DNA of 64,000 bases, taken from contig CAJXJW010000001.1 of assembly GCA_913055625.1 (NCBI GenBank), forward strand, positions 310,001-374,000, given 5' to 3'. The notes under the pieces are model-generated. The model did no database searches. It worked only from the letters and a program-made list of their open reading frames with translations, and was not told the origin of the DNA. Shown piece by piece: positions 1-64,000 of this stretch. Numbering within the stretch: the first letter of the stretch is position 1; every line of letters starts with the position of its first letter. A program made the position numbers and the translations under genes. This DNA comes from an uncultured Pseudomonadota bacterium. GTDB lineage: Bacteria > Pseudomonadota > Gammaproteobacteria > Steroidobacterales > Woeseiaceae.

Positions 1-63
1 GTTCCAGTCGGGTGGTTCGCTGGTGTCCGTCAGCCGGGACTGGCCATGAGCAGGAAGGCCTGA
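1..63 (+). CDS. 3' end of an unidentified upstream gene (partial)
   Basis: The frame starting at base 1 stays open to a TGA at 61-63, giving the tail GLAMSRKA. The next gene starts one base later, and its probable Shine-Dalgarno sequence (AGGAAGG, 51-57) lies inside this tail, which is how tightly coupled operon genes look. Twenty codons are too few to name the product. In my recollection the downstream VWA protein type is often preceded by a MotA/TolQ/ExbB-family channel gene, so that is a guess at its identity. Confidence 0.4.
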   Translation, partial: VPVGWFAGVRQPGLAMSRKA

Positions 64-64
64 C

Positions 65-1060
65 ATGCGCCGCCGTCGCCGCAGCGTCGAGGCCTTCAGC
101 CTCTCGTTCCTGGACTGCATTTGTTGCGGTTTCGGCGCGATCATCCTGCTGCTCGTCCTCTCGAAGATCTACGAGCCGGTCATCATCGAGAAGACGCAGC
201 AGGACCTCGAGTCGCTGATCGCGCGGCTGCAACAGGAGTTGTTTGAGATTCGCGGTGAAACCACGACGCTCAATCGCGAGTTGAAAGACGTCCGTGAACA
301 GACCTCGAAGAGCACGGATCGGTTGGCGCGCCTGCAGGGCGAACTTGAGACGGTGCGCGGCCAGTATCGCCTGGCGGAACAGCAGACCGCCGAACTCGCC
401 GATGCCGGTGAGCTCGAGACGGTCAAGCAGCGGTTGACCGAGGAAATGTTGCGCCTTCAACCCTACTACCGGGCGGCGGACGACGATGCGGTCGCCGGCA
501 TCCCGGTGGACAGCGAGTACATCATTTTCGTCATCGACACGTCCGGCTCGATGCAGCAGTTCAACTGGGGCCGCGCAATCAAGAAGCTCGAGGAGACGCT
601 GAACGTCTATCCCGAGGTCAAGGGCATCCAGATCATGAACGACAACGGGAAGTACATGTTCCAGCAGTACGCGGGACAGTGGATTCCCGACACGCCCGGC
701 CGCCGTGAGGCGATCCTGAGCACGATGCGCACGTGGCGCCCGTTCAGCGACAGTAACCCCGCCGACGGCATCATTTACGCAATCAATGCGTTCTGGTCGC
801 CCGAGAAGAAGATCAGCATCTACGTGTTCGGCGACGAGTTTTCCGGCCGCTCCGTGGAGTCGGTGGTACGGCAGATCGAACAGGTCAACATCGTCAGTGG
901 CACGGGGGAGCGGCTGGTCCGCATCCACGCGGTCGGGTTCCCGCTGCTCGATATCGGCGGGGGCGGCATCCCGCCGACCGCGCGCCAGTTCGCACAGCTG
1001 ATGCGCGTCCTGTGTGACCGCAATGGCGGCACGTTCGTTGCCCTGAACCGGAACGACTAG
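65..1060 (+). CDS. Inner-membrane-anchored coiled-coil VWA-domain protein
   Basis: 331 residues. A basic N-terminus (MRRRRRSVEAF) leads into one membrane span at about residues 11-33, with a CCGFGA motif inside it. Residues 40-130 are charged, heptad-like coiled coil. A von Willebrand A domain follows from about 150 to the end, with an intact MIDAS metal-binding motif DTSGS at 158-162. The topology is short cytoplasmic tail, one span, large periplasmic part, as in ExbD/TolR. The predicted role is a periplasmic metal-dependent adhesion or protein-binding module tethered to the inner membrane. The ATG has a good Shine-Dalgarno sequence 7 bases upstream. The exact function is unknown. Confidence 0.8.
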   Translation: MRRRRRSVEAFSLSFLDCICCGFGAIILLLVLSKIYEPVIIEKTQQDLESLIARLQQELFEIRGETTTLNRELKDVREQTSKSTDRLARLQGELETVRGQYRLAEQQTAELADAGELETVKQRLTEEMLRLQPYYRAADDDAVAGIPVDSEYIIFVIDTSGSMQQFNWGRAIKKLEETLNVYPEVKGIQIMNDNGKYMFQQYAGQWIPDTPGRREAILSTMRTWRPFSDSNPADGIIYAINAFWSPEKKISIYVFGDEFSGRSVESVVRQIEQVNIVSGTGERLVRIHAVGFPLLDIGGGGIPPTARQFAQLMRVLCDRNGGTFVALNRND

Positions 1061-1185
1061 CCGCCACATTTCGCCACGATTGATCGGAAGCCGCGCACGT
1101 TGCCGCCCGGCGCCGGTCCCGCGTGCGCGTTGCAATGTCGTCCAGCGAAGGCCATCCCGGCTTTCGGTCAATGGAGGACACTGGA

Positions 1186-1926
1186 ATGAAGAAATTGGCC
1201 TGGACCATCACGGCGATCGCGCTGACGATCGGGACTTCGACGGCGGCGAACGCGGCCGGCCAGCCGTCGAAAGAGGAACTCAAGGGCGCCGGCGCCGGCG
1301 CGCTGCTGGGCGCGGCGGTAGGCGGGCCGGTCGGCTTCATCGTCGGCGCGGCGATCGGTGCCGAGGTGGGCGAATCGATGCATCACAAGAATGCCGAGAT
1401 CGGCACGCTCGACCGGTCGCTCGAGGCATCCAAGGCGCGCGTGCAGGCGCTGCGCATCGAGATGGACGACCTGGAGCGAGAGCTCGGCACGACCTCGGCC
1501 GACCTCGCGACGCTGGAGCGCAGTGTTCACCCGGAACTCGTGAGCCTCATGCAGTCGGGCATCAGCCTCGACCTGCTGTTCCGGACTGACGAGTTCGAAC
1601 TCGTCGACGGCGCGCGCCTGTCATCACTCGCCGCATCGCTGGCGGCGATGCCGGAGGTCCGGGTGCACCTTGACGGCTTTGCTGACGAGCGTGGGGACAG
1701 CGACTACAACCAGGCGCTCTCCGAGAAGCGCGTGCTGTTCGTGCGCGATCACCTTGTCGAAGCCGGCATCGAGCCCTCGCGGATCAGCGCCATGGCGCAT
1801 GGCGAGACGGCTGCGGCGGACCAGACCGAGGACAGCTTCGCGCTGGAGCGTCGCGTGAGCCTGCGCGTCTACCTGGACGGCAACGCGACCGTGGCGGCGA
1901 ACCGGGACGACGGCGGGTCGCGGTAG
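1186..1926 (+). CDS. OmpA-family protein with glycine-zipper segment
   Basis: 246 residues. The start at 1186 is preferred over the in-frame codon at 1123 because GGAGG lies at 1173-1177 and a normal signal peptide follows (MKKLAWTITAIALTIG...ANA). After the signal comes a glycine-zipper stretch (GAGAGALLGAAVGG onward, about 32-58), then a coiled-coil region (about 67-105). The C-terminal OmpA-like peptidoglycan-binding domain carries the DGFADERGDSDYNQALSEKR signature, including the Asp and Arg that normally bind meso-diaminopimelate. It probably anchors to peptidoglycan from the outer membrane or periplasm. The overall plan resembles PdsO-like OmpA proteins, but no sortase is visible here, so that name is not assigned. 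Confidence 0.8.
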   Translation: MKKLAWTITAIALTIGTSTAANAAGQPSKEELKGAGAGALLGAAVGGPVGFIVGAAIGAEVGESMHHKNAEIGTLDRSLEASKARVQALRIEMDDLERELGTTSADLATLERSVHPELVSLMQSGISLDLLFRTDEFELVDGARLSSLAASLAAMPEVRVHLDGFADERGDSDYNQALSEKRVLFVRDHLVEAGIEPSRISAMAHGETAAADQTEDSFALERRVSLRVYLDGNATVAANRDDGGSR

Positions 1927-1944
1927 AGCCCGCCCGTCCGACTC

Positions 1945-1990
1945 CGCCGGGCCGGCGCATGCGCCGGCCCGGCGTGTTTATAATCCCGCC
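1945..1990 (+). promoter_or_regulatory. Perfect 30-bp palindrome followed by a TATAAT box at the phhB start
   Basis: Bases 1945-1974 are a perfect inverted repeat centred on CATG. A consensus -10 box TATAAT occupies 1979-1984, and the phhB ATG begins 6 bases later, so a transcript from it would be essentially leaderless. The -35 position would fall inside the palindrome and does not match consensus. The palindrome could be the terminator of the OmpA-like gene (TGTTTAT follows), an operator over the promoter, or both. Confidence 0.5.
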
Positions 1991-2335
1991 ATGACCGACG
2001 ACCTCGCCGACAAGTCCTGCAAGCCCTGCGAAGGCGGCATCCCGCCACTCAGCAGCGAGCAGGCGCAAAAACTGCTTCAGGGGCTGCACGCCGACTGGTC
2101 GATGACCGATGACGGACGATCGATACGGCGGCGGTTCGAATTCCCGGCCTACAGCCGTACGCTCGGGTTTGCCAACGCGGTTGCCTGGATCGCGATCGCG
2201 GAGGGGCACCATCCTGTCCTGACGCTGGAGTACGGTGCCTGCACAGTCGAGTATTGGACGCACGCCGTCGACGGTCTCACGGACAACGATTTCATCTGCG
2301 CCGCAAAGATCGACCGGCTCCCGGGGCTCGAATGA
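1991..2335 (+). CDS. phhB: Pterin-4a-carbinolamine dehydratase
   Basis: 114 residues, the normal length of the family. It dehydrates 4a-hydroxytetrahydrobiopterin, which allows pterin cofactor to be recycled after aromatic amino acid hydroxylation. The family signature is seen as EGHHPVLTLEYGACTVEYW followed by THAVDGLTDNDFICAAKID, with the paired catalytic histidines in GHHP. The last bases overlap the next gene by four (ATGA), so the two are translationally coupled. No phenylalanine hydroxylase gene is visible in the window. Confidence 0.93.
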   Translation: MTDDLADKSCKPCEGGIPPLSSEQAQKLLQGLHADWSMTDDGRSIRRRFEFPAYSRTLGFANAVAWIAIAEGHHPVLTLEYGACTVEYWTHAVDGLTDNDFICAAKIDRLPGLE

Positions 2336-3309
2336 GCGTGACGATCACCGACGTCGAGGCGGCCGCAAGGCGCCTCGACGAAGTCGCCGTTCGGACTCCG
2401 CTGCTCGAATGCTCCACGCTGAACGAAGTCGCCGGCCGGCGGGTTCTGCTGAAGCCGGAATGCCTGCAGCGGACCGGCTCGTTCAAGATCCGCGGCGCGT
2501 ACAACCTGCTTCGGCGCCTGCCGGGCGACGTCGCTGCCCGGGGGGTCGTCGCCTGGTCGTCGGGCAACCACGCGCAGGGCGTCGCCTGCGCGGCGGCGCT
2601 GCTCGGGATGCGCGCCGCGATCGTCATGCCGGCGGACGCGCCGGCCGTCAAGCGCGACGCGACCCGACGCATGGGCGGCGAGATCATCCCGTACGACCGG
2701 TACAGCGGTGATCGGGAAGCTATCGCGCGGGCGCTGGCGGCGGAGCGCGGCGCCGCCCTGGTCCCGTCTTACGAGCATCCGGACATCATCGCCGGTCAGG
2801 GGACGGTCGGGCTGGAGATCGCCGATGATCTGGGTGTGCGGGGGCTCACGCCCGCGACCGTGGTCATTCCCTGCGGCGGCGGCGGGTTGAGCAGCGGTAC
2901 CGGCCTCGCGCTGCAGGCGCGGTTCCCCGGTTGCGCACCGTACCTCGTCGAACCCGAGGCATTCGACGATACGGCGCGTTCGCTCGCGTCGGGTCACCGG
3001 GAAGTCGTCGATCCCGCGGCACGATCGATCTGCGATGCCTTGCAGACGACAAGCCCGGGCGAACTGACGCTCGGCATCAACCGTTCACTGGGCGCTGCGG
3101 CGCTGCGAGTCAGCGACGCCGAGGTGCGCGCGGCGATGCGTTTCGCGTTCCGCGAACTGAGGCTCGTGGTTGAACCGGGCGGTGCGGCGGCGCTGGCTGC
3201 GGTACTGGCAGGCCGCCTCCCGTCGAACGACGGCCTGGCGGTCGTCGTCCTGAGCGGCGGCAACGTCGATGCCGCGCTCTTCGCCGAGATTCAGGCCGAG
3301 CCGAACTGA
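2332..3309 (+). CDS. PLP-dependent threonine/serine dehydratase family enzyme
   Basis: 325 residues, fold type II PLP enzyme of the TdcB/serine racemase type, without the C-terminal ACT-like regulatory domain of biosynthetic IlvA. The Schiff-base lysine lies in GSFKIRGAYN, the SSGNHAQG loop binds substrate, and CGGGGLSSG is the phosphate-binding glycine loop. It would deaminate threonine or serine to the 2-oxo acid and ammonia; racemase activity is an alternative. The ATG at 2332 overlaps the phhB stop. The 3' end overlaps the convergent ParA gene by 19 bases. Confidence 0.85.
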   Translation: MSVTITDVEAAARRLDEVAVRTPLLECSTLNEVAGRRVLLKPECLQRTGSFKIRGAYNLLRRLPGDVAARGVVAWSSGNHAQGVACAAALLGMRAAIVMPADAPAVKRDATRRMGGEIIPYDRYSGDREAIARALAAERGAALVPSYEHPDIIAGQGTVGLEIADDLGVRGLTPATVVIPCGGGGLSSGTGLALQARFPGCAPYLVEPEAFDDTARSLASGHREVVDPAARSICDALQTTSPGELTLGINRSLGAAALRVSDAEVRAAMRFAFRELRLVVEPGGAAALAAVLAGRLPSNDGLAVVVLSGGNVDAALFAEIQAEPN

Positions 3310-4052
3310 GGCTTGCGCAGCAGCCCGAATCCGACGCGGGGGGCGCGCCCGATGTTCGTGTGCTCGATGGCCTGGCTTCGGCGCGCCTCCCAACCGTCGA
3401 GCCACTCGACGATCCGGTCGATCTGCGCCACGTCGTCCCGAACTCGCGACGGCTGCATCTCGTGCACGCCCATGCCTCGTTCGGCCGAGTGGACGTAGTT
3501 CTGGCTGTCGCGCAAGACGGCGATGATCGGAATGCCGAGCGAGTCGAGAAAGCGCATCAGCTTGGCAAAGCTCTTCGTGTTCTTGCGGGTTCGGTTGGCG
3601 ACAACCGCGAGCTTGCGCTCACTGCGGTTGATCTTTGCCACGAGGAGCAGGTCCGCAATGCATCGCGACGCGGCGTGGATGTCCATCGACGACGGCAGGA
3701 CCGGCACGAGAATGCTGGACGAGTCGCGCGTCAGCTCCCGCAGGTCGTCATGTGTGACGCCGGCCGGCGAGTCGACGATCAGGTTCTCGATGTCGTTCGG
3801 CACGCGCAACTGCCAGCTCCGGGTTGCCTGCATCGAGCGCTTGTAGGCCGCGATGCCGTGGATCTCCGGCAGGTCGCTGGAGCGTCGCGAGAGCCACGCG
3901 GTCGTCGAGCCCTGGGGGTCGTAGTCCATGATCGCGGTGCGATGTCCGCGCTGCGCATAGCAGGCGGCAATGTTGGCGGTCAGCGTCGATTTCCCGCACC
4001 CGCCCTTCGGGTTGAGAATGACGATCCGGTTCCGGTTTCCCTGTTGACGCAT
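3291..4052 (-). CDS. Orphan ParA/MinD-family ATPase
   Basis: 253 residues from the ATG at 4052; the frame is open further upstream but that extension does not look like a ParA N-terminus. A deviant Walker A motif KGGCGKST sits at residues 16-23, with the signature lysine at 16. A DYDPQGS switch motif and a hydrophobic VDSPAG Walker B follow. Such proteins dimerise on ATP and position plasmids, chromosomal loci, pili or enzyme cargo. No ParB or centromere-like repeats are adjacent, so the cargo is unknown. It is convergent with the dehydratase gene. Confidence 0.8.
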   Translation of the reverse strand: MRQQGNRNRIVILNPKGGCGKSTLTANIAACYAQRGHRTAIMDYDPQGSTTAWLSRRSSDLPEIHGIAAYKRSMQATRSWQLRVPNDIENLIVDSPAGVTHDDLRELTRDSSSILVPVLPSSMDIHAASRCIADLLLVAKINRSERKLAVVANRTRKNTKSFAKLMRFLDSLGIPIIAVLRDSQNYVHSAERGMGVHEMQPSRVRDDVAQIDRIVEWLDGWEARRSQAIEHTNIGRAPRVGFGLLRKPQFGSA

Positions 4053-4407
4053 TGTCACGATAGATTCCGCAAGCAACTGATAGCTATACCAATCCAACTG
4101 TCTCGCCAAAGCGCCCCGTCGTCCATGCGCCAGTTCACATAATAAACGCGAAGGTGATGTCCGGGCGATTTCGGGGCCGTCGCCGGGCGATGCCGGTCGG
4201 CGCAGGCCGGGTATTCCGCTGTTTTGTTGCTTGTACGCAACGCCTGTGCTGGCAATGGGCAAATAGCGGCAGGTCTTGCCGACAATTATTTACATCACTG
4301 TTGCGATCTCGCATCATTGAGGCCATGACCAAACCGGGAAACCGCTTGGTCCGGCAAAAAGATCGGTTCCAGGTCTTGCCGACGGTATACAGCATAAGGG
4401 GTATTCA
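4053..4407. other. 355-bp divergent intergenic region
   Basis: This region separates the ParA gene from the TonB receptor and must hold both promoters. It is less GC-rich than the flanking genes. Apart from a 14-bp direct repeat (listed separately) I see no gene, no convincing -35/-10 pair and no riboswitch-like structure. An AAGGGG run about 8 bases before the ATG at 4408 is the likely ribosome binding site of the receptor. Confidence 0.5.
4270..4383 (+). repeat. 14-bp direct repeat pair exactly 100 bp apart
   Basis: CAGGTCTTGCCGAC occurs at 4270-4283 and again at 4370-4383. The upstream copy is also part of a short inverted repeat (GGCA-ggtct-TGCC). The second copy ends 24 bases before the receptor ATG. 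The identical sequence, exact 100-bp spacing and position suggest paired binding sites or a conserved leader element; this is inference. Confidence 0.5.
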
Positions 4408-7400
4408 ATGAGTGTCGACCGCAGTCGCGCCTTTCGCGCGCGTGTTCTAGGTCCGATCGCGGCATTATTTGCCGTGTTCGGAATTTCCCTGCCCGCACTG
4501 GCCCAGGACGACGATACGTCCGGCGAGGGCGCCGGCAGTTCGTCCGCATCCGAGGGGCCGCAGGAAGAAGTGGTGGTGACGGGTTCCCGCCTGTCGCGCG
4601 ATACCTTCTCCAGCATTTCGCCGCTGCAGGTCATCACGACCAAGGCCTCGCGCGAGGTCGGCCTGATCGACCCGGGCACCATCCTGCAGGAGTCCACGGC
4701 CGCGAGCGGCGTGCAGATCGACCTGACGTTCCAGGGCTTCGTGCTCGACAACGGCCCGGGCGCCAGCACGATCGACCTGCGCGGTCTCGGCGCTGACCGG
4801 ACGCTGCTCCTCGTGAACGGCCGCCGCCTGGCACCGTCCGGCGTGGAAGGCGCCCCGTCGGCCCCGGACACGAACCTGATCCCCGGCATGCTCGTCCAGC
4901 AGTACGAAGTGCTGCTCGACGGCGCATCCTCGGTCTACGGTTCCGACGCGGTTGCCGGTGTCGTCAACGTCATCCTGCGCAAGGACTTCGACGGCTTCGA
5001 GATCGAGGGCTACTCGACGTTGCCGGCCGCCGACTTCAGCGCGGGTGCCGAGAAGCGGATCAGCGCCGCCTGGGGTTACAACGGCGACAGGGGCTACATC
5101 GGCGTCGGCGCGGAATACCGCAGCATCGACCCGATCACGCTGGCCGACCGCGAGTGGACCGAGAAGTGTCGCAAGCACGCCGAGGTGACGACCACCGGCG
5201 AAATCCGGACGGTAGACCAGTACTACTCGCAAGTGCTCGGCATGGAGCCGCGGGACAATAACGATTGCGTCGTGACGTCACTCACCGGATACATGACGGA
5301 GCAGAGTGCCGTTCTTCCATTTGGCAGCCTGTTCTGGAACCCGTCGGTCAACCAGACGAGCCTCGCGAACTTCGTTGACTACAATGCCTACGGCGTCGTC
5401 GTCGATTCCGATGCCGACGGCTACGCGGACGCGAACTTCTATGACCGGAACATCAACGGTGCCGCCCAGTTCGCGCATATCGTTCCCGACCTGTCGCAGA
5501 CGTCGTTCCTCGCAATGGGCGAATACACGTTCGACGGCGAGGCCAACATCACGCCGTACTTCGAACTGCAGTACAACCGGCGCGAGAGCTTCGCGCACGC
5601 CGGCGCGTACCAGTTGTTCCCCTGGGTGCCGTACAACAACCCGTACAATCCCTGTAACCCTGCAGCAGCAGGCGGTGTCGATTGCGGCCTCGCGTTCGAC
5701 GAGCTGATGCAGAACCCGAACTTTGCGGCGGACTTTGCCGCGGTCTACGGCGTCGACCCGACGACGGCAGGCACGCTCGTCGGTCCGGTCGGACCCATCT
5801 ACGTGCAGCCGGTCGTCTCGGTTCGCGACGATCGCACGACGGTCGATGTCACGATCGACCAGGTCCGCGTCGTCGGTGGCGTAACGGGTGACATTCCGTT
5901 TCTCAACTTCGGTACGGTAGACAACTGGTCGTTCGACGCCTACGTGTCATCGACCTATTCGGAGGGCAAGTCTTCGCGCGTCGGTGTTCGCGGGTCGTCG
6001 CGGCTTGGCCCGGGCGGTACCGGCGATCGACTCGGCTACGCGCTCGGCTGGTACTCGTCGGCCGGCACGCCGTGCGAAAACGATTCCGGCGAGGTGCTCA
6101 GCGATGACGTCACGCTGAACTGCGTGCCGGTCAACATGTTCGCTCCGTCGCTGATGGATCCGGTGGTGGGCGACTTCGCCACGCAGGCGGAACGCGACTA
6201 CCTGTTCGACAGCCGTGACTTCGACACCAAGTACAAGCAGACGATCGGTTCCGCCTACCTGAACGGTGAGATCTTCCCGTTGCCGGGCGGCGAGGCGCTG
6301 CTCGGTCTCGGCATCGAGTACCGGGTGGATGAGATCGACTCGATTCCGGACGAGGTTGCGGCAGAGGGCCTGTTCTTCGGCTTCTTCGCCGACAAGGGCG
6401 CTGTGGGCGAAAAGGACACGAAAGAGTTCTTCGCCGAGGTCGAGTTGCCTATCCTGGCCGGCGTGACCGGTTTCGAGGAACTGACGGTCAACGGTTCGAC
6501 GCGCTGGACGGACGATGAATACTACGGTGACGCATGGACGTATTCCGGCAAGCTCGCCTGGCGGCCGATCGATTCGTTGCTGCTTCGCGGTACGGTCGGC
6601 ACGTCTTTCCGTGCACCGAACATGCGCGAGAACTTCCTGCTCGGGCAGACCGGCTTCCAGAGCCTGACGGATCCGTGCGTTGTTCCGGATGCCGCGTACG
6701 ATCCCATCAACGGCTACATCCCGGCAAACGATCCGCGTCCACAGGAAGTTCTTGCCAACTGTGCCGCGAATGGTGTCGATCCGACGACGTTCGTGAACGG
6801 CGGCAATCAGCTCTACAGCATGGAGATCGACGGCGGTGGCGCTCTCGACCTGAAGGAAGAGACCTCCGAGTCGTACTCGGCGGGGTTCACGTGGGAACAG
6901 CCGTTCTTCACGGCGTTCGACTTCATCGTTGGCGCTACCTACTACGAAATCGACATTCGTGACGAAATCATCGAACCGTCGGCGGCGTTCATCATCGGTG
7001 ATTGCTATTACGATCTCGAAGGTGACAGCGCATTCTGCAGCCGCATCAACCGCGGCCTCGACGGAATGCTCGACATCGACCTCGTGGACGAGGGCTTCAT
7101 CAACCGCGACCAGCAGAGAGCACGCGGCGTTGACGTCAACATGCGTCTCGACTGGCCCACGCAGATGTTCGGCAGGGCGGTCGATTTCGCAGCCGACCTG
7201 GCGATGAACCGGACGCTCGAGCTTTCCAGCAAGCTGAAGATCTCGGAAGGCGAGTTCGAGGAAGACGAGTTTGTGGGCGAATTCGGTGTTCCCGAGTGGA
7301 AGGGCAGGCTGACTCTCCGGGCTGACGTCGGCAACTGGCGCTACACCTGGTCCACGAGCTACCGGTCGTCGGTGGAGCAGGATGAGGCCGGCATCGACCC

Positions 7401-7689
7401 GTACGATGATGTCTTCACCGGTTTTGCCGACACCTGCCTGGGTGAAGCGAACGGCGACGTCGACTGCCGGAACATCGGCTATGCCGATAACTACTTCACC
7501 CACGATGCGTCGGTCTACTACTACGGCGATCAGTGGACGGTCGGTGCCGGTATCCGGAACATCTTCAACGAGGATCCGCCGTTCGTCGACGGAGCCGAAG
7601 TGGGCTCGTTCAACAACGTACCACGTGGTGCCGGGTATGACTTCTGGGGCCGCACGCTGTTCGCGAACATTGCCTACAACTGGCAGTGA
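4408..7689 (+). CDS. TonB-dependent outer-membrane receptor (large)
   Basis: 1093 residues. Signal peptide ends near ALAQ (about 33). A TonB-box-like stretch EEVVVTGSRL (about 52-61) is followed by the plug domain, with DLRGLGADRTLLLVNGRR and YGSDAVAGVVNVIL, then a long 22-stranded barrel ending in an aromatic residue two from the C-terminus (AYNWQ). Many extracellular cysteines (for example CNPAAAGGVDC) suggest disulfide-closed loops. The class GSRL.../GADRTLLLVNGRR is typical of receptors from peptide- or oligosaccharide-scavenging gammaproteobacteria. The S9 peptidase next door suggests peptides as substrate, but a strong terminator separates the two genes. Energy would come from a TonB-ExbB-ExbD system. 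Confidence 0.92.
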   Translation: MSVDRSRAFRARVLGPIAALFAVFGISLPALAQDDDTSGEGAGSSSASEGPQEEVVVTGSRLSRDTFSSISPLQVITTKASREVGLIDPGTILQESTAASGVQIDLTFQGFVLDNGPGASTIDLRGLGADRTLLLVNGRRLAPSGVEGAPSAPDTNLIPGMLVQQYEVLLDGASSVYGSDAVAGVVNVILRKDFDGFEIEGYSTLPAADFSAGAEKRISAAWGYNGDRGYIGVGAEYRSIDPITLADREWTEKCRKHAEVTTTGEIRTVDQYYSQVLGMEPRDNNDCVVTSLTGYMTEQSAVLPFGSLFWNPSVNQTSLANFVDYNAYGVVVDSDADGYADANFYDRNINGAAQFAHIVPDLSQTSFLAMGEYTFDGEANITPYFELQYNRRESFAHAGAYQLFPWVPYNNPYNPCNPAAAGGVDCGLAFDELMQNPNFAADFAAVYGVDPTTAGTLVGPVGPIYVQPVVSVRDDRTTVDVTIDQVRVVGGVTGDIPFLNFGTVDNWSFDAYVSSTYSEGKSSRVGVRGSSRLGPGGTGDRLGYALGWYSSAGTPCENDSGEVLSDDVTLNCVPVNMFAPSLMDPVVGDFATQAERDYLFDSRDFDTKYKQTIGSAYLNGEIFPLPGGEALLGLGIEYRVDEIDSIPDEVAAEGLFFGFFADKGAVGEKDTKEFFAEVELPILAGVTGFEELTVNGSTRWTDDEYYGDAWTYSGKLAWRPIDSLLLRGTVGTSFRAPNMRENFLLGQTGFQSLTDPCVVPDAAYDPINGYIPANDPRPQEVLANCAANGVDPTTFVNGGNQLYSMEIDGGGALDLKEETSESYSAGFTWEQPFFTAFDFIVGATYYEIDIRDEIIEPSAAFIIGDCYYDLEGDSAFCSRINRGLDGMLDIDLVDEGFINRDQQRARGVDVNMRLDWPTQMFGRAVDFAADLAMNRTLELSSKLKISEGEFEEDEFVGEFGVPEWKGRLTLRADVGNWRYTWSTSYRSSVEQDEAGIDPYDDVFTGFADTCLGEANGDVDCRNIGYADNYFTHDASVYYYGDQWTVGAGIRNIFNEDPPFVDGAEVGSFNNVPRGAGYDFWGRTLFANIAYNWQ

Positions 7690-7720
7690 TCCGCACGTCT
7701 CGTTAATGCGGGGATGAAGA

Positions 7721-7755
7721 CAGCCTGCGGGTCTTGCCCGCAGGCTGTTTTTTTT
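7721..7755 (+). terminator. Intrinsic terminator of the TonB receptor gene
   Basis: An 11-bp perfect GC-rich stem (7721-7731 with 7737-7747) has a TCTTG loop and is followed at once by eight T residues. It lies 32 bases after the receptor stop. Confidence 0.93.
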
Positions 7756-7802
7756 GGGGGGTGCGTAGAGAGCGCACCGGGAAAGACGGAAGGTAAGCAG
7801 AA

Positions 7803-9767
7803 ATGATCAGACGCAAGATTCGATTGTCCGCACTGGCGCTCCTGGCCGCCGGCTTCGGCGCCGCCACGGCCGCGTCGGCGAACGAGCCATACCCGCTCGA
7901 GTATTTCGCCGTTCGTTCTGCGGTCAGCAATGTGTCCGTGTCACCGGACGGCGAACGGCTCGCGATGCTTCGAATCCTGTCCCGTGAGGGCAACCCGATA
8001 CTTCACGTCTACGATTCGGACGACCTCGATGCGAAGCCGTTCATCGTCGACTCGGACCCGATGGAAATCACGAGTTACTACTGGGCGAGCAGCGATCACA
8101 TCGTCCTCACGCTCCGGCAGCGTGTCCGGGACAAGATTGAAGGCCAGAACCAGGGTGTGTACGAGTTCCAACTGGCAATCCTGAATCTGAAGAAGAAGGA
8201 GTTTGACGACTTTCCGGCGGACGACCCCTCCGTCGAGAACCTGCTGCCCGGCAAGCCGGACAAGATCATTATTTCCGAGCAGCCGGGCGCCGGGGAGGAC
8301 CTGTCGCTGGACAAGGCGTTCAGGCCGCGGGCGTACTACGAAATGGATTTGAATCGCGGTACCAAGAAACTGCTGATCCGCGGCAAGATCGATCTCGGCC
8401 AGATTGAGTTCGATCCGGACGGAAACCCGCGGTTTGCAAGAGGCTTCGACGTACCGCGGAAGGAGTACGTCTGGTATTACCGCGGACCCGGCGAGAAGGG
8501 TTGGGACGACGTCATTCGGATTCACGAGGACGATTTCGAGACTTGGTTTCTGGAGGTGTACGGAATCGACGATGCTGTCCCTGGAAACCTGATCGTCAAA
8601 GCACACAATGGCGACGACAAGCTCGGGCTATGGTCCTACAGTACTGCGAAAAAATCCTACGAGGAGCTGCTGTATCGTCGGACGGACGTCGACGTGTGGG
8701 GGGTTCGATGGCACAGCAACAGTTGGGAGCACCCGGACAAGATCGCGGGAGTTGGATACGTCACCGACAGGCCGCGCTTTGAGTATTTTGATGAGGTTGA
8801 GGGGGCCACGTACAAGCAGCTCGAAGGGTTGATACCGAACGCTTACTACGTCGCCATCGCGTCACGGTCCTCGGACGGCAAGACCCTGGTCGCACGCAAC
8901 ATCGCGCCCCGTGACCCGGGAACCTACTATTTCCTTCGTAACGGGGAGTTCAAGGAGATTGGCAGCGCAAAGCCGTTGTTGGACCCGGAGCAACTCGCCG
9001 ACGTCGAGCTCATGCATTACAAGGCGCGGGATGGCCGTGACCTGGTCGCCTATGTCACCGTTCCGAATGGCGATGGTCCGTTTCCGCTGGTTGTCTTGCC
9101 CCATGGTGGCCCGCATGTGCACGAGATCATCATCTACGACGAGTGGGCGCAGATGTTGGCGAACAATGGCTACCTCGTCGTGCAACCCCAGTATCGGATG
9201 TCCCTGGGCTACGGCTACGACCATTTCCGAAGTGCTTTTCGCGAGCGCAGCGAAGCGGGCCGCAAGATGCAGGACGACAAGGACGATGCGGCGCTGCAAC
9301 TCGTCGAGAAAGGGCTCGCGGACCCGGACCGCATGGCGATGTTCGGCTGGTCCTACGGCGGTTACGCCGCGTTGATCGCTGCGTCGCGCACCCCGCAAAT
9401 ATACCAATGCACGATTGCCGGCGCGGCGGTGGCTGACCAGGTTCGGCAGGCGAACGAGTATCCGGATCCGCGCGGCGCCGGGAAGATCTTCACGCAGTAT
9501 CGAATTGATGGCGTTCAGCCCGTCGAGGAAGTACCCAACGTGAACATTCCGATTTTTCTCATTCACGGGAGTGTAGACCAACGTGTACGGCCACGGCAGG
9601 CGCGGCTGTACCTCGCGCAGTTGAACAAGTACCAAAAGGACTACAAGTACCTCGAACTGGACGGCGCGGATCACTTCTCGGACACGCTGTTCTACAACCA
9701 CAAGATCGCGCTGTACGAGGGGATCATCGATTTCCTGAAGAACGATTGTGGCCCGGGCGGCCTGTAG
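7803..9767 (+). CDS. Secreted S9-family prolyl oligopeptidase-like peptidase
   Basis: 654 residues. A signal peptide (to about ASA, residue 26) directs it to the periplasm or outside. An N-terminal beta-propeller-like region spans about 40-400, followed by an alpha/beta hydrolase domain. The catalytic triad can be read as Ser517 (GWSYGG), Asp592 (HGSVDQRVR) and His624 (GADHFS). These enzymes cleave short peptides, often dipeptides or tripeptides. Next to a TonB receptor it likely processes imported peptides. It has its own short leader after the upstream terminator and is followed by a bidirectional terminator. Confidence 0.92.
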   Translation: MIRRKIRLSALALLAAGFGAATAASANEPYPLEYFAVRSAVSNVSVSPDGERLAMLRILSREGNPILHVYDSDDLDAKPFIVDSDPMEITSYYWASSDHIVLTLRQRVRDKIEGQNQGVYEFQLAILNLKKKEFDDFPADDPSVENLLPGKPDKIIISEQPGAGEDLSLDKAFRPRAYYEMDLNRGTKKLLIRGKIDLGQIEFDPDGNPRFARGFDVPRKEYVWYYRGPGEKGWDDVIRIHEDDFETWFLEVYGIDDAVPGNLIVKAHNGDDKLGLWSYSTAKKSYEELLYRRTDVDVWGVRWHSNSWEHPDKIAGVGYVTDRPRFEYFDEVEGATYKQLEGLIPNAYYVAIASRSSDGKTLVARNIAPRDPGTYYFLRNGEFKEIGSAKPLLDPEQLADVELMHYKARDGRDLVAYVTVPNGDGPFPLVVLPHGGPHVHEIIIYDEWAQMLANNGYLVVQPQYRMSLGYGYDHFRSAFRERSEAGRKMQDDKDDAALQLVEKGLADPDRMAMFGWSYGGYAALIAASRTPQIYQCTIAGAAVADQVRQANEYPDPRGAGKIFTQYRIDGVQPVEEVPNVNIPIFLIHGSVDQRVRPRQARLYLAQLNKYQKDYKYLELDGADHFSDTLFYNHKIALYEGIIDFLKNDCGPGGL

Positions 9768-9782
9768 GCGCAGTCAGTGGCG

Positions 9783-9815
9783 AAAAAAAAGGCCGGGCAT
9801 TGCCCGGCCTTTTTC
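9783..9815. terminator. Bidirectional terminator between S9 peptidase and ilvB
   Basis: A run of eight A residues, the stem GGCCGGGCA/TGCCCGGCC (9791-9799 and 9801-9809) and a T run. This serves the plus-strand peptidase and the minus-strand acetolactate synthase gene that converge here. Confidence 0.85.
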
Positions 9816-9835
9816 TCAGGAGCGACGGCGGTGCG

Positions 9836-11629
9836 TCAGAACATCTCGCTCGGCCCGATCGTCACGTCATCCGGCTTCTCGCGGCTCCGTATGTAGTCGC
9901 CGGTGATCATCTTGTCATAGCTGAGCCCGGGGCCGACCATCGGATAGACGCCGGCATCGGGGTCGATGATGACCTCGAGGAAAGCCGGGCCCTCGTGCGC
10001 CATGAAGCGCGCGATCACCGGCTCGATGTCGGCCGGGTCCGCCAGGCGTTCGGCGAATTCGAAGCCGTCGGCCTGGGCGGCCTTGATGAAATCCTTGCGG
10101 TGCAATGACTTGTCGCTACCGGACATGCGGCTGTCGTAGTACAACTTCTGCCACTGCCGCACCATCCCGTCGCCGTAGTTGTTCAGCACGATGACCTTGA
10201 TGGGCAGGTTGTACGTCGTTGCCGTCTCCAGTTCGCCGATGTTCATCCGGATGCTGGCGTCGCCGTCGATGTCGATGACGACACGCTCCGGCGCGGCGAA
10301 CTGTGCCCCGATGGCCGCGGGCAGGCCGAAGCCCATTGTGCCCATGCTGCCGGAGGTCAGCCACAGGCGCGGCTCACGGAAATCGAAGTATTGGGCCGCC
10401 CACATCTGGTGCTGGCCGACGCCCGTTGAAATGATCGCTTTGCCCTTTGTGTGCCGGTTGACGGCCTCGATGATCGCGTACGGCTGGATCAGATTGCTGT
10501 CGCGGTCGTAGTTCAGGCGGTACTTGTCCTTCAACTCGGCGATCTCGGCGTGCCAGCGCGAGTAGTCGTGCTCGAAACCGATGCGCCGGCCGTAGTCGAG
10601 CAGATCCTCGAGGTCGCGCCGCAGGACGCCGACCTGGTGCCAGTCCACGCGCTTGACCTTGCCGATCTCTGCGGCGTCGACGTCGAACTGGGCGACGTGC
10701 TTCGCGTTCGGCGCGAAGCGGACCGGGTCGCCGGCGACGCGGTCGTCGAAGCGGGCGCCGGCCGCGATCAAAAAGTCGCAATCCTCGACGGCATAATTCG
10801 CCGACGCGATGCCGTGCATGCCGAGCATGTGCAACGCCAACGGGTGCGTCGTGTCGCTTGCGCCGAGCGCCATCAGCGTCGTCGTGACCGGAATACCCCA
10901 TTCGTTCGCGAAGCGCCGCATTGCCTTCGTCGCATCGCCGTTGATGACGCCGCCGCCAGCGTAGATGAGCGGCCGTTCCGCCTGGGCGAGCAGGCTGTAG
11001 AAACGCTGGCAGGCCGCGTCCGACAAGTGATTGCCGGTGACGGCGTCCAGGCGGCGGTGGTAACCGGCTAGCGGCAGCTCGCCCGAACCCCGAAACTCGC
11101 CCGTCCAGTTCTGCACGTCTTTCGGTATGTCGATGACGACGGGGCCGGGCCGCCCGGAGCGCGCGAGCTTGAATGCGCTGCGGATTGTCGCTTCGAGCTT
11201 CTCGGGTTGGGTCACCAGGAACACGTGCTTCGCAACCGAGCCCATGATGGCGGCGACCGGCGCCTCCTGGAATGCGTCGCTGCCGATGGCAGCGCAAGGC
11301 ACCTGGCCGCAGATGACGACGATCGGCACGGAATCCGCCATGCAGTCGCGCACGGGCGTCACGGTGTTCGTGGCGCCGGGGCCGGACGTCACCATCACGA
11401 CGCCGACCTTGCCGCTCGCGCGCGCGTAGCCGGCAGCCATGAAGCCCGCACCCTGTTCGTTCGCCGGGACGATCAACGGCATGCCGGCATCGCCATTCGG
11501 CTTGCGGTGTGCGTCGTTGTAGCGAAACACGGCGTCGTATGTCGGCAGGATCGCCCCGCCGGAATAGCCGAAGATCGTGTCGGTGCCCTCGTCGGCAACG
11601 ACCTGGACGACGATGTCGGCACCCGACAT
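9836..11629 (-). CDS. ilvB: Acetolactate synthase large (catalytic) subunit
   Basis: 597 residues from the ATG at 11629. It is a thiamine-diphosphate enzyme that condenses pyruvate with pyruvate or 2-oxobutyrate, the first step of valine, leucine and isoleucine synthesis. The N-terminal pyrimidine domain shows FGYSGGAILPTYDAVF and the activating Glu in VPANEQGAG, where E. coli has RHEQGA. The C-terminal domain has the ThDP-binding GDASIRMN...NNYGDGMV region. The motif set matches a less common AHAS subfamily. No clear Shine-Dalgarno precedes this ATG, so a slightly longer protein (for example TTG at 11686) is possible. It is transcribed away from its regulatory subunit gene, which is unusual. 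Confidence 0.9.
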   Translation of the reverse strand: MSGADIVVQVVADEGTDTIFGYSGGAILPTYDAVFRYNDAHRKPNGDAGMPLIVPANEQGAGFMAAGYARASGKVGVVMVTSGPGATNTVTPVRDCMADSVPIVVICGQVPCAAIGSDAFQEAPVAAIMGSVAKHVFLVTQPEKLEATIRSAFKLARSGRPGPVVIDIPKDVQNWTGEFRGSGELPLAGYHRRLDAVTGNHLSDAACQRFYSLLAQAERPLIYAGGGVINGDATKAMRRFANEWGIPVTTTLMALGASDTTHPLALHMLGMHGIASANYAVEDCDFLIAAGARFDDRVAGDPVRFAPNAKHVAQFDVDAAEIGKVKRVDWHQVGVLRRDLEDLLDYGRRIGFEHDYSRWHAEIAELKDKYRLNYDRDSNLIQPYAIIEAVNRHTKGKAIISTGVGQHQMWAAQYFDFREPRLWLTSGSMGTMGFGLPAAIGAQFAAPERVVIDIDGDASIRMNIGELETATTYNLPIKVIVLNNYGDGMVRQWQKLYYDSRMSGSDKSLHRKDFIKAAQADGFEFAERLADPADIEPVIARFMAHEGPAFLEVIIDPDAGVYPMVGPGLSYDKMITGDYIRSREKPDDVTIGPSEMF

Positions 11630-11849
11630 CGTGGTGCCGGCGAGCGGATGCCGGTCGTCGGCGGCGGTTTGGCGGGTTGCGTTCAAGGAAAAGCTCTGCG
11701 CGGGCAGGAAGACTGGGAAATGCCGAGGGTTTCGGCGAGTGTCGATGAAATATTGCTGCGTTGCAATAGCGTGCCGACTGGGCGAGTATCCGCGCAAGAT
11801 CGGCGCTCGCGCCGACGGCATTGGTTACAACGGAAACACGAGGCCGTAA
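11630..11849. promoter_or_regulatory. 220-bp divergent control region between ilvB and ilvH
   Basis: Because the two acetolactate synthase subunit genes run head-to-head, both promoters should lie here, unless the ilvB start is further upstream than called. A GAGG stretch before the ilvH ATG is its likely ribosome binding site. I see no leader peptide rich in Leu, Ile or Val codons and no clear attenuator. Confidence 0.45.
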
Positions 11850-12380
11850 ATGCGCACGATGCGCCACGCCATATCTGTCTTGCTGGAGAACGAGGTCGGC
11901 GCGCTCACTCGCCTGACCGGCATGTTTTCCTCGCGCGGCTACAACATCGACACGCTGAACGTCGCGCCGACCTACGACCCGGGCGTCAGCCGCGTCACGA
12001 TGGTCGTTCGCGGCTCCGATGCGGCCATTTCGCAGCTCAATGCGCAGCTCGCGAAGCTCGTCGACGTCGTCAACATCCACGACATGACGCTCGGCGAACA
12101 CTTCGAGCGCGAGCTCGTGATCGTCAAGCTCAAGCTCGCGACCGGTGCACTCGCCAGGGCGCTGCGCCTCGCGAGCAAGTACAGCGCGGAAGTGCTGGAC
12201 GACGCACAGGTGAGTTGCACGATGCAGCTCACCGGTCGCGTGCCCGAGATCGATGCGTTCATTCGCGAGGCGGCGGAGGTTGGTGAAGTTTCGGCGGTCG
12301 CGCGCAGCGGCAGCGTGGCGGTTTCGAAGGGCGAAGTCACGTTGTCCAGCTATGACCGGCAGCAGCGCCTGTCCGGCTGA
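11850..12380 (+). CDS. ilvH: Acetolactate synthase small (regulatory) subunit
   Basis: 176 residues. The N-terminal ACT domain is clear (HAISVLLENEVGALTRLTGMFSSRGYNIDTLNV), the part that binds valine and confers feedback inhibition and activation of the large subunit. The C-terminal half is a more divergent IlvN/IlvH domain. It heads a tight plus-strand run: the next gene, proB, begins three bases after its stop. The catalytic partner lies divergently upstream. Confidence 0.93.
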   Translation: MRTMRHAISVLLENEVGALTRLTGMFSSRGYNIDTLNVAPTYDPGVSRVTMVVRGSDAAISQLNAQLAKLVDVVNIHDMTLGEHFERELVIVKLKLATGALARALRLASKYSAEVLDDAQVSCTMQLTGRVPEIDAFIREAAEVGEVSAVARSGSVAVSKGEVTLSSYDRQQRLSG

Positions 12381-12383
12381 GGC

Positions 12384-13511
12384 GTGAGCGGGTTCGATTC
12401 CGGCGATATCCGGCGCCTGGTCGTCAAGGTCGGGTCGTCGCTGCTGATCGGCGCAGACGGCGCCGTCGACGTCGACTGGCTGGCGGGACTCGCTGATGAC
12501 ATCGCAGGCCTGGTCAGCCGCGAACGCCAGGTGCTGGTCGTGTCGTCAGGGGCAATCGCCCTCGGCAGCGCCGTCCTCGGTATCAATAAGCGGCGCGCCC
12601 GCCTCGAAGACCTGCAGGCGGCCGCGGCCGCGGGGCAGGTGCGGCTCGCGCAGGCCTGGCAATCGGCGCTCGACGCCCACGGCATCATCACGGCGCAGGT
12701 GCTGCTGACGCCGGGCGACACCGAGGATCGCCGACGTTTCCTGAACGCGCGTGCCACGCTGGAGCGCCTGCTCGCGCGCGGGGTCGTGCCGGTGGTCAAC
12801 GAGAACGACACCGTCGCCACCGAGGAAATCCGCTACGGCGACAACGACCGCCTCGCAGCGCGCGTCGCCCAGCTCGTGATGGCGGACGGCCTGTTGCTGT
12901 TGTCCGACGTCGACGGCTTGTACAGCGCGGATCCCGGCACCGATGCCGAGGCGCGGCACATCCCGGTCGTGCGCGGCATTTCCGAAGAGACGCTGGCCAT
13001 GGCCGGCGAGACGCGCTCCGACATTGGCAGCGGCGGCATGCGCACGAAGGTGCTCGCGGCTCGCATTGCGACACATGCCGGTTGCACCACGGTCGTCGCG
13101 AGCGGCAAGGTGTGTCGGCCGATTACGAAGCTCGATGCCGGCGCGCGATGCACGCTGTTTCGTCCGGAAGGCTCCCCGGCTGCCGCGCGCAAGCAGTGGC
13201 TCGCCGGCGCGTTGTCCGTCGCCGGCCGCCTTCACGTCGACGACGGTGCGGTCCGCGCGTTGCGCGAAGGCCGGAGCCTGCTGCCCGTCGGTGTCGTCGG
13301 CGCCGATGGCGAGTTCCGGCGCGGTGACGTGGTCTCGGTGCACGCGGCCGACGGACGCGAGGTTGCTCGCGGCCTGGCGGAGTACGGGCGCGACGAGGCC
13401 GAGGCGATCGCCGGCTGCCGGTCCGAGGACATCGAGGCGCGGCTGGGTTATCGTGGATCGCCGGTAGTGCTGCACCGCGACGACATGGTGGTTTTCGACA
13501 ATGACGGCTGA
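12384..13511 (+). CDS. proB: Glutamate 5-kinase with PUA domain
   Basis: 375 residues with a GTG start. It phosphorylates glutamate to gamma-glutamyl phosphate, the first step of proline synthesis. The amino acid kinase domain shows [38 protein letters not shown] and SGGMRTK. The C-terminal roughly 90 residues form the PUA domain found in many bacterial ProB proteins. Its end overlaps proA by 11 bases, so the two enzymes are co-translated. Confidence 0.95.
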
Positions 13512-14787
13512 ACGTCTTCCCGCAGACAATCTCGTCGCGACGATGCAGGCGCTCGGTGCCCGCGCGCGCGCGGCGGCGGTGGCACTGGCACAGGTGCCGG
13601 CGGCCGGGCGCAACGAAGCGCTGCGCGCTGCGGCTGCCGAGCTGCGCGCCCGGCGGGCGGACATCCTCGCGGCGAACGCCGCCGACGTCGCCGCGGCCGA
13701 GGCCAAGGGCATTGCCGCCGCGATGCTCGACCGGCTGCGGCTCGACGAGCCGCGTATCGAGGCAATGGCCGCGGGGCTCGAAACGATCGCCGCCATGGAG
13801 GACCCGGTCGGGCGGACGCTGGCCGAATGGGAACGGCCGAACGGCCTGCGCATCCGGCGCGTGTCGGTGCCGCTCGGTGTCATCGGCATCATCTACGAGA
13901 GTCGGCCCAACGTGACCGCCGACGCGGCGGCGTTGTGTGTCAAGTCCGGTAACGCGGTCATTCTGCGAGGCGGCTCGGAAAGCGACGCGTCCAACCGCGC
14001 GATTCATGCCTGCCTGCAAGCCGGTCTCGAGGCGGCTGGCGTGGACGCGTCGGCCGTGCAGGTCGTTCCGACGACGGACCGGGCGGCGGTCGGTTACCTG
14101 CTGTCGTCGATGGGCGAGTCGATCGACGTCGTCGTGCCGCGCGGCGGCCGCAGCCTGATCGAGCGCGTTCAGCGCGATGCGCGCGTTCCGGTCATCGGTC
14201 ACCTCGAAGGCCTGTGCCACGTCTACCTTCACGCCGGGGCCGACACGGCGATGGCGGTCGATGTCGCGGTGAACGCGAAAATGCGCCGCACCGGCATCTG
14301 CGGGGCGGCCGAGACGATCCTGATCGACGAGGAGGCGCTCGACCGCCTGTTGCCGCCGCTCGCCGCGGCGCTCACGGCGGCCGGCTGCGAAATCCGCGGC
14401 GATCGCCGCGTTTGCGAGCGGTTGCCGGACGCGGTCGCCGCGACGGAGGCGGACTGGTCGACCGAGTACCTCGACGCCATCGTTTCCGTCGGCGTCGTCG
14501 CCGGCATTGACGACGCGATGGCGCACATCGCCCGCTACGGTTCGGGTCACACCGACTGCATCGTCACCGGCGACGCGGCGGCGGCCGAGCGCTTCCTTGC
14601 CGCGGTCGACAGCGCGATCGTGCTGCACAACGCGTCCACGCAATTCGCGGACGGCGGCGAGTTCGGCATGGGTGCCGAGATCGGCATAGCCACGGGCCGC
14701 ATTCATGCTCGAGGCCCGGTCGGCGCGGAGCAATTGACGAGCTACAAGTACGTCGTCACCGGTAGCGGCCAGACGCGTCCCGCATGA
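13501..14787 (+). CDS. proA: Gamma-glutamyl phosphate reductase
   Basis: 428 residues, normal length. It uses NADPH to reduce gamma-glutamyl phosphate to glutamate semialdehyde for proline synthesis. The aldehyde-dehydrogenase-like catalytic cysteine is Cys267 in [21 protein letters not shown]-like ([10 protein letters not shown]), ILRGGSES and FGMGAEIGI are family signatures. Its stop overlaps the ATG of glpD by four bases. Confidence 0.96.
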
Positions 14788-16403
14788 GCGAGGCGGGTGC
14801 AGCGGTCGACGTCGCCGTCATCGGCGCCGGCGTCAACGGCGCCGGGATTGCGCGCGACGCGGCGATGCGCGGCCTGTCGGTCGCGGTGTTCGACCGCCAG
14901 GATCTCTGCAGCGGCACGTCGGCATGGTCCAGCCGGCTGATACACGGCGGCCTTCGCTACCTCGAGTACGCGGAAATCCCGCTCGTGTTCGAGTCGCTGC
15001 ACGAGCGCCGCTACCTGCTCGACATCGCGCGCCACCTCGTGCAGCCACTGGCGATCGCGATCCCGGTTTTCGACGATGCCCGGCGCGGCCGGTGGCTCGT
15101 GCGCGCGGGAATGCTGGCTTACGACCTGCTGTCGCTCGGCAAGAACCTGCCGCGGCACCGCATGCTCGGTGCCGACGACATGCTGGCCGAGTATCCCGGC
15201 CTGCGCGCCGACGGGTTGCGCGGCGGCGCGCGCTACTTCGATGCGCAGGTCACGTTCGCGGAACGCCTGGTGCTCGAGAACCTGCTGGCGGCGCGCGCCG
15301 CTGGCGCGGATATTCGCCTCTGGCACGAGGTGACCTCGATCGAGGTGGACAACGGCCGGGCGCAGGCGATCCGCTATCGCGATGCCGCGGGCAATGACGG
15401 ACGCGTCCGCGCGCGCGTCGTGGTGAACGCGGCCGGGCCGTGGGTGGACAGCGTGCTGGGCCTCACCGGCGCTGATGCCGAGCGGCACATTGGCGGCACC
15501 AAGGGCAGCCACGTCGTCGTCAGCCGCTTTCCCGGCGCGCCGGATACCGCGTTCTACGTCGAGGCGGGGAGCGACGGCCGGCCGATTTTCATTCTTCCCT
15601 GGAATGGCCTGTTCCTGGTCGGGACGACCGATATTCGCTACGACGGCGACCCGGCAACCGTGCGCGCGAGCGGCCAGGAGATCGAGTACCTGCTCGGCGA
15701 GACGAACCGCGTGTTTCCCGGCGCGGTACTCGAGGCATCGGACGTGCACTACGCGTACGCGGGCATTCGTCCGCTGCCCTACCGAGCCGCGGGACCGGAG
15801 TCGGCCATCACGCGGCGCCACATCATACGGTGCAACACCGAGATCGCCGGCAACCTGGTCTCGATCATCGGCGGCAAGCTCACGACCTACCGGAACCTCG
15901 CGGAGCAGGTGGTCGATCGTGTCGGGAAGTGTCTCCGACGGCGCCTGCCCGCGTGCCGGACGCACGACACGCCGCTGCCCGGCGCCCACGGGACGGACGA
16001 CGCGGCGCGTGAACTCGCGGCGCTCGGCGTGCTGTCGGAGGACGGGCTGCGCCGCGTCGCCGGGCTTTACGGCGGGCGTGGCCGCCGGGTCGCGCGGCTC
16101 GCCCGGGACGAAGCGGCGCTCGCGGCCCCGCTCGACGCCGGACGCACGGCGCTTTCCGCCGAGGTTGCGCTCGCGTGCCGCGAGGAATTCGCGACCACGC
16201 TGGTCGATGTCGTCTTTCGTCGGCTGATGGTGGGCCTGTCGGCCGACCAGGGGCGCCCGCTGTACGGCGCGATCGCCGGCGTGACCGCGCGCGAGCTCGG
16301 CTGGAGCGCAGGGACGCGCGAGGAGGAGTTGCGCCGACTGGTGGCGTTCGCCGACTCGTTGCGCGTGGCAGCCGCCGGCGATCAGTCCGCGCCGGCGCGG
16401 TAG
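14784..16403 (+). CDS. glpD: FAD-dependent glycerol-3-phosphate dehydrogenase
   Basis: 539 residues, peripheral inner-membrane enzyme that oxidises sn-glycerol 3-phosphate to dihydroxyacetone phosphate and passes electrons to quinone. It has an N-terminal dinucleotide fold ([15 protein letters not shown]), the [18 protein letters not shown] signature, and [11 protein letters not shown] plus GGKLTTYR near the C-terminal FAD site. It is fused by ATGA overlap to proA, an unexpected operon partner; no glpK, glpF or glpR is nearby. The 3' end overlaps the convergent receptor gene by 22 bases. Confidence 0.93.
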
Positions 16404-18469
16404 CGCAGCTCGAGAAACGCCTCCCGCGCCCGGCCGGGAAAATAGCGGTAGTTGCCGAACGCGTAGTCCGCGCGATCCGCATAACGCTCGTCGGTGAGAT
16501 TGTTCAGGCGCAGGACGAATTGCCAGGCGGCCGTCGGCGTCAGCGCCACGCGCGCATTCCACAACGCGTGGCCCGGGTAGTCGTGCAGGTTCTCGGCGTC
16601 GATGAAATAGCGGCCGACCGTCGTCCACTGAAGCGCGATATCGAGACTGGCGGTCGGTGTGTACGCGAGGTCGATCGAACCGAGCCAGCGCGGCGCGGTA
16701 TCGACGACGTTGCCGGACACGAACGTCTCTCCCTGCGCGGCCACGCTGTCGAAGTCGTAGCGGTGCTCGGCGTAGCTCGCCGAGAGCGACAGGCGCAGTG
16801 CCGGCGCGAGCCGGCCGTCGACCTCGAGTTCGGCGCCGGCGTGCCGCGTGCGGCCCCCGTTGACCGTGTAACCGTCGGCGTCGCGCAGCACGCTGTCTTT
16901 CTTCCGCATCGCGTAGAGCGCGCCGTCGACGTTCCAGGTGCCGCGGCGCAGGTGTACCCCCGCTTCCAGCGCGTCGATGGTTTCCGTCGCCAGGTCGGCG
17001 GATGCCTGGCCGCTTTGCAGGCGGTAAAGCTCCGTCGTCTGCGGCGGCCGGAAACCGCGGCTTGCGCGCAGGTAGGCCGTGGTTCGTTCGCTGAGCGGCA
17101 CGCTGATCGTCAGGTGGGGAGCCAGGTTCAGGAAGTCGTCGTCCCGATCCGACGGACGCGTGTACAGGCAGCCACCGAAGCCGCAGGGTTCGCCGTCGTC
17201 CTTCGTGTTGCCGTCCAGCATGCGATTGTCGTAGGCGTAGCGCGTGTACTCGAGACGCAGGCCCGTGCCCAGTTCAGCGTACGAGCCGAGTGTCCAGCGG
17301 CCCTCGACATAGGCCGCGAGGTCGATGCTGCGCACGGAGTAGTCGTAGTGCTTGCCCGCGGGTCGCGTAGCAACGAGAAACGGCGAACCCTCCGCGGGTT
17401 CCGCCTGCGTCTCCAGCAGCCGGATGTCGGCGACGTCAACATCCGCGCCGGCCTTCACGCGCGTGCCCCCCAGCTTGCGTTCGGCGAGGACGAGCACGCC
17501 CGCGCTCGTTTGCCGGTTGTCCTCGAGCGGCTGGCCCGGCAGGAAGTGCTGCAGGAATGTCATCGAGGAATGGCGGACGTAGGGCCGTACGTCCAGGTAG
17601 CCGCCGTCGGACTGCCGCGACCAGACGCCGTAGAGACGCTGGCTCGCGGCGTCACGGAAGGCTTCCGGGTTCGGGTTCGAAACGCGCAGCGCTTCGTCCT
17701 TGTACGCATCCTCCCCCAGGATATAGCCGCCGGTGTCCTGTGACAGGTCCGTTGCCGAGACGGCGACACGGAAACCGGCCGCCGGGTCGCCGAGCTGCGC
17801 GGTGCCGTAGGCCTTCACCTGTCGGTAGCCGGTGTCGGCGCGGAAGCCGTCGTCGTGGTCGACCAGTACGGAACCGTACGCCCGGTCGCTCGTTGCCAGC
17901 GGCAGGCCGGCCTGCAACCGGAGGAAGCGTCCGCCGCCGGCCTCGATCGCGGCGAAGCCGTCGGCGCCCGGCTCGGGCATGCGCACGTTGACGAGGCCGT
18001 GCAGCGCGTTTGCGCCGTACAGCGCGTTGCCGGGCCCGCGCAGGACTTCGATCGCCTGCGCCTGCTCCGTGTTCAGCTCGAACAGCTGGTTCACGTTGCA
18101 GAAGCCGGGCGGCCGCGTCGGAATCCCGTCCTCGAGCGTCATGAACGCCCCGCAGGCGCCCGCGCCGGAGAGCACCGGCGACCGGATGGCCGTCAGCGAT
18201 TCCTGGCCGCTGCCGCGACTGACCCACGCACCCGCGACACGCGTGAACAGCTCATGAGGGTGCTGGGCGCCGATCGCGACAATGTCCGCCGCGGGCAGGC
18301 CGGCGATGCTGGCCGCCACGTCGGCGAGGGCGGTCGACCGGCGTTCCGTCGTGACGACGATCTCGTCCAGCACGTCGGCCGGGCGCGCCGGCGCGGCGAG
18401 CAGCAGGCAGATCGCGGCAAGCGCGCCGCGCCGCGTCGGGCCGGCGGAAGAAGGCGTAGCACGGGACAT
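16382..18469 (-). CDS. TonB-dependent outer-membrane receptor
   Basis: 695 residues from the ATG at 18469, preceded by AAGGG. A signal peptide ends near RPA, then DEIVVTTERR resembles a TonB-box-to-plug junction. The plug shows IEVLRGPGNALYGANALHGLVNV. The C-terminal barrel ends [20 protein letters not shown], typical of ligand-gated siderophore, vitamin or polyphenol receptors. The ligand cannot be told; paired cysteines in the plug (AGACGAF and PPGFCN) are noteworthy. It is smaller than the other two receptors here and is convergent with glpD. Confidence 0.9.
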   Translation of the reverse strand: MSRATPSSAGPTRRGALAAICLLLAAPARPADVLDEIVVTTERRSTALADVAASIAGLPAADIVAIGAQHPHELFTRVAGAWVSRGSGQESLTAIRSPVLSGAGACGAFMTLEDGIPTRPPGFCNVNQLFELNTEQAQAIEVLRGPGNALYGANALHGLVNVRMPEPGADGFAAIEAGGGRFLRLQAGLPLATSDRAYGSVLVDHDDGFRADTGYRQVKAYGTAQLGDPAAGFRVAVSATDLSQDTGGYILGEDAYKDEALRVSNPNPEAFRDAASQRLYGVWSRQSDGGYLDVRPYVRHSSMTFLQHFLPGQPLEDNRQTSAGVLVLAERKLGGTRVKAGADVDVADIRLLETQAEPAEGSPFLVATRPAGKHYDYSVRSIDLAAYVEGRWTLGSYAELGTGLRLEYTRYAYDNRMLDGNTKDDGEPCGFGGCLYTRPSDRDDDFLNLAPHLTISVPLSERTTAYLRASRGFRPPQTTELYRLQSGQASADLATETIDALEAGVHLRRGTWNVDGALYAMRKKDSVLRDADGYTVNGGRTRHAGAELEVDGRLAPALRLSLSASYAEHRYDFDSVAAQGETFVSGNVVDTAPRWLGSIDLAYTPTASLDIALQWTTVGRYFIDAENLHDYPGHALWNARVALTPTAAWQFVLRLNNLTDERYADRADYAFGNYRYFPGRAREAFLELRYRAGAD

Positions 18470-18512
18470 GCCCTTATAATCCTCGACTGGGCAAATTTCT
18501 GCGAGCGCCGCG
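18470..18512 (+). promoter_or_regulatory. Short divergent promoter region with TATAAT box
   Basis: Only 43 bases separate the divergent starts. TATAAT at 18475-18480 is a consensus -10 box pointing at the patatin gene, giving a leader of about 25 bases. Its -35 would lie inside the receptor coding region. Confidence 0.45.
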
Positions 18513-20738
18513 TTGACATTTATTTCCGCCGCCGGACGGCGAGTCGTCCTGTCGATCGTGTGCCTGCTGAGCGTGCCGATGCCGGCACTGGCGATCCCGG
18601 CGGACGGCGACCGGCCGCGGATCGGGCTCGTGCTCGGCGGTGGCGGTGCGCGCGGCGCGGCCCACATCGGCGTCCTGAAGGAACTGGAACGCCAGCGCGT
18701 GCCCGTCGACGCCATCGTCGGCACGAGCATGGGCGCGATCGTCGGCGGGTTGTACGCCTCCGGCATGTCGGCGGCCGAGCTCGAAGAGCTGGTGACGACG
18801 CTCGACTGGAAGAGCGCACTGTCCGACGGCGGGTCGCGCGCCGACCTCGGCTTCCGGCGAAAGCAGGACGACCGGGACTTCCCGATCCGCTTCGAACTCG
18901 GCGTCCGCGACGGGGCATTGCAGCTGCCGCAGGGCGTGCTCCAGGGGCAGCGACTGGACCTGCTGCTGCGCGAGCTCACGCTCGACAGCTCCTACGTGCG
19001 TGATTTCGACGACCTCGGCATTCCGTTTCGTGCCGTTGCGTCGGACTTGCTGACCGGCGACGCCCACGTGATGGGCGAGGGCGATCTCGCGCTCGCAATC
19101 CGCGCCAGCATGTCGGTGCCCGGGGCGTTCGCGCCGGTCGAGGTCGACGGGCGCCTGCTCGTCGACGGGGGGCTGGTCGGCAACCTCGCCGTGGAAGTGA
19201 TGCAGTCCATGGGCGTCGACGTGATCATCGCGGTCGACGTCGAGTTCCCGCTGTACACGCAGGACGAACTGTACTCGGCCGTCGGCATCTCGGAGCAGGT
19301 GCTGACGATCCTCATCCGCAAGGAGACGCTGCGCCAGATCGAGCGCCTCGGCGACGACGACCTGCTGATCCGGCCCGATCTCGGCGTGTTCGCATCGACG
19401 AACTTCCAGGGGAGCGGGGAGGCGATCGAGCCGGGCGTGCAGGCGACACAGGCGCATTCGGAGCGCCTCGCGGAACTGTCGCTGGACCCCGAAGCCTACG
19501 CACGCTACCGCGCCGGCGTCGACGTGCCGCCGCCGGCGCAGGAAACGCTCGACTTCATTCGCGTGGACGACGACGGCATCCTGTCGTCGGCCCTGCTCGC
19601 GCGGAAAATGACGCTGGAGCCGGGCGATCCGGTCGACGCGGAGCGGCTGTCGAGTGAGGCGAATCGCCTGTACGGCCTGAAAGTGTTCGAGAAAGTGGGC
19701 TACCAGCTCGTCAAGGAAGGGGATGAACTCGGCGTCGAATTCTCCGCGACCACGAAACGCTGGGGCCCGGGCTACTTGCGGTTCGGGCTGGGCATCGAAG
19801 ACGACCTCGACGGGTCGACCGCGTTCAACATCGGCGCGCGCTACTGGCGCCCGCTGATCAATGCGCTGGGCGCGGAATGGCGCACCGACCTGCAGATAGG
19901 CACGGACCCGGCGATTGCGACCGAGTTCTACCAGCCTCTGCGCTTCGATTCGCGCATCTTCGTGGCCACGAATGCCGAGATCGGGCAGCGCAATTTCAAC
20001 CTGTTCGGGGACGGCGAGCCGGTGGCGGAATTCCGCCTGACCGAATTCAACCTCGGCCTGGACGTCGGGGCCGAAATCGGCAACGTCGGCGAATTCCGCG
20101 TCGGCCTGTACCGCGGCAAGGCTGATGCGCGCGTGAAGGTCGGCGATCCCGCGTTTCCGGATCTCGAGGCCGATTCCGGCGGCGTGCGGGCGCGGTTGCT
20201 CATCGACTCCCTCGACAGCGCGCAGTTCCCCCGCTCCGGCATGCAGGCGGTCGTCGAGGCGCGAATGTCGCGCCCGGGTCTCGGCGCGTCGCGGCGTTAC
20301 GACACGGCGTTTTTCGCCGTGGACAACGCCTGGTCGCGCGGCAAGAGCACGTTCGTCGCGGGCGTGCAGTTCGGCACGTCGCTCACGTCGGAGAGCGCCC
20401 TTCAGGACCACTACGTGCTCGGCGGATTCCAGCGCCTCTCGGGCCTCGAGCGCGGCGCGCTCACCGGCCCCTACGCCGGCCTCGCTCGTCTCGTCTACTA
20501 CCGGCGGATCGGCGACCCGACGCAGGGGCTGTTCGACCTGCCGGTGTACATCGGGGGTTCGCTGGAGGCCGGCAACGCCTGGGCCACGAGCGACGACATC
20601 AGCGCCGATACGCTGCTCCTGAACGGCAGCCTCTTCGTCGGGCTGGATTCGTATTTCGGGCCGATCTACCTGGCTGCCGGCCTCGGGGAGGGCGGACGCA
20701 GCAACTTCTACCTCTTCGTCGGAACGCCGACGCGTTGA
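18513..20738 (+). CDS. Patatin-like phospholipase with POTRA and outer-membrane barrel (PlpD type, type Vd)
   Basis: 741 residues from a TTG start. After a signal peptide ending near ALA (27), the patatin domain shows the oxyanion loop GGGGARG (42-48), nucleophile Ser72 in GTSMG, and catalytic Asp218 in VDGG. Residues from about 335 resemble one POTRA domain. The C-terminal part, about 420-741, looks like an Omp85/surface-antigen barrel ending LFVGTPTR. This arrangement is that of Pseudomonas PlpD, a type Vd autotransporter that displays or releases a lipase. Whether the patatin domain is cleaved off cannot be seen. Confidence 0.88.
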   Translation: MTFISAAGRRVVLSIVCLLSVPMPALAIPADGDRPRIGLVLGGGGARGAAHIGVLKELERQRVPVDAIVGTSMGAIVGGLYASGMSAAELEELVTTLDWKSALSDGGSRADLGFRRKQDDRDFPIRFELGVRDGALQLPQGVLQGQRLDLLLRELTLDSSYVRDFDDLGIPFRAVASDLLTGDAHVMGEGDLALAIRASMSVPGAFAPVEVDGRLLVDGGLVGNLAVEVMQSMGVDVIIAVDVEFPLYTQDELYSAVGISEQVLTILIRKETLRQIERLGDDDLLIRPDLGVFASTNFQGSGEAIEPGVQATQAHSERLAELSLDPEAYARYRAGVDVPPPAQETLDFIRVDDDGILSSALLARKMTLEPGDPVDAERLSSEANRLYGLKVFEKVGYQLVKEGDELGVEFSATTKRWGPGYLRFGLGIEDDLDGSTAFNIGARYWRPLINALGAEWRTDLQIGTDPAIATEFYQPLRFDSRIFVATNAEIGQRNFNLFGDGEPVAEFRLTEFNLGLDVGAEIGNVGEFRVGLYRGKADARVKVGDPAFPDLEADSGGVRARLLIDSLDSAQFPRSGMQAVVEARMSRPGLGASRRYDTAFFAVDNAWSRGKSTFVAGVQFGTSLTSESALQDHYVLGGFQRLSGLERGALTGPYAGLARLVYYRRIGDPTQGLFDLPVYIGGSLEAGNAWATSDDISADTLLLNGSLFVGLDSYFGPIYLAAGLGEGGRSNFYLFVGTPTR

Positions 20739-20740
20739 GA

Positions 20741-21007
20741 TCAGCCTCGCTCGAGCTTCTCCAGCACCTGGGTCGGCGTATCGGATGCACGGTAGTAGCC
20801 GTGGCGGATCGCCATCCGGTCGAACGCCTGGTCGCGCGCGGCCTTGCTCGGGTACCACAGCAGCCGTTCCCAGTCGTCGCCCAGCACCTTTTGCATCGTG
20901 TCGCCCGGCGGCAACGTCACGCGTATGCCCCAGCGGCGGTCCGCGGTCGCGGCGGTCGGATCGACGAGATTGTGCGGGTGGTGGAAATCCAAGCTGCTGT
21001 CCTCCAT
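20741..21007 (-). CDS. Small conserved-looking protein of unknown function
   Basis: 88 residues, soluble, no signal peptide or membrane span. It contains RRWGIRVTLPPGDTM and WERLLWYPSKAARDQAFDRM followed by HGYYR. This reads as one small alpha/beta domain. A TATACT box 14 bases upstream of the ATG could be its promoter. It ends two bases after the convergent patatin gene and lies just downstream of the kinase gene on the same strand. I do not recognise the family. Confidence 0.65.
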   Translation of the reverse strand: MEDSSLDFHHPHNLVDPTAATADRRWGIRVTLPPGDTMQKVLGDDWERLLWYPSKAARDQAFDRMAIRHGYYRASDTPTQVLEKLERG

Positions 21008-21047
21008 GGCGGGCGTGCGCAGTATAGCGGAGTTGCGGCGGGCGGGG

Positions 21048-21704
21048 TCAGGCCTGCCGGTCGCCCCGGTCGCCGGCGCCTTCGCGATCGGCCCAGCCCA
21101 GAACGCTGCGGGTGACGAACAGGTACACCGGCTTGACGAGGCGACGAAACCCGCGCGACAGCGGCGACGGGTTCGCGAGTATGCGCCGCTGGCGGTCGCT
21201 CAATGCGTCGGCGCAGTACGTTCGCTTGTGTTTCAGCAGGTGTCGCAGGTCTTCATAGGCGAGAATCCGGAACAGCCGGCCGCGGCGGCGCGACACCGCG
21301 GCGAGCTGGTAGTCGATGAACACCGGGGCGCCTTGCGGAGACGCCAGGATATTGGGCTCCTTGGCCAGGTCGTTGTGGACGACGCCCGCCGCGTGCAGGC
21401 GGCGCAGGCGACGCAGTGCCAGTCGGTAGAATGCCGCAGTCCGTGGCTTCGCCTCCTGCATCGGCCGGCCGGCAACGTAGCCGCGCTCCAGGCGGTCCCG
21501 CGATGCCGAAACGAGGGCGGGGGCCCCGTCCCGCCCGCCGAGCGCCGCGAGCGCCCGGGCCTCACGGCGCAGGAGGTGGCGCGCCACGGGACGCAGCCAG
21601 AATGCCGATCGGGCCGTATCGCGCACGATCGTGCCGCCGTCCGGCCCCGGCCGGTGCCGAATTTCGCCGAACAGGTCCTTCTTGAGCAGCCGTTCGTCAC
21701 GCAT
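21048..21704 (-). CDS. RIO1/InaA-type small protein or lipopolysaccharide kinase
   Basis: 218 residues from the ATG at 21704. The kinase core is visible: HNDLAKEPNIL (catalytic loop, His110 and Asp112, Asn118) and VFIDYQLA (Asp131 as metal ligand). The N-lobe is short and lacks an obvious glycine-rich loop, as in lipopolysaccharide core heptose/Kdo kinases (InaA, KdkA, WaaP) and RIO kinases. A role in phosphorylating lipid A core sugar fits an envelope-focused neighbourhood; protein kinase activity is the alternative. It is divergent from the AAA/WD40 gene, 84 bases away. Confidence 0.75.
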   Translation of the reverse strand: MRDERLLKKDLFGEIRHRPGPDGGTIVRDTARSAFWLRPVARHLLRREARALAALGGRDGAPALVSASRDRLERGYVAGRPMQEAKPRTAAFYRLALRRLRRLHAAGVVHNDLAKEPNILASPQGAPVFIDYQLAAVSRRRGRLFRILAYEDLRHLLKHKRTYCADALSDRQRRILANPSPLSRGFRRLVKPVYLFVTRSVLGWADREGAGDRGDRQA

Positions 21705-21788
21705 GGTCTGTCCCGGCGACGTCCAGGGACGGGCCGACTCCGATAGAATCCGTAGCATACCCGAGCCGACAGGACGAACCCGATACCC

Positions 21789-24700
21789 GTGTCCGATCAA
21801 CCGGAAGACAAGGCGGCCCGCAACAGTTCCGCGACCGACAGGACCGGCGAATTCTTCGCCGTGGGCGCGCCGCTGCATGCCGTCAAGGCGAGCTATATCC
21901 GGCGGCGCGCGGACGATCTCCTCTATGAAGCGGCGGTGGCCGGCCGCTACGCGCACGTCATTGCCCCGGACCGCAGCGGCAAGAGCAGCCTCGTGGCGGC
22001 GACCGCGGCGCGCCTCGAGAACCACGGCGTTCGCGTCGCGGTGCTCGACCTGAATCAGATCGGCGTGCGCGACGGCGCGCAGGACGCCGGGCGCTGGTAT
22101 TACAACGTCGCGTACCGCCTGCTGCGCCAATTGCGCATTCGTTTCGACCTGCAGGAATGGTGGCAGGACAAGTCGATGCTCGGCAACCGCCAGCGCCTGT
22201 TTGAGTTCTATGCCGAGGTGTTGTTGCAGAACGTCTCCGACGACATCGTCGTGTTCGTCGACGAAATGCAGTGTGTCGAGGAAGTCGCGCATGCCGACCA
22301 GTTGCTGGCCAGCATCCGCGCGGCGCACAACGCGCGTGCGACCGACCCCGACTTCCTGAGGCTGACGTTCGTGCTGCTCGGCGAGTGCGATCCGCTGGTG
22401 CTGGTCAACGAGCCGGAAGTATCCCCGTTCAACGTGACGCAGGCGATCCCGCTCGACGATTTCTCGCGCGGTGACCTCGACCGCTTCGCGCCGGAGTTCC
22501 AGGTTCCGCGCGACAGGGCCGAAGAAGCGCTGGATCGCATCTTTCACTGGACTCGCGGCCAGCCCTACCTATCGCAGAAGCTCGCGCGCGCGGTGTCCCG
22601 CGACCTGGGCGACGGCGACGTCGCGGAGCAAGTGGACCGGATTGCCGCGCAGCAGCTCGCGGGCAAGGCCGCGCTGCACAACGAACCGCACATGAGTCAC
22701 ATCCACCGGCAGGTGATGTCGACGGGCAAGCAGCGCGAGGCCCTGTTGAACCTGTACGGCCGGATCCGCAAGGGCATCACGGTATCGGCGGACCTGGGCT
22801 CTGCGGCGCAGCGGCGCCTGTTGGCGACGGGGCTCGTCGAGGTGGACGAAGCCGGCGACCTGCGGGTACGCAATCGCGCGTATGGGGCGGTGTTCACGGC
22901 ACGCTGGGCCAACGACAACCTGCGTATTCGCTGGCAGGCGCCGCTGGCCGTGGCGTCGATCCTGCTCGTCGCGGTGCTCGTCCCGCTCTGGTACACGCAG
23001 TGGCTGCCGAGCCCCTACGCCGCGACGCTCGCGAGCCCGGCCACGAATCTCGTCGACGCCGAAACCGCGTGGCGCAATCTTCGCTCGTTCCCCGGGCACA
23101 CCGCGAAAGCCGACAGGCTGCTCGAGGCTTATCTTGCGGAGGCCGCGCGGCGCGCCGAGTCGGCCGGTGTGATGGCATCGATAGCCTCGCTGGCGACGGA
23201 AATGCCCTCGGGCGAGGGCCTGGGCCTGCGGCTCTCGGCGGAATTCTGGGATCGCCGCGTGCGCGAGGCGCTGCGTGTCGAAGACCGCGATGCTGCGTTG
23301 CTCGCCTCCCTCGAGGCCTTGATGCTGTCGACGCCGGAGCGCCGGCACCGCGCGGCAATGCTCGTTGGCAACGACTATCCGCTGCTGAATGCGACCATTC
23401 CCACGGGTACGGGACAAGTCAGCTTCGACCCCGCGAACCTGCTGCTAACCGCGCACAACGGCGTCCAGGTGCGGCAGTGGACGCTCGACCGCGACGTGCC
23501 GGTGCGGCGCGATGACTGGACGATGACTGCGCTCGAGGTGACGCCGCTCGTCCGCCGCGTCGTCGTCGACCGCGAAGGCACGACGCAACGCATCGGCCTG
23601 ACCCTGAATATCAGTCACCCGCGACTCCGGGACCTGCGCATCCGGCTCATTGCGCCGTCGGGACGCGCGGTCGAGATCTCGCTCGATCGGGACCGCTCAT
23701 CGAGCAACGACGACCTGCGCGTTCCGGCAACGCAGCTCGAATCGCTGGTCGGCGAACCCTTGTCAGGGACGTGGACACTGAGCCTGCGCGATGAGGCGAC
23801 GGGCGTCGCGGGCCACCTCGTCGGGTGGAACCTGTCGCTGAACTCGCAGGGTCTCGTCGAAAGTTTCCAGCGCGGCATGAGCATTCCCGACCCGGTCGAG
23901 CAGCCGACGGAGCAGTTTCGCATCAGCGATGACGGTCGCTACGCCGTCGCACGCGCCGCGCTCAGCGACAGTGCCCGCGTCTGGGACCTGCTGGTGGCGA
24001 AGCCCGTTGCGTCGCTGCCGGTCGCGGCGAACGAGCGACTCGTCGGTCTTTCGGCGGGCGCTCGGCGCCTGGTCACCGCGTCCGCTGAGTCGGTGACGCT
24101 CTGGGACGTCGCGACGGGACGGCGTGTCGGCGGATTGCCGGTCGTGGATTCGGGCGGCGCGGTCGAACTGACGCGGGACGGCCGGCACTTGTTTGTCCAG
24201 CGGCGCGGCGACGTGGACACGACGTTCGAGCTGTGGAACCTGGAAAGCACGACGCGAACCGCGTCGCTGGTCGTCGCGGGTTCCGCCGGCCAGGTGGCGA
24301 TCGATTCGACCGGCAATCGCATCGCGGTCGCCGACTATGATCGTGCTGTGCGCATCTGGGACCTCGCGAGCGGCCAGCAGGTTGCACAGGTCGATCTGCC
24401 CGGACAGCCGACCGCGTTGCGGATGAATGCCAGCGGCCAGGTCGTGGGAGCCGTACTCGGCGGCAGGGGCGTCGCCGCATGGTCGGTCGAGCACCCACAG
24501 GTGCCGCTGGTGGAGCGCTTCGGGCCGGGCCGCTGGGACCTCGTCTTTTCGCCGACCGGTTCACGCCTTGCTGCCGGCAAGGCGCAGGCCGGCTATGAAC
24601 TGTTCGACGCGGACTCCGGGCGCCTGCTGGGCCCGGCGCTCGGCATGCTGGGCGAGGTACCGGCGACGGCCGCCAATCTGCCGCGTTTCGGCAGCCGCGA

Positions 24701-25817
24701 TGCGACGCTCGTGACCCGCGGCGCCGGCGGCAGTGTGCGTTATTGGCAGGTTCCGGCGGCAACCGGTGCCGCGGAAGCCCCGGCCATGGAGCACCGCACC
24801 TGGTCGCCGGCCGAAGACCTGCCGGTCGTGGCGCTGCCGTCGGCGCGCGAGCTGGTAATGTCGGATCGCGACGGGCACGTGCACTTCACCGGATTGAGCG
24901 ACGATGCGACCGCCATCGCTGACGGTGATCCCCTCGGCTTCGTCGGCCACAGCGGGCCGGTGAGGCTGCTCGTTGCCAGCGCGGACGGCGCGCGCGTGGC
25001 GAGCGTCGGCGTGGACAACACGGTGCGCATCTGGAGTGCTGACGACGGATCGCCGGCGCGGTTCATCGCGAACGTTTCGGGTGGCCCGATCATCGGTGCC
25101 GCCTTCTCACCGGACCGGGCGCGCCTGGCGGTACTGTCGCCCGGTCGGCTGACGATACTGGACTCGGCGACCGGCCGGTTTCTCGCCGAGATCGACCTGC
25201 CCGAAAACGGGACGAGCCTGGTGTTTGCGGACGGGCAGACGTTGTACGTCGGCACCGAATCGGGACGGCTGGGCGCGGCGTCGCCCGACGCGAACGGCCG
25301 GTGGTCGCTGCAACATGTCTGGCAGAGCGCGGCGGGCATCGTTCACCTCGCGGTCGCCCCGCAGGGGCGCTCGCTGGTCGTCGTCGACGAGGCACGTGCG
25401 GCAACGCGCTTCGACCTGGCGACGTCACAGCCCGGACCGGACGTGCTCGTCCTGCCGGCGCCGGTGGAGGAGGTGGTGTTCAGTCCGAGCGGGTCCCGCG
25501 TGCTGTTCCGAACCGCTCGCTGGGTGCACCAGGCGAGCGCGGCCGCTGGCGGGCTGGCATGGCTCGACGCCGTGCTGGTGCCGCGTCCGCTGGCAGGCGG
25601 ACGGATAGTCTTCGGTGACCCGAAGAAGCGCGATGCCGCGAACGGCGACGCGTTCTACCTGCCCGTCGCACGCGACGGGGCGGCGACCCTGGCCCGGTTC
25701 GGATTCCTGCACGGCAGTGGGACGAGGCTGCTCGGAAACCGCGAGGCACTCACGGAGCTCTGGCGGCGCCGTCTGGGCAGCGTCCCGGTCGATGCGGGAG
25801 TGGCAGCCGCACCGTAG
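21789..25817 (+). CDS. AAA-like ATPase with membrane span, P domain and WD40-like repeats
   Basis: 1342 residues from a GTG. Domains in order: an AAA-like ATPase of the AAA_35/STAND-related kind at about 20-370, with a Walker A-like DRSGKSS (61-67) and Walker B FVDEMQ (156-161); one membrane span at about 384-402; a helical linker to about 530; a short propeller-like strand region; a proprotein-convertase-type P domain at about 575-690 (LNISHPRLRDLRIRLIAPSG, then GTWTLSLRD and VGWNLSLNS); then WD40-like repeats to the end (for example VRIWDLASGQQV, VRIWSADDGSP). The ATPase would be cytoplasmic and the propeller periplasmic. The function is unknown; STAND-type sensors and conflict systems use similar parts. 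No obvious effector is fused. Confidence 0.8.
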   Translation: MSDQPEDKAARNSSATDRTGEFFAVGAPLHAVKASYIRRRADDLLYEAAVAGRYAHVIAPDRSGKSSLVAATAARLENHGVRVAVLDLNQIGVRDGAQDAGRWYYNVAYRLLRQLRIRFDLQEWWQDKSMLGNRQRLFEFYAEVLLQNVSDDIVVFVDEMQCVEEVAHADQLLASIRAAHNARATDPDFLRLTFVLLGECDPLVLVNEPEVSPFNVTQAIPLDDFSRGDLDRFAPEFQVPRDRAEEALDRIFHWTRGQPYLSQKLARAVSRDLGDGDVAEQVDRIAAQQLAGKAALHNEPHMSHIHRQVMSTGKQREALLNLYGRIRKGITVSADLGSAAQRRLLATGLVEVDEAGDLRVRNRAYGAVFTARWANDNLRIRWQAPLAVASILLVAVLVPLWYTQWLPSPYAATLASPATNLVDAETAWRNLRSFPGHTAKADRLLEAYLAEAARRAESAGVMASIASLATEMPSGEGLGLRLSAEFWDRRVREALRVEDRDAALLASLEALMLSTPERRHRAAMLVGNDYPLLNATIPTGTGQVSFDPANLLLTAHNGVQVRQWTLDRDVPVRRDDWTMTALEVTPLVRRVVVDREGTTQRIGLTLNISHPRLRDLRIRLIAPSGRAVEISLDRDRSSSNDDLRVPATQLESLVGEPLSGTWTLSLRDEATGVAGHLVGWNLSLNSQGLVESFQRGMSIPDPVEQPTEQFRISDDGRYAVARAALSDSARVWDLLVAKPVASLPVAANERLVGLSAGARRLVTASAESVTLWDVATGRRVGGLPVVDSGGAVELTRDGRHLFVQRRGDVDTTFELWNLESTTRTASLVVAGSAGQVAIDSTGNRIAVADYDRAVRIWDLASGQQVAQVDLPGQPTALRMNASGQVVGAVLGGRGVAAWSVEHPQVPLVERFGPGRWDLVFSPTGSRLAAGKAQAGYELFDADSGRLLGPALGMLGEVPATAANLPRFGSRDATLVTRGAGGSVRYWQVPAATGAAEAPAMEHRTWSPAEDLPVVALPSARELVMSDRDGHVHFTGLSDDATAIADGDPLGFVGHSGPVRLLVASADGARVASVGVDNTVRIWSADDGSPARFIANVSGGPIIGAAFSPDRARLAVLSPGRLTILDSATGRFLAEIDLPENGTSLVFADGQTLYVGTESGRLGAASPDANGRWSLQHVWQSAAGIVHLAVAPQGRSLVVVDEARAATRFDLATSQPGPDVLVLPAPVEEVVFSPSGSRVLFRTARWVHQASAAAGGLAWLDAVLVPRPLAGGRIVFGDPKKRDAANGDAFYLPVARDGAATLARFGFLHGSGTRLLGNREALTELWRRRLGSVPVDAGVAAAP

Positions 25818-25830
25818 GCGAACGCCGCGG

Positions 25831-27714
25831 CTAGCGTTCGTCGCCGCGGAGCGTGCGCACCAGCAACTCGAGCTTGTCCGCCGTTGCATCGGCGGGCGCG
25901 ACCGCGGCGCCGAAATGTACCGGCACGCGCGCGAACAACCGGCCGGGAATCTTGCGCAGGCCGCCATCGCGGCGCCGGCTGAACCAACTCCCCCACAGGC
26001 GGCACAGGGCGACCGGAATGACCGGAACCGGCCGCCGTTCGATGATGCGCTCGATGCCGGGCCGGAAACGTTGAACCTCGCCGTCGGGCGTGAGCCCCCC
26101 CTCCGGAAAAATGCACACGATGTTCCCGGCAGCGAGCTCCGCGTCGATCTGCTCGAACGCAGACTCCATCAGCGCTTCGTCCTCGCGCGCCGACGCGATG
26201 GGGATCGCCTTCGCCTGCCGGAAGAAATGGCGCAACAGCGGGGTCTGGAAGATGCGGTAATACATGACGAAGCGCATCGGACGCTGAACGGACCCGCCGA
26301 GTATCACCGGGTCCATGTAGCTCACGTGATTGCAGACGACGACCGCCGGGCCCTCCGCCGGGATGTTACCGGTCCCGGTCGGCCGCAGCCGGTATATGAC
26401 CGTGATCGCAATCCACGCGAGGAAGCGCATGAGAAATTCCGGAACGAGCGAGTAGATGTAAATGGCGACCAGCGCATTCAGGATGGCCAGGATGACGAAG
26501 AGCTCTGGAATCGTGAAGCCGGCGCTCAGCACCGCGATCGACAGGAGGGACGCGGCCACCATGAACAATGCGTTGATGATGTTGTTGGCCGCGATGATTC
26601 GTGACAGGTGTCGTCGTTCCGAGCGCTGCTGAATGAGCGCATACAGCGGGACACTGTAGAAACCGCCGAACGCGCCGAGCATCGTCAGGTCGAACAGCAG
26701 CCGCCACGTACCCGGCCGGGCGAGAAAGCCGGCGACGTCGTCGACGGGGATCGCGTGCGGTGTGGCTTGCGCGAAATACAGGTCCACGGCGAAGACCGTC
26801 AGGCCGATGGAGCCGAAGGGAACGAGTCCGATTTCAATGCGATGGCCGGAGAGGCGTTCGCACAACAACGACCCGATGCCGATGCCGACCGCGAAGGTGG
26901 CGAGAAGCAGCGTTGTGATGAATTCATCGCCGCGAAGGAAGTCCAGCGTGTAGGCCGGAAGCTGCAGCGTCATCGCGGAGCCGAAGAACCAGAACCACGA
27001 GATGCCGAGTATCGACAGGAAGACGCTCTTTTCCTCGCGCGCGTAGCCGACGATGCGCCAGGTCTCGCGCCACGCGTTGAGAGAAATCCGCAGCTCCGGG
27101 TCGACAGCGCGCGTGATCGGTACCTGGCGGCTCGCGACGTAACCGGCGACGGAGAAACCGAGCAGGCAGCCGGCGACGAGCGCGGGATTGTCGGGGTTGA
27201 AGCCGACCGTGAGCCCGCCGATGATCAGGCCAAGGATGATGGCGACATAGGTGCCCGCCTCCACGAGGGCATTGCCGCCGACCAGCTCGGTGTCGTCGAG
27301 CTGTTGCGGCAGGTAGGCGTACTTGACGGGCCCGAACAGCGTCGACTGGCAGCCCATGAGGAACAGGACGAAGAGCAGGAGCGCGTAGCTGCCCGCGACA
27401 AAGGCCACGGCCGCGATCGCCATCAGGGCGATCTCGAGCAGCTTGATCAGCCGGATCAGCCGGGATTTCTCGTACTTGTCCGCGATCTGGCCGGCCGTCG
27501 CCGACAGGATCACGAACGGCAGAATGAACAACGCGCCCGCGATGTTGGCGAGCTGGCTGTGGTTCATGCCGAACACCAGCACGCCCTGGAAGGTTGCGAG
27601 GATCAGGAATCCATTGCGGAAGACGTTGTCGTTGAGCGCCCCCAGGAACTGGGTCGCGAAAAACGGTGCGAACCGGCGCTGGACCAGCAGGCGAAACTGG
27701 CTTGATGTTGACAA
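25831..27714 (-). CDS. LplT-like MFS transporter fused to PlsC-type acyltransferase
   Basis: 627 residues with a TTG start. Residues 1-430 form a 12-span major facilitator domain beginning FFATQFLGALNDNVFRNG, typical of the lysophospholipid flippase LplT. Residues 435-627 are a 1-acylglycerol-3-phosphate acyltransferase domain with HVSYMD (463-468) and FPEGG (536-540). Together they would flip lysophospholipid inward and re-acylate it. In E. coli these are separate LplT and Aas proteins, and Aas also carries an acyl-ACP synthetase domain; some bacteria fuse all three. Here the synthetase part is absent. It is convergent with the AAA/WD40 gene, 13 bases apart. Confidence 0.88.
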   Translation of the reverse strand: MSTSSQFRLLVQRRFAPFFATQFLGALNDNVFRNGFLILATFQGVLVFGMNHSQLANIAGALFILPFVILSATAGQIADKYEKSRLIRLIKLLEIALMAIAAVAFVAGSYALLLFVLFLMGCQSTLFGPVKYAYLPQQLDDTELVGGNALVEAGTYVAIILGLIIGGLTVGFNPDNPALVAGCLLGFSVAGYVASRQVPITRAVDPELRISLNAWRETWRIVGYAREEKSVFLSILGISWFWFFGSAMTLQLPAYTLDFLRGDEFITTLLLATFAVGIGIGSLLCERLSGHRIEIGLVPFGSIGLTVFAVDLYFAQATPHAIPVDDVAGFLARPGTWRLLFDLTMLGAFGGFYSVPLYALIQQRSERRHLSRIIAANNIINALFMVAASLLSIAVLSAGFTIPELFVILAILNALVAIYIYSLVPEFLMRFLAWIAITVIYRLRPTGTGNIPAEGPAVVVCNHVSYMDPVILGGSVQRPMRFVMYYRIFQTPLLRHFFRQAKAIPIASAREDEALMESAFEQIDAELAAGNIVCIFPEGGLTPDGEVQRFRPGIERIIERRPVPVIPVALCRLWGSWFSRRRDGGLRKIPGRLFARVPVHFGAAVAPADATADKLELLVRTLRGDER

Positions 27715-27855
27715 GTCGCGGATCCCCTGACGCGCGGACGGCTCACTATAGCACCGGGCGCGCGGGCCCCGAATGCCAGGCCGAATCGGGGATGGCGGCC
27801 GGGCGGGCTGCGAAAAGTGTTAACTCGCGTCGGTTTTGCGGCCGGAAAGCGGTGC

Positions 27856-27861
27856 TATGAT
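27856..27861 (+). promoter_or_regulatory. Putative -10 box TATGAT upstream of the lipoprotein gene
   Basis: TATGAT lies about 77 bases before the ATG at 27939 in a stretch of otherwise GC-rich sequence. The best -35 candidates upstream (TTGCGG at 27836) are spaced too close, so this is tentative. Confidence 0.3.
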
Positions 27862-27938
27862 CGCGCAAGGCTCACTGATATTTCAGCAATTTAGGCCGGA
27901 TTCCGGCCGGCTGCGGCCAGGCGCCGCAGGGATGAGGC

Positions 27939-28547
27939 ATGAAAAGTCCGACCACGACAATACTGCTCCTGGCCGTCATGGCGGCGGCCGGCTGCGCGAA
28001 GGAAGCGCCTCCCCGCTCCGTGACCGAGTTCGTCGAGGACAAGCTGCTGCTGGAGGCGGCCCTGGTTCGTTGCTCGCAGAACCGCAACGAATCTCGCTAC
28101 GACGCTGAATGCGTCAATGCGCGGGAAGCCGTAAAGCTGATCGAAGCCAAGCAGGAAGCGGAGCGCCGCGCGGAGCTCGAGTTGCAATCCCAGCGCAAGC
28201 GGGAGGCGATTCGTCGCACGCAGCAGGCGGCCGCGGAGGCACGTCGCCGTGCGGCGGAAGCAGAACGCCTGCGCAACGAACTCGAATACCAGGCCCAGTT
28301 CGGCGTCGCGCCGCCGACCGGTGAGGGCGATCTGCCGGACGGAGCGATGCTCGGCAACGAGCCGACCGCCGTCGTTCCTGTCGCGGTGCCGGACGAGGTC
28401 GCGTCATCGGAGCCGGCGGTTACGCTGCCGGCAGACGACAACGTGCCGGTCGTGGAGACGCCGCCGGCCGAACCGGAGTCCGCGCCAGCGGATCTCGAGG
28501 CGATTCGTGATGAACTGCGGCGCCGCCAGGACGGTGCCGGGGACTGA
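27939..28547 (+). CDS. EexN-like lipoprotein with coiled coil
   Basis: 202 residues. A signal peptide ends in the lipobox AAAGC, so the mature protein would be lipid-anchored at Cys20. The start of the mature part (SVTEFVEDKLLLEAALVRC then DAECVNAREA) resembles the EexN family of small lipoproteins, in which a pair of cysteines flanks a short helical hairpin. A long Arg/Glu/Ala-rich coiled coil (about 65-115) and an acidic, proline-rich low-complexity tail follow. It runs convergently into the SYLF gene. Cellular role unknown; EexN itself is known from conjugative entry exclusion but family members are widespread on chromosomes. Confidence 0.75.
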   Translation: MKSPTTTILLLAVMAAAGCAKEAPPRSVTEFVEDKLLLEAALVRCSQNRNESRYDAECVNAREAVKLIEAKQEAERRAELELQSQRKREAIRRTQQAAAEARRRAAEAERLRNELEYQAQFGVAPPTGEGDLPDGAMLGNEPTAVVPVAVPDEVASSEPAVTLPADDNVPVVETPPAEPESAPADLEAIRDELRRRQDGAGD

Positions 28548-28548
28548 G

Positions 28549-29340
28549 TTATTCCGGGTCCGGAATACCGTAGGTCTTGACGTCGCTGTCTTCCGGACGG
28601 CTGTCCAGGGCGCCGGACGGTGCCGTTGCCCCGTTTTCCATGCCGGGTGTCGTCGGCAGTCGGCTCGTCTGCCTGCTGAGGACCTGCACGAAGCGATTCG
28701 CCGCCTCGGGCGCGATACTCGCCGGGCTCTGGAAGATGCCGTCCGGCGACAGGCGGGGATCACCGTAGAAGGCGGCATTCGCCTTCTCGTCCATCGTGAT
28801 GCCGGAGCCTTCCAGCGCGACGCCGGCGAACAGTCCGCGATTGCGCGAATAGGACACGACCTCCGCCTCGAACTCGAGGTCCGTGGCGGCGCTGGCCTGC
28901 CGGCCAACGGGCCCGGCGGCGACCGAGGCGTCCGCGCCGAGTGTGAACTTGCCGCTCGTGATGCCGTCAACGCCCTTGCGCGTCTTGAATACCAGGATGA
29001 TGTCGGTGGACTGCGCGCCTGCCTGCCAGCCGATGCTGCCGCCCGTCAGTGTGACGAAGACGGGATTGCTCCACGTGCCGGCATCCTGGCGGACGACGAG
29101 GATACCGCGCCCGCGGCGCCCGCCGATGCCGAAGCCGAGCTTGATGACGTCGGGGATCACGGCGACGGCGTACGCGCGCGCCAGCATGTTCGGCGGAATC
29201 GCCTGCTCGGGAATACGCAGGAACTGGTCGAGAACGTCGGTCGCGTCCGTGACGCGCTCTTCTTCACGCGTGTCGGCGAGAGCGGGCGGCGCGAGCGCAA
29301 TGGCGAGCGTCAATGTCAGGGCGAATCCGAGAGTGCGCAT
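28549..29340 (-). CDS. SYLF (Ysc84-type) lipid-binding domain protein, exported
   Basis: 263 residues. The signal peptide ends ALAD. The SYLF domain covers about 35-215: YAVAVIPDVIKLGFGIGGRRGRG, SIGWQAGAQSTDIILVFKT, and GPVGRQASAATDLEFEAEVVSYSRNRGLFAGVALEGS are close to the family pattern. Eukaryotic SYLF proteins bind phosphoinositides; bacterial ones are periplasmic and poorly characterised. A low-complexity tail follows. It ends one base after the convergent EexN-like gene. Confidence 0.9.
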   Translation of the reverse strand: MRTLGFALTLTLAIALAPPALADTREEERVTDATDVLDQFLRIPEQAIPPNMLARAYAVAVIPDVIKLGFGIGGRRGRGILVVRQDAGTWSNPVFVTLTGGSIGWQAGAQSTDIILVFKTRKGVDGITSGKFTLGADASVAAGPVGRQASAATDLEFEAEVVSYSRNRGLFAGVALEGSGITMDEKANAAFYGDPRLSPDGIFQSPASIAPEAANRFVQVLSRQTSRLPTTPGMENGATAPSGALDSRPEDSDVKTYGIPDPE

Positions 29341-29403
29341 CGGTGAAGTCCTGGTTCGTCGTGTCCGGAAAGGCTCGAATGATACGCGAATCGCGCGCCG
29401 TCC

Positions 29404-31344
29404 TCATTCGGCGGTCGCGGCAGCCACGAGCATGGGCGGGAGCGGGCAGTCCAGTGTCGCGCAGATGACGCGCACCAGCTCGGCTTCCTCGATGTCCAGG
29501 CGCTGGTCGGCAGCCACCGTCGCGGAGACCGCGCGCAGCAGCGTCTGCCGCTCGCGGATGTCGAGGGATTGCAGGATGTCGAGGCTTCGATCGAGGGTGG
29601 CGACCGCCGAGCCGGTGTCCGCGCCGGGCGCCGCGTCAGCCGTGTCGTTGCCGAGCACCGCCAGCCCGGCCCGCAGCGCCCGCTCCCGGGCCGCGGCGTC
29701 ACCGCTGCCACGGGCGGCGATCAGGGCGAGCAGGGCGTGGCTCGCCTGTCGCCGTTGTGCGCGCGTGGCACGGGCGCGTCGTCGCCGGCCGCCCGGGTTT
29801 ACCGACTGGTCGAGGCTGCTCTGCAGGATGCGATACACGCAGTATTCGTACAGGCTGATGCGGCCGTCGAGCTCGACGAGGCGCCGCACGAGATCGAGAA
29901 GGAACGCGAGCTGCGCGGCGGGGCGGAGCTTCAGCGCCGGGAACAGGACCTCGAGCAACGGCAGTCGGAATGCCGGGCCCGTCGTTCGCACGTCCGCGGC
30001 GAGCGCTTCGACCGTGCGTCGCCGTTCGGCGCCCAGGCGTTCGTCGATCAGCGCGGCCTGGCGTTCGCGCTGCTGCGGGTCCGGGTCGAGCACCAGGGCG
30101 ATGGCGAGCAGGAACGCGAGGTCGGGCGAGTGCGCTGCATCGTAGAGCCGCTGCGGCATCGCCCGTCGCAGTCCTTCAGCGTATTCGACATGGTGCTCAG
30201 CCGGATTGCCCACGGAGTCGACGATGTGGTCGGCACCGGCCATCCGGCCGCCGCTTGCGACCGCCGCGGCGAAAGCAGCGGCACCGGCCGCGTCACCGTC
30301 CGGCGCGGCCGGTGGACGTGACCGCGGGTCGACGTGCGGAAAACGACCGGCATCGAAGGACGGATCGAGGGCGCGAATGCGTTCGACGAGCGGCGGATGC
30401 GTCGCGAACAGCCCGGACAGTTTCGACCCCGTGCCAAACAACATGTGGCTGATCTCTTCCGGGTCCGCCGTCGTCAGGTACGAGTGCTCGGTATAGCCCC
30501 CGATCTTCTTCAGCGCGCCGGCGATGCCGCCGGTCTGACGCGTGAACTGCACGGCCGACGCGTCGGCCAGGAACTCCCGCTGCCGCGACACCGAGGCCTT
30601 GATGAGCCGCGCGAAGAAAACGCCGATGCCGCCAAGCAGCGTCAGCCCGAGGCCCAGGACCAGAACCGCCGCGCCGTTCTTGTCGCGCCGGCTCGACACG
30701 GCGGCGCCGTGGTAAGTGCCACGCAGGATCAGGCGCCCGATCAGCCCGAGCACCATGATGCCGAACAGCACGCCCATCATGCGGATGTTCAGGCGCATGT
30801 CGCCATTCAGGATATGGCTGAACTCGTGCGCGATGACGCCCTGCAGCTCGTCGCGGTCGAGCAGCTCCAGCGTGCCGCGCGTCACGGCGATCGCCGCGTC
30901 GCCGGGCGCGAATCCGGCGGCGAAGGCATTGATACCGGCCTCGGCCTCGAGCACGTAGATCTCTGGCACGGGCACGCCGGATGCGATGGCCATTTCCTCC
31001 ACGACGTTCCTGAGGCGCCGGCGCGTCGGGTCGCTGACGTCGGCGGGCACGAGCTTGCCGCCCATGGACGCCGCGACCTTGCCCCCACCCGAGGACAGGG
31101 CCGCGGTCTTGTAGAGGCTCGCGCCGACGATGAACAACGCGGTGCCGATCGCCGTGGCGGCCAGCAGCGGCCCGTGCAGCGCCAGTGCGTCGGCATTGCC
31201 ATAGTCGCTCGCGCCGAGCCCCGCCAGCGCAAATGCCACGAGCAGCGTGACGCCGAGAACGATGAGTGCCGTGGAAACGACGTAGACGACGACGAGCCAG
31301 CGCGTGGCCCGCCGGGCGCGGTCCTGGGCGTCGAAGAAGTTCAT
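29404..31344 (-). CDS. HtpX-like M48 membrane metalloprotease with extended C-terminal region
   Basis: 646 residues. Two membrane spans near the N-terminus (about 16-42 and 57-75), then the zinc site HEFSH (His173, Glu174, His177) with a likely third ligand Glu in REFLADASAVQ, and two further spans around 189-205 and 225-245. This core resembles HtpX, which degrades damaged inner-membrane proteins. Residues from about 345 are an extra helical region not in HtpX; its end (about 580-646) resembles a TerB-like helical domain. LemA is encoded immediately upstream on the same strand, and the LemA-M48 pairing is common in bacteria. Confidence 0.88.
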   Translation of the reverse strand: MNFFDAQDRARRATRWLVVVYVVSTALIVLGVTLLVAFALAGLGASDYGNADALALHGPLLAATAIGTALFIVGASLYKTAALSSGGGKVAASMGGKLVPADVSDPTRRRLRNVVEEMAIASGVPVPEIYVLEAEAGINAFAAGFAPGDAAIAVTRGTLELLDRDELQGVIAHEFSHILNGDMRLNIRMMGVLFGIMVLGLIGRLILRGTYHGAAVSSRRDKNGAAVLVLGLGLTLLGGIGVFFARLIKASVSRQREFLADASAVQFTRQTGGIAGALKKIGGYTEHSYLTTADPEEISHMLFGTGSKLSGLFATHPPLVERIRALDPSFDAGRFPHVDPRSRPPAAPDGDAAGAAAFAAAVASGGRMAGADHIVDSVGNPAEHHVEYAEGLRRAMPQRLYDAAHSPDLAFLLAIALVLDPDPQQRERQAALIDERLGAERRRTVEALAADVRTTGPAFRLPLLEVLFPALKLRPAAQLAFLLDLVRRLVELDGRISLYEYCVYRILQSSLDQSVNPGGRRRRARATRAQRRQASHALLALIAARGSGDAAARERALRAGLAVLGNDTADAAPGADTGSAVATLDRSLDILQSLDIRERQTLLRAVSATVAADQRLDIEEAELVRVICATLDCPLPPMLVAAATAE

Positions 31345-31375
31345 GCCGTCCCGTGCCGTGCGGGGCGCTGCTCGA

Positions 31376-31966
31376 TCAGTTGAACGAGACGGCCGGTGCA
31401 GCCCGCATGTCCTCGGACTCGATCTCGAGGAAGCTGGCCTTTTCGAAGTTGAACATGCCGGCGATCACGTTGTTCGGAAAGTTCTCGACCGAATTGTTGT
31501 AGCCCATGACGGCGTCGTTGAACGCCTGGCGGGCGAACGCGACCTTGTTCTCGGTGCTCGCGAGCTCTTCCTGGAACTGCATCATGTTCTGGTTCGCCTT
31601 GAGGTCGGGATAGGCTTCGGACAGCGCGAACAGTCGGCCCAGCGCGGCGCCGAGGGCGCCCTCGGACTCGCCGAGCCGGCGCACGGCCTCCGCATTCGCC
31701 GGGTCCGCCTTGGCGGTCTCGAGGTTCGTGACCGCCGCATTGCGTGCCTTGACGACGGCATCCAGCGTCTCGCGCTCGTGCTTCATGTAGCCTTTCACGG
31801 CTTCGACGAGGTTCGGGATCAGGTCGTGGCGGCGCGTGAGCTGCACGTCGATCTGCGCGAATCCGTTACGGACCCGGTTTCGTTCGTTGACCAGTCGGTT
31901 GTACATTCCGATGGCCCAGAACACAATGGCCGCAATAATCGCGAGAAATATCAGGAAGGAAGTCAA
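31376..31966 (-). CDS. lemA: LemA family protein
   Basis: 196 residues if translated from the TTG at 31966, which has GGAG about 10 bases upstream. The open frame extends to a GTG at 32026, but that would add a basic N-terminus and overlap the divergent ApbE gene. A single N-terminal span (about 3-22, ending FWAIGMYNRL) is followed by the long helical LemA body, with RRHDLIPNLVEAVKGYMKHE and AYPDLKANQNMMQFQEEL. LemA proteins sit in the inner membrane with a helical bundle outside; their role is unclear. It is co-oriented with, and 31 bases ahead of, the M48 protease. Confidence 0.9.
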   Translation of the reverse strand: MTSFLIFLAIIAAIVFWAIGMYNRLVNERNRVRNGFAQIDVQLTRRHDLIPNLVEAVKGYMKHERETLDAVVKARNAAVTNLETAKADPANAEAVRRLGESEGALGAALGRLFALSEAYPDLKANQNMMQFQEELASTENKVAFARQAFNDAVMGYNNSVENFPNNVIAGMFNFEKASFLEIESEDMRAAPAVSFN

Positions 31967-33009
31967 TGCCCCGCTCCATGTCAACGAGTGTCGGCTCCAA
32001 GCATAGCGCCGGCTTCCCCGTTTCACTAGCGAAGCCCGGCCGGCGCGTTGCCGGCGTGATCGCGATGCTGGCCCTGATCGGCCCCGCGACCGCGGACTGG
32101 CACGGCGAGTCCCGGCCGATGATGGGTACCGAGGTCAGCGTGCACCTGTGGCACGACGACCCGGTCGAGGCCGAGGCCCTGATCGAGGCCGTATTCGCGG
32201 AGGCGTCGCGGATCGATCACCTGATGAGCACTTACAAGGACACCAGCCGGATTTCGGCCGTCAATCGGGAGGCCGCGGACCGTCCGGTGTACGCGGGCAA
32301 CGAGCTGTTCGGCCTGGTCCGGCGGGCGCTGGACATCTCGGTGCTGACGCGCGGCGCGTTCGACATCACGTACGACAGCGTCGGGCAGCATTACGATTTC
32401 CGGGCCCGCAAGCGGCCCGACGACGAGACTGTCGCCGCGGAACGCGGCCTCATCGACTACCGTCTGGTCGAACTGGACGATACCGCGCAGAGCATTCGCT
32501 TTGTAAAGCAGGGCGTACGCATCAACCTCGGCGGCATCGCGAAAGGCTACGTCGTCGAGCGTGGCGTCGACATTCTTCGGCATCGCGGCGTCACCAACGC
32601 CATCGTGACCGCCGGTGGCGACTCGCGCATGCTGGGCGATCGCCGCGGCCAGCCGTTCATGATCGGAATCCGGGACCCGCGCAGAGCCGAAGCCGTCGCC
32701 ATGTCGGTCCCGCTCGAGGACGAGGCGGTTTCGACGTCCGGCGATTACGAGCGCTACTTCGACGAGAACGGCATCCGCTATCACCACATCATTTCGCCGT
32801 CGACCGGCGCACCGGCGCACGAGCTGACGAGTGCCACCGTGTTCGGGCCCGACGCCGTCATGACGGACGCGTTGTCGACGTCGGTCTTCGTCATGGGCGT
32901 GGATCTCGGGCTGCGGCTGATCGCGGGGCTGCCGGACTACGAGAGCATCGTCATCGACGGCGAAGGCCGCATCTACTATTCGGACGGCCTCCAGCCCCCG
33001 GAGCGCTGA
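31966..33009 (+). CDS. apbE: FAD:protein FMN transferase
   Basis: 347 residues. ATG at 31966 is supported by AGGAAGGA just upstream (31953-31960). A basic N-terminus leads into a hydrophobic export segment (VAGVIAMLALIGPATA, about 29-44), so the enzyme is periplasmic. ApbE transfers FMN from FAD to a Thr in proteins such as NqrB, NqrC and RnfG. Family motifs seen: MGTEVSVHLW, INLGGIAKGYVVERG, VTAGGDSRMLGD, and the metal-binding region HHIISPSTGAPAHEL with MTDALSTSVFVMG. Its start codon shares a base with the divergent lemA start. Confidence 0.9.
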   Translation: MPRSMSTSVGSKHSAGFPVSLAKPGRRVAGVIAMLALIGPATADWHGESRPMMGTEVSVHLWHDDPVEAEALIEAVFAEASRIDHLMSTYKDTSRISAVNREAADRPVYAGNELFGLVRRALDISVLTRGAFDITYDSVGQHYDFRARKRPDDETVAAERGLIDYRLVELDDTAQSIRFVKQGVRINLGGIAKGYVVERGVDILRHRGVTNAIVTAGGDSRMLGDRRGQPFMIGIRDPRRAEAVAMSVPLEDEAVSTSGDYERYFDENGIRYHHIISPSTGAPAHELTSATVFGPDAVMTDALSTSVFVMGVDLGLRLIAGLPDYESIVIDGEGRIYYSDGLQPPER

Positions 33010-33038
33010 TCGGCGCCGCGCAAAAAAAAGCCGCGACT

Positions 33039-33061
33039 GTCGCCGAAAGGCGACGATTTTT
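33039..33061 (+). terminator. Probable terminator of apbE
   Basis: A six-pair stem GTCGCC/GGCGAC closed by a GAAA tetraloop, followed after two bases by five T residues, 30 bases after the apbE stop. Confidence 0.6.
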
Positions 33062-33287
33062 CGCTTTAAATTCAGCCTGATACGCCTATGATGGAGACGT
33101 CGGCGCGACGCGCGCAGGCGGGCGCCGACGGCTGTGCAATCAGGGGACGTTCCGCGGTTCGATCTCCCGGGAATGACAGCAACTTGACGTAATATCGGTG
33201 GGCCATTCTATGGCGGCGCAACGGATGCGCGGCTGGCCGACCCCGGCGGTCTTGGCGGACGAATTATGTTGAGGGTAAGGGGCTTTT

Positions 33288-33303
33288 CGTGACGATTATC
33301 ACG
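33288..33303. promoter_or_regulatory. CGTGA-N6-TCACG palindrome (CRP/FNR-family type site)
   Basis: CGTGA at 33288-33292 and TCACG at 33299-33303 form a perfect 5+5 inverted repeat around six bases. This matches the core half-sites (GTGA-N6-TCAC) of CRP-family regulators. It lies 121 bases before the TlpA ATG. The binding protein is not encoded in the window. Confidence 0.45.
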
Positions 33304-33424
33304 GCCCCGGCGGGCCGCCGCTGTCACCATTCCCTGTGCGGCGCGCGCTGACGGCGGTCGCCGCCTCGTGTGCACGTTTGCAGGACCCGAAGGGATTCAG
33401 GCCGACAACACAAGGAATGAGACC

Positions 33425-33922
33425 ATGAAATTCAGGAAACTCGTAACGGGGCTGATGCTCTGCGCCTTCGCGGCGGCCAGCCTCGCATCGTCCGGAATGA
33501 CGGGCAAGCCCGCGCCGGACTTCGCGCTCAAGAGCTCCACCGGCGACAACCTGCGGCTGTCGGAATTCCGCGGCGACGTCGTGATGATCAATTTCTGGGC
33601 AACGTGGTGTGGTCCGTGCCGCCAGGAAATGCCGCTGCTCGACGAGCTGTACTCACGCTACAACCGCGTCGGCTTCAACCTGCTTGGCGTGAACATCGAC
33701 GACGACTCCGGTCGGGCGATGGACATGATCCGCGAACTCGGCGTCAACTTCCCGGTGCTGTTCGACTCACGTAAGGAAGTCAGCAGGATGTACGACGTGG
33801 ACGCGATGCCCGTCACCGTCATCGTCGATCGCACGGGCAACGTGCGTTTCGTGCACCAGGGCTACAAGCCGGGCTACGAAGAGAAGTACCTGGACCAGGT
33901 TCGCGCGCTGCTGCGCGAGTAA
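33425..33922 (+). CDS. Exported TlpA-like thioredoxin
   Basis: 165 residues from the ATG at 33425 (AAGGAA upstream). A signal peptide ends near ASS (23). The thioredoxin fold has the active-site WCGPC with Cys62 and Cys65, and the cis-proline loop DAMPVTVIVDR. TlpA/ResA-type proteins reduce or isomerise disulfides outside the cytoplasm. It opens the run of co-oriented genes ending with the TonB-like transducer at 43143 and may look after a cysteine-containing partner or simply be a neighbour. Confidence 0.9.
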   Translation: MKFRKLVTGLMLCAFAAASLASSGMTGKPAPDFALKSSTGDNLRLSEFRGDVVMINFWATWCGPCRQEMPLLDELYSRYNRVGFNLLGVNIDDDSGRAMDMIRELGVNFPVLFDSRKEVSRMYDVDAMPVTVIVDRTGNVRFVHQGYKPGYEEKYLDQVRALLRE

Positions 33923-33980
33923 CCGGGTGGCCGCGGTGCCCGTAGCCGGGCATCGCGGTCGGCCATCGAGGAGAGAGAAC

Positions 33981-34574
33981 GTGAGATTTGTCAGACGTTG
34001 GGCCGTATTGACGCTGTGGCTGGTGATGGCCGGGCCGGCCGCCTGGGCACAGGGTACGCTGGATGCGGAGGCCGCTGTCGCCGAAGGTGGAATGCTCGCA
34101 GCCGCCGAGACCGAGTCCCGCGAGGAGTTTCGCGCGCTCGACCAGGACGTGCAGGCGCTCAAGAAAGAGGTCCTCGACCTGAACCGCGACCTGTTCCTGC
34201 TCGAGGAAGAGCTGCTCTTCCCGGCGAACTCGCAAGTCGCGTTCTTCATCTCGATGGACGTCGGCGAGTACTTCAAGCTGGATTCCGTCTCGCTGACGAT
34301 CGACGGCAAGGAAGTGGCCAACTACCTGTACACGGACCGCGAGGTCGACGCCTTGATCCGCGGCGGCGTCCACCGCGTCCACATGGCGAACCTGAAGACA
34401 GGCGACCACGAGGTCATCGCCGTATTCACCGGGCAGGGCCCGCACACGCGCGACTATCGCCGCGGCGCAACGGTCACGGTGAACAAGGGCATCGGCGCGA
34501 AGTACCTCGAACTCGAGATCACTGATCGACTGAAGAAGCAGCAACCCGAATTCGAAATCAAGGAGTGGGAGTAG
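33981..34574 (+). CDS. Exported coiled-coil protein of unknown function in the ExbB/TPR cluster
   Basis: 197 residues from a GTG with GAGGAGAG just before it. The signal peptide ends near AWAQ. A coiled coil covers about 45-75 (DQDVQALKKEVLDLNRDL), and the remaining 110 residues look all-beta, with FFISMDVGEYFKLDSVSLTIDG and a repeated VHRVHMANLKTGDHEV type strand pattern, like an immunoglobulin-like fold. Short spacing (three bases to the next gene) ties it to the TPR proteins. I do not recognise the family; such a protein could be an adaptor between the periplasmic rods and an outer-membrane part. Confidence 0.75.
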   Translation: MRFVRRWAVLTLWLVMAGPAAWAQGTLDAEAAVAEGGMLAAAETESREEFRALDQDVQALKKEVLDLNRDLFLLEEELLFPANSQVAFFISMDVGEYFKLDSVSLTIDGKEVANYLYTDREVDALIRGGVHRVHMANLKTGDHEVIAVFTGQGPHTRDYRRGATVTVNKGIGAKYLELEITDRLKKQQPEFEIKEWE

Positions 34575-34577
34575 TCC

Positions 34578-36449
34578 TTGAGCGCCGGGCGCCTCACCGT
34601 TGTCGCGCTGAGCCTCTGGCTGGCGCTCGCTCCGCCGACCGCGGCCGCGAAAGCGGACAAGGAGGCGCAGCCGATCGTCGTGGAGGACCCGCACTACGGC
34701 GAGGTCCTGTTCTACTTCTACCAGGAAGACTATTTTCCGGCGATCGTGCGGCTGCTCGCTGCGCAGTCCGAGAGCTTGCTCGGGAAGCACGCCGAACAGG
34801 CCGAGCTGCTGCTGGGCGGCATGTACCTGTCCTACGGCCATCACCTCGAAGCGGCGCGCATCTTCGAGCGGCTACTGGCCGACAACACGAATCCGGAGGT
34901 TCGCGACCGGACCTGGTTCTTCCTTGCGAAGATCTGGAAACAGCGCGGCTACCTGGAGCAGTCGCAGCAGGCGCTCGACCGCATTCAGGGTGAGCTGCCG
35001 GACAACCTCGCGCGCGAAGCGGCGATGCTGCGCGCGCAGCTCAGGATCGACCAGGGCGATTACGACGGCGCCATCGCACTGCTCGAGAACTGGAAGGGCC
35101 GCACCGAGTGGGCGAGCTACGCGCGCTTCAACCTGGGCGTCGCGCTGGTGCGCAGCGGCCGAGTCGAGGAGGCCGCGCGCATCCTCGACGAGCTCGGCGA
35201 CATGAATCCCTTCAACGACGAGCTGACCGCGCTCCGTGACAAGGCGAACCTCGCGCTTGGCTACGCGATGCTGCAGGACGGTCGTCCGCAGGCAGCGAAG
35301 CCCGCGCTGCAGCGCGTGCGGCTGGAGGGGCCGTATTCGAACAAGGCGTTGCTGGGCGTCGGCTGGGCCGACGCGGAGAACGATTTTTACGAACGGGCGC
35401 TCGTGCCGTGGATGGAGCTGCGCAGCCGCGATTTGCTCGACCCGGCCGTGCAGGAATCGATGCTGGCGATCCCCTATGCGCTGGCGCAGCTCGACTCGAT
35501 CAGCCAGGCCGCAGATCACTATCTGAACGCGATCGAGGCCTTTCACGAGGAAAGCGTGCGCATCGACAGCACGATCGACAGCCTGGAATCCGGTGCGTTC
35601 TTCGCGAAGTTCGTCGATGACGACCCGCTGGACAGTACCGGCTGGTACTGGCGGCTCGAGTCCCTGCCGGAAGGCACCGAGGCACGCTACCTGTTTCACC
35701 TGTTGTCGACGCACCGCTTCCAGGAAGGCCTCAAGAATTACCGCGATCTGAGCTACATGCACCGCAATCTCGATACCTGGCAGGACAGCGTCGACGTCTT
35801 CGAGAGCATGCTGGAGACGCGCGAACAGGCCTACGAGGAACGACTGCCGCGCGTCGAGGAAGCGTTGGCCCGCGCGGACCTGGACGGCATGGTCGACCGC
35901 AAGCTCGAGTTCGATTCGGTGCTGAACGACATCGAGGCGTCGCACGACTGGCTCGCCCTCGCCACTCCTGAGGAGTTCGAGTTGTGGGGCGAGATCACGG
36001 GGCTGGAGGCGACGCCCGCGCTTGCCGCCGATATCCCTGAGGCCGCCGAGGTGCGCGACAAGATCACTCTGCTGAAAGGCGTACTGCAGTGGGATCTGGA
36101 GAAAGCCTTCAACGACCGGCTCTGGCGCCTGCGTCGCGACTTGCGTGACACCGGCGAGGCGCTCGTCGAAGCACAGCGCGCGCGACGGCAGATCGACGAG
36201 TCGATGCGGCGTCAGCCCGTCGAGTTCGCGGCGTTTTCCGAGCGCGTGTACGGCCTCGCGCCGCGTATCGAGGCGCTGAAGATGCGCATCGAGGATGATC
36301 TCGAGGTTCAGCGGGCCTTCCTGCGCGCGATCGCCGTCGGCGAGCTGCAGGCGCAGAAGGAACGGCTGACGACGTACACGATCCAGGCGCGCTTCGCGCT
36401 CGCAACGATCTACGACATGGCCACGACGGTCGGCGAGGCGGCGGAATGA
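34578..36449 (+). CDS. Large periplasmic TPR protein (first)
   Basis: 623 residues with a TTG start three bases after the previous stop; GGAGTGGGAG lies just before. A signal peptide ends near TAAA (24). Helical TPR-like repeats fill about 35-320 (for example AEQAELLLGGMYLSYGHHLEAARIFERLL and AREAAMLRAQLRIDQGDYDGAIALLE), and a second helical, coiled-coil region covers about 400-610. It overlaps the next gene by four bases. In Myxococcus the AglT/PglT-type TPR proteins occupy the same kind of position next to TolQ/TolR homologues; homology is inferred from context. Confidence 0.8.
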   Translation: MSAGRLTVVALSLWLALAPPTAAAKADKEAQPIVVEDPHYGEVLFYFYQEDYFPAIVRLLAAQSESLLGKHAEQAELLLGGMYLSYGHHLEAARIFERLLADNTNPEVRDRTWFFLAKIWKQRGYLEQSQQALDRIQGELPDNLAREAAMLRAQLRIDQGDYDGAIALLENWKGRTEWASYARFNLGVALVRSGRVEEAARILDELGDMNPFNDELTALRDKANLALGYAMLQDGRPQAAKPALQRVRLEGPYSNKALLGVGWADAENDFYERALVPWMELRSRDLLDPAVQESMLAIPYALAQLDSISQAADHYLNAIEAFHEESVRIDSTIDSLESGAFFAKFVDDDPLDSTGWYWRLESLPEGTEARYLFHLLSTHRFQEGLKNYRDLSYMHRNLDTWQDSVDVFESMLETREQAYEERLPRVEEALARADLDGMVDRKLEFDSVLNDIEASHDWLALATPEEFELWGEITGLEATPALAADIPEAAEVRDKITLLKGVLQWDLEKAFNDRLWRLRRDLRDTGEALVEAQRARRQIDESMRRQPVEFAAFSERVYGLAPRIEALKMRIEDDLEVQRAFLRAIAVGELQAQKERLTTYTIQARFALATIYDMATTVGEAAE

Positions 36450-39289
36450 GCCGGCGGCTGGCATGCCTCACGGTCTGCGCCGCGCTGCTGGTCACGGCGA
36501 TGCCGCCTGTGCAGGCCGCCAAGGGCAAGGACGAGAAGACGATCGGTAGCCTGGAGCGCCGGCAGGTCTCGATTCGTCCGGGCAAGGTCATACTGAACAG
36601 CTCCGACCTCGCGCGGGACAACTACCGGGCGTTCCTGGACCTCGTGTCCGACGACCCGGAGTTGCGCGCGGAAGCGATGCGACGCCTCGGCGACCTCGAG
36701 CTCGAGGCGTCCGAGTCCGAGCAGCTCGCGGATAACATAGAGTCGCTCGGCACCGGTGGCGCGGACGACGCGATCGAGCTGTACCAGCGGCTGCTCGAGG
36801 CGTATCCCGAGTACCGTCGCAACGACACCGTCCTCTACCAGCTCGCCCGCGGCTACGAGCTCGGCGGCCGGATGGACGACGCGCTGACGACGCTCGATGA
36901 ACTGGTCGCCCGCTACCCGGGCACGCCGATCATCGACGAGGTGCAGTTCCGCCGCGGCGAGATGCTGTTCCTGCGTAAGGATTACAACGCCGCCGAACTC
37001 GCGTACAAGGCCGTTGTCGAGTATGGCGACGAATCCCGCTTCTACGAGCAGTCGCTGTACAAGCTCGGCTGGTCGCAGTTCAAGCTCGCGTGGCACGAAG
37101 AGAGCCTGGATTCATTCTTCGAGTTGCTCGATCGCAAGCTCGGCGGCATCGAGATCCAGGATGGCGAAGACCGTTTCTCGGATCTGAGCCGGGCCGAGCA
37201 GGAACTGGTCGAGGACACATTCCGTGTATTGTCGATCAGCTTCTCGTACATGGACGGCGCGGCGAGCATCGACCAGTTCATGAATCAGCACGGTCAGCGC
37301 GACTACGCCTATATCGTGTACATGAATCTCGGCGACCTGTACCTCAGCAAGGAGCGCTATGTCGACGCCGCGGAGACTTACGAGGCGTTCGTCAACCAGG
37401 ACCCGTACCATCCGAAAGCGCCGCTGCTTCAGGTCGAGGTCATCGAGGCCTACAAGCAGGGCGGCTTCCCAAGCCTGGTGCTCGAGGGCAAGAAGGGCTT
37501 CGTGGACCGCTACGCGCGCGACGGGGAGTTCTGGGTGCGCAACCTGCCGGAAGAGAACACGGCGGTGGCCGCCCACCTCAAGGCGAACCTGACCGACCTC
37601 GCGCAGTACTACCATGCCGAGGCGCAGCAGAAAGGTTCGCCCGCCGACTACCAGGAGGCCGCGCGTTGGTACCGCAAGTACCTCGCGTCGTTCCCCGACG
37701 ACCCGGACAGCGCGAACACGAACTTCCTGCTGGCGGAGATCCTGTTCGAGAGCCAGGACTTCGCCGCAGCAACGCAGGAATACGAGCGGACGGCCTACGC
37801 CTACCCGTTGCACGAGCGTTCCGCCGAGGCCGGATACGCCGCGCTGCTCGCGTACCGGGCGCACGAGGCGGAGTTCGACGTCGAGGCCGATCCCGCGCAG
37901 GAAGAGGCGAAGGTCGCCTGGCACGGCGCCTACCTCGATAGCGGCCTGCGCTTCGCGCAGACCTACCCCGAGCACCCGCAGTCCGGCGCCGTCCTGACCA
38001 CGGTGGCGGAGGACCTGTTCGCGCAGGGGCAGTTCGATCTCGCCATCGCGGTCGCGCAGACTGTCGTGGCGAAGCAGCCGCCGGTGGAGCAGGGCCTCGC
38101 GCGAACGGCGTGGACGGTGATCGCGCACTCGCAATTCGACCTCGGCAAGTTTGCGGCGGCAGAGCAGTCCTACTATCGCCTGCAGCCGTATACGCCGCCG
38201 GACGATCTCGAGGCGGCCGGGCAGATCGATGAACGCATCGCGTCGTCCATCTACAAGCAGGGCGAGCAGGCACGCGATGCCGGCGACCTGGAGATGGCCG
38301 TTGCCCATTTCACGCGATTGGGCGAGGTCGTGCCGGATTCGCCGATTCGTGCGACGGCCGAGTACGATGCGGCCGCGGCGCTGATCAACCTCGCCGCCTG
38401 GGACCGGGCCTCGTCCGTGCTCGAGAAGTTTCGCACGGACTACCCGGAAAGCGAGTTCGCGGACGACATATCGCAGAAGCTGGCCGTCACCTATCTCGAA
38501 TCCGGAAAAGGCGTCGAGGCTGCGCGCGAGTTCGAGCGCATCGCGGTTGCCGAGTCAACGACCGACGACGTCCGGCGCGAGGCGCTGTGGAAGGCAGCCG
38601 AACTCTACGAGTCCGCCGGCGCAATGGCGGACGAGCGGCGCGTGTTGATCGACGTCGTAGACCAGTATCCCGATCCGTTGTCCGAGTCGATCGAGGCGCG
38701 CTTCCGCCTGCTGGAGATCGCGGAGGCGACAGGCGACACGCAGGAGCAGACGGCGCGGCTCCAGGAACTCGTCGAGGTCGACGCAACCGCGGGCGCGCAG
38801 CGCAGCGACCGGACGCGTTACCTCGCGGCGATCGCCACCGTGCGGCTCGCCGAACCGGTCCGCGAGCGCTTCCGGGTCGTGCAGCTCACGCAGCCGCTCG
38901 ACCAGAGCGTGAAGTTGAAGCGCGAGCTGATGAACGATGTCATCAAGGTGTACACGGACGCAGCCGCCTACGGCGTCGCGGAGGTCACGACCGAGGCAAC
39001 GTACCGGCTCGGCGAAGTGTATGAGCACTTCAGCCGCGCACTGATGGATTCCGAACGCCCGCCGAACCTCGATGAGCTCGCGCTCGACGAGTACGAACTG
39101 CTCCTGGAGGAGCAGGTGTTCCCGATCGAGGAAAAGGCGATCGACCTGTACATCACGAATGCGAATCGTGCCGCCGATGGCGTGTACGACGAGTGGGTGC
39201 AGCAGAGTTTTGAACGGCTGGCCGGATTGATGCCGGCCCGCTATGCGAAAGCGGAGCGCAGTGAAGATGTGGTTACGGCGTTGTACTGA
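36446..39289 (+). CDS. Very large periplasmic TPR protein (second)
   Basis: 947 residues. A signal peptide ends near VQA. At least ten TPR-like helical pairs can be recognised between about 100 and 860 (for example YRRNDTVLYQLARGYELGGRMDDALTTLDELVARYPG and NTNFLLAEILFESQDFAAATQEYERTAYAYP), similar to the YbgF/CpoB and BamD style of TPR. It is probably a long scaffold in the periplasm. It begins inside the stop of the first TPR gene and its end overlaps the lipoprotein gene, so the three are translationally coupled. Confidence 0.82.
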   Translation: MSRRLACLTVCAALLVTAMPPVQAAKGKDEKTIGSLERRQVSIRPGKVILNSSDLARDNYRAFLDLVSDDPELRAEAMRRLGDLELEASESEQLADNIESLGTGGADDAIELYQRLLEAYPEYRRNDTVLYQLARGYELGGRMDDALTTLDELVARYPGTPIIDEVQFRRGEMLFLRKDYNAAELAYKAVVEYGDESRFYEQSLYKLGWSQFKLAWHEESLDSFFELLDRKLGGIEIQDGEDRFSDLSRAEQELVEDTFRVLSISFSYMDGAASIDQFMNQHGQRDYAYIVYMNLGDLYLSKERYVDAAETYEAFVNQDPYHPKAPLLQVEVIEAYKQGGFPSLVLEGKKGFVDRYARDGEFWVRNLPEENTAVAAHLKANLTDLAQYYHAEAQQKGSPADYQEAARWYRKYLASFPDDPDSANTNFLLAEILFESQDFAAATQEYERTAYAYPLHERSAEAGYAALLAYRAHEAEFDVEADPAQEEAKVAWHGAYLDSGLRFAQTYPEHPQSGAVLTTVAEDLFAQGQFDLAIAVAQTVVAKQPPVEQGLARTAWTVIAHSQFDLGKFAAAEQSYYRLQPYTPPDDLEAAGQIDERIASSIYKQGEQARDAGDLEMAVAHFTRLGEVVPDSPIRATAEYDAAAALINLAAWDRASSVLEKFRTDYPESEFADDISQKLAVTYLESGKGVEAAREFERIAVAESTTDDVRREALWKAAELYESAGAMADERRVLIDVVDQYPDPLSESIEARFRLLEIAEATGDTQEQTARLQELVEVDATAGAQRSDRTRYLAAIATVRLAEPVRERFRVVQLTQPLDQSVKLKRELMNDVIKVYTDAAAYGVAEVTTEATYRLGEVYEHFSRALMDSERPPNLDELALDEYELLLEEQVFPIEEKAIDLYITNANRAADGVYDEWVQQSFERLAGLMPARYAKAERSEDVVTALY

Positions 39290-39923
39290 TTACGCGGCCC
39301 GGGCCCGCACGACGCTCGGCGCGGTAGCGCTATTGGCGCTCGCGGCCTGTGGCTCGCCGGGCGGCACGCGTCCGGCACCAGGCGCAGCTGCGGGACAGGA
39401 CGGCAGCCCCCAGGCCGCGGTCCTGCCGCCCCAGGGCCAGACACTGTTCGAGCAGGCGGCGTCCGCGATGGCCGCTGGCGACCGGGTCGACGCGGAGCTC
39501 CGATTCAAGGAATTTCTGCTGCAATATCCGGACGTTCCGGCTGCCTGGGTGAACCTGGCGATCATTCATGGCGAGAACGGCGACACGGACGCCGCCATGG
39601 ACGCGGTCGGCCGGGCGCTGGCCGCGGCGCCCGATTTTGCGCCGGCGTTGAACCAGCTGGGGCTACTGCATCGCAAAAACGGCAATTTTGCCGATGCCGA
39701 GGCCGCATATTTGAAGGCCGTCACAGTCTCGCCTGAGTACCCCTTGGCACACTACAACCTGGCTGTCCTGAACGAGTTGTACCTGCAGCGCCTCGATGTG
39801 GCGCTTGCGCATTTCGAACAGTACCTGGCCATCGTCGGCGACGATGAGCAGGTCGACAAGTGGATTGCGGACCTGGAACGCCGCGTGGCGGCGAACCAGC
39901 GCACGGCAAACGTGGCGGAATGA
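39267..39923 (+). CDS. TPR lipoprotein of the ExbB cluster
   Basis: 218 residues from the ATG at 39267, inside the end of the preceding gene; GTG 39261 and ATG 39243 are alternatives in the same frame. After a basic N-terminus the hydrophobic stretch ends in the lipobox LAAC, so it should be lipidated. Three or four TPR units cover about 60-190 (AELRFKEFLLQYPDVPAAWVNLAIIHGENGDTDAAM and the following repeats). It would be an outer-membrane lipoprotein, analogous to the lipoproteins of Tol-Pal and Glt systems. Confidence 0.8.
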   Translation: MWLRRCTDYAARARTTLGAVALLALAACGSPGGTRPAPGAAAGQDGSPQAAVLPPQGQTLFEQAASAMAAGDRVDAELRFKEFLLQYPDVPAAWVNLAIIHGENGDTDAAMDAVGRALAAAPDFAPALNQLGLLHRKNGNFADAEAAYLKAVTVSPEYPLAHYNLAVLNELYLQRLDVALAHFEQYLAIVGDDEQVDKWIADLERRVAANQRTANVAE

Positions 39924-39928
39924 CGGAC

Positions 39929-40399
39929 ATGAATTTTCGCATCTTCGATCGAATGCGGGCTTTCGGATCCGGAATCATGCTTGCCACGCTGCTGGCATCG
40001 TTTGCCGTTTACTCTCAAGAGCAGGATACGGGCGAGGATCTCGACTCGATCGAGCCCGGTGTCGATTCGGCCGCGCTCGAAGATCTCGGGTCCGGCGTCG
40101 ACGAGATCGACGACATCGACCCGGCCGTGCCGTCGGCGGTACTTGCCGAAGACGTCACGCGCAGCAGCGCGGGCAGCGGTGTCATGGACCGACTGGAGCT
40201 CGGACGCACGGAGATCACGGGCAACCAGGAACTGCCGAAGGTGCTCTACATCGTCCCGTGGCAGAAAGCTGACCCGGGCGAACTGATGGGCAAACCGGTG
40301 AACACCTTGCTCGACGAAGTACTGGCACCGATCGATCGCGAAGAGTTCCTGCGGTCCGTCGATTACTACGAGGAACTGCACGGCAGGGAAGGCGAGTAG
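39929..40399 (+). CDS. Small exported protein of unknown function in the ExbB cluster
   Basis: 156 residues from ATG 39929 (GGCGGA nine bases upstream); ATG 39920, overlapping the previous stop, is possible. An N-terminal hydrophobic segment (GIMLATLLASFAVYS) suggests export. An acidic, repetitive stretch follows, then a distinctive block DRLELGRTEITGNQELPKVLY followed by IVPWQKADPG. That block looks like the functional core. No family is recognised. It lies between the TPR lipoprotein and ExbB, so it is likely a subunit of the same machine. Confidence 0.75.
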   Translation: MNFRIFDRMRAFGSGIMLATLLASFAVYSQEQDTGEDLDSIEPGVDSAALEDLGSGVDEIDDIDPAVPSAVLAEDVTRSSAGSGVMDRLELGRTEITGNQELPKVLYIVPWQKADPGELMGKPVNTLLDEVLAPIDREEFLRSVDYYEELHGREGE

Positions 40400-40458
40400 G
40401 TCACCACGCCACATGACCCGCGACGTGCGCTGAGAACGATGCAAAGAGGAGCATATCA

Positions 40459-41100
40459 ATGAGCACTATCGTGCGTTTTTTCCAGGAGGGCGGAGCGTTC
40501 ATGATCCCCATCCTGTTCGTGTTCGCGTTCGGCGTGATCATCGCCATCGAACGCTGGACGTATCTGACCATGTCCGGCGCGAGCAATCGCGCGCTGTGGA
40601 AGAAAATCGTGCCGTTCCTGAAGGCCGGCAACTTCCAGGAAGCTGCCGCACACACCGCGAAGTCGAAGGCCGCGATCGGCTCGATCCTGACGTACGGGCT
40701 GTACCGCGTGAAGAGCGCGCGCCGTCGCGATGACATCGAGAAGGCGATGGAAGAGAGCATGATGGAAGTGCTGCCGCGGCTCGAGAAGCGGACGCACTAC
40801 CTCGCGACGCTTGCGAACATTGCGACGCTGCTCGGCCTGCTCGGCACCATCATCGGCCTGATCTCCGCGTTCACCGCGGTGTCGACGGCGAACCCGGCCG
40901 ACAAGGCGGACCTGCTGTCGGCCAGTATCTCGACGGCGATGAACACGACGGCATTCGGCCTGATGGTCGCGATTCCGCTGCTGTTGATCCATGCGCTGCT
41001 GCAGACGAAGACGAACCAGCTCGTTGACAGCCTCGAGATGGCCAGCGTCAAGTTCCTGAACGCCGTTACGGAACGCCAGCTGAAGACATCCGGAGCCTGA
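40459..41100 (+). CDS. MotA/TolQ/ExbB-family proton channel subunit
   Basis: 213 residues. AGAGGAG precedes the ATG. Three membrane spans: about 13-32, 115-140 and 160-182, with the cytoplasmic domain between the first and second as in ExbB and TolQ. The second span holds ATLLGLLGTIIGLISAFTAVS and the third MNTTAFGLMVAIPLLLIHALL, both typical. In this family a pentamer of ExbB surrounds an ExbD dimer and uses the proton motive force to move the transducer. Two ExbD paralogues follow directly. Confidence 0.93.
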   Translation: MSTIVRFFQEGGAFMIPILFVFAFGVIIAIERWTYLTMSGASNRALWKKIVPFLKAGNFQEAAAHTAKSKAAIGSILTYGLYRVKSARRRDDIEKAMEESMMEVLPRLEKRTHYLATLANIATLLGLLGTIIGLISAFTAVSTANPADKADLLSASISTAMNTTAFGLMVAIPLLLIHALLQTKTNQLVDSLEMASVKFLNAVTERQLKTSGA

Positions 41101-41101
41101 G

Positions 41102-41617
41102 ATGAGAAGCCGCCGCCAGGGCGGTCGTCGACGTAACACGGAGACGGCCGAACTCAACATCACGGCGTTCATGAACCTCATGGTGATCCTGGTGCCGTTC
41201 CTGCTGATCACAGCGGTGTTCTCGCGTCTGGCGATTCTCGAACTGAATCTGCCCGGCTCCTCGACCGAGCCCGCGGATCCGCAGGACCAGGTATTCATGC
41301 TGGAAATCATCGTTCGCACGGACAAGATCGAAGTCGGTGACCGGCACCAGGGGCTGCTCGGCGTGTACCCGAACCTGCCCGATGGTGGCTACGACTACGA
41401 CGCGTTGAGTGAAAAGCTGGCGGACCTGAAGCGTCGCTACCCGAAGAAGACGGACGCGTCGATCCTGCTCGAACAGGACATCGAGTACGACACGCTCGTC
41501 CAGGTAATGGACCGGGTGCGCGTGGCGCAAGACATCGAGGACGAGGCCGTTGTGCGCAGCGATCTCTTTCCCGATATTTCGATCGGCGACGCGCCGGTCC
41601 TGAATGGAGGTGCCTGA
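41102..41617 (+). CDS. ExbD/TolR-family protein with Asn in place of the proton-carrying Asp
   Basis: 171 residues, one base after exbB. A short basic cytoplasmic tail, one membrane span (about 20-42) and a periplasmic domain. Aligning LNITAFMNLMVILVPFLL to ExbD's INVTPFIDVMLVLLIIFM places Asn25 (codon 41174-41176) at the position of the essential Asp25 of E. coli ExbD. The rest of the plan, including the ELNLPG that follows the span, is normal. It may be a structural partner of the second ExbD, which keeps its Asp. Inverse mutation or sequencing error are alternatives. Confidence 0.88.
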   Translation: MRSRRQGGRRRNTETAELNITAFMNLMVILVPFLLITAVFSRLAILELNLPGSSTEPADPQDQVFMLEIIVRTDKIEVGDRHQGLLGVYPNLPDGGYDYDALSEKLADLKRRYPKKTDASILLEQDIEYDTLVQVMDRVRVAQDIEDEAVVRSDLFPDISIGDAPVLNGGA

Positions 41618-41620
41618 GCC

Positions 41621-42148
41621 ATGATGAAGTCAGGACGCGCACGGCGAATGGAGAAGCATCACGCCCGTAACGGGCGGGGCGGTGCGCTGAACCTGGTTTC
41701 GCTGATGGACATCTTCACGATTCTCGTTTTCTTCCTGCTGGTGAACTCCTCGGACGTGGAGACCCTGCCGAACGCGAAGGATTTGCAGCTCCCCGAATCC
41801 ATCGCCGAACGCAAGCCGGAAGAGTCGGTCGTTATCCTGATCGGCGAGGAAGACATCCTCGTACAAGGTGCGCCGGTGGCGAAGGTCGCGGACGTCCTGG
41901 CCTCGAAGGGCAACGATATCGCGCCACTGCGTGAAGCCCTGAAGTCGCAGAACGACCGGGTGCTGCGTCGTGCCGCGCGCAACGACATCGCGGGACGCGA
42001 AGTCACGATCATGGGCGACAAGGAAATTCCGTACCGCGTCCTGAAAAAGGTCATGGCGACCTGCACGGCCGCCGATTACGGGCAGATATCGCTGGCGGTC
42101 CTGCAAAAGAGCAGCGACAAGCTGGATTCGATACAGGCAGCGCGGTAA
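41621..42148 (+). CDS. ExbD/TolR-family protein with the conserved Asp
   Basis: 175 residues; ATG 41621 or 41624. The span at about 24-42 reads LNLVSLMDIFTILVFFLLV, with Asp30 at the proton-binding position. The periplasmic part begins ETLPNAKDLQLPES, the usual ExbD switch from span to periplasmic domain, and ends with a TolR-like alpha/beta fold. It follows the first ExbD by three bases. Two ExbD/TolR paralogues with one ExbB is the arrangement of the Myxococcus AglR-AglQ-AglS motor. Confidence 0.9.
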   Translation: MMKSGRARRMEKHHARNGRGGALNLVSLMDIFTILVFFLLVNSSDVETLPNAKDLQLPESIAERKPEESVVILIGEEDILVQGAPVAKVADVLASKGNDIAPLREALKSQNDRVLRRAARNDIAGREVTIMGDKEIPYRVLKKVMATCTAADYGQISLAVLQKSSDKLDSIQAAR

Positions 42149-42177
42149 GGGCGCAGGGATAGCGACAGGAGTCACTC

Positions 42178-43143
42178 GTGGATTTACCGTTCTACAGAGA
42201 GTACGACCTGCCCTGGACGGCCGACGTCGACCAGGAGCGACGGTTCCGGCGCAATCTCGGCATTGCGTTCCTCGTGGTCGTGGCGCTGTCGATCGTCTGG
42301 CCGTTCATCCCCGTGGCCGAGCCCGACCCGAACGACGTGGTGGAAATTCCGCCGCGCATCGCGCAGCTGCTGCTCGAAGAGAAGCCGCTGCCGCCGCCTC
42401 CGCCGCCGGTACAGGAAGAGCCCGAGCCCGAAATCGAAGAGCCCGAACCCGAGCAGGTCGTCGAGAACGAACCTGAACCGCAGCCCGAGCCCGAGGTCGT
42501 GCCGGAACCCGAGCCGGTCGTCGACCGGACCGAGGTGGCTCGGGAGCAGGCGAGGGCGGCCTTCACGTTCGCCGAGGACCTGACGGACCTCGTCGACAAC
42601 GATCTGCTGGAAACGGTCAATGATGACCGCGAACTGACCGCGTCCGTCGGCCAGGCGGACCGCAATGAACGTTCGATGATCACGTCGAAGGCGGGCGCGG
42701 CATCAGCCGGTATCAACACGGCCTCGATGAGCCGCAATACCGGTGGCTCCGGCATCGCGGGGCGCAACACGACCCAGATCGAAAGCCCGGTCGCGAACAT
42801 CGGCACGCAGAATGCGGCCGGCGGCGCGCGCCGCGAAGGTACGAGCGGCAAGGCGTCCCGCTCGCGGGAAGAGATCGAACTGGTGTTCGACAAGAACAAG
42901 GGCGCGATCTTCGCGTTGTACAACCGAGCACTTCGTCGCGATCCGTCGCTGGAAGGCAAGCTGGTCCTGCGCCTGACGATCGCCCCGACCGGCGAAGTCA
43001 CGGCGTGCGAGATCGTCTCGAGCGAACTGGGTGACCCGGACCTCGAACAGAAGCTGGTGCAGCGCGTGCGCATGTTCCGCTTCGAAGCACGCGACGTCGA
43101 ACCGATCACCACGACGAAGCCAATCGACTTCTTCCCGGCCTAG
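42178..43143 (+). CDS. TonB/AgmX-like energy transducer
   Basis: 321 residues from a GTG with AGGAG nine bases upstream. One membrane span at about 27-45, then a Pro/Glu-rich periplasmic linker (about 53-122) of alternating PE repeats. A Ser/Gly/Asn-rich segment runs to about 225. The C-terminal domain (about 233-321) has the AgmX/PglI or TonB-like pattern: IELVFDKNKGAIFALYNRAL, LEGKLVLRLTIAPTGEV, then VQRVRMFRFEA. Such a protein would carry motion from the ExbB-ExbD motor to the outer membrane or to the TPR proteins. It closes the cluster. Confidence 0.88.
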   Translation: MDLPFYREYDLPWTADVDQERRFRRNLGIAFLVVVALSIVWPFIPVAEPDPNDVVEIPPRIAQLLLEEKPLPPPPPPVQEEPEPEIEEPEPEQVVENEPEPQPEPEVVPEPEPVVDRTEVAREQARAAFTFAEDLTDLVDNDLLETVNDDRELTASVGQADRNERSMITSKAGAASAGINTASMSRNTGGSGIAGRNTTQIESPVANIGTQNAAGGARREGTSGKASRSREEIELVFDKNKGAIFALYNRALRRDPSLEGKLVLRLTIAPTGEVTACEIVSSELGDPDLEQKLVQRVRMFRFEARDVEPITTTKPIDFFPA

Positions 43144-43271
43144 CTGGGGGCTGCCCGGCTCGGGCCGCGTGTCGTACTATTCAGGCGCCAACCGCGGTCG
43201 CTGAAGCTGATCGGGTGCCCCCGCGCTTCAGCGTCGTTCCCGTCGCTTTCTCCTGGAGAACGAGTACGCTG

Positions 43272-43592
43272 ATGAAACACGCCGGTTCCTGCCTGTGCGG
43301 AGAAGTCCGTTTCGAAGTCGACGGCGCATTCGACGTGTCCCCTAAAGGTGTCCTAAAGGTGTCATGTCCTAAAGGTGTCCTAAAGGTGTCTGTCCTAAAG
43401 GTGTCTGTCCTAAAGGTGTCAGGTTTATTTTTTCTCGACGATCCTCCGGCCCGCAAGGAAAATAGACCTGACACCTTTATCGCACTCGGGTGCCAGTCGG
43501 ACAGTCTGCGAACACGGTTGTGGCAGCGTTTGCTTGTGGCTGGGTTCCGCCGCCTGATCGGTTGGAGCTACACTGTCTGTATCCTGACCTGA
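43272..43592 (+). pseudogene. GFA-family gene truncated by repeat array
   Basis: The first 21 codons (MKHAGSCLCGEVRFEVDGAFD) are the N-terminus of a GFA-domain (glutathione-dependent formaldehyde-activating enzyme-like) protein, with the zinc-binding CLC motif. At about base 43338 the sequence passes into the TAAAGGTGTC array, and the remaining GFA domain is missing. The frame stays open through the array, which reads as a repeated VLKVS peptide, and stops at 43592. The chimera of 106 residues is very unlikely to be functional. Confidence 0.75.
43343..43479. repeat. Repeat element A: six tandem TAAAGGTGTC units plus an inverted copy
   Basis: Forward units start at 43343, 43354, 43370, 43381, 43396 and 43411, separated by short C or TGTCC spacers. 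The last continues into AGGTTTATTTTTTC. After a GC-rich loop of about 25 bases the inverted end GAAAATAGACCTGACACCTTTA (43458-43479, one mismatch in the arm) closes a hairpin of about 20 pairs. The element interrupts a GFA gene. The tip sequence looks like the palindromes carried by REP-associated tyrosine transposases, but no transposase is present. Confidence 0.85.
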
Positions 43593-43618
43593 TGCAGACT
43601 CAGTGGCAAAAAAGGGGG

Positions 43619-44152
43619 TCAGCGAATGATCTGGGTGAGAAGCTGGTATAGCTCGCCGAGAAGACCGATCCCCGCAATGAGGATACCGAGTGTACCGATC
43701 GCTCGTCCTGTGACGAAACGGCTCGCAAAATCCGAACCGCCGACAACCAGGAAATACATCGACAATCCAAGGACCAACAAGGCTATCGTCATGATGATTC
43801 CGGAGATGATGTAGCTCATGAGAAGCGCAATCAGCCAGCCCGTTTCAAGTCCACGGTCAATTAGCTGATAGATCAACTTCGCGGCGTAGACCGCGGTCAG
43901 GACGAAATAGCCACTCCAAAGTACGCGCGAAAGCAAGAGGCCAAGCGATCGCTCCATCATCGACTCGCTGCTGGGCCGGTCCGACCGCAGGTCTCGCATG
44001 GGGGCAGATAACCGCTCGATCTGCCGGGTAAGGTACGCCGCTATTCTTGGGAACCTGACTTCAATTAGTGCCAACGTCAACCCGACCAGTTCGAGGGGAA
44101 ACGTTACATACTGCAAACCAGCGGCAACTGTCTCGTTGAATAAAGTCTCCAT
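43619..44152 (-). CDS. Small multi-span membrane protein, unknown, in repeat island
   Basis: 177 residues. Four hydrophobic segments: about 12-30, 75-95, 105-130 and 145-172. No signal peptide and no recognised motif; the N-terminal half has a charged linker (RQIERLSAPMRDLRSDRP). It lies between repeat elements A and B and its base composition is visibly less GC-rich than the genes on either side, which suggests recent acquisition. Its promoter would have to lie at or near element B. General features recall small integral membrane proteins of the YqhA kind, but I would not assign it. Confidence 0.7.
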   Translation of the reverse strand: METLFNETVAAGLQYVTFPLELVGLTLALIEVRFPRIAAYLTRQIERLSAPMRDLRSDRPSSESMMERSLGLLLSRVLWSGYFVLTAVYAAKLIYQLIDRGLETGWLIALLMSYIISGIIMTIALLVLGLSMYFLVVGGSDFASRFVTGRAIGTLGILIAGIGLLGELYQLLTQIIR

Positions 44153-44207
44153 GGCTTCTTTTTACAGCAAACAACCGTCGTTCGTGCGAGCCAGAGGTGT
44201 CCGACCC

Positions 44208-44441
44208 AAAGGTGTCAAGCTAAAGGTGTAGCTAAAGGTGTCTAAAGGTGTCAGGTTTATTTTCTATTAGCTAAAGGTGTCAGGTTTATTTTCTATTCGT
44301 GCACACAATTCAGTCGACCGGGAATCGTTGTCAGGTCTATCGTGTCTACGGGGAATTCTCTGCCACATCAATGCCTTATAGATCGCCGAGGAAAAAATAA
44401 ACCTGACACCTTTAAAAGACACCTTTAGAGAAACACCTTTA
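44208..44441. repeat. Repeat element B: inverted arrays around a 110-bp core
   Basis: Left arm: AAAGGTGTC at 44208, TAAAGGTGTA at 44221, exact TAAAGGTGTC at 44233, 44243 and 44272; the last two run into AGGTTTATTTTCTATT, which is therefore present twice, 29 bases apart. Right arm: AATAAACCTGACACCTTTA (44396-44414), a second inverted unit at 44418-44427 and a decayed one at 44434-44441. The arms face each other across a unique core containing a partial GTCAGGTCTAT (44330). The array reaches to three bases before a possible start of the next gene. Confidence 0.85.
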
Positions 44442-44512
44442 GAATGGGACACTCTTTGGGGCGGGATCTGCGCACGGCCCCGAGCCGTCCAGGTATTGCT
44501 GGAGTTTCCAGG

Positions 44513-44872
44513 TTGCCTCGAAGCAAACTGCTGATCATTGTTTTCGTAGCGAGCTTTGCGCTCAGCGGACTCATCGAGAGTGTTCTGAGTGCTGAAGTCG
44601 CTGAATCCGTATTCCTGATCCACGGTATTGCCCTGGCAGTGATCTGCTTTGCTTGGTGCAAGGCGGACACTGCGGAGCGAAACATCCCTGCGCCGGTAGG
44701 GTCTGCGCTCCTTTGCGGTGTGCTGCCGGTCGTTGGGGTGCCAGCGCACTTACTGCGCACCCGCGAGTGGCGCAAGGCATTGATCGCCATTGTGAAGGCC
44801 TTCGGAGTGCTCGTCATGTCGATTCTTGCGTATGTCCTCACGCTGTACGCGGGCGAGTTTGTATCGGTGTAG
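44513..44872 (+). CDS. Small membrane protein, unknown, in repeat island
   Basis: 119 residues from a TTG at 44513, which has GGAG eight bases upstream and starts directly with a short basic stretch and a span (LLIIVFVASFALSGLIES). An in-frame ATG at 44444 would add 23 residues but lies at the edge of repeat element B with no ribosome binding site. Three or four hydrophobic segments are seen, including VFLIHGIALAVICFAWC and a last one ending VLTLYAG. No family recognised. It sits between repeats B and C, and its 5' boundary may have been set by the repeat. Confidence 0.6.
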   Translation: MPRSKLLIIVFVASFALSGLIESVLSAEVAESVFLIHGIALAVICFAWCKADTAERNIPAPVGSALLCGVLPVVGVPAHLLRTREWRKALIAIVKAFGVLVMSILAYVLTLYAGEFVSV

Positions 44873-44886
44873 TCCACTAATGACAC

Positions 44887-44923
44887 TAAAGGTGTCCACT
44901 AAAGGTGTCAGGTTTATTTTTTT
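44887..44923 (+). repeat. Repeat element C: two forward units, no inverted partner
   Basis: TAAAGGTGTC at 44887-44896 and 44900-44909, the second running into AGGTTTATTTTTTT. No inverted arm is seen in the 230 bases that follow, so it is a half element. It begins 14 bases after the stop of the small membrane-protein gene and could form part of its 3' end. Confidence 0.8.
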
Positions 44924-45152
44924 CCTGGAAAACAGCCGCGAACCGTAGCGTGGGACTATGAGCGATTCAGAGCGAAACTAAGGAAAACGCACAGGCGTTC
45001 AAGGAATAGAAATACGATGTTCCAGCCCGGTTGTTGGCGGCCGCTCGGCACTGGCCGATAGAGGTCGGCACGCAATCGGTTTCACCGAAATTTGACATTG
45101 CGGTCGTGTGTAAACGAGGCTTCCGCTGGTTCTTGATGCCGGAAGCTTCGAC

Positions 45153-47459
45153 ATGATCTCGATCTCTACATTCTGCAATCGACCTGCAATCCGCTGGATG
45201 ACAACCTGCGTCGCTGTCCTTCTTACTGCGTTCGTTTCGGTGGTTGCCAGCGCGGAGTCGAGACCGCGGGTCATCGTCTCGACCGACATCGGCGGCAGTG
45301 ACCCGGACGATTTCCAGTCGATGGTTCATTTGCTGCTCTATGCCGACGTGCTCGACATCGAGGGCCTCGTGTCGTCGCCGTGGGGCGAGGGACGTGTCGG
45401 CGACATTCTCGAGGTCATCGACGCTTACGAGGCGGATTACCCGAATTTGCGCACGTATTCGAACGCGTACCCGGCGCCGGACGCGCTGCGCGCGGTCGTC
45501 CGCCAGGGAGCGACCGACGTGGCGCCGTACCGCGGCTATGGCGAAACGACCGAAGGCTCCGACTGGATTGTCCGGGCCGCTCGTCGTCCGGATGCACGGC
45601 CGCTGCACGTGCTCGTCTGGGGCGGCATCGAGGACCTTGCGCAGGCATTGCACGATGCGCCGGACATCCTGCCCAAGCTGCGTGTTTACGCCATTGCCGG
45701 CCCGAACAAGAAATGGTCCCCGGATGCTTACCACTACCTCACGACCGAACACCCTGAACTTTGGGTCATCGAATCCAACTCGACGTACCGGGGCTGGTTC
45801 GTCGGCGGCGACCAGTCGGGCGATTGGGGCAACGAGACGTTCGTCGAGCGTCGCATCGCCGGCCGCGGCGCGCTCGGCGACTACTTTGCCGGCCTGCTGG
45901 GCGGCACGATCAAGATGGGTGACACGCCGTCGGTAGCCTGGCTGCTGCACGGCACGCCATCCGATCCGGCCCTGCCGGGCTGGGGCGGCAGCTACGTGCG
46001 CGCCTGGGAGCGCCCGTATGATCTCTATACCCGCGTTACGTCAGCGGACGACGAGATCGAGGCCTTCGGCATCTTCGAGCTGCGCCTGCCTGTCGATACG
46101 CCGAACGCCGAGGCGCGCCTGGTGGTCGAAAACCAATCGCTCGCCGGCCACGTCGAGGACGGCACGATCCGGTTCCGCTTCTCGCCGAAAGCCGCCAAGA
46201 CGTTCACCTACCGCATCGACAGCAACGTGCCGGCGCTCGACGGACAACGCGGCGCCATCACGGCTGTCGCGGCAGCCCCGGACGCCGTGAACCGCCCCGA
46301 CTCCCGTTGGCCGAACTGGTGGACGGACGATCCCGACCCTGCACTGGCCGAAGGCGAACACCAGGGCGCAGCGACCGTCAGTCGCTGGCGCGTCGACTTC
46401 CTGGAAGACTTTTCCCGGCGCCTGGAGCGGGCGCGCGCAGCCGTCGCGCCGGACGTGGCGGGATGGAGCGGGGCCGTGCTTCAGCGACCCGCGGACTGGT
46501 ACGGCACGTCCGAAGCGTCGGAGCTTGCCGACAACGTGCTGCGCTGGCAGTCGGAGGAAGGCGCCTGGCCGAAGAACACGGATCTCACCCAAGCGCCGAC
46601 GCCGGCGCTGCTGGAGGAGGCACGGACCGTCGGGCGCGCGAACACGATCGACAACGATGCCACCGTGCAGCCGATGCGTTTTCTCGCAATGGTGGCGAGC
46701 GCGACGGGCGAGGCACGTTACGAGGAGGCATTTCTGCGCGGTATGGACTACCTGCTCGAGGCGCAGTACGAGAATGGTGGATGGCCGCAGTTCTACCCGT
46801 TGCGGCCGTCAGGCTACTACTCGCGGATCACGTTCAACGACAACGCGATGATGAATGCCATGTTCCTGTTGAGGGACGTCGTCCGGGGCGAGGCCCCGTT
46901 CGGCTTTGTCGACGAGAGCGCTCGCGCGTCGGCGGCCGACGCGGTCCGCCGCGGCACCGACTGCATCCTGCGCACGCAGGTGCGCCAGGACGGTGAACTC
47001 ACCGCCTGGGCGGCGCAGTACGATGAGGTCACGCTGGAACCGGCCTGGGCGCGCGCGTACGAACCGCCGTCATTGTCCGGCATGGAGACGGTGCCGATCG
47101 TGCGCTTCCTGATGGAGATCGAGGCGCCGAGCGACGCCGAGATCGCCGCCATCGAGGCGGCGGTACGCTGGCTGAACGATGTCGCGATCCACGATCTGCG
47201 TTACCTGCGTGGCGTCAACGCGGACGGCCAGGAAGATGCGTGGGTCGTCCCCGAACCCGGCGCAGGGCCGATCTGGGCGCGCTTCTACGACCTCGAAACC
47301 AGTGCGCCCGTCTTCACGGGCCGTGACAGCGTGATCCGTGCAGCGCTCGCCGACATCGAGACCGAGCGGCGCGGCGGCTACAGCTATTACGGCACCTGGC
47401 CCGCGGCGCTGCTGGCCGAGGACTACGCGCGCTGGCGCGCCCGCCTCGGTCGGCGCTGA
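45153..47459 (+). CDS. Secreted fusion of DUF1593-like domain and PL10 pectate lyase
   Basis: 768 residues. A signal peptide ends near ASA (34). Residues about 37-400 are a DUF1593 (nucleoside-hydrolase-fold) domain: VIVSTDIGGSDPDDFQSM carries the Asp cluster of the fold, with VWGGIEDLAQAL and AGPNKKWSPDAYHYL later. Residues about 440-768 form a family PL10 pectate lyase: TIDNDATVQPMRFLA, YYSRITFNDNAMMN, DEVTLEPAWARAYE, LSGMETVPIVRFLM and WARFYDLETSAPVFTGRDSVIR match family motifs. PL10 cleaves de-esterified homogalacturonan by beta-elimination with calcium. The first domain may hydrolyse or bind a sugar; its activity is not known. It precedes a TonB receptor that probably imports the oligogalacturonides. 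Confidence 0.88.
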   Translation: MISISTFCNRPAIRWMTTCVAVLLTAFVSVVASAESRPRVIVSTDIGGSDPDDFQSMVHLLLYADVLDIEGLVSSPWGEGRVGDILEVIDAYEADYPNLRTYSNAYPAPDALRAVVRQGATDVAPYRGYGETTEGSDWIVRAARRPDARPLHVLVWGGIEDLAQALHDAPDILPKLRVYAIAGPNKKWSPDAYHYLTTEHPELWVIESNSTYRGWFVGGDQSGDWGNETFVERRIAGRGALGDYFAGLLGGTIKMGDTPSVAWLLHGTPSDPALPGWGGSYVRAWERPYDLYTRVTSADDEIEAFGIFELRLPVDTPNAEARLVVENQSLAGHVEDGTIRFRFSPKAAKTFTYRIDSNVPALDGQRGAITAVAAAPDAVNRPDSRWPNWWTDDPDPALAEGEHQGAATVSRWRVDFLEDFSRRLERARAAVAPDVAGWSGAVLQRPADWYGTSEASELADNVLRWQSEEGAWPKNTDLTQAPTPALLEEARTVGRANTIDNDATVQPMRFLAMVASATGEARYEEAFLRGMDYLLEAQYENGGWPQFYPLRPSGYYSRITFNDNAMMNAMFLLRDVVRGEAPFGFVDESARASAADAVRRGTDCILRTQVRQDGELTAWAAQYDEVTLEPAWARAYEPPSLSGMETVPIVRFLMEIEAPSDAEIAAIEAAVRWLNDVAIHDLRYLRGVNADGQEDAWVVPEPGAGPIWARFYDLETSAPVFTGRDSVIRAALADIETERRGGYSYYGTWPAALLAEDYARWRARLGRR

Positions 47460-47773
47460 CCGGGGTCGCCGTCCGACGGGCGCGAGCAAAACTTTCCAGT
47501 TGAGCAATAATGACACCGGGCGCCTTGCGGGGTGGCGGCGCCGGTCCACCGGTTTGACCCGGTGGTGGTAACCGGTTACCTTGAATGTCTGTCCCGGTGG
47601 CCATTTTGCCAATGCAACCGGTGTCAATCTTAGAATACCGGTGACGATCCGGCGTAAACAGGATGCTTTGACCTATTTTTCATCATTATGCTGACGGCTC
47701 GTTGCACTCGTCAGAACTTTGCAAATTCAAGGATTTTCACGATCAGCTAGAACTCTACAGAGGGGGGCACAAC
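47460..47773 (+). promoter_or_regulatory. 314-bp control region upstream of the pectin-locus TonB receptor
   Basis: It contains four copies of ACCGGT (47548, 47571, 47617, 47637), one inside a perfect operator palindrome and one inside a CCACCGG/CCGGTGG inverted repeat around 47547-47565. TTGACC at 47669 is a possible -35 but lacks a well-spaced -10. GAGGGGGG just before 47774 is the ribosome binding site. No gene is seen here. Confidence 0.6.
47567..47580. promoter_or_regulatory. LacI-family operator palindrome GGTAACCGGTTACC
   Basis: A perfect 14-bp palindrome with a central CCGG, the form of operators bound by LacI-family sugar repressors. It lies 194 bases before the receptor ATG and 108 after the lyase stop. 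The only LacI-type protein in the window has no DNA-binding domain, so another repressor probably binds here. Confidence 0.65.
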
Positions 47774-50533
47774 ATGGGGATGCAGACCAATCGCCGACTT
47801 GCGATAGGCGCGCTACTACTGGCTTCGTTCGGGTTCGGGGAACTCGCCGTTGCCCAGTCCGAAGAATTGGAAGAAATCGTCGTCAAGGGTATTCGCGGCA
47901 GTCTCGGCGCGGCTCTTGATCTCAAGCGGGAATCGACCGGCCAGGTCGATGCCATCGTCGCCGAGGACATCGCCGACTTTCCCGACCTGAACCTCGCCGA
48001 GGCCCTGCAAAGGATCCCCGGTGTCGCCATTACGCGCGACAATGGCGAGGGCAAGAACATCACGGTACGCGGCCTGTCCGGGCAGTACACCCGGACGCGG
48101 GTCAACGGCATGGAAGCGCGCGCCGGATTCGGCGGCAGCACCGACCGTGACTTCGACTTCAACATGTTCGCGGCGGAGCTCTTCAATTCCATCGTCGTCC
48201 ATAAGACGGCGGATGCTTCGACGGACGAGGGATCGCTGGGCGCGACGGTCGACCTGAACACGGGGCGCCCGTTCAACTACCAGGAAGGGACGACCGTGCT
48301 GTTGTCCGGACAGGCCTGGTACAACGACCAGAGTGAAGAAGTCGGACCGCGACTCACCGGCCTGTACGCCTACAACGATCCGAACGGATTCTGGGGTTTC
48401 TCGGCGTCCGCCGCCTACTCGGAAACCAACAACCACACGGAATCCGGCAACACGGTCCGCTGGCAGCGCGCGAATTTCAACTCCGTTCTGGGCGTCGACT
48501 GCGCGGCCAATCCCACGGATGCCGGCTGTGTTGAAGTCTCCGAAGCGTTCCACGCGCGTATTCCGCGTTACGGCACGAACGAGGAGCAGCGCGACCGAGT
48601 CGGCCTGACGGCAGGCTTGCAGTTCCGCCCGTCGGACCGCACCGAGATCTCCTTCGACGCCCTGTACGCGGATTACAACCGCGACCGCGACTTCAAGACC
48701 ATCGAGGTGCTGTTCCGCAGCAACGAAGGCGGCATGGACGTGACCGATTACGAGATGCAGTACTTCCCGGATCGGTACGGCGACGTGAACAACACGGTCA
48801 TCTCCATGGACGTCGACAATGCGTGGGTGCGCTCCGAGACCTACTACCAGCGAGTGGAGTCGGAGTTCACGCAGTTCACGGCATCGTTTGATCATGCGTT
48901 CTCCGATCAGTTCACGATCGACGGTCTCATCGGCACGACGGAGTCGAGCGACCACATGCCGGTCGTGACGACACTCATGTACGACGATCGTGATTACAAC
49001 GGTTACACCTACGACTATTCCGCGAGCATGGATTACCCCACGCTGGCGTTCAACGGTCCGGATGTCACCGATGGCACGATCTTCACGCTGACGGAGCTGC
49101 GCGACCAGGTGCATACCACGGACACCGGCTATGACAACGCGGTACTGAATGCGCACTGGGAGTTCTCGCCGGCGGTCACCCTGTCGGGTGGCATCAGCTA
49201 CAAGAAGTTCACGTTCAAGACGCGCCAGGATCGCCGTGACGGCTCCGCCTGCCGTCCGGGGCTGTACGATTGCGACCTGGACGATGACGGTACCGACGAC
49301 GTCCTCGGCCCGCAGGGCACGGCGGAACTCTCGGAGCAATACTCGTACGGGGGCGAGACCGGTCCCGGTTCGACGACGACCTGGGCGGCGCCTTCGCTCG
49401 AAGGCTGGACCAGCGCGCTGAATTTCTACGACTTCCCGCTGTCGGTCGACCAGGGCCGCCACCGTGACGTCGAGGAATCGAACCTCGGCGTCTGGCTGCA
49501 GCTTCACGGCGAGATCCCGATGGGCAACATGTCGTTCCTCTACGACGTCGGTGGCCGCTATGTCGAGACCGAGCAGACTTCGGCGGGCTACAACTCCGGT
49601 GTCTGGGTCGAAGTGGACCGTCCGAAGTATGACGACTTCCTGCCGTCGGCCAACGCGGCCCTGTGGGTAACGGATGACTTTGTCGTCCGTGGTTCTCTCG
49701 CGCAGGTGATGTCGCGGCCGGCACTCGGCAACCTGAGCCCGGGCGGCAGCGTCGACAGCTTCAACTTCGCGATCAGCTTCCAGAACCCGCAGCTCGACCC
49801 GACCCGGGCGGACACGTTCGACCTGTCGGCCGAGTGGTACTTCGCGGAAGAGTCGGTGCTGTCGGTGGCGATCTTCGGCAAGGACATCGAGTCCTTCCCG
49901 ATTCGCGAGCTGACGATGGGCACGTTCGCCTCGACCGGCCTGCCGATGAGCGTCATTGCACCGACGTCACCGGCGTCGCAGACGCCCGAGGGCACCTGCG
50001 GCGACCCGGCGGGCTGCTGGGAAATCAGCCAGCTGGTGAACGGCCCGGGTGCGGACGTGACGGGCTACGAGATCGCGTTCCAGACGCCGCTGAGCACCTG
50101 GATGCCGGACGTACCGGTGTTGCGCAACATGGGTGTCGTTCTGAACTACACTTACGTGGATTCGGAAGTCGATTACAACTACAACGGCAACGACATCACG
50201 GAGCGCCTGCTGGGCCTGTCCAACGACTCGTACAACGCGACGGTCTACTACGAGAACGAGCGCTTCGGTGCCCGCGTCTCGGTGGCGAATCGTGGCGACT
50301 ACCTGCGTAGTGGCCCGGATCGCAGCGACAACCTGTGGGAGTTCGTTGACCCGGCAACGTACGTTGACATTTCGTCGACGTACCACGCGACCGACAACCT
50401 GTCGATCACGTTCGAGGTCCTGAACCTGACCGACGAGCCGTCGGACGAGTGGGTGGATATCGACGCCCGTCGTCGTCTCGACCTCTACCACACGGGTGTG
50501 AACTGGTTGCTCGGAGCGCGCTACCAGTTCTGA
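47774..50533 (+). CDS. TonB-dependent receptor, Xanthomonas/Caulobacter type, pectin locus
   Basis: 919 residues from ATG 47774 with a strong ribosome binding site; an in-frame ATG at 47702 would add an unlikely 24-residue lead before the signal peptide. Signal ends near AVAQ. LEEIVVKGIRGSL is the TonB-box-like start; the plug shows NLAEALQRIPGVAITRDNGEG followed by KNITVRGLSGQYTRTRVNGME and DFDFNMFAAELFNSIVVHKT, diagnostic of the TIGR01782 class used for plant polysaccharide oligomers. The last residues ...LLGARYQF end in Phe as outer-membrane proteins do. Context points to oligogalacturonides as ligand. Confidence 0.92.
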   Translation: MGMQTNRRLAIGALLLASFGFGELAVAQSEELEEIVVKGIRGSLGAALDLKRESTGQVDAIVAEDIADFPDLNLAEALQRIPGVAITRDNGEGKNITVRGLSGQYTRTRVNGMEARAGFGGSTDRDFDFNMFAAELFNSIVVHKTADASTDEGSLGATVDLNTGRPFNYQEGTTVLLSGQAWYNDQSEEVGPRLTGLYAYNDPNGFWGFSASAAYSETNNHTESGNTVRWQRANFNSVLGVDCAANPTDAGCVEVSEAFHARIPRYGTNEEQRDRVGLTAGLQFRPSDRTEISFDALYADYNRDRDFKTIEVLFRSNEGGMDVTDYEMQYFPDRYGDVNNTVISMDVDNAWVRSETYYQRVESEFTQFTASFDHAFSDQFTIDGLIGTTESSDHMPVVTTLMYDDRDYNGYTYDYSASMDYPTLAFNGPDVTDGTIFTLTELRDQVHTTDTGYDNAVLNAHWEFSPAVTLSGGISYKKFTFKTRQDRRDGSACRPGLYDCDLDDDGTDDVLGPQGTAELSEQYSYGGETGPGSTTTWAAPSLEGWTSALNFYDFPLSVDQGRHRDVEESNLGVWLQLHGEIPMGNMSFLYDVGGRYVETEQTSAGYNSGVWVEVDRPKYDDFLPSANAALWVTDDFVVRGSLAQVMSRPALGNLSPGGSVDSFNFAISFQNPQLDPTRADTFDLSAEWYFAEESVLSVAIFGKDIESFPIRELTMGTFASTGLPMSVIAPTSPASQTPEGTCGDPAGCWEISQLVNGPGADVTGYEIAFQTPLSTWMPDVPVLRNMGVVLNYTYVDSEVDYNYNGNDITERLLGLSNDSYNATVYYENERFGARVSVANRGDYLRSGPDRSDNLWEFVDPATYVDISSTYHATDNLSITFEVLNLTDEPSDEWVDIDARRRLDLYHTGVNWLLGARYQF

Positions 50534-50573
50534 CACATCCCCCCGCTTAGCGTCACGCAGCGGTGGTCCGTGA

Positions 50574-50620
50574 GGACGGGGGCGGGTTGTCCGCCCCCGT
50601 CCGAACGGATTCGGACGGGG
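50574..50620 (+). terminator. Two overlapping, mutually exclusive hairpins after the TonB receptor
   Basis: Hairpin 1 pairs GGACGGGGGCGG (50574-50585) with CCGCCCCCGTCC (50591-50602). Hairpin 2 pairs CCCCGTCCGAA (50595-50605) with TTCGGACGGGG (50610-50620). They share bases 50595-50602, so only one can form at a time. There is no T run, so this is not a standard intrinsic terminator. It may be a stable mRNA 3' end or an attenuator ahead of the AraC gene. Confidence 0.55.
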
Positions 50621-50663
50621 AGTCCCCCGATCCAATGTTCCAGTTCGATCCGGAATAGTCGCG

Positions 50664-51572
50664 ATGAACAGCATGCCGCAGCCGAGATCTTTTGATCCGG
50701 ACCGCCCGGATTACGCGCCTTACGGCCTGAGCTGTGTCCACTGGTGGCCGTCGCCGATGCGGCGACCCGACCACCACAACGAGATCGAACTCAACCTGCT
50801 GGTCTCCGGGGCGGTGACCTACCTACTCGGTGGCAACAAGACCGTCGTACCCGCCGGTCGCCTCAGCGTCTTCTGGGCGGCCATTCCGCACCAGATCATC
50901 GACTACAGTGACGACACGGAGTACTTCGTCGCGACCGTTCCGCTACAGTATTTCCTGCACTGGCGTCTGCCGGACAACCTCGTGCAACCGCTCATGCAAG
51001 GGCGGTTTCTGAGCGAGTCGACGGATGAAAGCGCGGAGTCCGATGCCCAGCTTTTCGAGCACTGGGAACAGGACCTTGCCGCCGCCGACTCACAACTCCA
51101 GGAGCCGGTACTCCTCGAGATGCAGGCACGACTCCTGCGCTTCGCCATGGCAATGCCGGCGGCAGATAACAGCGGCGGTTCGCGAGACGGCTTTGCGGCG
51201 ATTACCGACAGTGGTCTGAACAAGGTCGAGCAGATGGCCTGCTTCATCGCGCAGCACTACACGGAAAAACTGACGGCGCAGCAGATCGGTGACTTCGTCA
51301 ACCTGCATCCGAACTACGCCATGAACCTGTTTCGAAAATCCTTTGGCATGACGCTGACGGACTACATCACGCAGCACCGCGTATCGCACGCGCAACGCCT
51401 TCTTTCGACGACCGACCGGACAGCAACGGACATCGCGCTGCAATCCGGGTTCATGTCCATGAGCCGGTTCAACGAAGCCTTTCGACGCGCATGCAACTGC
51501 TCGCCGAGCGAGTACCGCCGCTCGCACGAGCTGCAGAAAAGCGTCGCGGGCGGCCTCAAGGCAGCGCCCTAG
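50664..51572 (+). CDS. AraC-family regulator (MelR-like), pectin locus
   Basis: 302 residues. The N-terminal cupin-like sensor (about 35-115) has HHNEIELNLLVSGAVTYLLGG and VFWAAIPHQ; the C-terminal AraC HTH pair (about 195-285) has LTAQQIGDFVNLHPNYAMNLFRKSFGMTLTDYI and TDIALQSGFMSMSRFNEAFRR with SPSEYRRSH. The cupin plus AraC plan resembles MelR and RhaS-like sugar regulators. It lies directly downstream of the TonB receptor, so it likely senses an incoming sugar. A paralogue follows. Confidence 0.9.
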   Translation: MNSMPQPRSFDPDRPDYAPYGLSCVHWWPSPMRRPDHHNEIELNLLVSGAVTYLLGGNKTVVPAGRLSVFWAAIPHQIIDYSDDTEYFVATVPLQYFLHWRLPDNLVQPLMQGRFLSESTDESAESDAQLFEHWEQDLAAADSQLQEPVLLEMQARLLRFAMAMPAADNSGGSRDGFAAITDSGLNKVEQMACFIAQHYTEKLTAQQIGDFVNLHPNYAMNLFRKSFGMTLTDYITQHRVSHAQRLLSTTDRTATDIALQSGFMSMSRFNEAFRRACNCSPSEYRRSHELQKSVAGGLKAAP

Positions 51573-51676
51573 ACCGCCGGAGTCCTGGCTTTCCAGGAAA
51601 CCCGTTTACCAGCGGCCGGTTTCGGTTCTATGCTTGCGCCGCACGGGCCGAGTCCGGCCTGGCGGGAGGGTAATCT

Positions 51677-52528
51677 TTGCGCGACCTGAGACTCGCCGAC
51701 CGGGAGGTCGTTGCCGGCACGCCTGGCTGTGGGCGAGGTGGACCGGAACGGCTGGCGGATTGCACGCGCGGCAATCCGGTCGTTATCGTCCACGTGCCGT
51801 CGGGTTGCATGTCCTCCCTGGTCAACGGACGGGTCGTCGACTTCGCGACCGACTCGATGTACGTCTTCTGGGCGGTGACGCCGCACAAGCTGCTGCGGGC
51901 GCGCGAAGCCACCCAGGCGTCCCACGTGACGCTGCCGTTCTCCTGCCTGTTCGACTGGCCTTTGCCGACGGAATTCGTACGACGGCTACTCGAAGGTCAC
52001 GTGGTGGGTCAGAACACACAGGGTGCAGGCGACGAACGACTGTTCGACCGCTGGGAGCGGGATCTCGCGTCCGGGGGCCAGGGCAGCCGCGACGTTGCGC
52101 TACTCGAAATGCGCGCGCGCCTGCTGCGTTTCGCGCTGAAGTCCAGGTGGGGCACGCAGGGCACGGTGGAGCCGAAGTTGACATTGAGCGCCGTCGAGCA
52201 ACTCGCTGCCTATGTCGCCCTGCATTATCCCGAACGCTTGTCTGCGCGCGCGATGAGCGAGCGCCTTCATCCCCGACCGGGCTACGCCATGGCGCTGTTC
52301 CGAAAGTCGTTCGGCATATCGCTCGGCCGCTACGTGGCCCATCATCGCATCGCGCATGCCGTTCGACTTCTGGCGACGACCGATTTGCCCGTCCGTGATA
52401 TTGCTCAGGTGTCCGGCTTTGCAACGCTGCGGCGCATGTCGACTGCGTTCCGTGGTGCACTGAGGTGTTCGCCGGCGGAGTTTCGGCGTCGCCACCGATT
52501 GGCGCCGGTCGCGGACAGGCTACCTTAG
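51677..52528 (+). CDS. AraC-family regulator, divergent paralogue of the preceding gene
   Basis: 283 residues from a TTG with GGGAGG upstream. It shares with the previous protein the VFWA..PHK motif in the sensor, LLEMRARLLRFAL, the HTH segment AMALFRKSFGISLGRYVAHHRIAHAVRLLATTD and SPAEFRRRH. The cupin N-terminus is shorter and weaker than in its neighbour, and the second HTH helix (FATLRRMSTAFRG) is altered. They look like a tandem duplication with divergence, one possibly having lost sugar sensing. It could bind related sites. Confidence 0.85.
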   Translation: MRDLRLADREVVAGTPGCGRGGPERLADCTRGNPVVIVHVPSGCMSSLVNGRVVDFATDSMYVFWAVTPHKLLRAREATQASHVTLPFSCLFDWPLPTEFVRRLLEGHVVGQNTQGAGDERLFDRWERDLASGGQGSRDVALLEMRARLLRFALKSRWGTQGTVEPKLTLSAVEQLAAYVALHYPERLSARAMSERLHPRPGYAMALFRKSFGISLGRYVAHHRIAHAVRLLATTDLPVRDIAQVSGFATLRRMSTAFRGALRCSPAEFRRRHRLAPVADRLP

Positions 52529-52633
52529 GAAACCGTCCAAGACCGTCAGAATGCAGGATGAACCGACCCGGCGCGGGGCATAGATTGACCGTAAAGGCTT
52601 GCCGGATACGGCACGCGTCAAGGCGGCGGGGGG

Positions 52634-53572
52634 ATGTCGGAAACCGGGCGACACAAGACGATTCACGGCAGCAGCGCCGAAAAGTCGCAGGGGGCGCAAA
52701 CGCTCGCGACGCGGCACACGCAGCAGATCGGGTTGATCACCGACCAGCCAAACCCGCAATACGTCGTCGACATGCAGACCGGCATTCTGTCCGGATTGGA
52801 CGAATCGACCTATCAGCTCGTCGTCAGGCCCTGCGACCGCGGATCACCAACGCTACGCGACGACATCTGCCGGATCGTCCGGCACCAGCGACTGTTCGGG
52901 GTCATCCTGACGCCCTCGATTTCTGAGGATGAAGAGCTGGTTGAGGCGCTACGCAGTAGCAACTGCCCGTACGTCCGGATTGCGGCGATTTCCCTCGATG
53001 CGGAAGATCGAATGATCGAAACGCACGATTTCGTCGGCGCCGCGCAAGCGGCACGGCACCTCGCGGAACTCGGCCACCGCCGCATTGCACACGTTCGCGG
53101 GCCGGATCATTTCCTGTCGTCTCACGAGCGCCTGCGCGGGTTTCGAATGGGGCTCGCGGTGCACGAGCTGCACGTCGACGACCGCTACGTACTCCAGGGC
53201 GGTTACACGTTCGAGTCCGGTGTCTATTGCGGCGAGAGACTGCTCGCAATGCCCGAGCTCCCGACGGCCGTGTTCGCCGGCAACGATGAAATGGCAGTCG
53301 GCATATACCAGTCGGCCCGGCGGGCGGGCGTACGAATCCCCGAAGACCTGTCGATCGTCGGCTTTGACGACGGACTGGTGGCGCAACGGATATGCCCGAC
53401 GCTGACCACGGTACGCCTGCCGATACGCTACATGGGAACGCTGGCCGCGCAGCTGCTGGTATCCGCCAACGACGAAGCGTCGATGGAACCGCCGTTGGCG
53501 ACGTCCGTCATTCCGCGCCTGGTCGTGAGGGAATCGACGGCACCACCGCGCCGTGCGAACGGCGCCTCCTGA
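52634..53572 (+). CDS. LacI-family sensor domain lacking the DNA-binding domain
   Basis: 312 residues. From about residue 30 it is a normal LacI/PBP-like ligand-binding domain: TQQIGLITDQPNPQYVVDMQTGI, HLAELGHRRIAHVRGP, PTAVFAGNDEMAVGIYQSARRAG and IVGFDDG. The roughly 55-residue N-terminal HTH and hinge helix that LacI proteins need to bind DNA are missing: only GRHKTIHGSSAEKSQGAQ precedes the start of the sensor. I searched the three upstream frames and saw no displaced HTH. It may be a decayed regulator or act through protein contact. Confidence 0.8.
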   Translation: MSETGRHKTIHGSSAEKSQGAQTLATRHTQQIGLITDQPNPQYVVDMQTGILSGLDESTYQLVVRPCDRGSPTLRDDICRIVRHQRLFGVILTPSISEDEELVEALRSSNCPYVRIAAISLDAEDRMIETHDFVGAAQAARHLAELGHRRIAHVRGPDHFLSSHERLRGFRMGLAVHELHVDDRYVLQGGYTFESGVYCGERLLAMPELPTAVFAGNDEMAVGIYQSARRAGVRIPEDLSIVGFDDGLVAQRICPTLTTVRLPIRYMGTLAAQLLVSANDEASMEPPLATSVIPRLVVRESTAPPRRANGAS

Positions 53573-53600
53573 CGACTCGCGGTTGGACAGGCCTGGCGGC

Positions 53601-53606
53601 TATAGT
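53601..53606 (+). promoter_or_regulatory. TATAGT box six bases before the start of the DNA glycosylase gene
   Basis: TATAGT at 53601-53606 is followed by six bases and the ATG at 53613, the same geometry as the TATAAT before phhB. If used as a -10 box it would give a leaderless mRNA. No good -35 is visible at the right distance, so this is tentative. Confidence 0.35.
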
Positions 53607-53612
53607 GCCGTC

Positions 53613-54146
53613 ATGGATGAGCCTGCGAGTATCGGATTCCCCCCGATAGCGCGCCCGGACGCGCGGCTGCTGATCCTCGGCAGCCTGCCGGGACGACGCT
53701 CGATCGCCGCCTCGGAGTACTACGCGCACCCGCGCAATGCATTCTGGCCGATCATGCGCGAGTTGTATGGCATTCGCGGCGACTATGCGTCGCGCTGCGA
53801 CGGCCTGCGGCGCGCCGGAATCGCCCTGTGGGACGTGCTGGCCGCGTCTGTGCGCCCCGGAAGTCTCGATAGCTCCATCGTGAAGAAACGCTCAGAAACT
53901 AATGATTTTGTTAAGTTTTTCGACGAGCATCCAGCCGTTCAGCGTGTTGCGTTCAACGGCCGGACTGCCGAGGCCCTGTTTTGCCGCGAGGTATTGCCGA
54001 CGCTCGGCGTGGCGCACCTCGAGCTGATTCCGCTGCCCTCGACCAGTCCGGCGCACGCGGCAATGACGCCGGATAAAAAAGGCGAAATCTGGGGTAGCAT
54101 GCTGCGAGCCGACCCGGGGTCGGCAGGCACAGGAGAGGAACGATGA
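53613..54146 (+). CDS. Hypoxanthine-DNA glycosylase (UDG superfamily, family 6 type)
   Basis: 177 residues. GFPPIARPDARLLILGSLPG with SEYYAHPRNAFWPIM is the pattern of the DNA-deoxyinosine glycosylase family, which removes hypoxanthine formed by adenine deamination. PLPSTSPAHA near the end corresponds to the second motif of the fold. It starts with ATG at 53613 and lies 40 bases after the LacI-like gene. It is probably transcribed independently. Confidence 0.85.
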   Translation: MDEPASIGFPPIARPDARLLILGSLPGRRSIAASEYYAHPRNAFWPIMRELYGIRGDYASRCDGLRRAGIALWDVLAASVRPGSLDSSIVKKRSETNDFVKFFDEHPAVQRVAFNGRTAEALFCREVLPTLGVAHLELIPLPSTSPAHAAMTPDKKGEIWGSMLRADPGSAGTGEER

Positions 54147-54168
54147 CTGCATTCTTCGAGGTGAGCGC

Positions 54169-54594
54169 ATGACGGCCGCACTGATCTGGCAACCGTTCGT
54201 CGGCATGATGATCCTGACCTTCGTGGTCTGGATAGTGATGTACCGGCGCCGTATCAGGCACATTCGTGCCGAGCGCATTCACCCGCAAAAACTGAAGACG
54301 CCGGAGGCGTTGAATGCGCTGATGCCGGAGGAGGTCGCGTATCCCGCGAACAACCTGCGAAACCTGTTCGAACTGCCGGTTATCTTCTACGCGCTGTGCA
54401 TTTACGTGGTCGTCTCGGGCGAGTTCGACGTTACGTACCTGGTGGCCGCCTGGCTATTCCTGTTGCTGCGTTGTGCCCACAGTTACGTGCATTGCACGTC
54501 GAATCACGTGTACACGCGCTTCAGGCTGTATGCCGCGTCGTCGTTCGCCCTGTGGTTCATGGTCGGCCACGCGATCGTCGATCGCGTCGCCTGA
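54169..54594 (+). CDS. MAPEG-family membrane protein
   Basis: 141 residues with four membrane spans (about 4-24, 65-85, 88-108, 115-137). EVAYPANNLRNLFELPVIFYALC and RCAHSYVHCTSNHVYTRF carry the MAPEG signature, with the conserved Asn-Leu-Glu and Arg that bind glutathione in microsomal glutathione transferase and leukotriene C4 synthase. Bacterial members are of unknown substrate. It follows the glycosylase gene by 22 bases. Confidence 0.85.
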   Translation: MTAALIWQPFVGMMILTFVVWIVMYRRRIRHIRAERIHPQKLKTPEALNALMPEEVAYPANNLRNLFELPVIFYALCIYVVVSGEFDVTYLVAAWLFLLLRCAHSYVHCTSNHVYTRFRLYAASSFALWFMVGHAIVDRVA

Positions 54595-54603
54595 CGGGGG
54601 ATG

Positions 54604-55014
<411 letters not shown>

Positions 55015-55019
55015 TTACC

Positions 55020-56051
55020 GTGCCCGCGACCCTGACCTCCCGATTGAACGAGCCCGCCGGCCTGTATTACCACGGCGGCGCGCTGCTCTATGCGCTGGTC
55101 GCGTACGTCACCGGCTTTGCGGGACTGCTATCAACCGGTTGGTTTGCGGCTCTCGGTGGTACGTTGCTGCTGGCCCACGGCATGGTCGTCGCGGCCTACC
55201 TCGTGCACGAGTGTGCGCACAACACGGTCTTCCGGCGGCACAGCGACAACGCGCGGCTCGGCCGCATACTCGTCTGGCTGTGTGGCGCCTGCTACGGCAC
55301 CTACGAGGACATTCGCTACAAGCATTTTCGGCACCACGTCGACAATGACGATGTCGTGTGGTTCGACTACGAAGAGTTCTTCCGGCGGCATCCCCTGCTC
55401 ACGCGGATGACCAAGGCCCTGGAGTACGTGTACGTGCCGGCGCACGAGATCCTGATGCACAGCCTGATGGCCGTTTCTTCGTTCGTGATTCCGCAGCGCC
55501 GGGGCCAGCGGGCCCGCAACATTGCCGTGCTCGCGGTTCGCGGCGCGCTTTTCGGGGCGCTGGCGTGGTATTCGCCGAAAGCCGCGATTCTGTATCTCGT
55601 GGCCTACGGCCTCACGCTGCACGTGCTGCGGTTCATGGACATGCTGCAGCACGACTACCCCTACACGACGACGTTGTTCGAGCCGTCCCGGGCGCCGCAC
55701 AAGGGGGACGCGGCCTGGGAGCAGGCGCACACGTTCAGCAACCCGATATCGCTGCGCTGGCCGTTGCTCAACGCGCTGGTGCTGAACTTCGGCTATCACA
55801 ACGCGCACCATGCGGACATGTCGGTGCCCTGGTACCGGCTGCCGGCGCTGCACCGGCGGCTGACGGACGACGATCCCGCGGCGGTCATCCCGTTCCGGGC
55901 TCAGGCCAGGCTGTATCATCGCAACCGGGTGCGGCGTGTCTACAACCCGCAGCCCGCGGACTATCCGAAGGGCCCGGACTACCTCGCCGTGGCGCGCAGC
56001 GGACGTGGTCCGGTGGGCGGCAACGCGGCGTCGTTCCTGACGGCGTTCTGA
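55020..56051 (+). CDS. Membrane fatty-acid desaturase
   Basis: 343 residues from a GTG. Three histidine boxes are intact: HECAH (63-67), HFRHH (102-106) and HNAHH (260-264), which hold the di-iron centre. Four or more membrane spans lie between. This is the acyl-lipid/acyl-CoA desaturase superfamily; the closest kind is not clear, and related members hydroxylate carotenoids or alkanes. It is followed by a VOC gene 26 bases downstream. Confidence 0.88.
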   Translation: MPATLTSRLNEPAGLYYHGGALLYALVAYVTGFAGLLSTGWFAALGGTLLLAHGMVVAAYLVHECAHNTVFRRHSDNARLGRILVWLCGACYGTYEDIRYKHFRHHVDNDDVVWFDYEEFFRRHPLLTRMTKALEYVYVPAHEILMHSLMAVSSFVIPQRRGQRARNIAVLAVRGALFGALAWYSPKAAILYLVAYGLTLHVLRFMDMLQHDYPYTTTLFEPSRAPHKGDAAWEQAHTFSNPISLRWPLLNALVLNFGYHNAHHADMSVPWYRLPALHRRLTDDDPAAVIPFRAQARLYHRNRVRRVYNPQPADYPKGPDYLAVARSGRGPVGGNAASFLTAF

Positions 56052-56077
56052 CAATCGACAAGAGAGGAGCAGCGACG

Positions 56078-56461
56078 ATGGGGGACACGAGCACGGCGGG
56101 CGTCGGGAAAATCGGCTGGGTCGACATGTCGGTCGCGAACGCGGACGCCATGCGCGACTTTTACACCGACGTGGTCGGATTCCGTCCCGGCAACGTCAGC
56201 ATGGGCGACTACGACGACTACACGATGTGCATGCCCGAGACCGGCGACGCGGTCGCGGGTGTGTGCCACGCGCGCGGCGGCAACAGCGACCTGCCGGGCG
56301 GCTGGCTCGTCTATTTCGTCGTTGCCGACGTCGACGACAGCGCCGCGAAATGCGTTGCCGGCGGGGGGCGGCTGGTCGTGCCGGTCCGCGGTCTCGCGGG
56401 CGGTCGCTTCTGCGTCATCGAGGACCCGAACGGCGCGACCTGCGCGCTCTTCCAGCCCTGA
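56078..56461 (+). CDS. VOC (glyoxalase/bleomycin resistance) family protein
   Basis: 127 residues from the ATG at 56078, which has AGAGAGGAG upstream. One complete VOC domain: GWVDMSVANADAMRDFYTDVVGFRP at the start and CVIEDPNGATCALFQP at the end with the usual metal-ligand Glu. VOC members include glyoxalase I, dioxygenases and resistance proteins; the substrate cannot be told. It is probably co-transcribed with the LuxR regulator, four bases away. Confidence 0.85.
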   Translation: MGDTSTAGVGKIGWVDMSVANADAMRDFYTDVVGFRPGNVSMGDYDDYTMCMPETGDAVAGVCHARGGNSDLPGGWLVYFVVADVDDSAAKCVAGGGRLVVPVRGLAGGRFCVIEDPNGATCALFQP

Positions 56462-56464
56462 GCG

Positions 56465-57292
56465 ATGGCGCGCGCGCGTTCGACGGTGCCGCGGACCCGC
56501 GCGGCAGACCGCTTCGCCACTGACGCCTGGCAGCGGGCGCTCGCGCGCCTCGTCGCGAGCGCCGCGGGCGACGACACGGCGCCGGCGCTGGTCGGGGCGC
56601 TGGACGCGCTCGTCGATCACCAGGGAACCTGTCTGCTGGCGTTCTTCGCGGACGCCGCGCCGCAGGTGCTGCACCACAGCCTCGAACCGGAAGGAGTCCG
56701 GCATTATGTCGATCGCTACCTGGCCGGCCCGTACCTGCTCGATCCGCTCTACCAGCTGGCGCGACGCCCGGACAAGCCGGGGAGCTGCCGTTTTCGCGAT
56801 GCCACGCCCGATCGGTTCCAATCGTCCGAGTACTACCGTCAGTACTGCGAGCGAACGCATCTGCGCGACGAGGTCGATTTCCTCGTTGATGTCGCACCCG
56901 GCGCAACTGCGGTGCTCGTCGTGGCGCGGCTCGAGCGCCGGTTCTCACGCTCCGACGTCACCAACCTGCAGCGGATCGAGCCAATCGTGCACGCCGCGAT
57001 GCGCAATGCCTGGGATGCCTGGCGGCCGGATCCGGAAGGCGACGCGCAGGGGATTCACCGGCGCCTGACCGACTGCTTCGAGCACTTCGGCGCGTCCGTG
57101 CTGACGGAACGGGAACGCGAAATCACGCAGCTCCTGCTCCGTGGTTTCTCGACCAAGGCGATCGCGCGCGAACTCGACATTGCGCCGGGTACGGTGATGG
57201 TGCACAAGCGCAATCTCTTCGCGAAGCTCGGCATCTCGTCACAGTACGAGCTGTTTTCGCAGTTCATCGACGCGCTGTCCGCGAAAGGCTGA
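56465..57292 (+). CDS. LuxR-family transcriptional regulator with unknown N-terminal sensor
   Basis: 275 residues. The C-terminal HTH (about 215-272) has LTEREREITQLLLRGFSTKAIARELDIAPGTVMVHKRNLFAKLG, a textbook LuxR domain. The N-terminal 180 residues are not a recognised receiver or autoinducer domain, though the size and the HHSLEPEGVRHYVDRYL region resemble GAF-like sensors. It precedes the acyl-CoA catabolic genes by 79 bases and may control them. Confidence 0.85.
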   Translation: MARARSTVPRTRAADRFATDAWQRALARLVASAAGDDTAPALVGALDALVDHQGTCLLAFFADAAPQVLHHSLEPEGVRHYVDRYLAGPYLLDPLYQLARRPDKPGSCRFRDATPDRFQSSEYYRQYCERTHLRDEVDFLVDVAPGATAVLVVARLERRFSRSDVTNLQRIEPIVHAAMRNAWDAWRPDPEGDAQGIHRRLTDCFEHFGASVLTEREREITQLLLRGFSTKAIARELDIAPGTVMVHKRNLFAKLGISSQYELFSQFIDALSAKG

Positions 57293-57371
57293 ACCCTACC
57301 GTCCCCATGGTATTCAGGTCCCGTCGTGACCTGCGGAGAATGGTGAGACGTTCGTTCAACGGGGGTTCTGC

Positions 57372-58529
57372 GTGTTCGACTTCGATTTCGGTCTCGGTGA
57401 AGACCTGGACCTGCTGCGCGAGACGGTTCGCGCCTTCGCGGTGGATCGCATCGCGCCGCTTGCCGAGGAGACCGACCGCGACAACCGCTTCCCGCGCGCG
57501 CTCTGGCCGGAACTCGGCGAGCTCGGGCTGCTGGGTATCACGGTCGAGGAGCAGTATGGCGGCGCCGGGCTGGGCTATCTCGCGCACGTCGTCGCGATGG
57601 AGGAGATCAGCCGCGCGTCCGCGTCGGTCGGGCTGTCCTACGGCGCACACTCCAATCTCTGCGTGAACCAGTTGCGGCGCTGGGGCAGCGACGAGCAGCG
57701 CGAGCGCTGGCTTCCGGGGCTCGTGTCCGGCACGCATCTCGGCGCGCTGGCCATGAGTGAACCGGGCGCCGGTTCCGACGTCATGGGCATGCGCACGACT
57801 GCGGCGCGCGATGGCGACGACTACGTGCTGAACGGATCGAAGATGTGGATTACGAACGCGCCGGAGTCCGATCTCATGATCGTGTACGCGGTCACGGATC
57901 CCGACAGCAAGAGCGGCAAGTTGTCGGCGTTCGTCGTCGAGCGCGACACGCCGGGATTTTCGACGCCACAGAAGCTCGACAAGCTCGGCATGCGCGGCTC
58001 CGACACGAGCGAGGTCCTCTTCGAGGACTGCCGTATTCCCGTGGCGAACCGGCTCGGCGCGGAAGGCGGCGGTGCCGGGATCCTCATGAGCGGCCTCGAC
58101 TACGAGCGGGTCGTGCTCGCCGGCGGGCCGCTGGGGATCATGCGGGCATGCATGGACGTCGTGATGCCCTATGTTCACGACCGCAAGCAGTTCGGGCGCG
58201 CGATCGGCCAGTTCCAGCTGATGCAGGGCAAGCTCGCGGACATGTACACCACCATGAATTCGAGCCGTGCCTACGTCTACGCCGTTGCTGCCGCCTGCGA
58301 TCGCGGCCAGACGACGCGCTTCGACGCCGCGGGCTGCATCCTCGCGGCCGCGGAAAAAGCGACGTGGATGGCCGGCGAAGCGATTCAGGTACTTGGCGGA
58401 AATGGCTATATTAACGAGTACCCCACCGGTCGCCTCTGGCGTGACGCGAAGCTGTACGAGATCGGCGCGGGCACGAGTGAGATTCGGCGTATGCTGATCG
58501 GCCGGGAGCTGTTCAACGCCACGGCGTGA
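57372..58529 (+). CDS. liuA: Acyl-CoA dehydrogenase, isovaleryl-CoA dehydrogenase type
   Basis: 385 residues from a GTG. FAD flavoprotein: [14 protein letters not shown] and [18 protein letters not shown] are the FAD-binding signatures, and the catalytic Glu is Glu245 in [12 protein letters not shown], the isovaleryl-CoA dehydrogenase position rather than the C-terminal position of most acyl-CoA dehydrogenases. It would convert isovaleryl-CoA to 3-methylcrotonyl-CoA in leucine breakdown. The following carboxylase beta subunit supports this. Confidence 0.88.
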
Positions 58530-58543
58530 GGGACGCGCAAACC

Positions 58544-60154
58544 ATGCCACTGATAAAGACCCGCATCGACCGGAGTTCGGAGGATTTCGATCGCAACCGC
58601 GAAGCCAACGTGGCGCTCGCGGAAGATCTCCGGGCCCTGAACGAGAACGTGATGCGGGGCGGGCCGCACCGGTCCCGCGAGAAGCACCTCGCGCGCGGCA
58701 AACTGCTGCCGCGCGATCGCGTCCGCCTCCTGCTCGATCCCGACGCGCCGTTCCTCGAGATCGGTCGGCTGGCCGCGCACGAGGTCTACGACGACGACGT
58801 ACCGGCAGCTGGCATGATCGCCGGCATCGGGCGCGTGCAGGGCGTCGACTGCATGATCGTCGCGAACGACGCGACGGTGAAGGGCGGCACGTATTACCCG
58901 CTGACCGTGAAGAAGCACCTGCGCGCGCAGGAGATCGCCGAGCAGAATCACCTGCCGTGCATCTACCTCGTGGACTCGGGCGGGGCATTCCTGCCGCTGC
59001 AGGACGAGGTGTTCCCGGACCGGGACCACTTCGGCCGCATCTTTTACAACCAGGCACGGCTATCGGCGGCGGGCATACCGCAGATCGCCGTGGTCATGGG
59101 CTCTTGCACCGCGGGCGGGGCATACGTGCCGGCGATGTGCGACGAGGCGGTGATCGTGCGAAATCAGGGCACGATCTTCCTGGGCGGCCCGCCGCTGGTG
59201 AAGGCGGCTACCGGCGAAGTCGTCGATGCGGAAACCCTGGGCGGCGGTGCGGTGCATTCACGCATCTCCGGCGTCACGGATCACCTGGCCGACGACGACA
59301 CGCACGCGCTGGCAATCGCCCGCGATATCGTGGCGTCGTTGAATCGTCCGCAGAGCCGGCCGTTCGCGAATCGTCCGCCGGTCGAGCCGGCCTACCCAGT
59401 GACAGACCTGTACGGCATCGTTCCGCGCGAGTTTCGATTCCCTTACGACGTGCGCGAAATCATCGCGCGCATCGTCGATGCTTCCGAGTTCCACGAGTTC
59501 AAGAAACTCTACGGTGCCACGCTCGTGTGCGGCTTCGCGCATATCGACGGCAATCCCGTTGGCGTCGTGGCGAACAATGGCATCCTGTTTCCGGAATCGG
59601 CGCAGAAAGGTGCGCATTTCGTGCAGCTTTCGAACCGCCGCGGCATCCCGCTCGTGTTCCTGCAAAACATTACCGGTTTCATGGTGGGCAAGCGCGTCGA
59701 GCACGCCGGCATCGCGAAGGACGGCGCGAAGATGGTCAATGCCGTCGCGACCGCGACGGTCCCGAAGTACACGGTGATCATCGGCGGGTCGTTCGGCGCC
59801 GGCAATTACGCAATGTGCGGCCGCGCCTACAACCCGCGCATGCTCTGGATGTGGCCGAACGCGCGTATCTCCGTCATGGGTGGCGAGCAGGCCGCGAGCG
59901 TGCTCGCGACGGTGCGCGCCGACGGCATGCAGGCCCGAGAGCAGGCCTGGCCGGACGAGGAACGCGCGGCGTTCGAGGCGGAGATTCGCGCCGGGTACGA
60001 GCGGCAGGGGCACCCGTATTACTCGAGTGCGCGGCTGTGGGATGACGGCGTGATCGATCCGGTCGACACCCGTGAGGTATTATCACTGGCCTTGGCAGCC
60101 GCAGGAAACCGGCCTCGTGATGCGGAAACACCCGCGGGAATATTCCGCATGTAG
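58544..60154 (+). CDS. liuB: Acyl-CoA carboxylase beta subunit, methylcrotonyl-CoA carboxylase type
   Basis: 536 residues from ATG 58544; a GTG at 58526 overlapping the previous stop is an alternative. A two-part carboxyltransferase: N-terminal [31 protein letters not shown] and C-terminal [16 protein letters not shown] and [17 protein letters not shown] are typical of 3-methylcrotonyl-CoA carboxylase beta. It needs a biotin-carrying alpha subunit, and none is encoded in the window. LiuB with LiuA marks leucine catabolism. Confidence 0.88.
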
Positions 60155-60169
60155 GAAGTCCCTGGCGCC

Positions 60170-61234
60170 GTGACGTCCCGCCAGGAAAAGAACACCGGGA
60201 CGCGCGCCGTGGCCGATGCGCACCGCTTCAACGAGGCGCGCCTCGCATCGTGGATGGCGGCGCACGTCGAGGGCTTCGAGGGGCCGATCTCGGTTCGCCA
60301 GTTCCGCGGCGGCCAGTCGAACCCGACCTACCGGATCGAAACGCCCGGCGCCGCCTACGTCCTCCGGCGCAAGCCGCCAGGCAAGCTGCTCGCGTCCGCC
60401 CATGCGGTCGACCGGGAGTTTCGCGTGATCAGCGCGCTGTTCGACGAAGGATTCCCGGTGCCGCGCCCTTTCGCGTTGTGTGAGGACGATGCGGTCATCG
60501 GCACGGTGTTCTTCGTCATGGCCTGCGTCGACGGCCGGATCTTCTGGGACCTGGACCTGCCCGGCTCGAACCCGTCGGAACGCGCCGCGATCTACGATGA
60601 CGTCAACCGGACGATCGCGCGGCTGCACGGATTCGACGCCGGCGCGCTGGGCCTCGCCGACTTCGGCGTCCCCGGGAACTACTTCGAGCGGCAGATCTCG
60701 CGCTGGACGCGGCAGTACCGGGCGTCGGAAACGGAGACGATCGAGCCGATGGACGCGCTGATCGACTGGCTGCCCGGCAACATCCCGGCCGACGATTCGT
60801 CAAGCATCGTGCACGGCGATTTCCGCCTCGATAACATGATCATCCATCCGACCGAGCCGCGCGTCATCGCGGTCCTCGACTGGGAGTTGTCGACGATCGG
60901 GCACCCGCTCGCCGACTTCACCTACCACCTGCTGCCGTGGCGGATGCCGGAAATCGGCATCGGCTCGATCGGGCTGCGGGACAAGGACCTGGCGGCGCTG
61001 GGCATCCCGGAGGAGGACGACTACGTTCGTGCGTATTGCGAGCGCACGGGACGGACCGCCATCGAGCATCGCGGATTCTACACGGCGTTCAACCTGTTCC
61101 GCCTCGCGGCGATCCTGCAGGGCATTGCGGGCCGGGTCCGCGACGGCACGGCGGCCAGTGCGCACGCACGCGAGGCGGCGCGTGCGGTTCGCCCGCTGGC
61201 GATGCTCGGGGCCGAACACATCGGGGCCGCCTGA
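60170..61234 (+). CDS. APH-type phosphotransferase of the acyl-CoA dehydrogenase-associated class
   Basis: 354 residues from a GTG. The kinase signature HGDFRLDNMIIHP and LDWELSTIGHPLADF is clear. This class, related to the N-terminal kinase half of human ACAD10/ACAD11, is found in fatty-acid and hydroxy-acid oxidation clusters, where it phosphorylates 4-hydroxyacyl-CoA. Here it follows LiuB by 15 bases. Confidence 0.85.
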   Translation: MTSRQEKNTGTRAVADAHRFNEARLASWMAAHVEGFEGPISVRQFRGGQSNPTYRIETPGAAYVLRRKPPGKLLASAHAVDREFRVISALFDEGFPVPRPFALCEDDAVIGTVFFVMACVDGRIFWDLDLPGSNPSERAAIYDDVNRTIARLHGFDAGALGLADFGVPGNYFERQISRWTRQYRASETETIEPMDALIDWLPGNIPADDSSSIVHGDFRLDNMIIHPTEPRVIAVLDWELSTIGHPLADFTYHLLPWRMPEIGIGSIGLRDKDLAALGIPEEDDYVRAYCERTGRTAIEHRGFYTAFNLFRLAAILQGIAGRVRDGTAASAHAREAARAVRPLAMLGAEHIGAA

Positions 61235-61235
61235 C

Positions 61236-61265
61236 TTGCGGTGCCGGCGACCCCGCCACTAGAAT
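61236..61265 (+). promoter_or_regulatory. Putative sigma-70 promoter of the maoC gene
   Basis: TTGCGG at 61236-61241, an 18-base spacer and TAGAAT at 61260-61265, 50 bases before the ATG. GGGAAT precedes the start codon. Confidence 0.45.
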
Positions 61266-61314
61266 GCCGGCTTGCAGGAAACGGCGGATATAAGCCAAGG
61301 AAATTTAAGGGAAT

Positions 61315-62172
61315 ATGGCGCTAGACTACGACCAACTGATGGCGACCTCGATCGTCGACCTGCCGCATGCGTACCGCGACGTGGAGACGATGCTGTACGC
61401 GCTCAGCGTGGGGCTCGGCCGCGATCCGCTCGACCGGCGCGAACTCGACTACGTGTACGAGGGAACGGCGCTGTTGAAGACATTGCCATCGCAGGCAACG
61501 GTCATGGTGCCGGACATGTTCCCGCCGGACCTCGGCTGGGACTTCACCCAGGTCCTGCACGCGGAACAGCGCCTGCAGTTGTTCCGGCCGTTGCCGGCTG
61601 CGGCCGAGCTGCTGGTCAACAAGCGCATCGTCGATGTCATCGACCGTGGACCGTCGCTCGGCGCCGTGGTGCTGTTCGAGGCCGAAGGGCGCCTCGCGAA
61701 GGACGATACGGTGCTGTTCGTGCTCGGCAACACGATCATCGCACGCGGTGACGGCGGCTTCGGCGGACCGAACGGGAAAGGCCCGGCGCCGCATCGGGTG
61801 CCACGTCGCGAACCCGACCTGACCTGCGAGTTGCCGACGCGCCCCGACCAGGCACTGCTATACCGCCTCAACGAAGACCGCAACCCGCTGCACGCCGACC
61901 CGCAGCGCGCGCGGGACGCCGGTTTCGACCGCCCGATCCTGCACGGGCTGTGCACCTACGGCATCGCCTGCCACGCCATCCTGCGCACGATCTGCGAATA
62001 CGACCACACGCTGATCTCCGGCCTCGATGCGCGATTTTCCGCGCCGGTCATGCCCGGAGACACGATCGCCACGGACATGTGGCAGGACGGTCCCGTGGTT
62101 TCCTTCCAGTGCCGAGCCGTAGAACGCGACGTCGTCGTCGTTCGCAACGGCAAGTGCACACTGAACGTGTAG
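61315..62172 (+). CDS. MaoC-type enoyl-CoA hydratase, double hotdog
   Basis: 285 residues. The C-terminal hotdog shows the catalytic signature of R-specific hydratase 2: YRLNEDRNPLHADPQRARDAGFDRPILHGLCTYG, with catalytic Asp and His. The N-terminal half is the non-catalytic second hotdog. It hydrates trans-2-enoyl-CoA to R-3-hydroxyacyl-CoA. Placed between a phosphotransferase and a crotonase, it belongs to acyl-CoA catabolism. It overlaps the next gene by one base. Confidence 0.9.
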   Translation: MALDYDQLMATSIVDLPHAYRDVETMLYALSVGLGRDPLDRRELDYVYEGTALLKTLPSQATVMVPDMFPPDLGWDFTQVLHAEQRLQLFRPLPAAAELLVNKRIVDVIDRGPSLGAVVLFEAEGRLAKDDTVLFVLGNTIIARGDGGFGGPNGKGPAPHRVPRREPDLTCELPTRPDQALLYRLNEDRNPLHADPQRARDAGFDRPILHGLCTYGIACHAILRTICEYDHTLISGLDARFSAPVMPGDTIATDMWQDGPVVSFQCRAVERDVVVVRNGKCTLNV

Positions 62173-62966
62173 TGTCCGCACCCGACACCATTCGCATCAC
62201 CACGGAGGGCGCCATCGCGTTCGTGTGCCTGGCGCGCCCCGGGAAGCGCAACGCCGTCAACCTGGCGATGTTCCGGGAGCTTGCCGGCTGCGGTGAGCCG
62301 CTGTCGGCCGCGGGAGTGCGCGCGGTGGTGCTGCACGGGGATGGCGCGGCCTTCTGCGCAGGCATCGACACGTCGATATTCGCGCAGGCCGACGCCCGCG
62401 AGCTGGCCGCGATGCTGGCACCGGCGTATCCCGGCGGCGCGAACGTGTTCCAGCAGGCGGCGTGCGTGTTCCGCAACCTGCCGGTTCCCGTCATCTGCGC
62501 ATTGCACGGGGTCGCGCTGGGCGCCGGCCTGCAGATTGCGCTCGGTGCTGACCTGCGTTTCGCGGAACCATCGACGCGCTTTTCGGCCATGGAAGTGCAT
62601 TGGGGGCTGGTGCCCGACATGGGCCTGTCAGTGACGGCGCGCGGCGTGCTGCCGGCGGACCGGCTCGCCGAGCTCGTGTACACGGGCCGCAGCGTCGACG
62701 CCCCGGAGGCGCTCGCCCTCGGGCTCGTGACCGCCATTGCCGACGATCCGCTGGCCCGGGCCCGCGAGACCGCGGCCGCGATCGCCGGTCTTTCGCCGGA
62801 CGCTATCCGGGCCGCGAAGCAGCTGCTCCGCGACGGGATGGCGCTGCCGGCTGGTGACGCGCTGGCGCTGGAGGCCCGCCTGCAGGGCGCGCTGATCGGG
62901 TCGCCGAACCAGGCCGAAGCCGTACGCGCCCGGATTGACCGGCGCGAACCGAAATTCGAAAATTGA
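62172..62966 (+). CDS. Enoyl-CoA hydratase/isomerase (crotonase) family
   Basis: 264 residues from a GTG that shares a base with the maoC stop. Crotonase fold: RPGKRNAVNLAMFREL, oxyanion hole GDGAAFCAGID and GVALGAGLQIALGADLRFA. At the second catalytic position (usually Glu near EVHWGLVPDMG) Glu is in EVHWGL, and the following Asp in PDMG replaces the second Glu of typical hydratases. It may be a methylglutaconyl-CoA hydratase or a related hydratase; not certain. Confidence 0.87.
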   Translation: MSAPDTIRITTEGAIAFVCLARPGKRNAVNLAMFRELAGCGEPLSAAGVRAVVLHGDGAAFCAGIDTSIFAQADARELAAMLAPAYPGGANVFQQAACVFRNLPVPVICALHGVALGAGLQIALGADLRFAEPSTRFSAMEVHWGLVPDMGLSVTARGVLPADRLAELVYTGRSVDAPEALALGLVTAIADDPLARARETAAAIAGLSPDAIRAAKQLLRDGMALPAGDALALEARLQGALIGSPNQAEAVRARIDRREPKFEN

Positions 62967-63751
62967 ACCGGAACTTTGCAACGCATGAGCAACTCCAACC
63001 CGGTATCTGTTGTTTCGCGCGTCGAGTGCTGGTCGGTTTGAACTGTCGATTCCTTCCCATTGCCATCCTTGCAGGCTGCCTGGTCGCCACGACAGCCCAC
63101 GCCGGAAAGAGCAGCCCGTTTTTCAGCAGTCGCACCGAGTCGAAGATCGTCTCGGCGCAGGACATGGCCGAGACGCTGTTTCAGCGTGGCGAATACCAGC
63201 GTGCGCTGATCATCTACGAGCACGATCTTGCGCCGCTGGGCGACAAGTACGCGCAGTACATGATCGGCTTCATGCATCTCATCGGGGCCGGCGTGCCGGA
63301 AGATGCGGTGACCGCGTCCGCGTGGTACCGCCTGGCGGCGGAACGCGGGAATCCCGAACTCGTCGCCGAGCGCGACCGGCTGATGCGGCAGTTCACGTCG
63401 GTCGATCTTGTGCAGTCGGATACGCTCTACCGGGCGTTGCGCAAACAGTATTCCGACCTCGTGATCCTGTCGCAGCTCATCCGCGAGGACATGGAAATCC
63501 TGGACCCGAAAGCCGGCACACGCCTGTTCGGCGACACTGTGGGCCCGGTGACGATCGTGGACCCGCGGTCGGGCATGGAAATATCCCGGCGGGTTCTCGA
63601 GGGCCGGGTGCAGAAGCGCGTGACGCAATACCTCACGCTCATGAATGCGTTGATGGAGGGGGTCAAGCTGGACACCGATCTCGATCGATTGGACCTCGAT
63701 GAGCTCGACGCGATCGTCGCGGAACAGGTCGCCCTGATCAACGACCGCTGA
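62963..63751 (+). CDS. Exported Sel1/TPR-like protein of unknown function
   Basis: 262 residues if read from TTG 62963, which overlaps the crotonase stop. A signal-peptide-like stretch (FLPIAILAGCLVATTAHA) begins only at about residue 30, so GTG 63026 or TTG 63038 are more likely starts. One or two Sel1-like repeats (YAQYMIGFMHLIGAGVPEDAVTASAWYRLAAERGN) follow, then a helical region. Unrelated in kind to the catabolic genes before it. Confidence 0.72.
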   Translation: MNRNFATHEQLQPGICCFARRVLVGLNCRFLPIAILAGCLVATTAHAGKSSPFFSSRTESKIVSAQDMAETLFQRGEYQRALIIYEHDLAPLGDKYAQYMIGFMHLIGAGVPEDAVTASAWYRLAAERGNPELVAERDRLMRQFTSVDLVQSDTLYRALRKQYSDLVILSQLIREDMEILDPKAGTRLFGDTVGPVTIVDPRSGMEISRRVLEGRVQKRVTQYLTLMNALMEGVKLDTDLDRLDLDELDAIVAEQVALINDR

Positions 63752-63764
63752 TCGCCGCGGCCGG

Positions 63765-64000
63765 TCAGGACTTCGGGCGGGCGGCGAGCGAACCCGTGAG
63801 AATGTCGGGAAAATGCTCCGTGATGCGGCGCGCCGTCGCTGCATCCCCGTGAAACCACTTCGGAATCCAGTTGATGGCCCCCATGATCGCGTTGCCGGTC
63901 ATGCGTACATCGCAAGCCGCGATGCTGCCATCGGCGATACCTTCCTCGATAAGGCCCTCGAACGCACGGCTGTGACGCCGCGAGAGTGTCAGTATCTCGT
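63765..64000 (-). CDS. TetR-family regulator, C-terminal part (runs off the window)
   Basis: The minus strand is open from the right edge to a TGA at 63765-63767. The last 78 codons read as a helical TetR-type C-terminal domain, with GLIEEGIADGSIA followed by MGAINWIPKWFH. That pattern is typical of TetR regulators next to acyl-CoA dehydrogenase and leucine catabolic genes, so it may control the cluster it faces. The N-terminal HTH is beyond the window. Confidence 0.75.
   Translation of the reverse strand, partial: EILTLSRRHSRAFEGLIEEGIADGSIAACDVRMTGNAIMGAINWIPKWFHGDAATARRITEHFPDILTGSLAARPKS

Follow-up and report, generated by a model that had tools for sequence, protein, structure and literature searches.

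Ends of a TIRtron-like transposon family carrying tandem arrays of tip and local host flank in an uncultured bacterium

The window analysed here, a stretch of 64,000 nucleotides from an uncultured Pseudomonadota bacterium, contains three clusters of a short repeat, and the question it raises is what kind of element these repeats belong to and how the short unit came to be multiplied. A preliminary description, made from the letters of the window, had read them as a REP-like miniature element associated with Y1 transposases, with a tip that multiplies by slippage or repeated insertion. It is well supported that the clusters are ends of a small, mostly non-autonomous transposon family linked to the sole Y1 transposase of the genome. 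At these ends the tip has undergone tandem duplication along with 3-10 bp of local host flank, and this has happened independently at many loci and in many phyla.

Repeat clusters in the window

The window contains 11 exact forward copies of the 10-bp unit TAAAGGTGTC (at 43343, 43354, 43370, 43381, 43396, 43411, 44233, 44243, 44272, 44887, and 44900) and three exact inverted copies (at 43470, 44405, and 44418), which confirms the counts first reported. Three more units carry one mismatch. With one mismatch allowed, 0.85 units are expected in the window by chance, and the maximum over 100 shuffles was 5. The units fall into three clusters:

Cluster A, about 43343-43479: inverted pair.
43344..43420, plus strand: left end of cluster A, six AAAGGTGTC tips.
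43421..43431, plus strand: left tail of cluster A, AGGTTTATTTT.
43459..43478, minus strand: right, inverted end of cluster A, one tip and the tail AGGTCTATTTT; hairpin pairing with the left end.
Cluster B, 44193-44441: inverted pair.
44193..44292, plus strand: left end of cluster B, six tips and two tails.
44394..44440, minus strand: right end of cluster B, three tips, the outermost decayed (AAAGGTGTT); hairpin pairing with the left end.
Cluster C, 44884..44920, plus strand: solo end, CACTAAAGGTGTC twice and one tail.

As proposed in the preliminary description, clusters A and B fold into long hairpins (z = -5.1 and -5.2, respectively), and cluster C is a half element with no inverted arm. At the left end of cluster A, the spacers between tips read, in order, ct, atgtcct, ct, tgtcct, and tgtcct, and the outer flank is ...gacgtgtcccct. 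The left end of cluster B carries decayed outer tips (AGAGGTGTC, then AAAGGTGTC behind a mutated flank base, then AAAGGTGTA), and its final 29 bp are a tandem copy, tail included. In cluster C, the two CACTAAAGGTGTC copies form an exact tandem duplication of 13 bp in which the host flank CACT is contained. The whole window holds six exact tandem duplications of period 10-25 bp, and none of them lies outside clusters A, B, and C.

The DNA around the clusters has several features of its own. Positions 43331-44925 have a G+C content of 52.7%, against 65.7% for the whole window, a composition compatible with imported or non-coding DNA. A GFA-like gene (43271-43341; weak Pfam match, E = 0.0085) is interrupted after its first ~23 codons at the tip array of cluster A, and no remainder of it turned up next to the clusters. 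A gene for a 177-aa protein with no Pfam match lies between clusters A and B (43619-44171). Its homolog in another genome (G443, L078), 83% identical, occupies an unrelated locus without these repeats and ends at nearly the same bases, so that the gene seems to be a module that has moved.

The repeated unit

Genome-wide, the constant part of the repeat is the 9-bp sequence AAAGGTGTC; the leading T of the 10-bp unit originally described is host DNA. The bases preceding the tips are alike within a locus and different between loci, the local flank being ct in the window, taa at L032, caaa at L035, ggcgtt at L041, gaa at L039, and cgaaa/caaa at L045. The spacers in the window had been characterized as a regular series of TGTCC, C, or GC, and are in fact ct, atgtcct, tgtcct, gct, t, cact, and others, mostly copies of the bases adjacent to the array.

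We expressed this pattern as a rule, in which the spacer at the outermost tip consists of zero to a few bases of tip continuation followed by the end of the local flank, matched exactly. The rule was obeyed by 16 of 24 arrays in this genome and broken in the other 8, while shuffling flanks between loci gave a mean of 3.1; this own-genome figure is the weaker one, as A-rich flanks raise chance matches. Among arrays from other genomes, 23 of 30 obeyed it (shuffled mean 2.3). The unit is therefore flank plus tip, produced by local tandem duplication or an equivalent event. Its length is irregular, at 10-20 bp.

The breakpoints were located in 91 pooled arrays, all of them arrays in which the first spacer obeys the rule. 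The right breakpoint falls after GTC or GAC in 50 of the 91 and one base later in 31. The left breakpoint lies 3-10 bp outside the tip without clear sequence preference, a range whose upper limit comes partly from the search pattern and whose lower limit comes from the filter; no C|N rule was found there. Complementarity between flank and tail, considered as a target rule in this genome, received no support (1.46 versus 1.43 in shuffled sequence).

The genome-wide family and its transposase

The longer sequence AAAGGTGTCAGGTTTATTTT occurs in the 3.63 Mb genome 35 times exactly and 55 times with up to two mismatches, with none for the reversed control. The shorter TAAAGGTGTC has only 21 copies, fewer than AAAGGTGTCAGGTTTATTTT, because its T is host flank at the window locus. 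Copies are single, paired, or grouped; many form hairpins with mostly unrelated loops, and others are solo ends. When mapped relative to genes, as the preliminary description had suggested, they proved to be mostly intergenic. About half of the ends in the regions examined from this genome (29/62) have two or more tips.

The repeat is not unique to the window and a transposase is present, contrary to the refuting condition set in the preliminary description. The genome encodes one Y1_Tnp protein:

G000:C8:1374-2063, minus strand: Y1_Tnp transposase gene (TIRYT-type HUH/Y1), 230 aa.

This sole Y1 gene lies between inverted copies of the family end, and the right end there has a duplicated tip, ...CCTGACACCTTTTTTGACACCTTTTTTGATACTACGG. 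The protein has the motifs NHVH, WEGR, and YVDLNP and is 38-41% identical to two TIRYTs with YIELN. Its catalytic residues are present, and cleavage of single-stranded DNA via a 5'-phosphotyrosine is predicted. The C-terminus is conserved among these three proteins, with no Pfam HTH detected in any of them at E up to 5. A sequence search for a solved structure found none. The ends of the family read AAAGGTGTC-AGGTTTATTTT, and the TIRYT-type transposase that acts on them is probably the product of this one gene, which lies outside the window.

Beside two of the ends (L036 and L037) we observed a repeated segment, 88-94% identical between copies (L036 1606-1969; G000:C2:1-364; G000:C4:12114-12515), which is perhaps another mobile element.

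Comparison with known elements

The text of Di Nocera et al. (2013, PMC3733652) describes TIRtrons as RAYT-like genes (TIRYTs) enclosed by terminal inverted repeats, of which several contain GGGGWSAS, and their dispersed, moderately abundant copies occur as singles, pairs, and groups. The present family resembles them in its RAYT-like gene between inverted repeats and its moderately abundant dispersed copies. Its GG(G/T)GWCAG-like motif may correspond to theirs, although it reads GGTGTCAG rather than GGGGWSAS and GGTGTCAG departs from GGGGTCAG at position 3. It differs in its tandem tip arrays with host flank, which are absent from the text of PMC3733652.

In the text of Quentin et al. (2018, PMC6006769), most TIRYTs fall in TnpA_REP subclass 2.1, or RAYT group 1, which has NHVH, W[EQ], and YIELNP-type motifs, a median length of 238 aa, and a C-terminal HTH (DnaA_C-like). 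The same text reports the subclass in about 15% of surveyed strains, with no REP-like sequence beside its genes, and leaves its role open. The transposase described here shares NHVH, WE, and Y-x-x-LNP and is similar in length (230 aa), whereas the C-terminal HTH described there is undetected here by Pfam.

GTAG-type REPs, REPINs, and BIMEs, as presented in the texts of PMC3116915, PMC2817692, and PMC8266576, likewise have a Y1 gene flanked by its own repeats and form inverted pairs. The conserved end sequence of our family has no GTAG beside the tip, and a single end has neither a stable hairpin nor a short stem-loop. A GTAG REP or REPtron identity is accordingly not supported. Thus, the REP-like reading of the preliminary description holds in part: the family is dispersed, mostly non-autonomous, and linked to a RAYT-like Y1 gene, but its members are not strict REPs, having no GTAG-tagged palindrome. 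Judged from its sequence features, the family should be labelled a TIRtron (TIRYT, TnpA_REP subclass 2.1) in place of a GTAG REP.

P. fluorescens SBW25 is known to have tandem REPIN clusters that take in flanking DNA; according to the text of PMC3116915, the tandem unit there is a whole REPIN and the scale far larger, while the unit here is 10-20 bp. We found no literature on these repeat sequences among the matches listed, and no description of a duplicated tip with host flank in the main texts of the related literature. In their architecture the arrays appear to be a new version of an element type already known.

Distribution in other genomes

The AAAGGTGTCAGGTTTATTTT-type end was matched in 9 of the 60 relatives searched, and one further genome, of the same genus (G225), contains many arrays of the same end. 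A survey of 369 genomes of the class gave hits to a two-tip pattern (AAAGGKGWC, 1-10 bases, AAAGGKGWCAGR) in 22, spread over 20 genera, and none to the reversed control. Arrays from G307 and G110, two of the genomes surveyed, match exactly those of Methylotuvimicrobium buryatense and of an Ectothiorhodospiraceae MAG, from which the surveyed class is probably Gammaproteobacteria. A cultured environmental strain, M. buryatense 5G (L108/L163), is among the carriers of such arrays. Close relatives of the end in other genomes read GGGGTCAG/GGGGACAG and have the same array structure.

Among the matches listed from named genomes, most arrays show the same exact flank duplication, and the phyla listed include Planctomycetota, Verrucomicrobiota, Omnitrophota, Desulfobacterota, Actinomycetota, Bacillota, and others. 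The minority of listed arrays without flank duplication are probably decayed arrays or chance hits. This recurrence across loci and phyla makes the observation more general than the window alone showed.

Y1_Tnp is present in 21 of the 22 array genomes and in 220 of the 347 others (Fisher p = 0.001), a coarse association, as Y1_Tnp also covers other IS200-like genes. The exception, G128 (78% complete), had no detectable Y1_Tnp gene. In two other genomes, arrays directly adjoin TIRYT genes.

Searches with the flanks across the genus for empty sites found the upstream genes conserved and the intergenic DNA too diverged for junctions to be read. Plasmid relatives of Paraburkholderia, Rhodospirillum, Pseudomonas, Pseudoalteromonas, and Iodobacter yielded no allelic array pairs. 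The phage collection and the E. coli genomes gave no match, and matches in viral contigs were mostly one conserved sequence that does not follow the flank rule.

A 24 kb P. aeruginosa record (NZ_CP116719.1, L266) has TIRYT genes and at least 12 of their ends scattered between short cassettes that carry annotations such as nuclease and deaminase; the tip is duplicated at only two ends there.

Proposed mechanism and alternatives

We favor a reading in which these are TIRtron ends whose flank-plus-tip arrays arise by transposase cutting followed by local repair or strand transfer, with a probability of roughly 55%; the family is observed, and it is the chemistry that we infer. Within the tip, the transposase would cut at GTC^A or next to it, and a second break, or a polymerase stop, would occur in the adjacent flank. 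Fill-in or strand transfer to the sister strand could then leave [flank+tip][flank+tip]-tail. Repeated rounds would enlarge the array beside the intact inner tip while the outer tips decay. Outer tips are indeed more decayed than inner ones (11 versus 1, p = 0.006), although some decayed outer tips may be chance matches; such a bias would follow if the next event depends on an intact inner tip, adjacent to the tail, and on no other tip.

We know of no biochemistry for TnpA_REP subclass 2.1. For the TnpA_REP enzymes that have been studied, the text of PMC8266576 gives cuts at C|T, and for one enzyme also at C|A, near their repeats, and by analogy a cut at GTC^A would be plausible. Two ordinary TnpA_REP cuts would be insufficient, since a third of the right breakpoints lie one base past GTC^A and the left breakpoint follows no C|N rule.

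More tentatively, and at somewhat less than even odds, TIRYTs in general may carry out local terminal duplication, copying the tip and 3-10 bp of host flank without homology, so that a phylum-spanning scar would record the cleavage point and build hypervariable arrays. The scar, seen independently at many loci and in many phyla, yields a specific biochemical prediction: cleavage of GGNGWC^AG at C^A or beside it. The scar would also serve as a marker of activity as well as of the probable cleavage point, and the arrays, if variable between strains, as natural short variable-number repeats for typing.

Replication slippage, in which a hairpin or short repeats stall the polymerase and 12-19 bp are recopied with the transposase uninvolved, is an unlikely source of the arrays. 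It would draw on the strong hairpins of clusters A and B, and it could operate once two copies exist, which fits the runs of identical spacers at L074 and L045. However, junction microhomology at first duplications averages 0.81 nt, about the chance level (about 0.67 at random joining), and outside these ends no exact tandem duplication with a period of 10-25 bp occurs in the window. Moreover, solo ends without a hairpin partner hold arrays of 2-5 tips, and a partner is therefore not needed. The near-absence of microhomology, the arrays on solo ends, and the decay of outer tips together argue against slippage and hairpin stalling, and the slippage route of the preliminary description is accordingly disfavored.

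The other route suggested there, repeated insertion, is less probable still. Tips or whole ends would insert repeatedly into one target, each time duplicating a short stretch of it, and recombination would remove everything else. For a single event, flank-plus-tip duplication and tip insertion with a duplicated flank are sequence-identical, and inverted pairs often have similar flanks. Nevertheless, either a mobile piece of only 9 bp would be needed or everything else would have to be lost precisely every time. The longer units with tail and inner flank (L032, L035, and window 44242-44299) are plain tandem copies, and direct target duplications around inverted pairs are weak (0.57 versus 0.23). 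Simple repeated insertion is not needed, as every repeat unit carries the flanking bases of its own locus.

Least probable is that extra tips were selected as binding sites (iterons) titrating the transposase or regulating neighboring genes, which would suit the frequency of multiple-tip ends (29/62) and the mostly intergenic location of the copies but not the decay of outer tips, the irregular unit length, by which helical phasing is not kept, or the lack of conservation in copy number.

Flanks of inverted pairs

Across 46 inverted pairs, the two outer flanks tend to mirror each other in inverted orientation, with a common suffix of 2.52 versus 0.70 in shuffled pairs, a likeness that comes partly from subfamily flanks (e.g. 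ATC), A-rich flanks, and neighboring tips. Insertion into a palindrome or snap-back copying could account for the clear cases (L089, L102, L106, and L122). Palindromic ends were observed at L122, L102, L106, and L053 (e.g. TTGCCTACACAAAGGTGTCAGGCACCTTTGTGTAGGCAA), where the stems run on into the flanking DNA.
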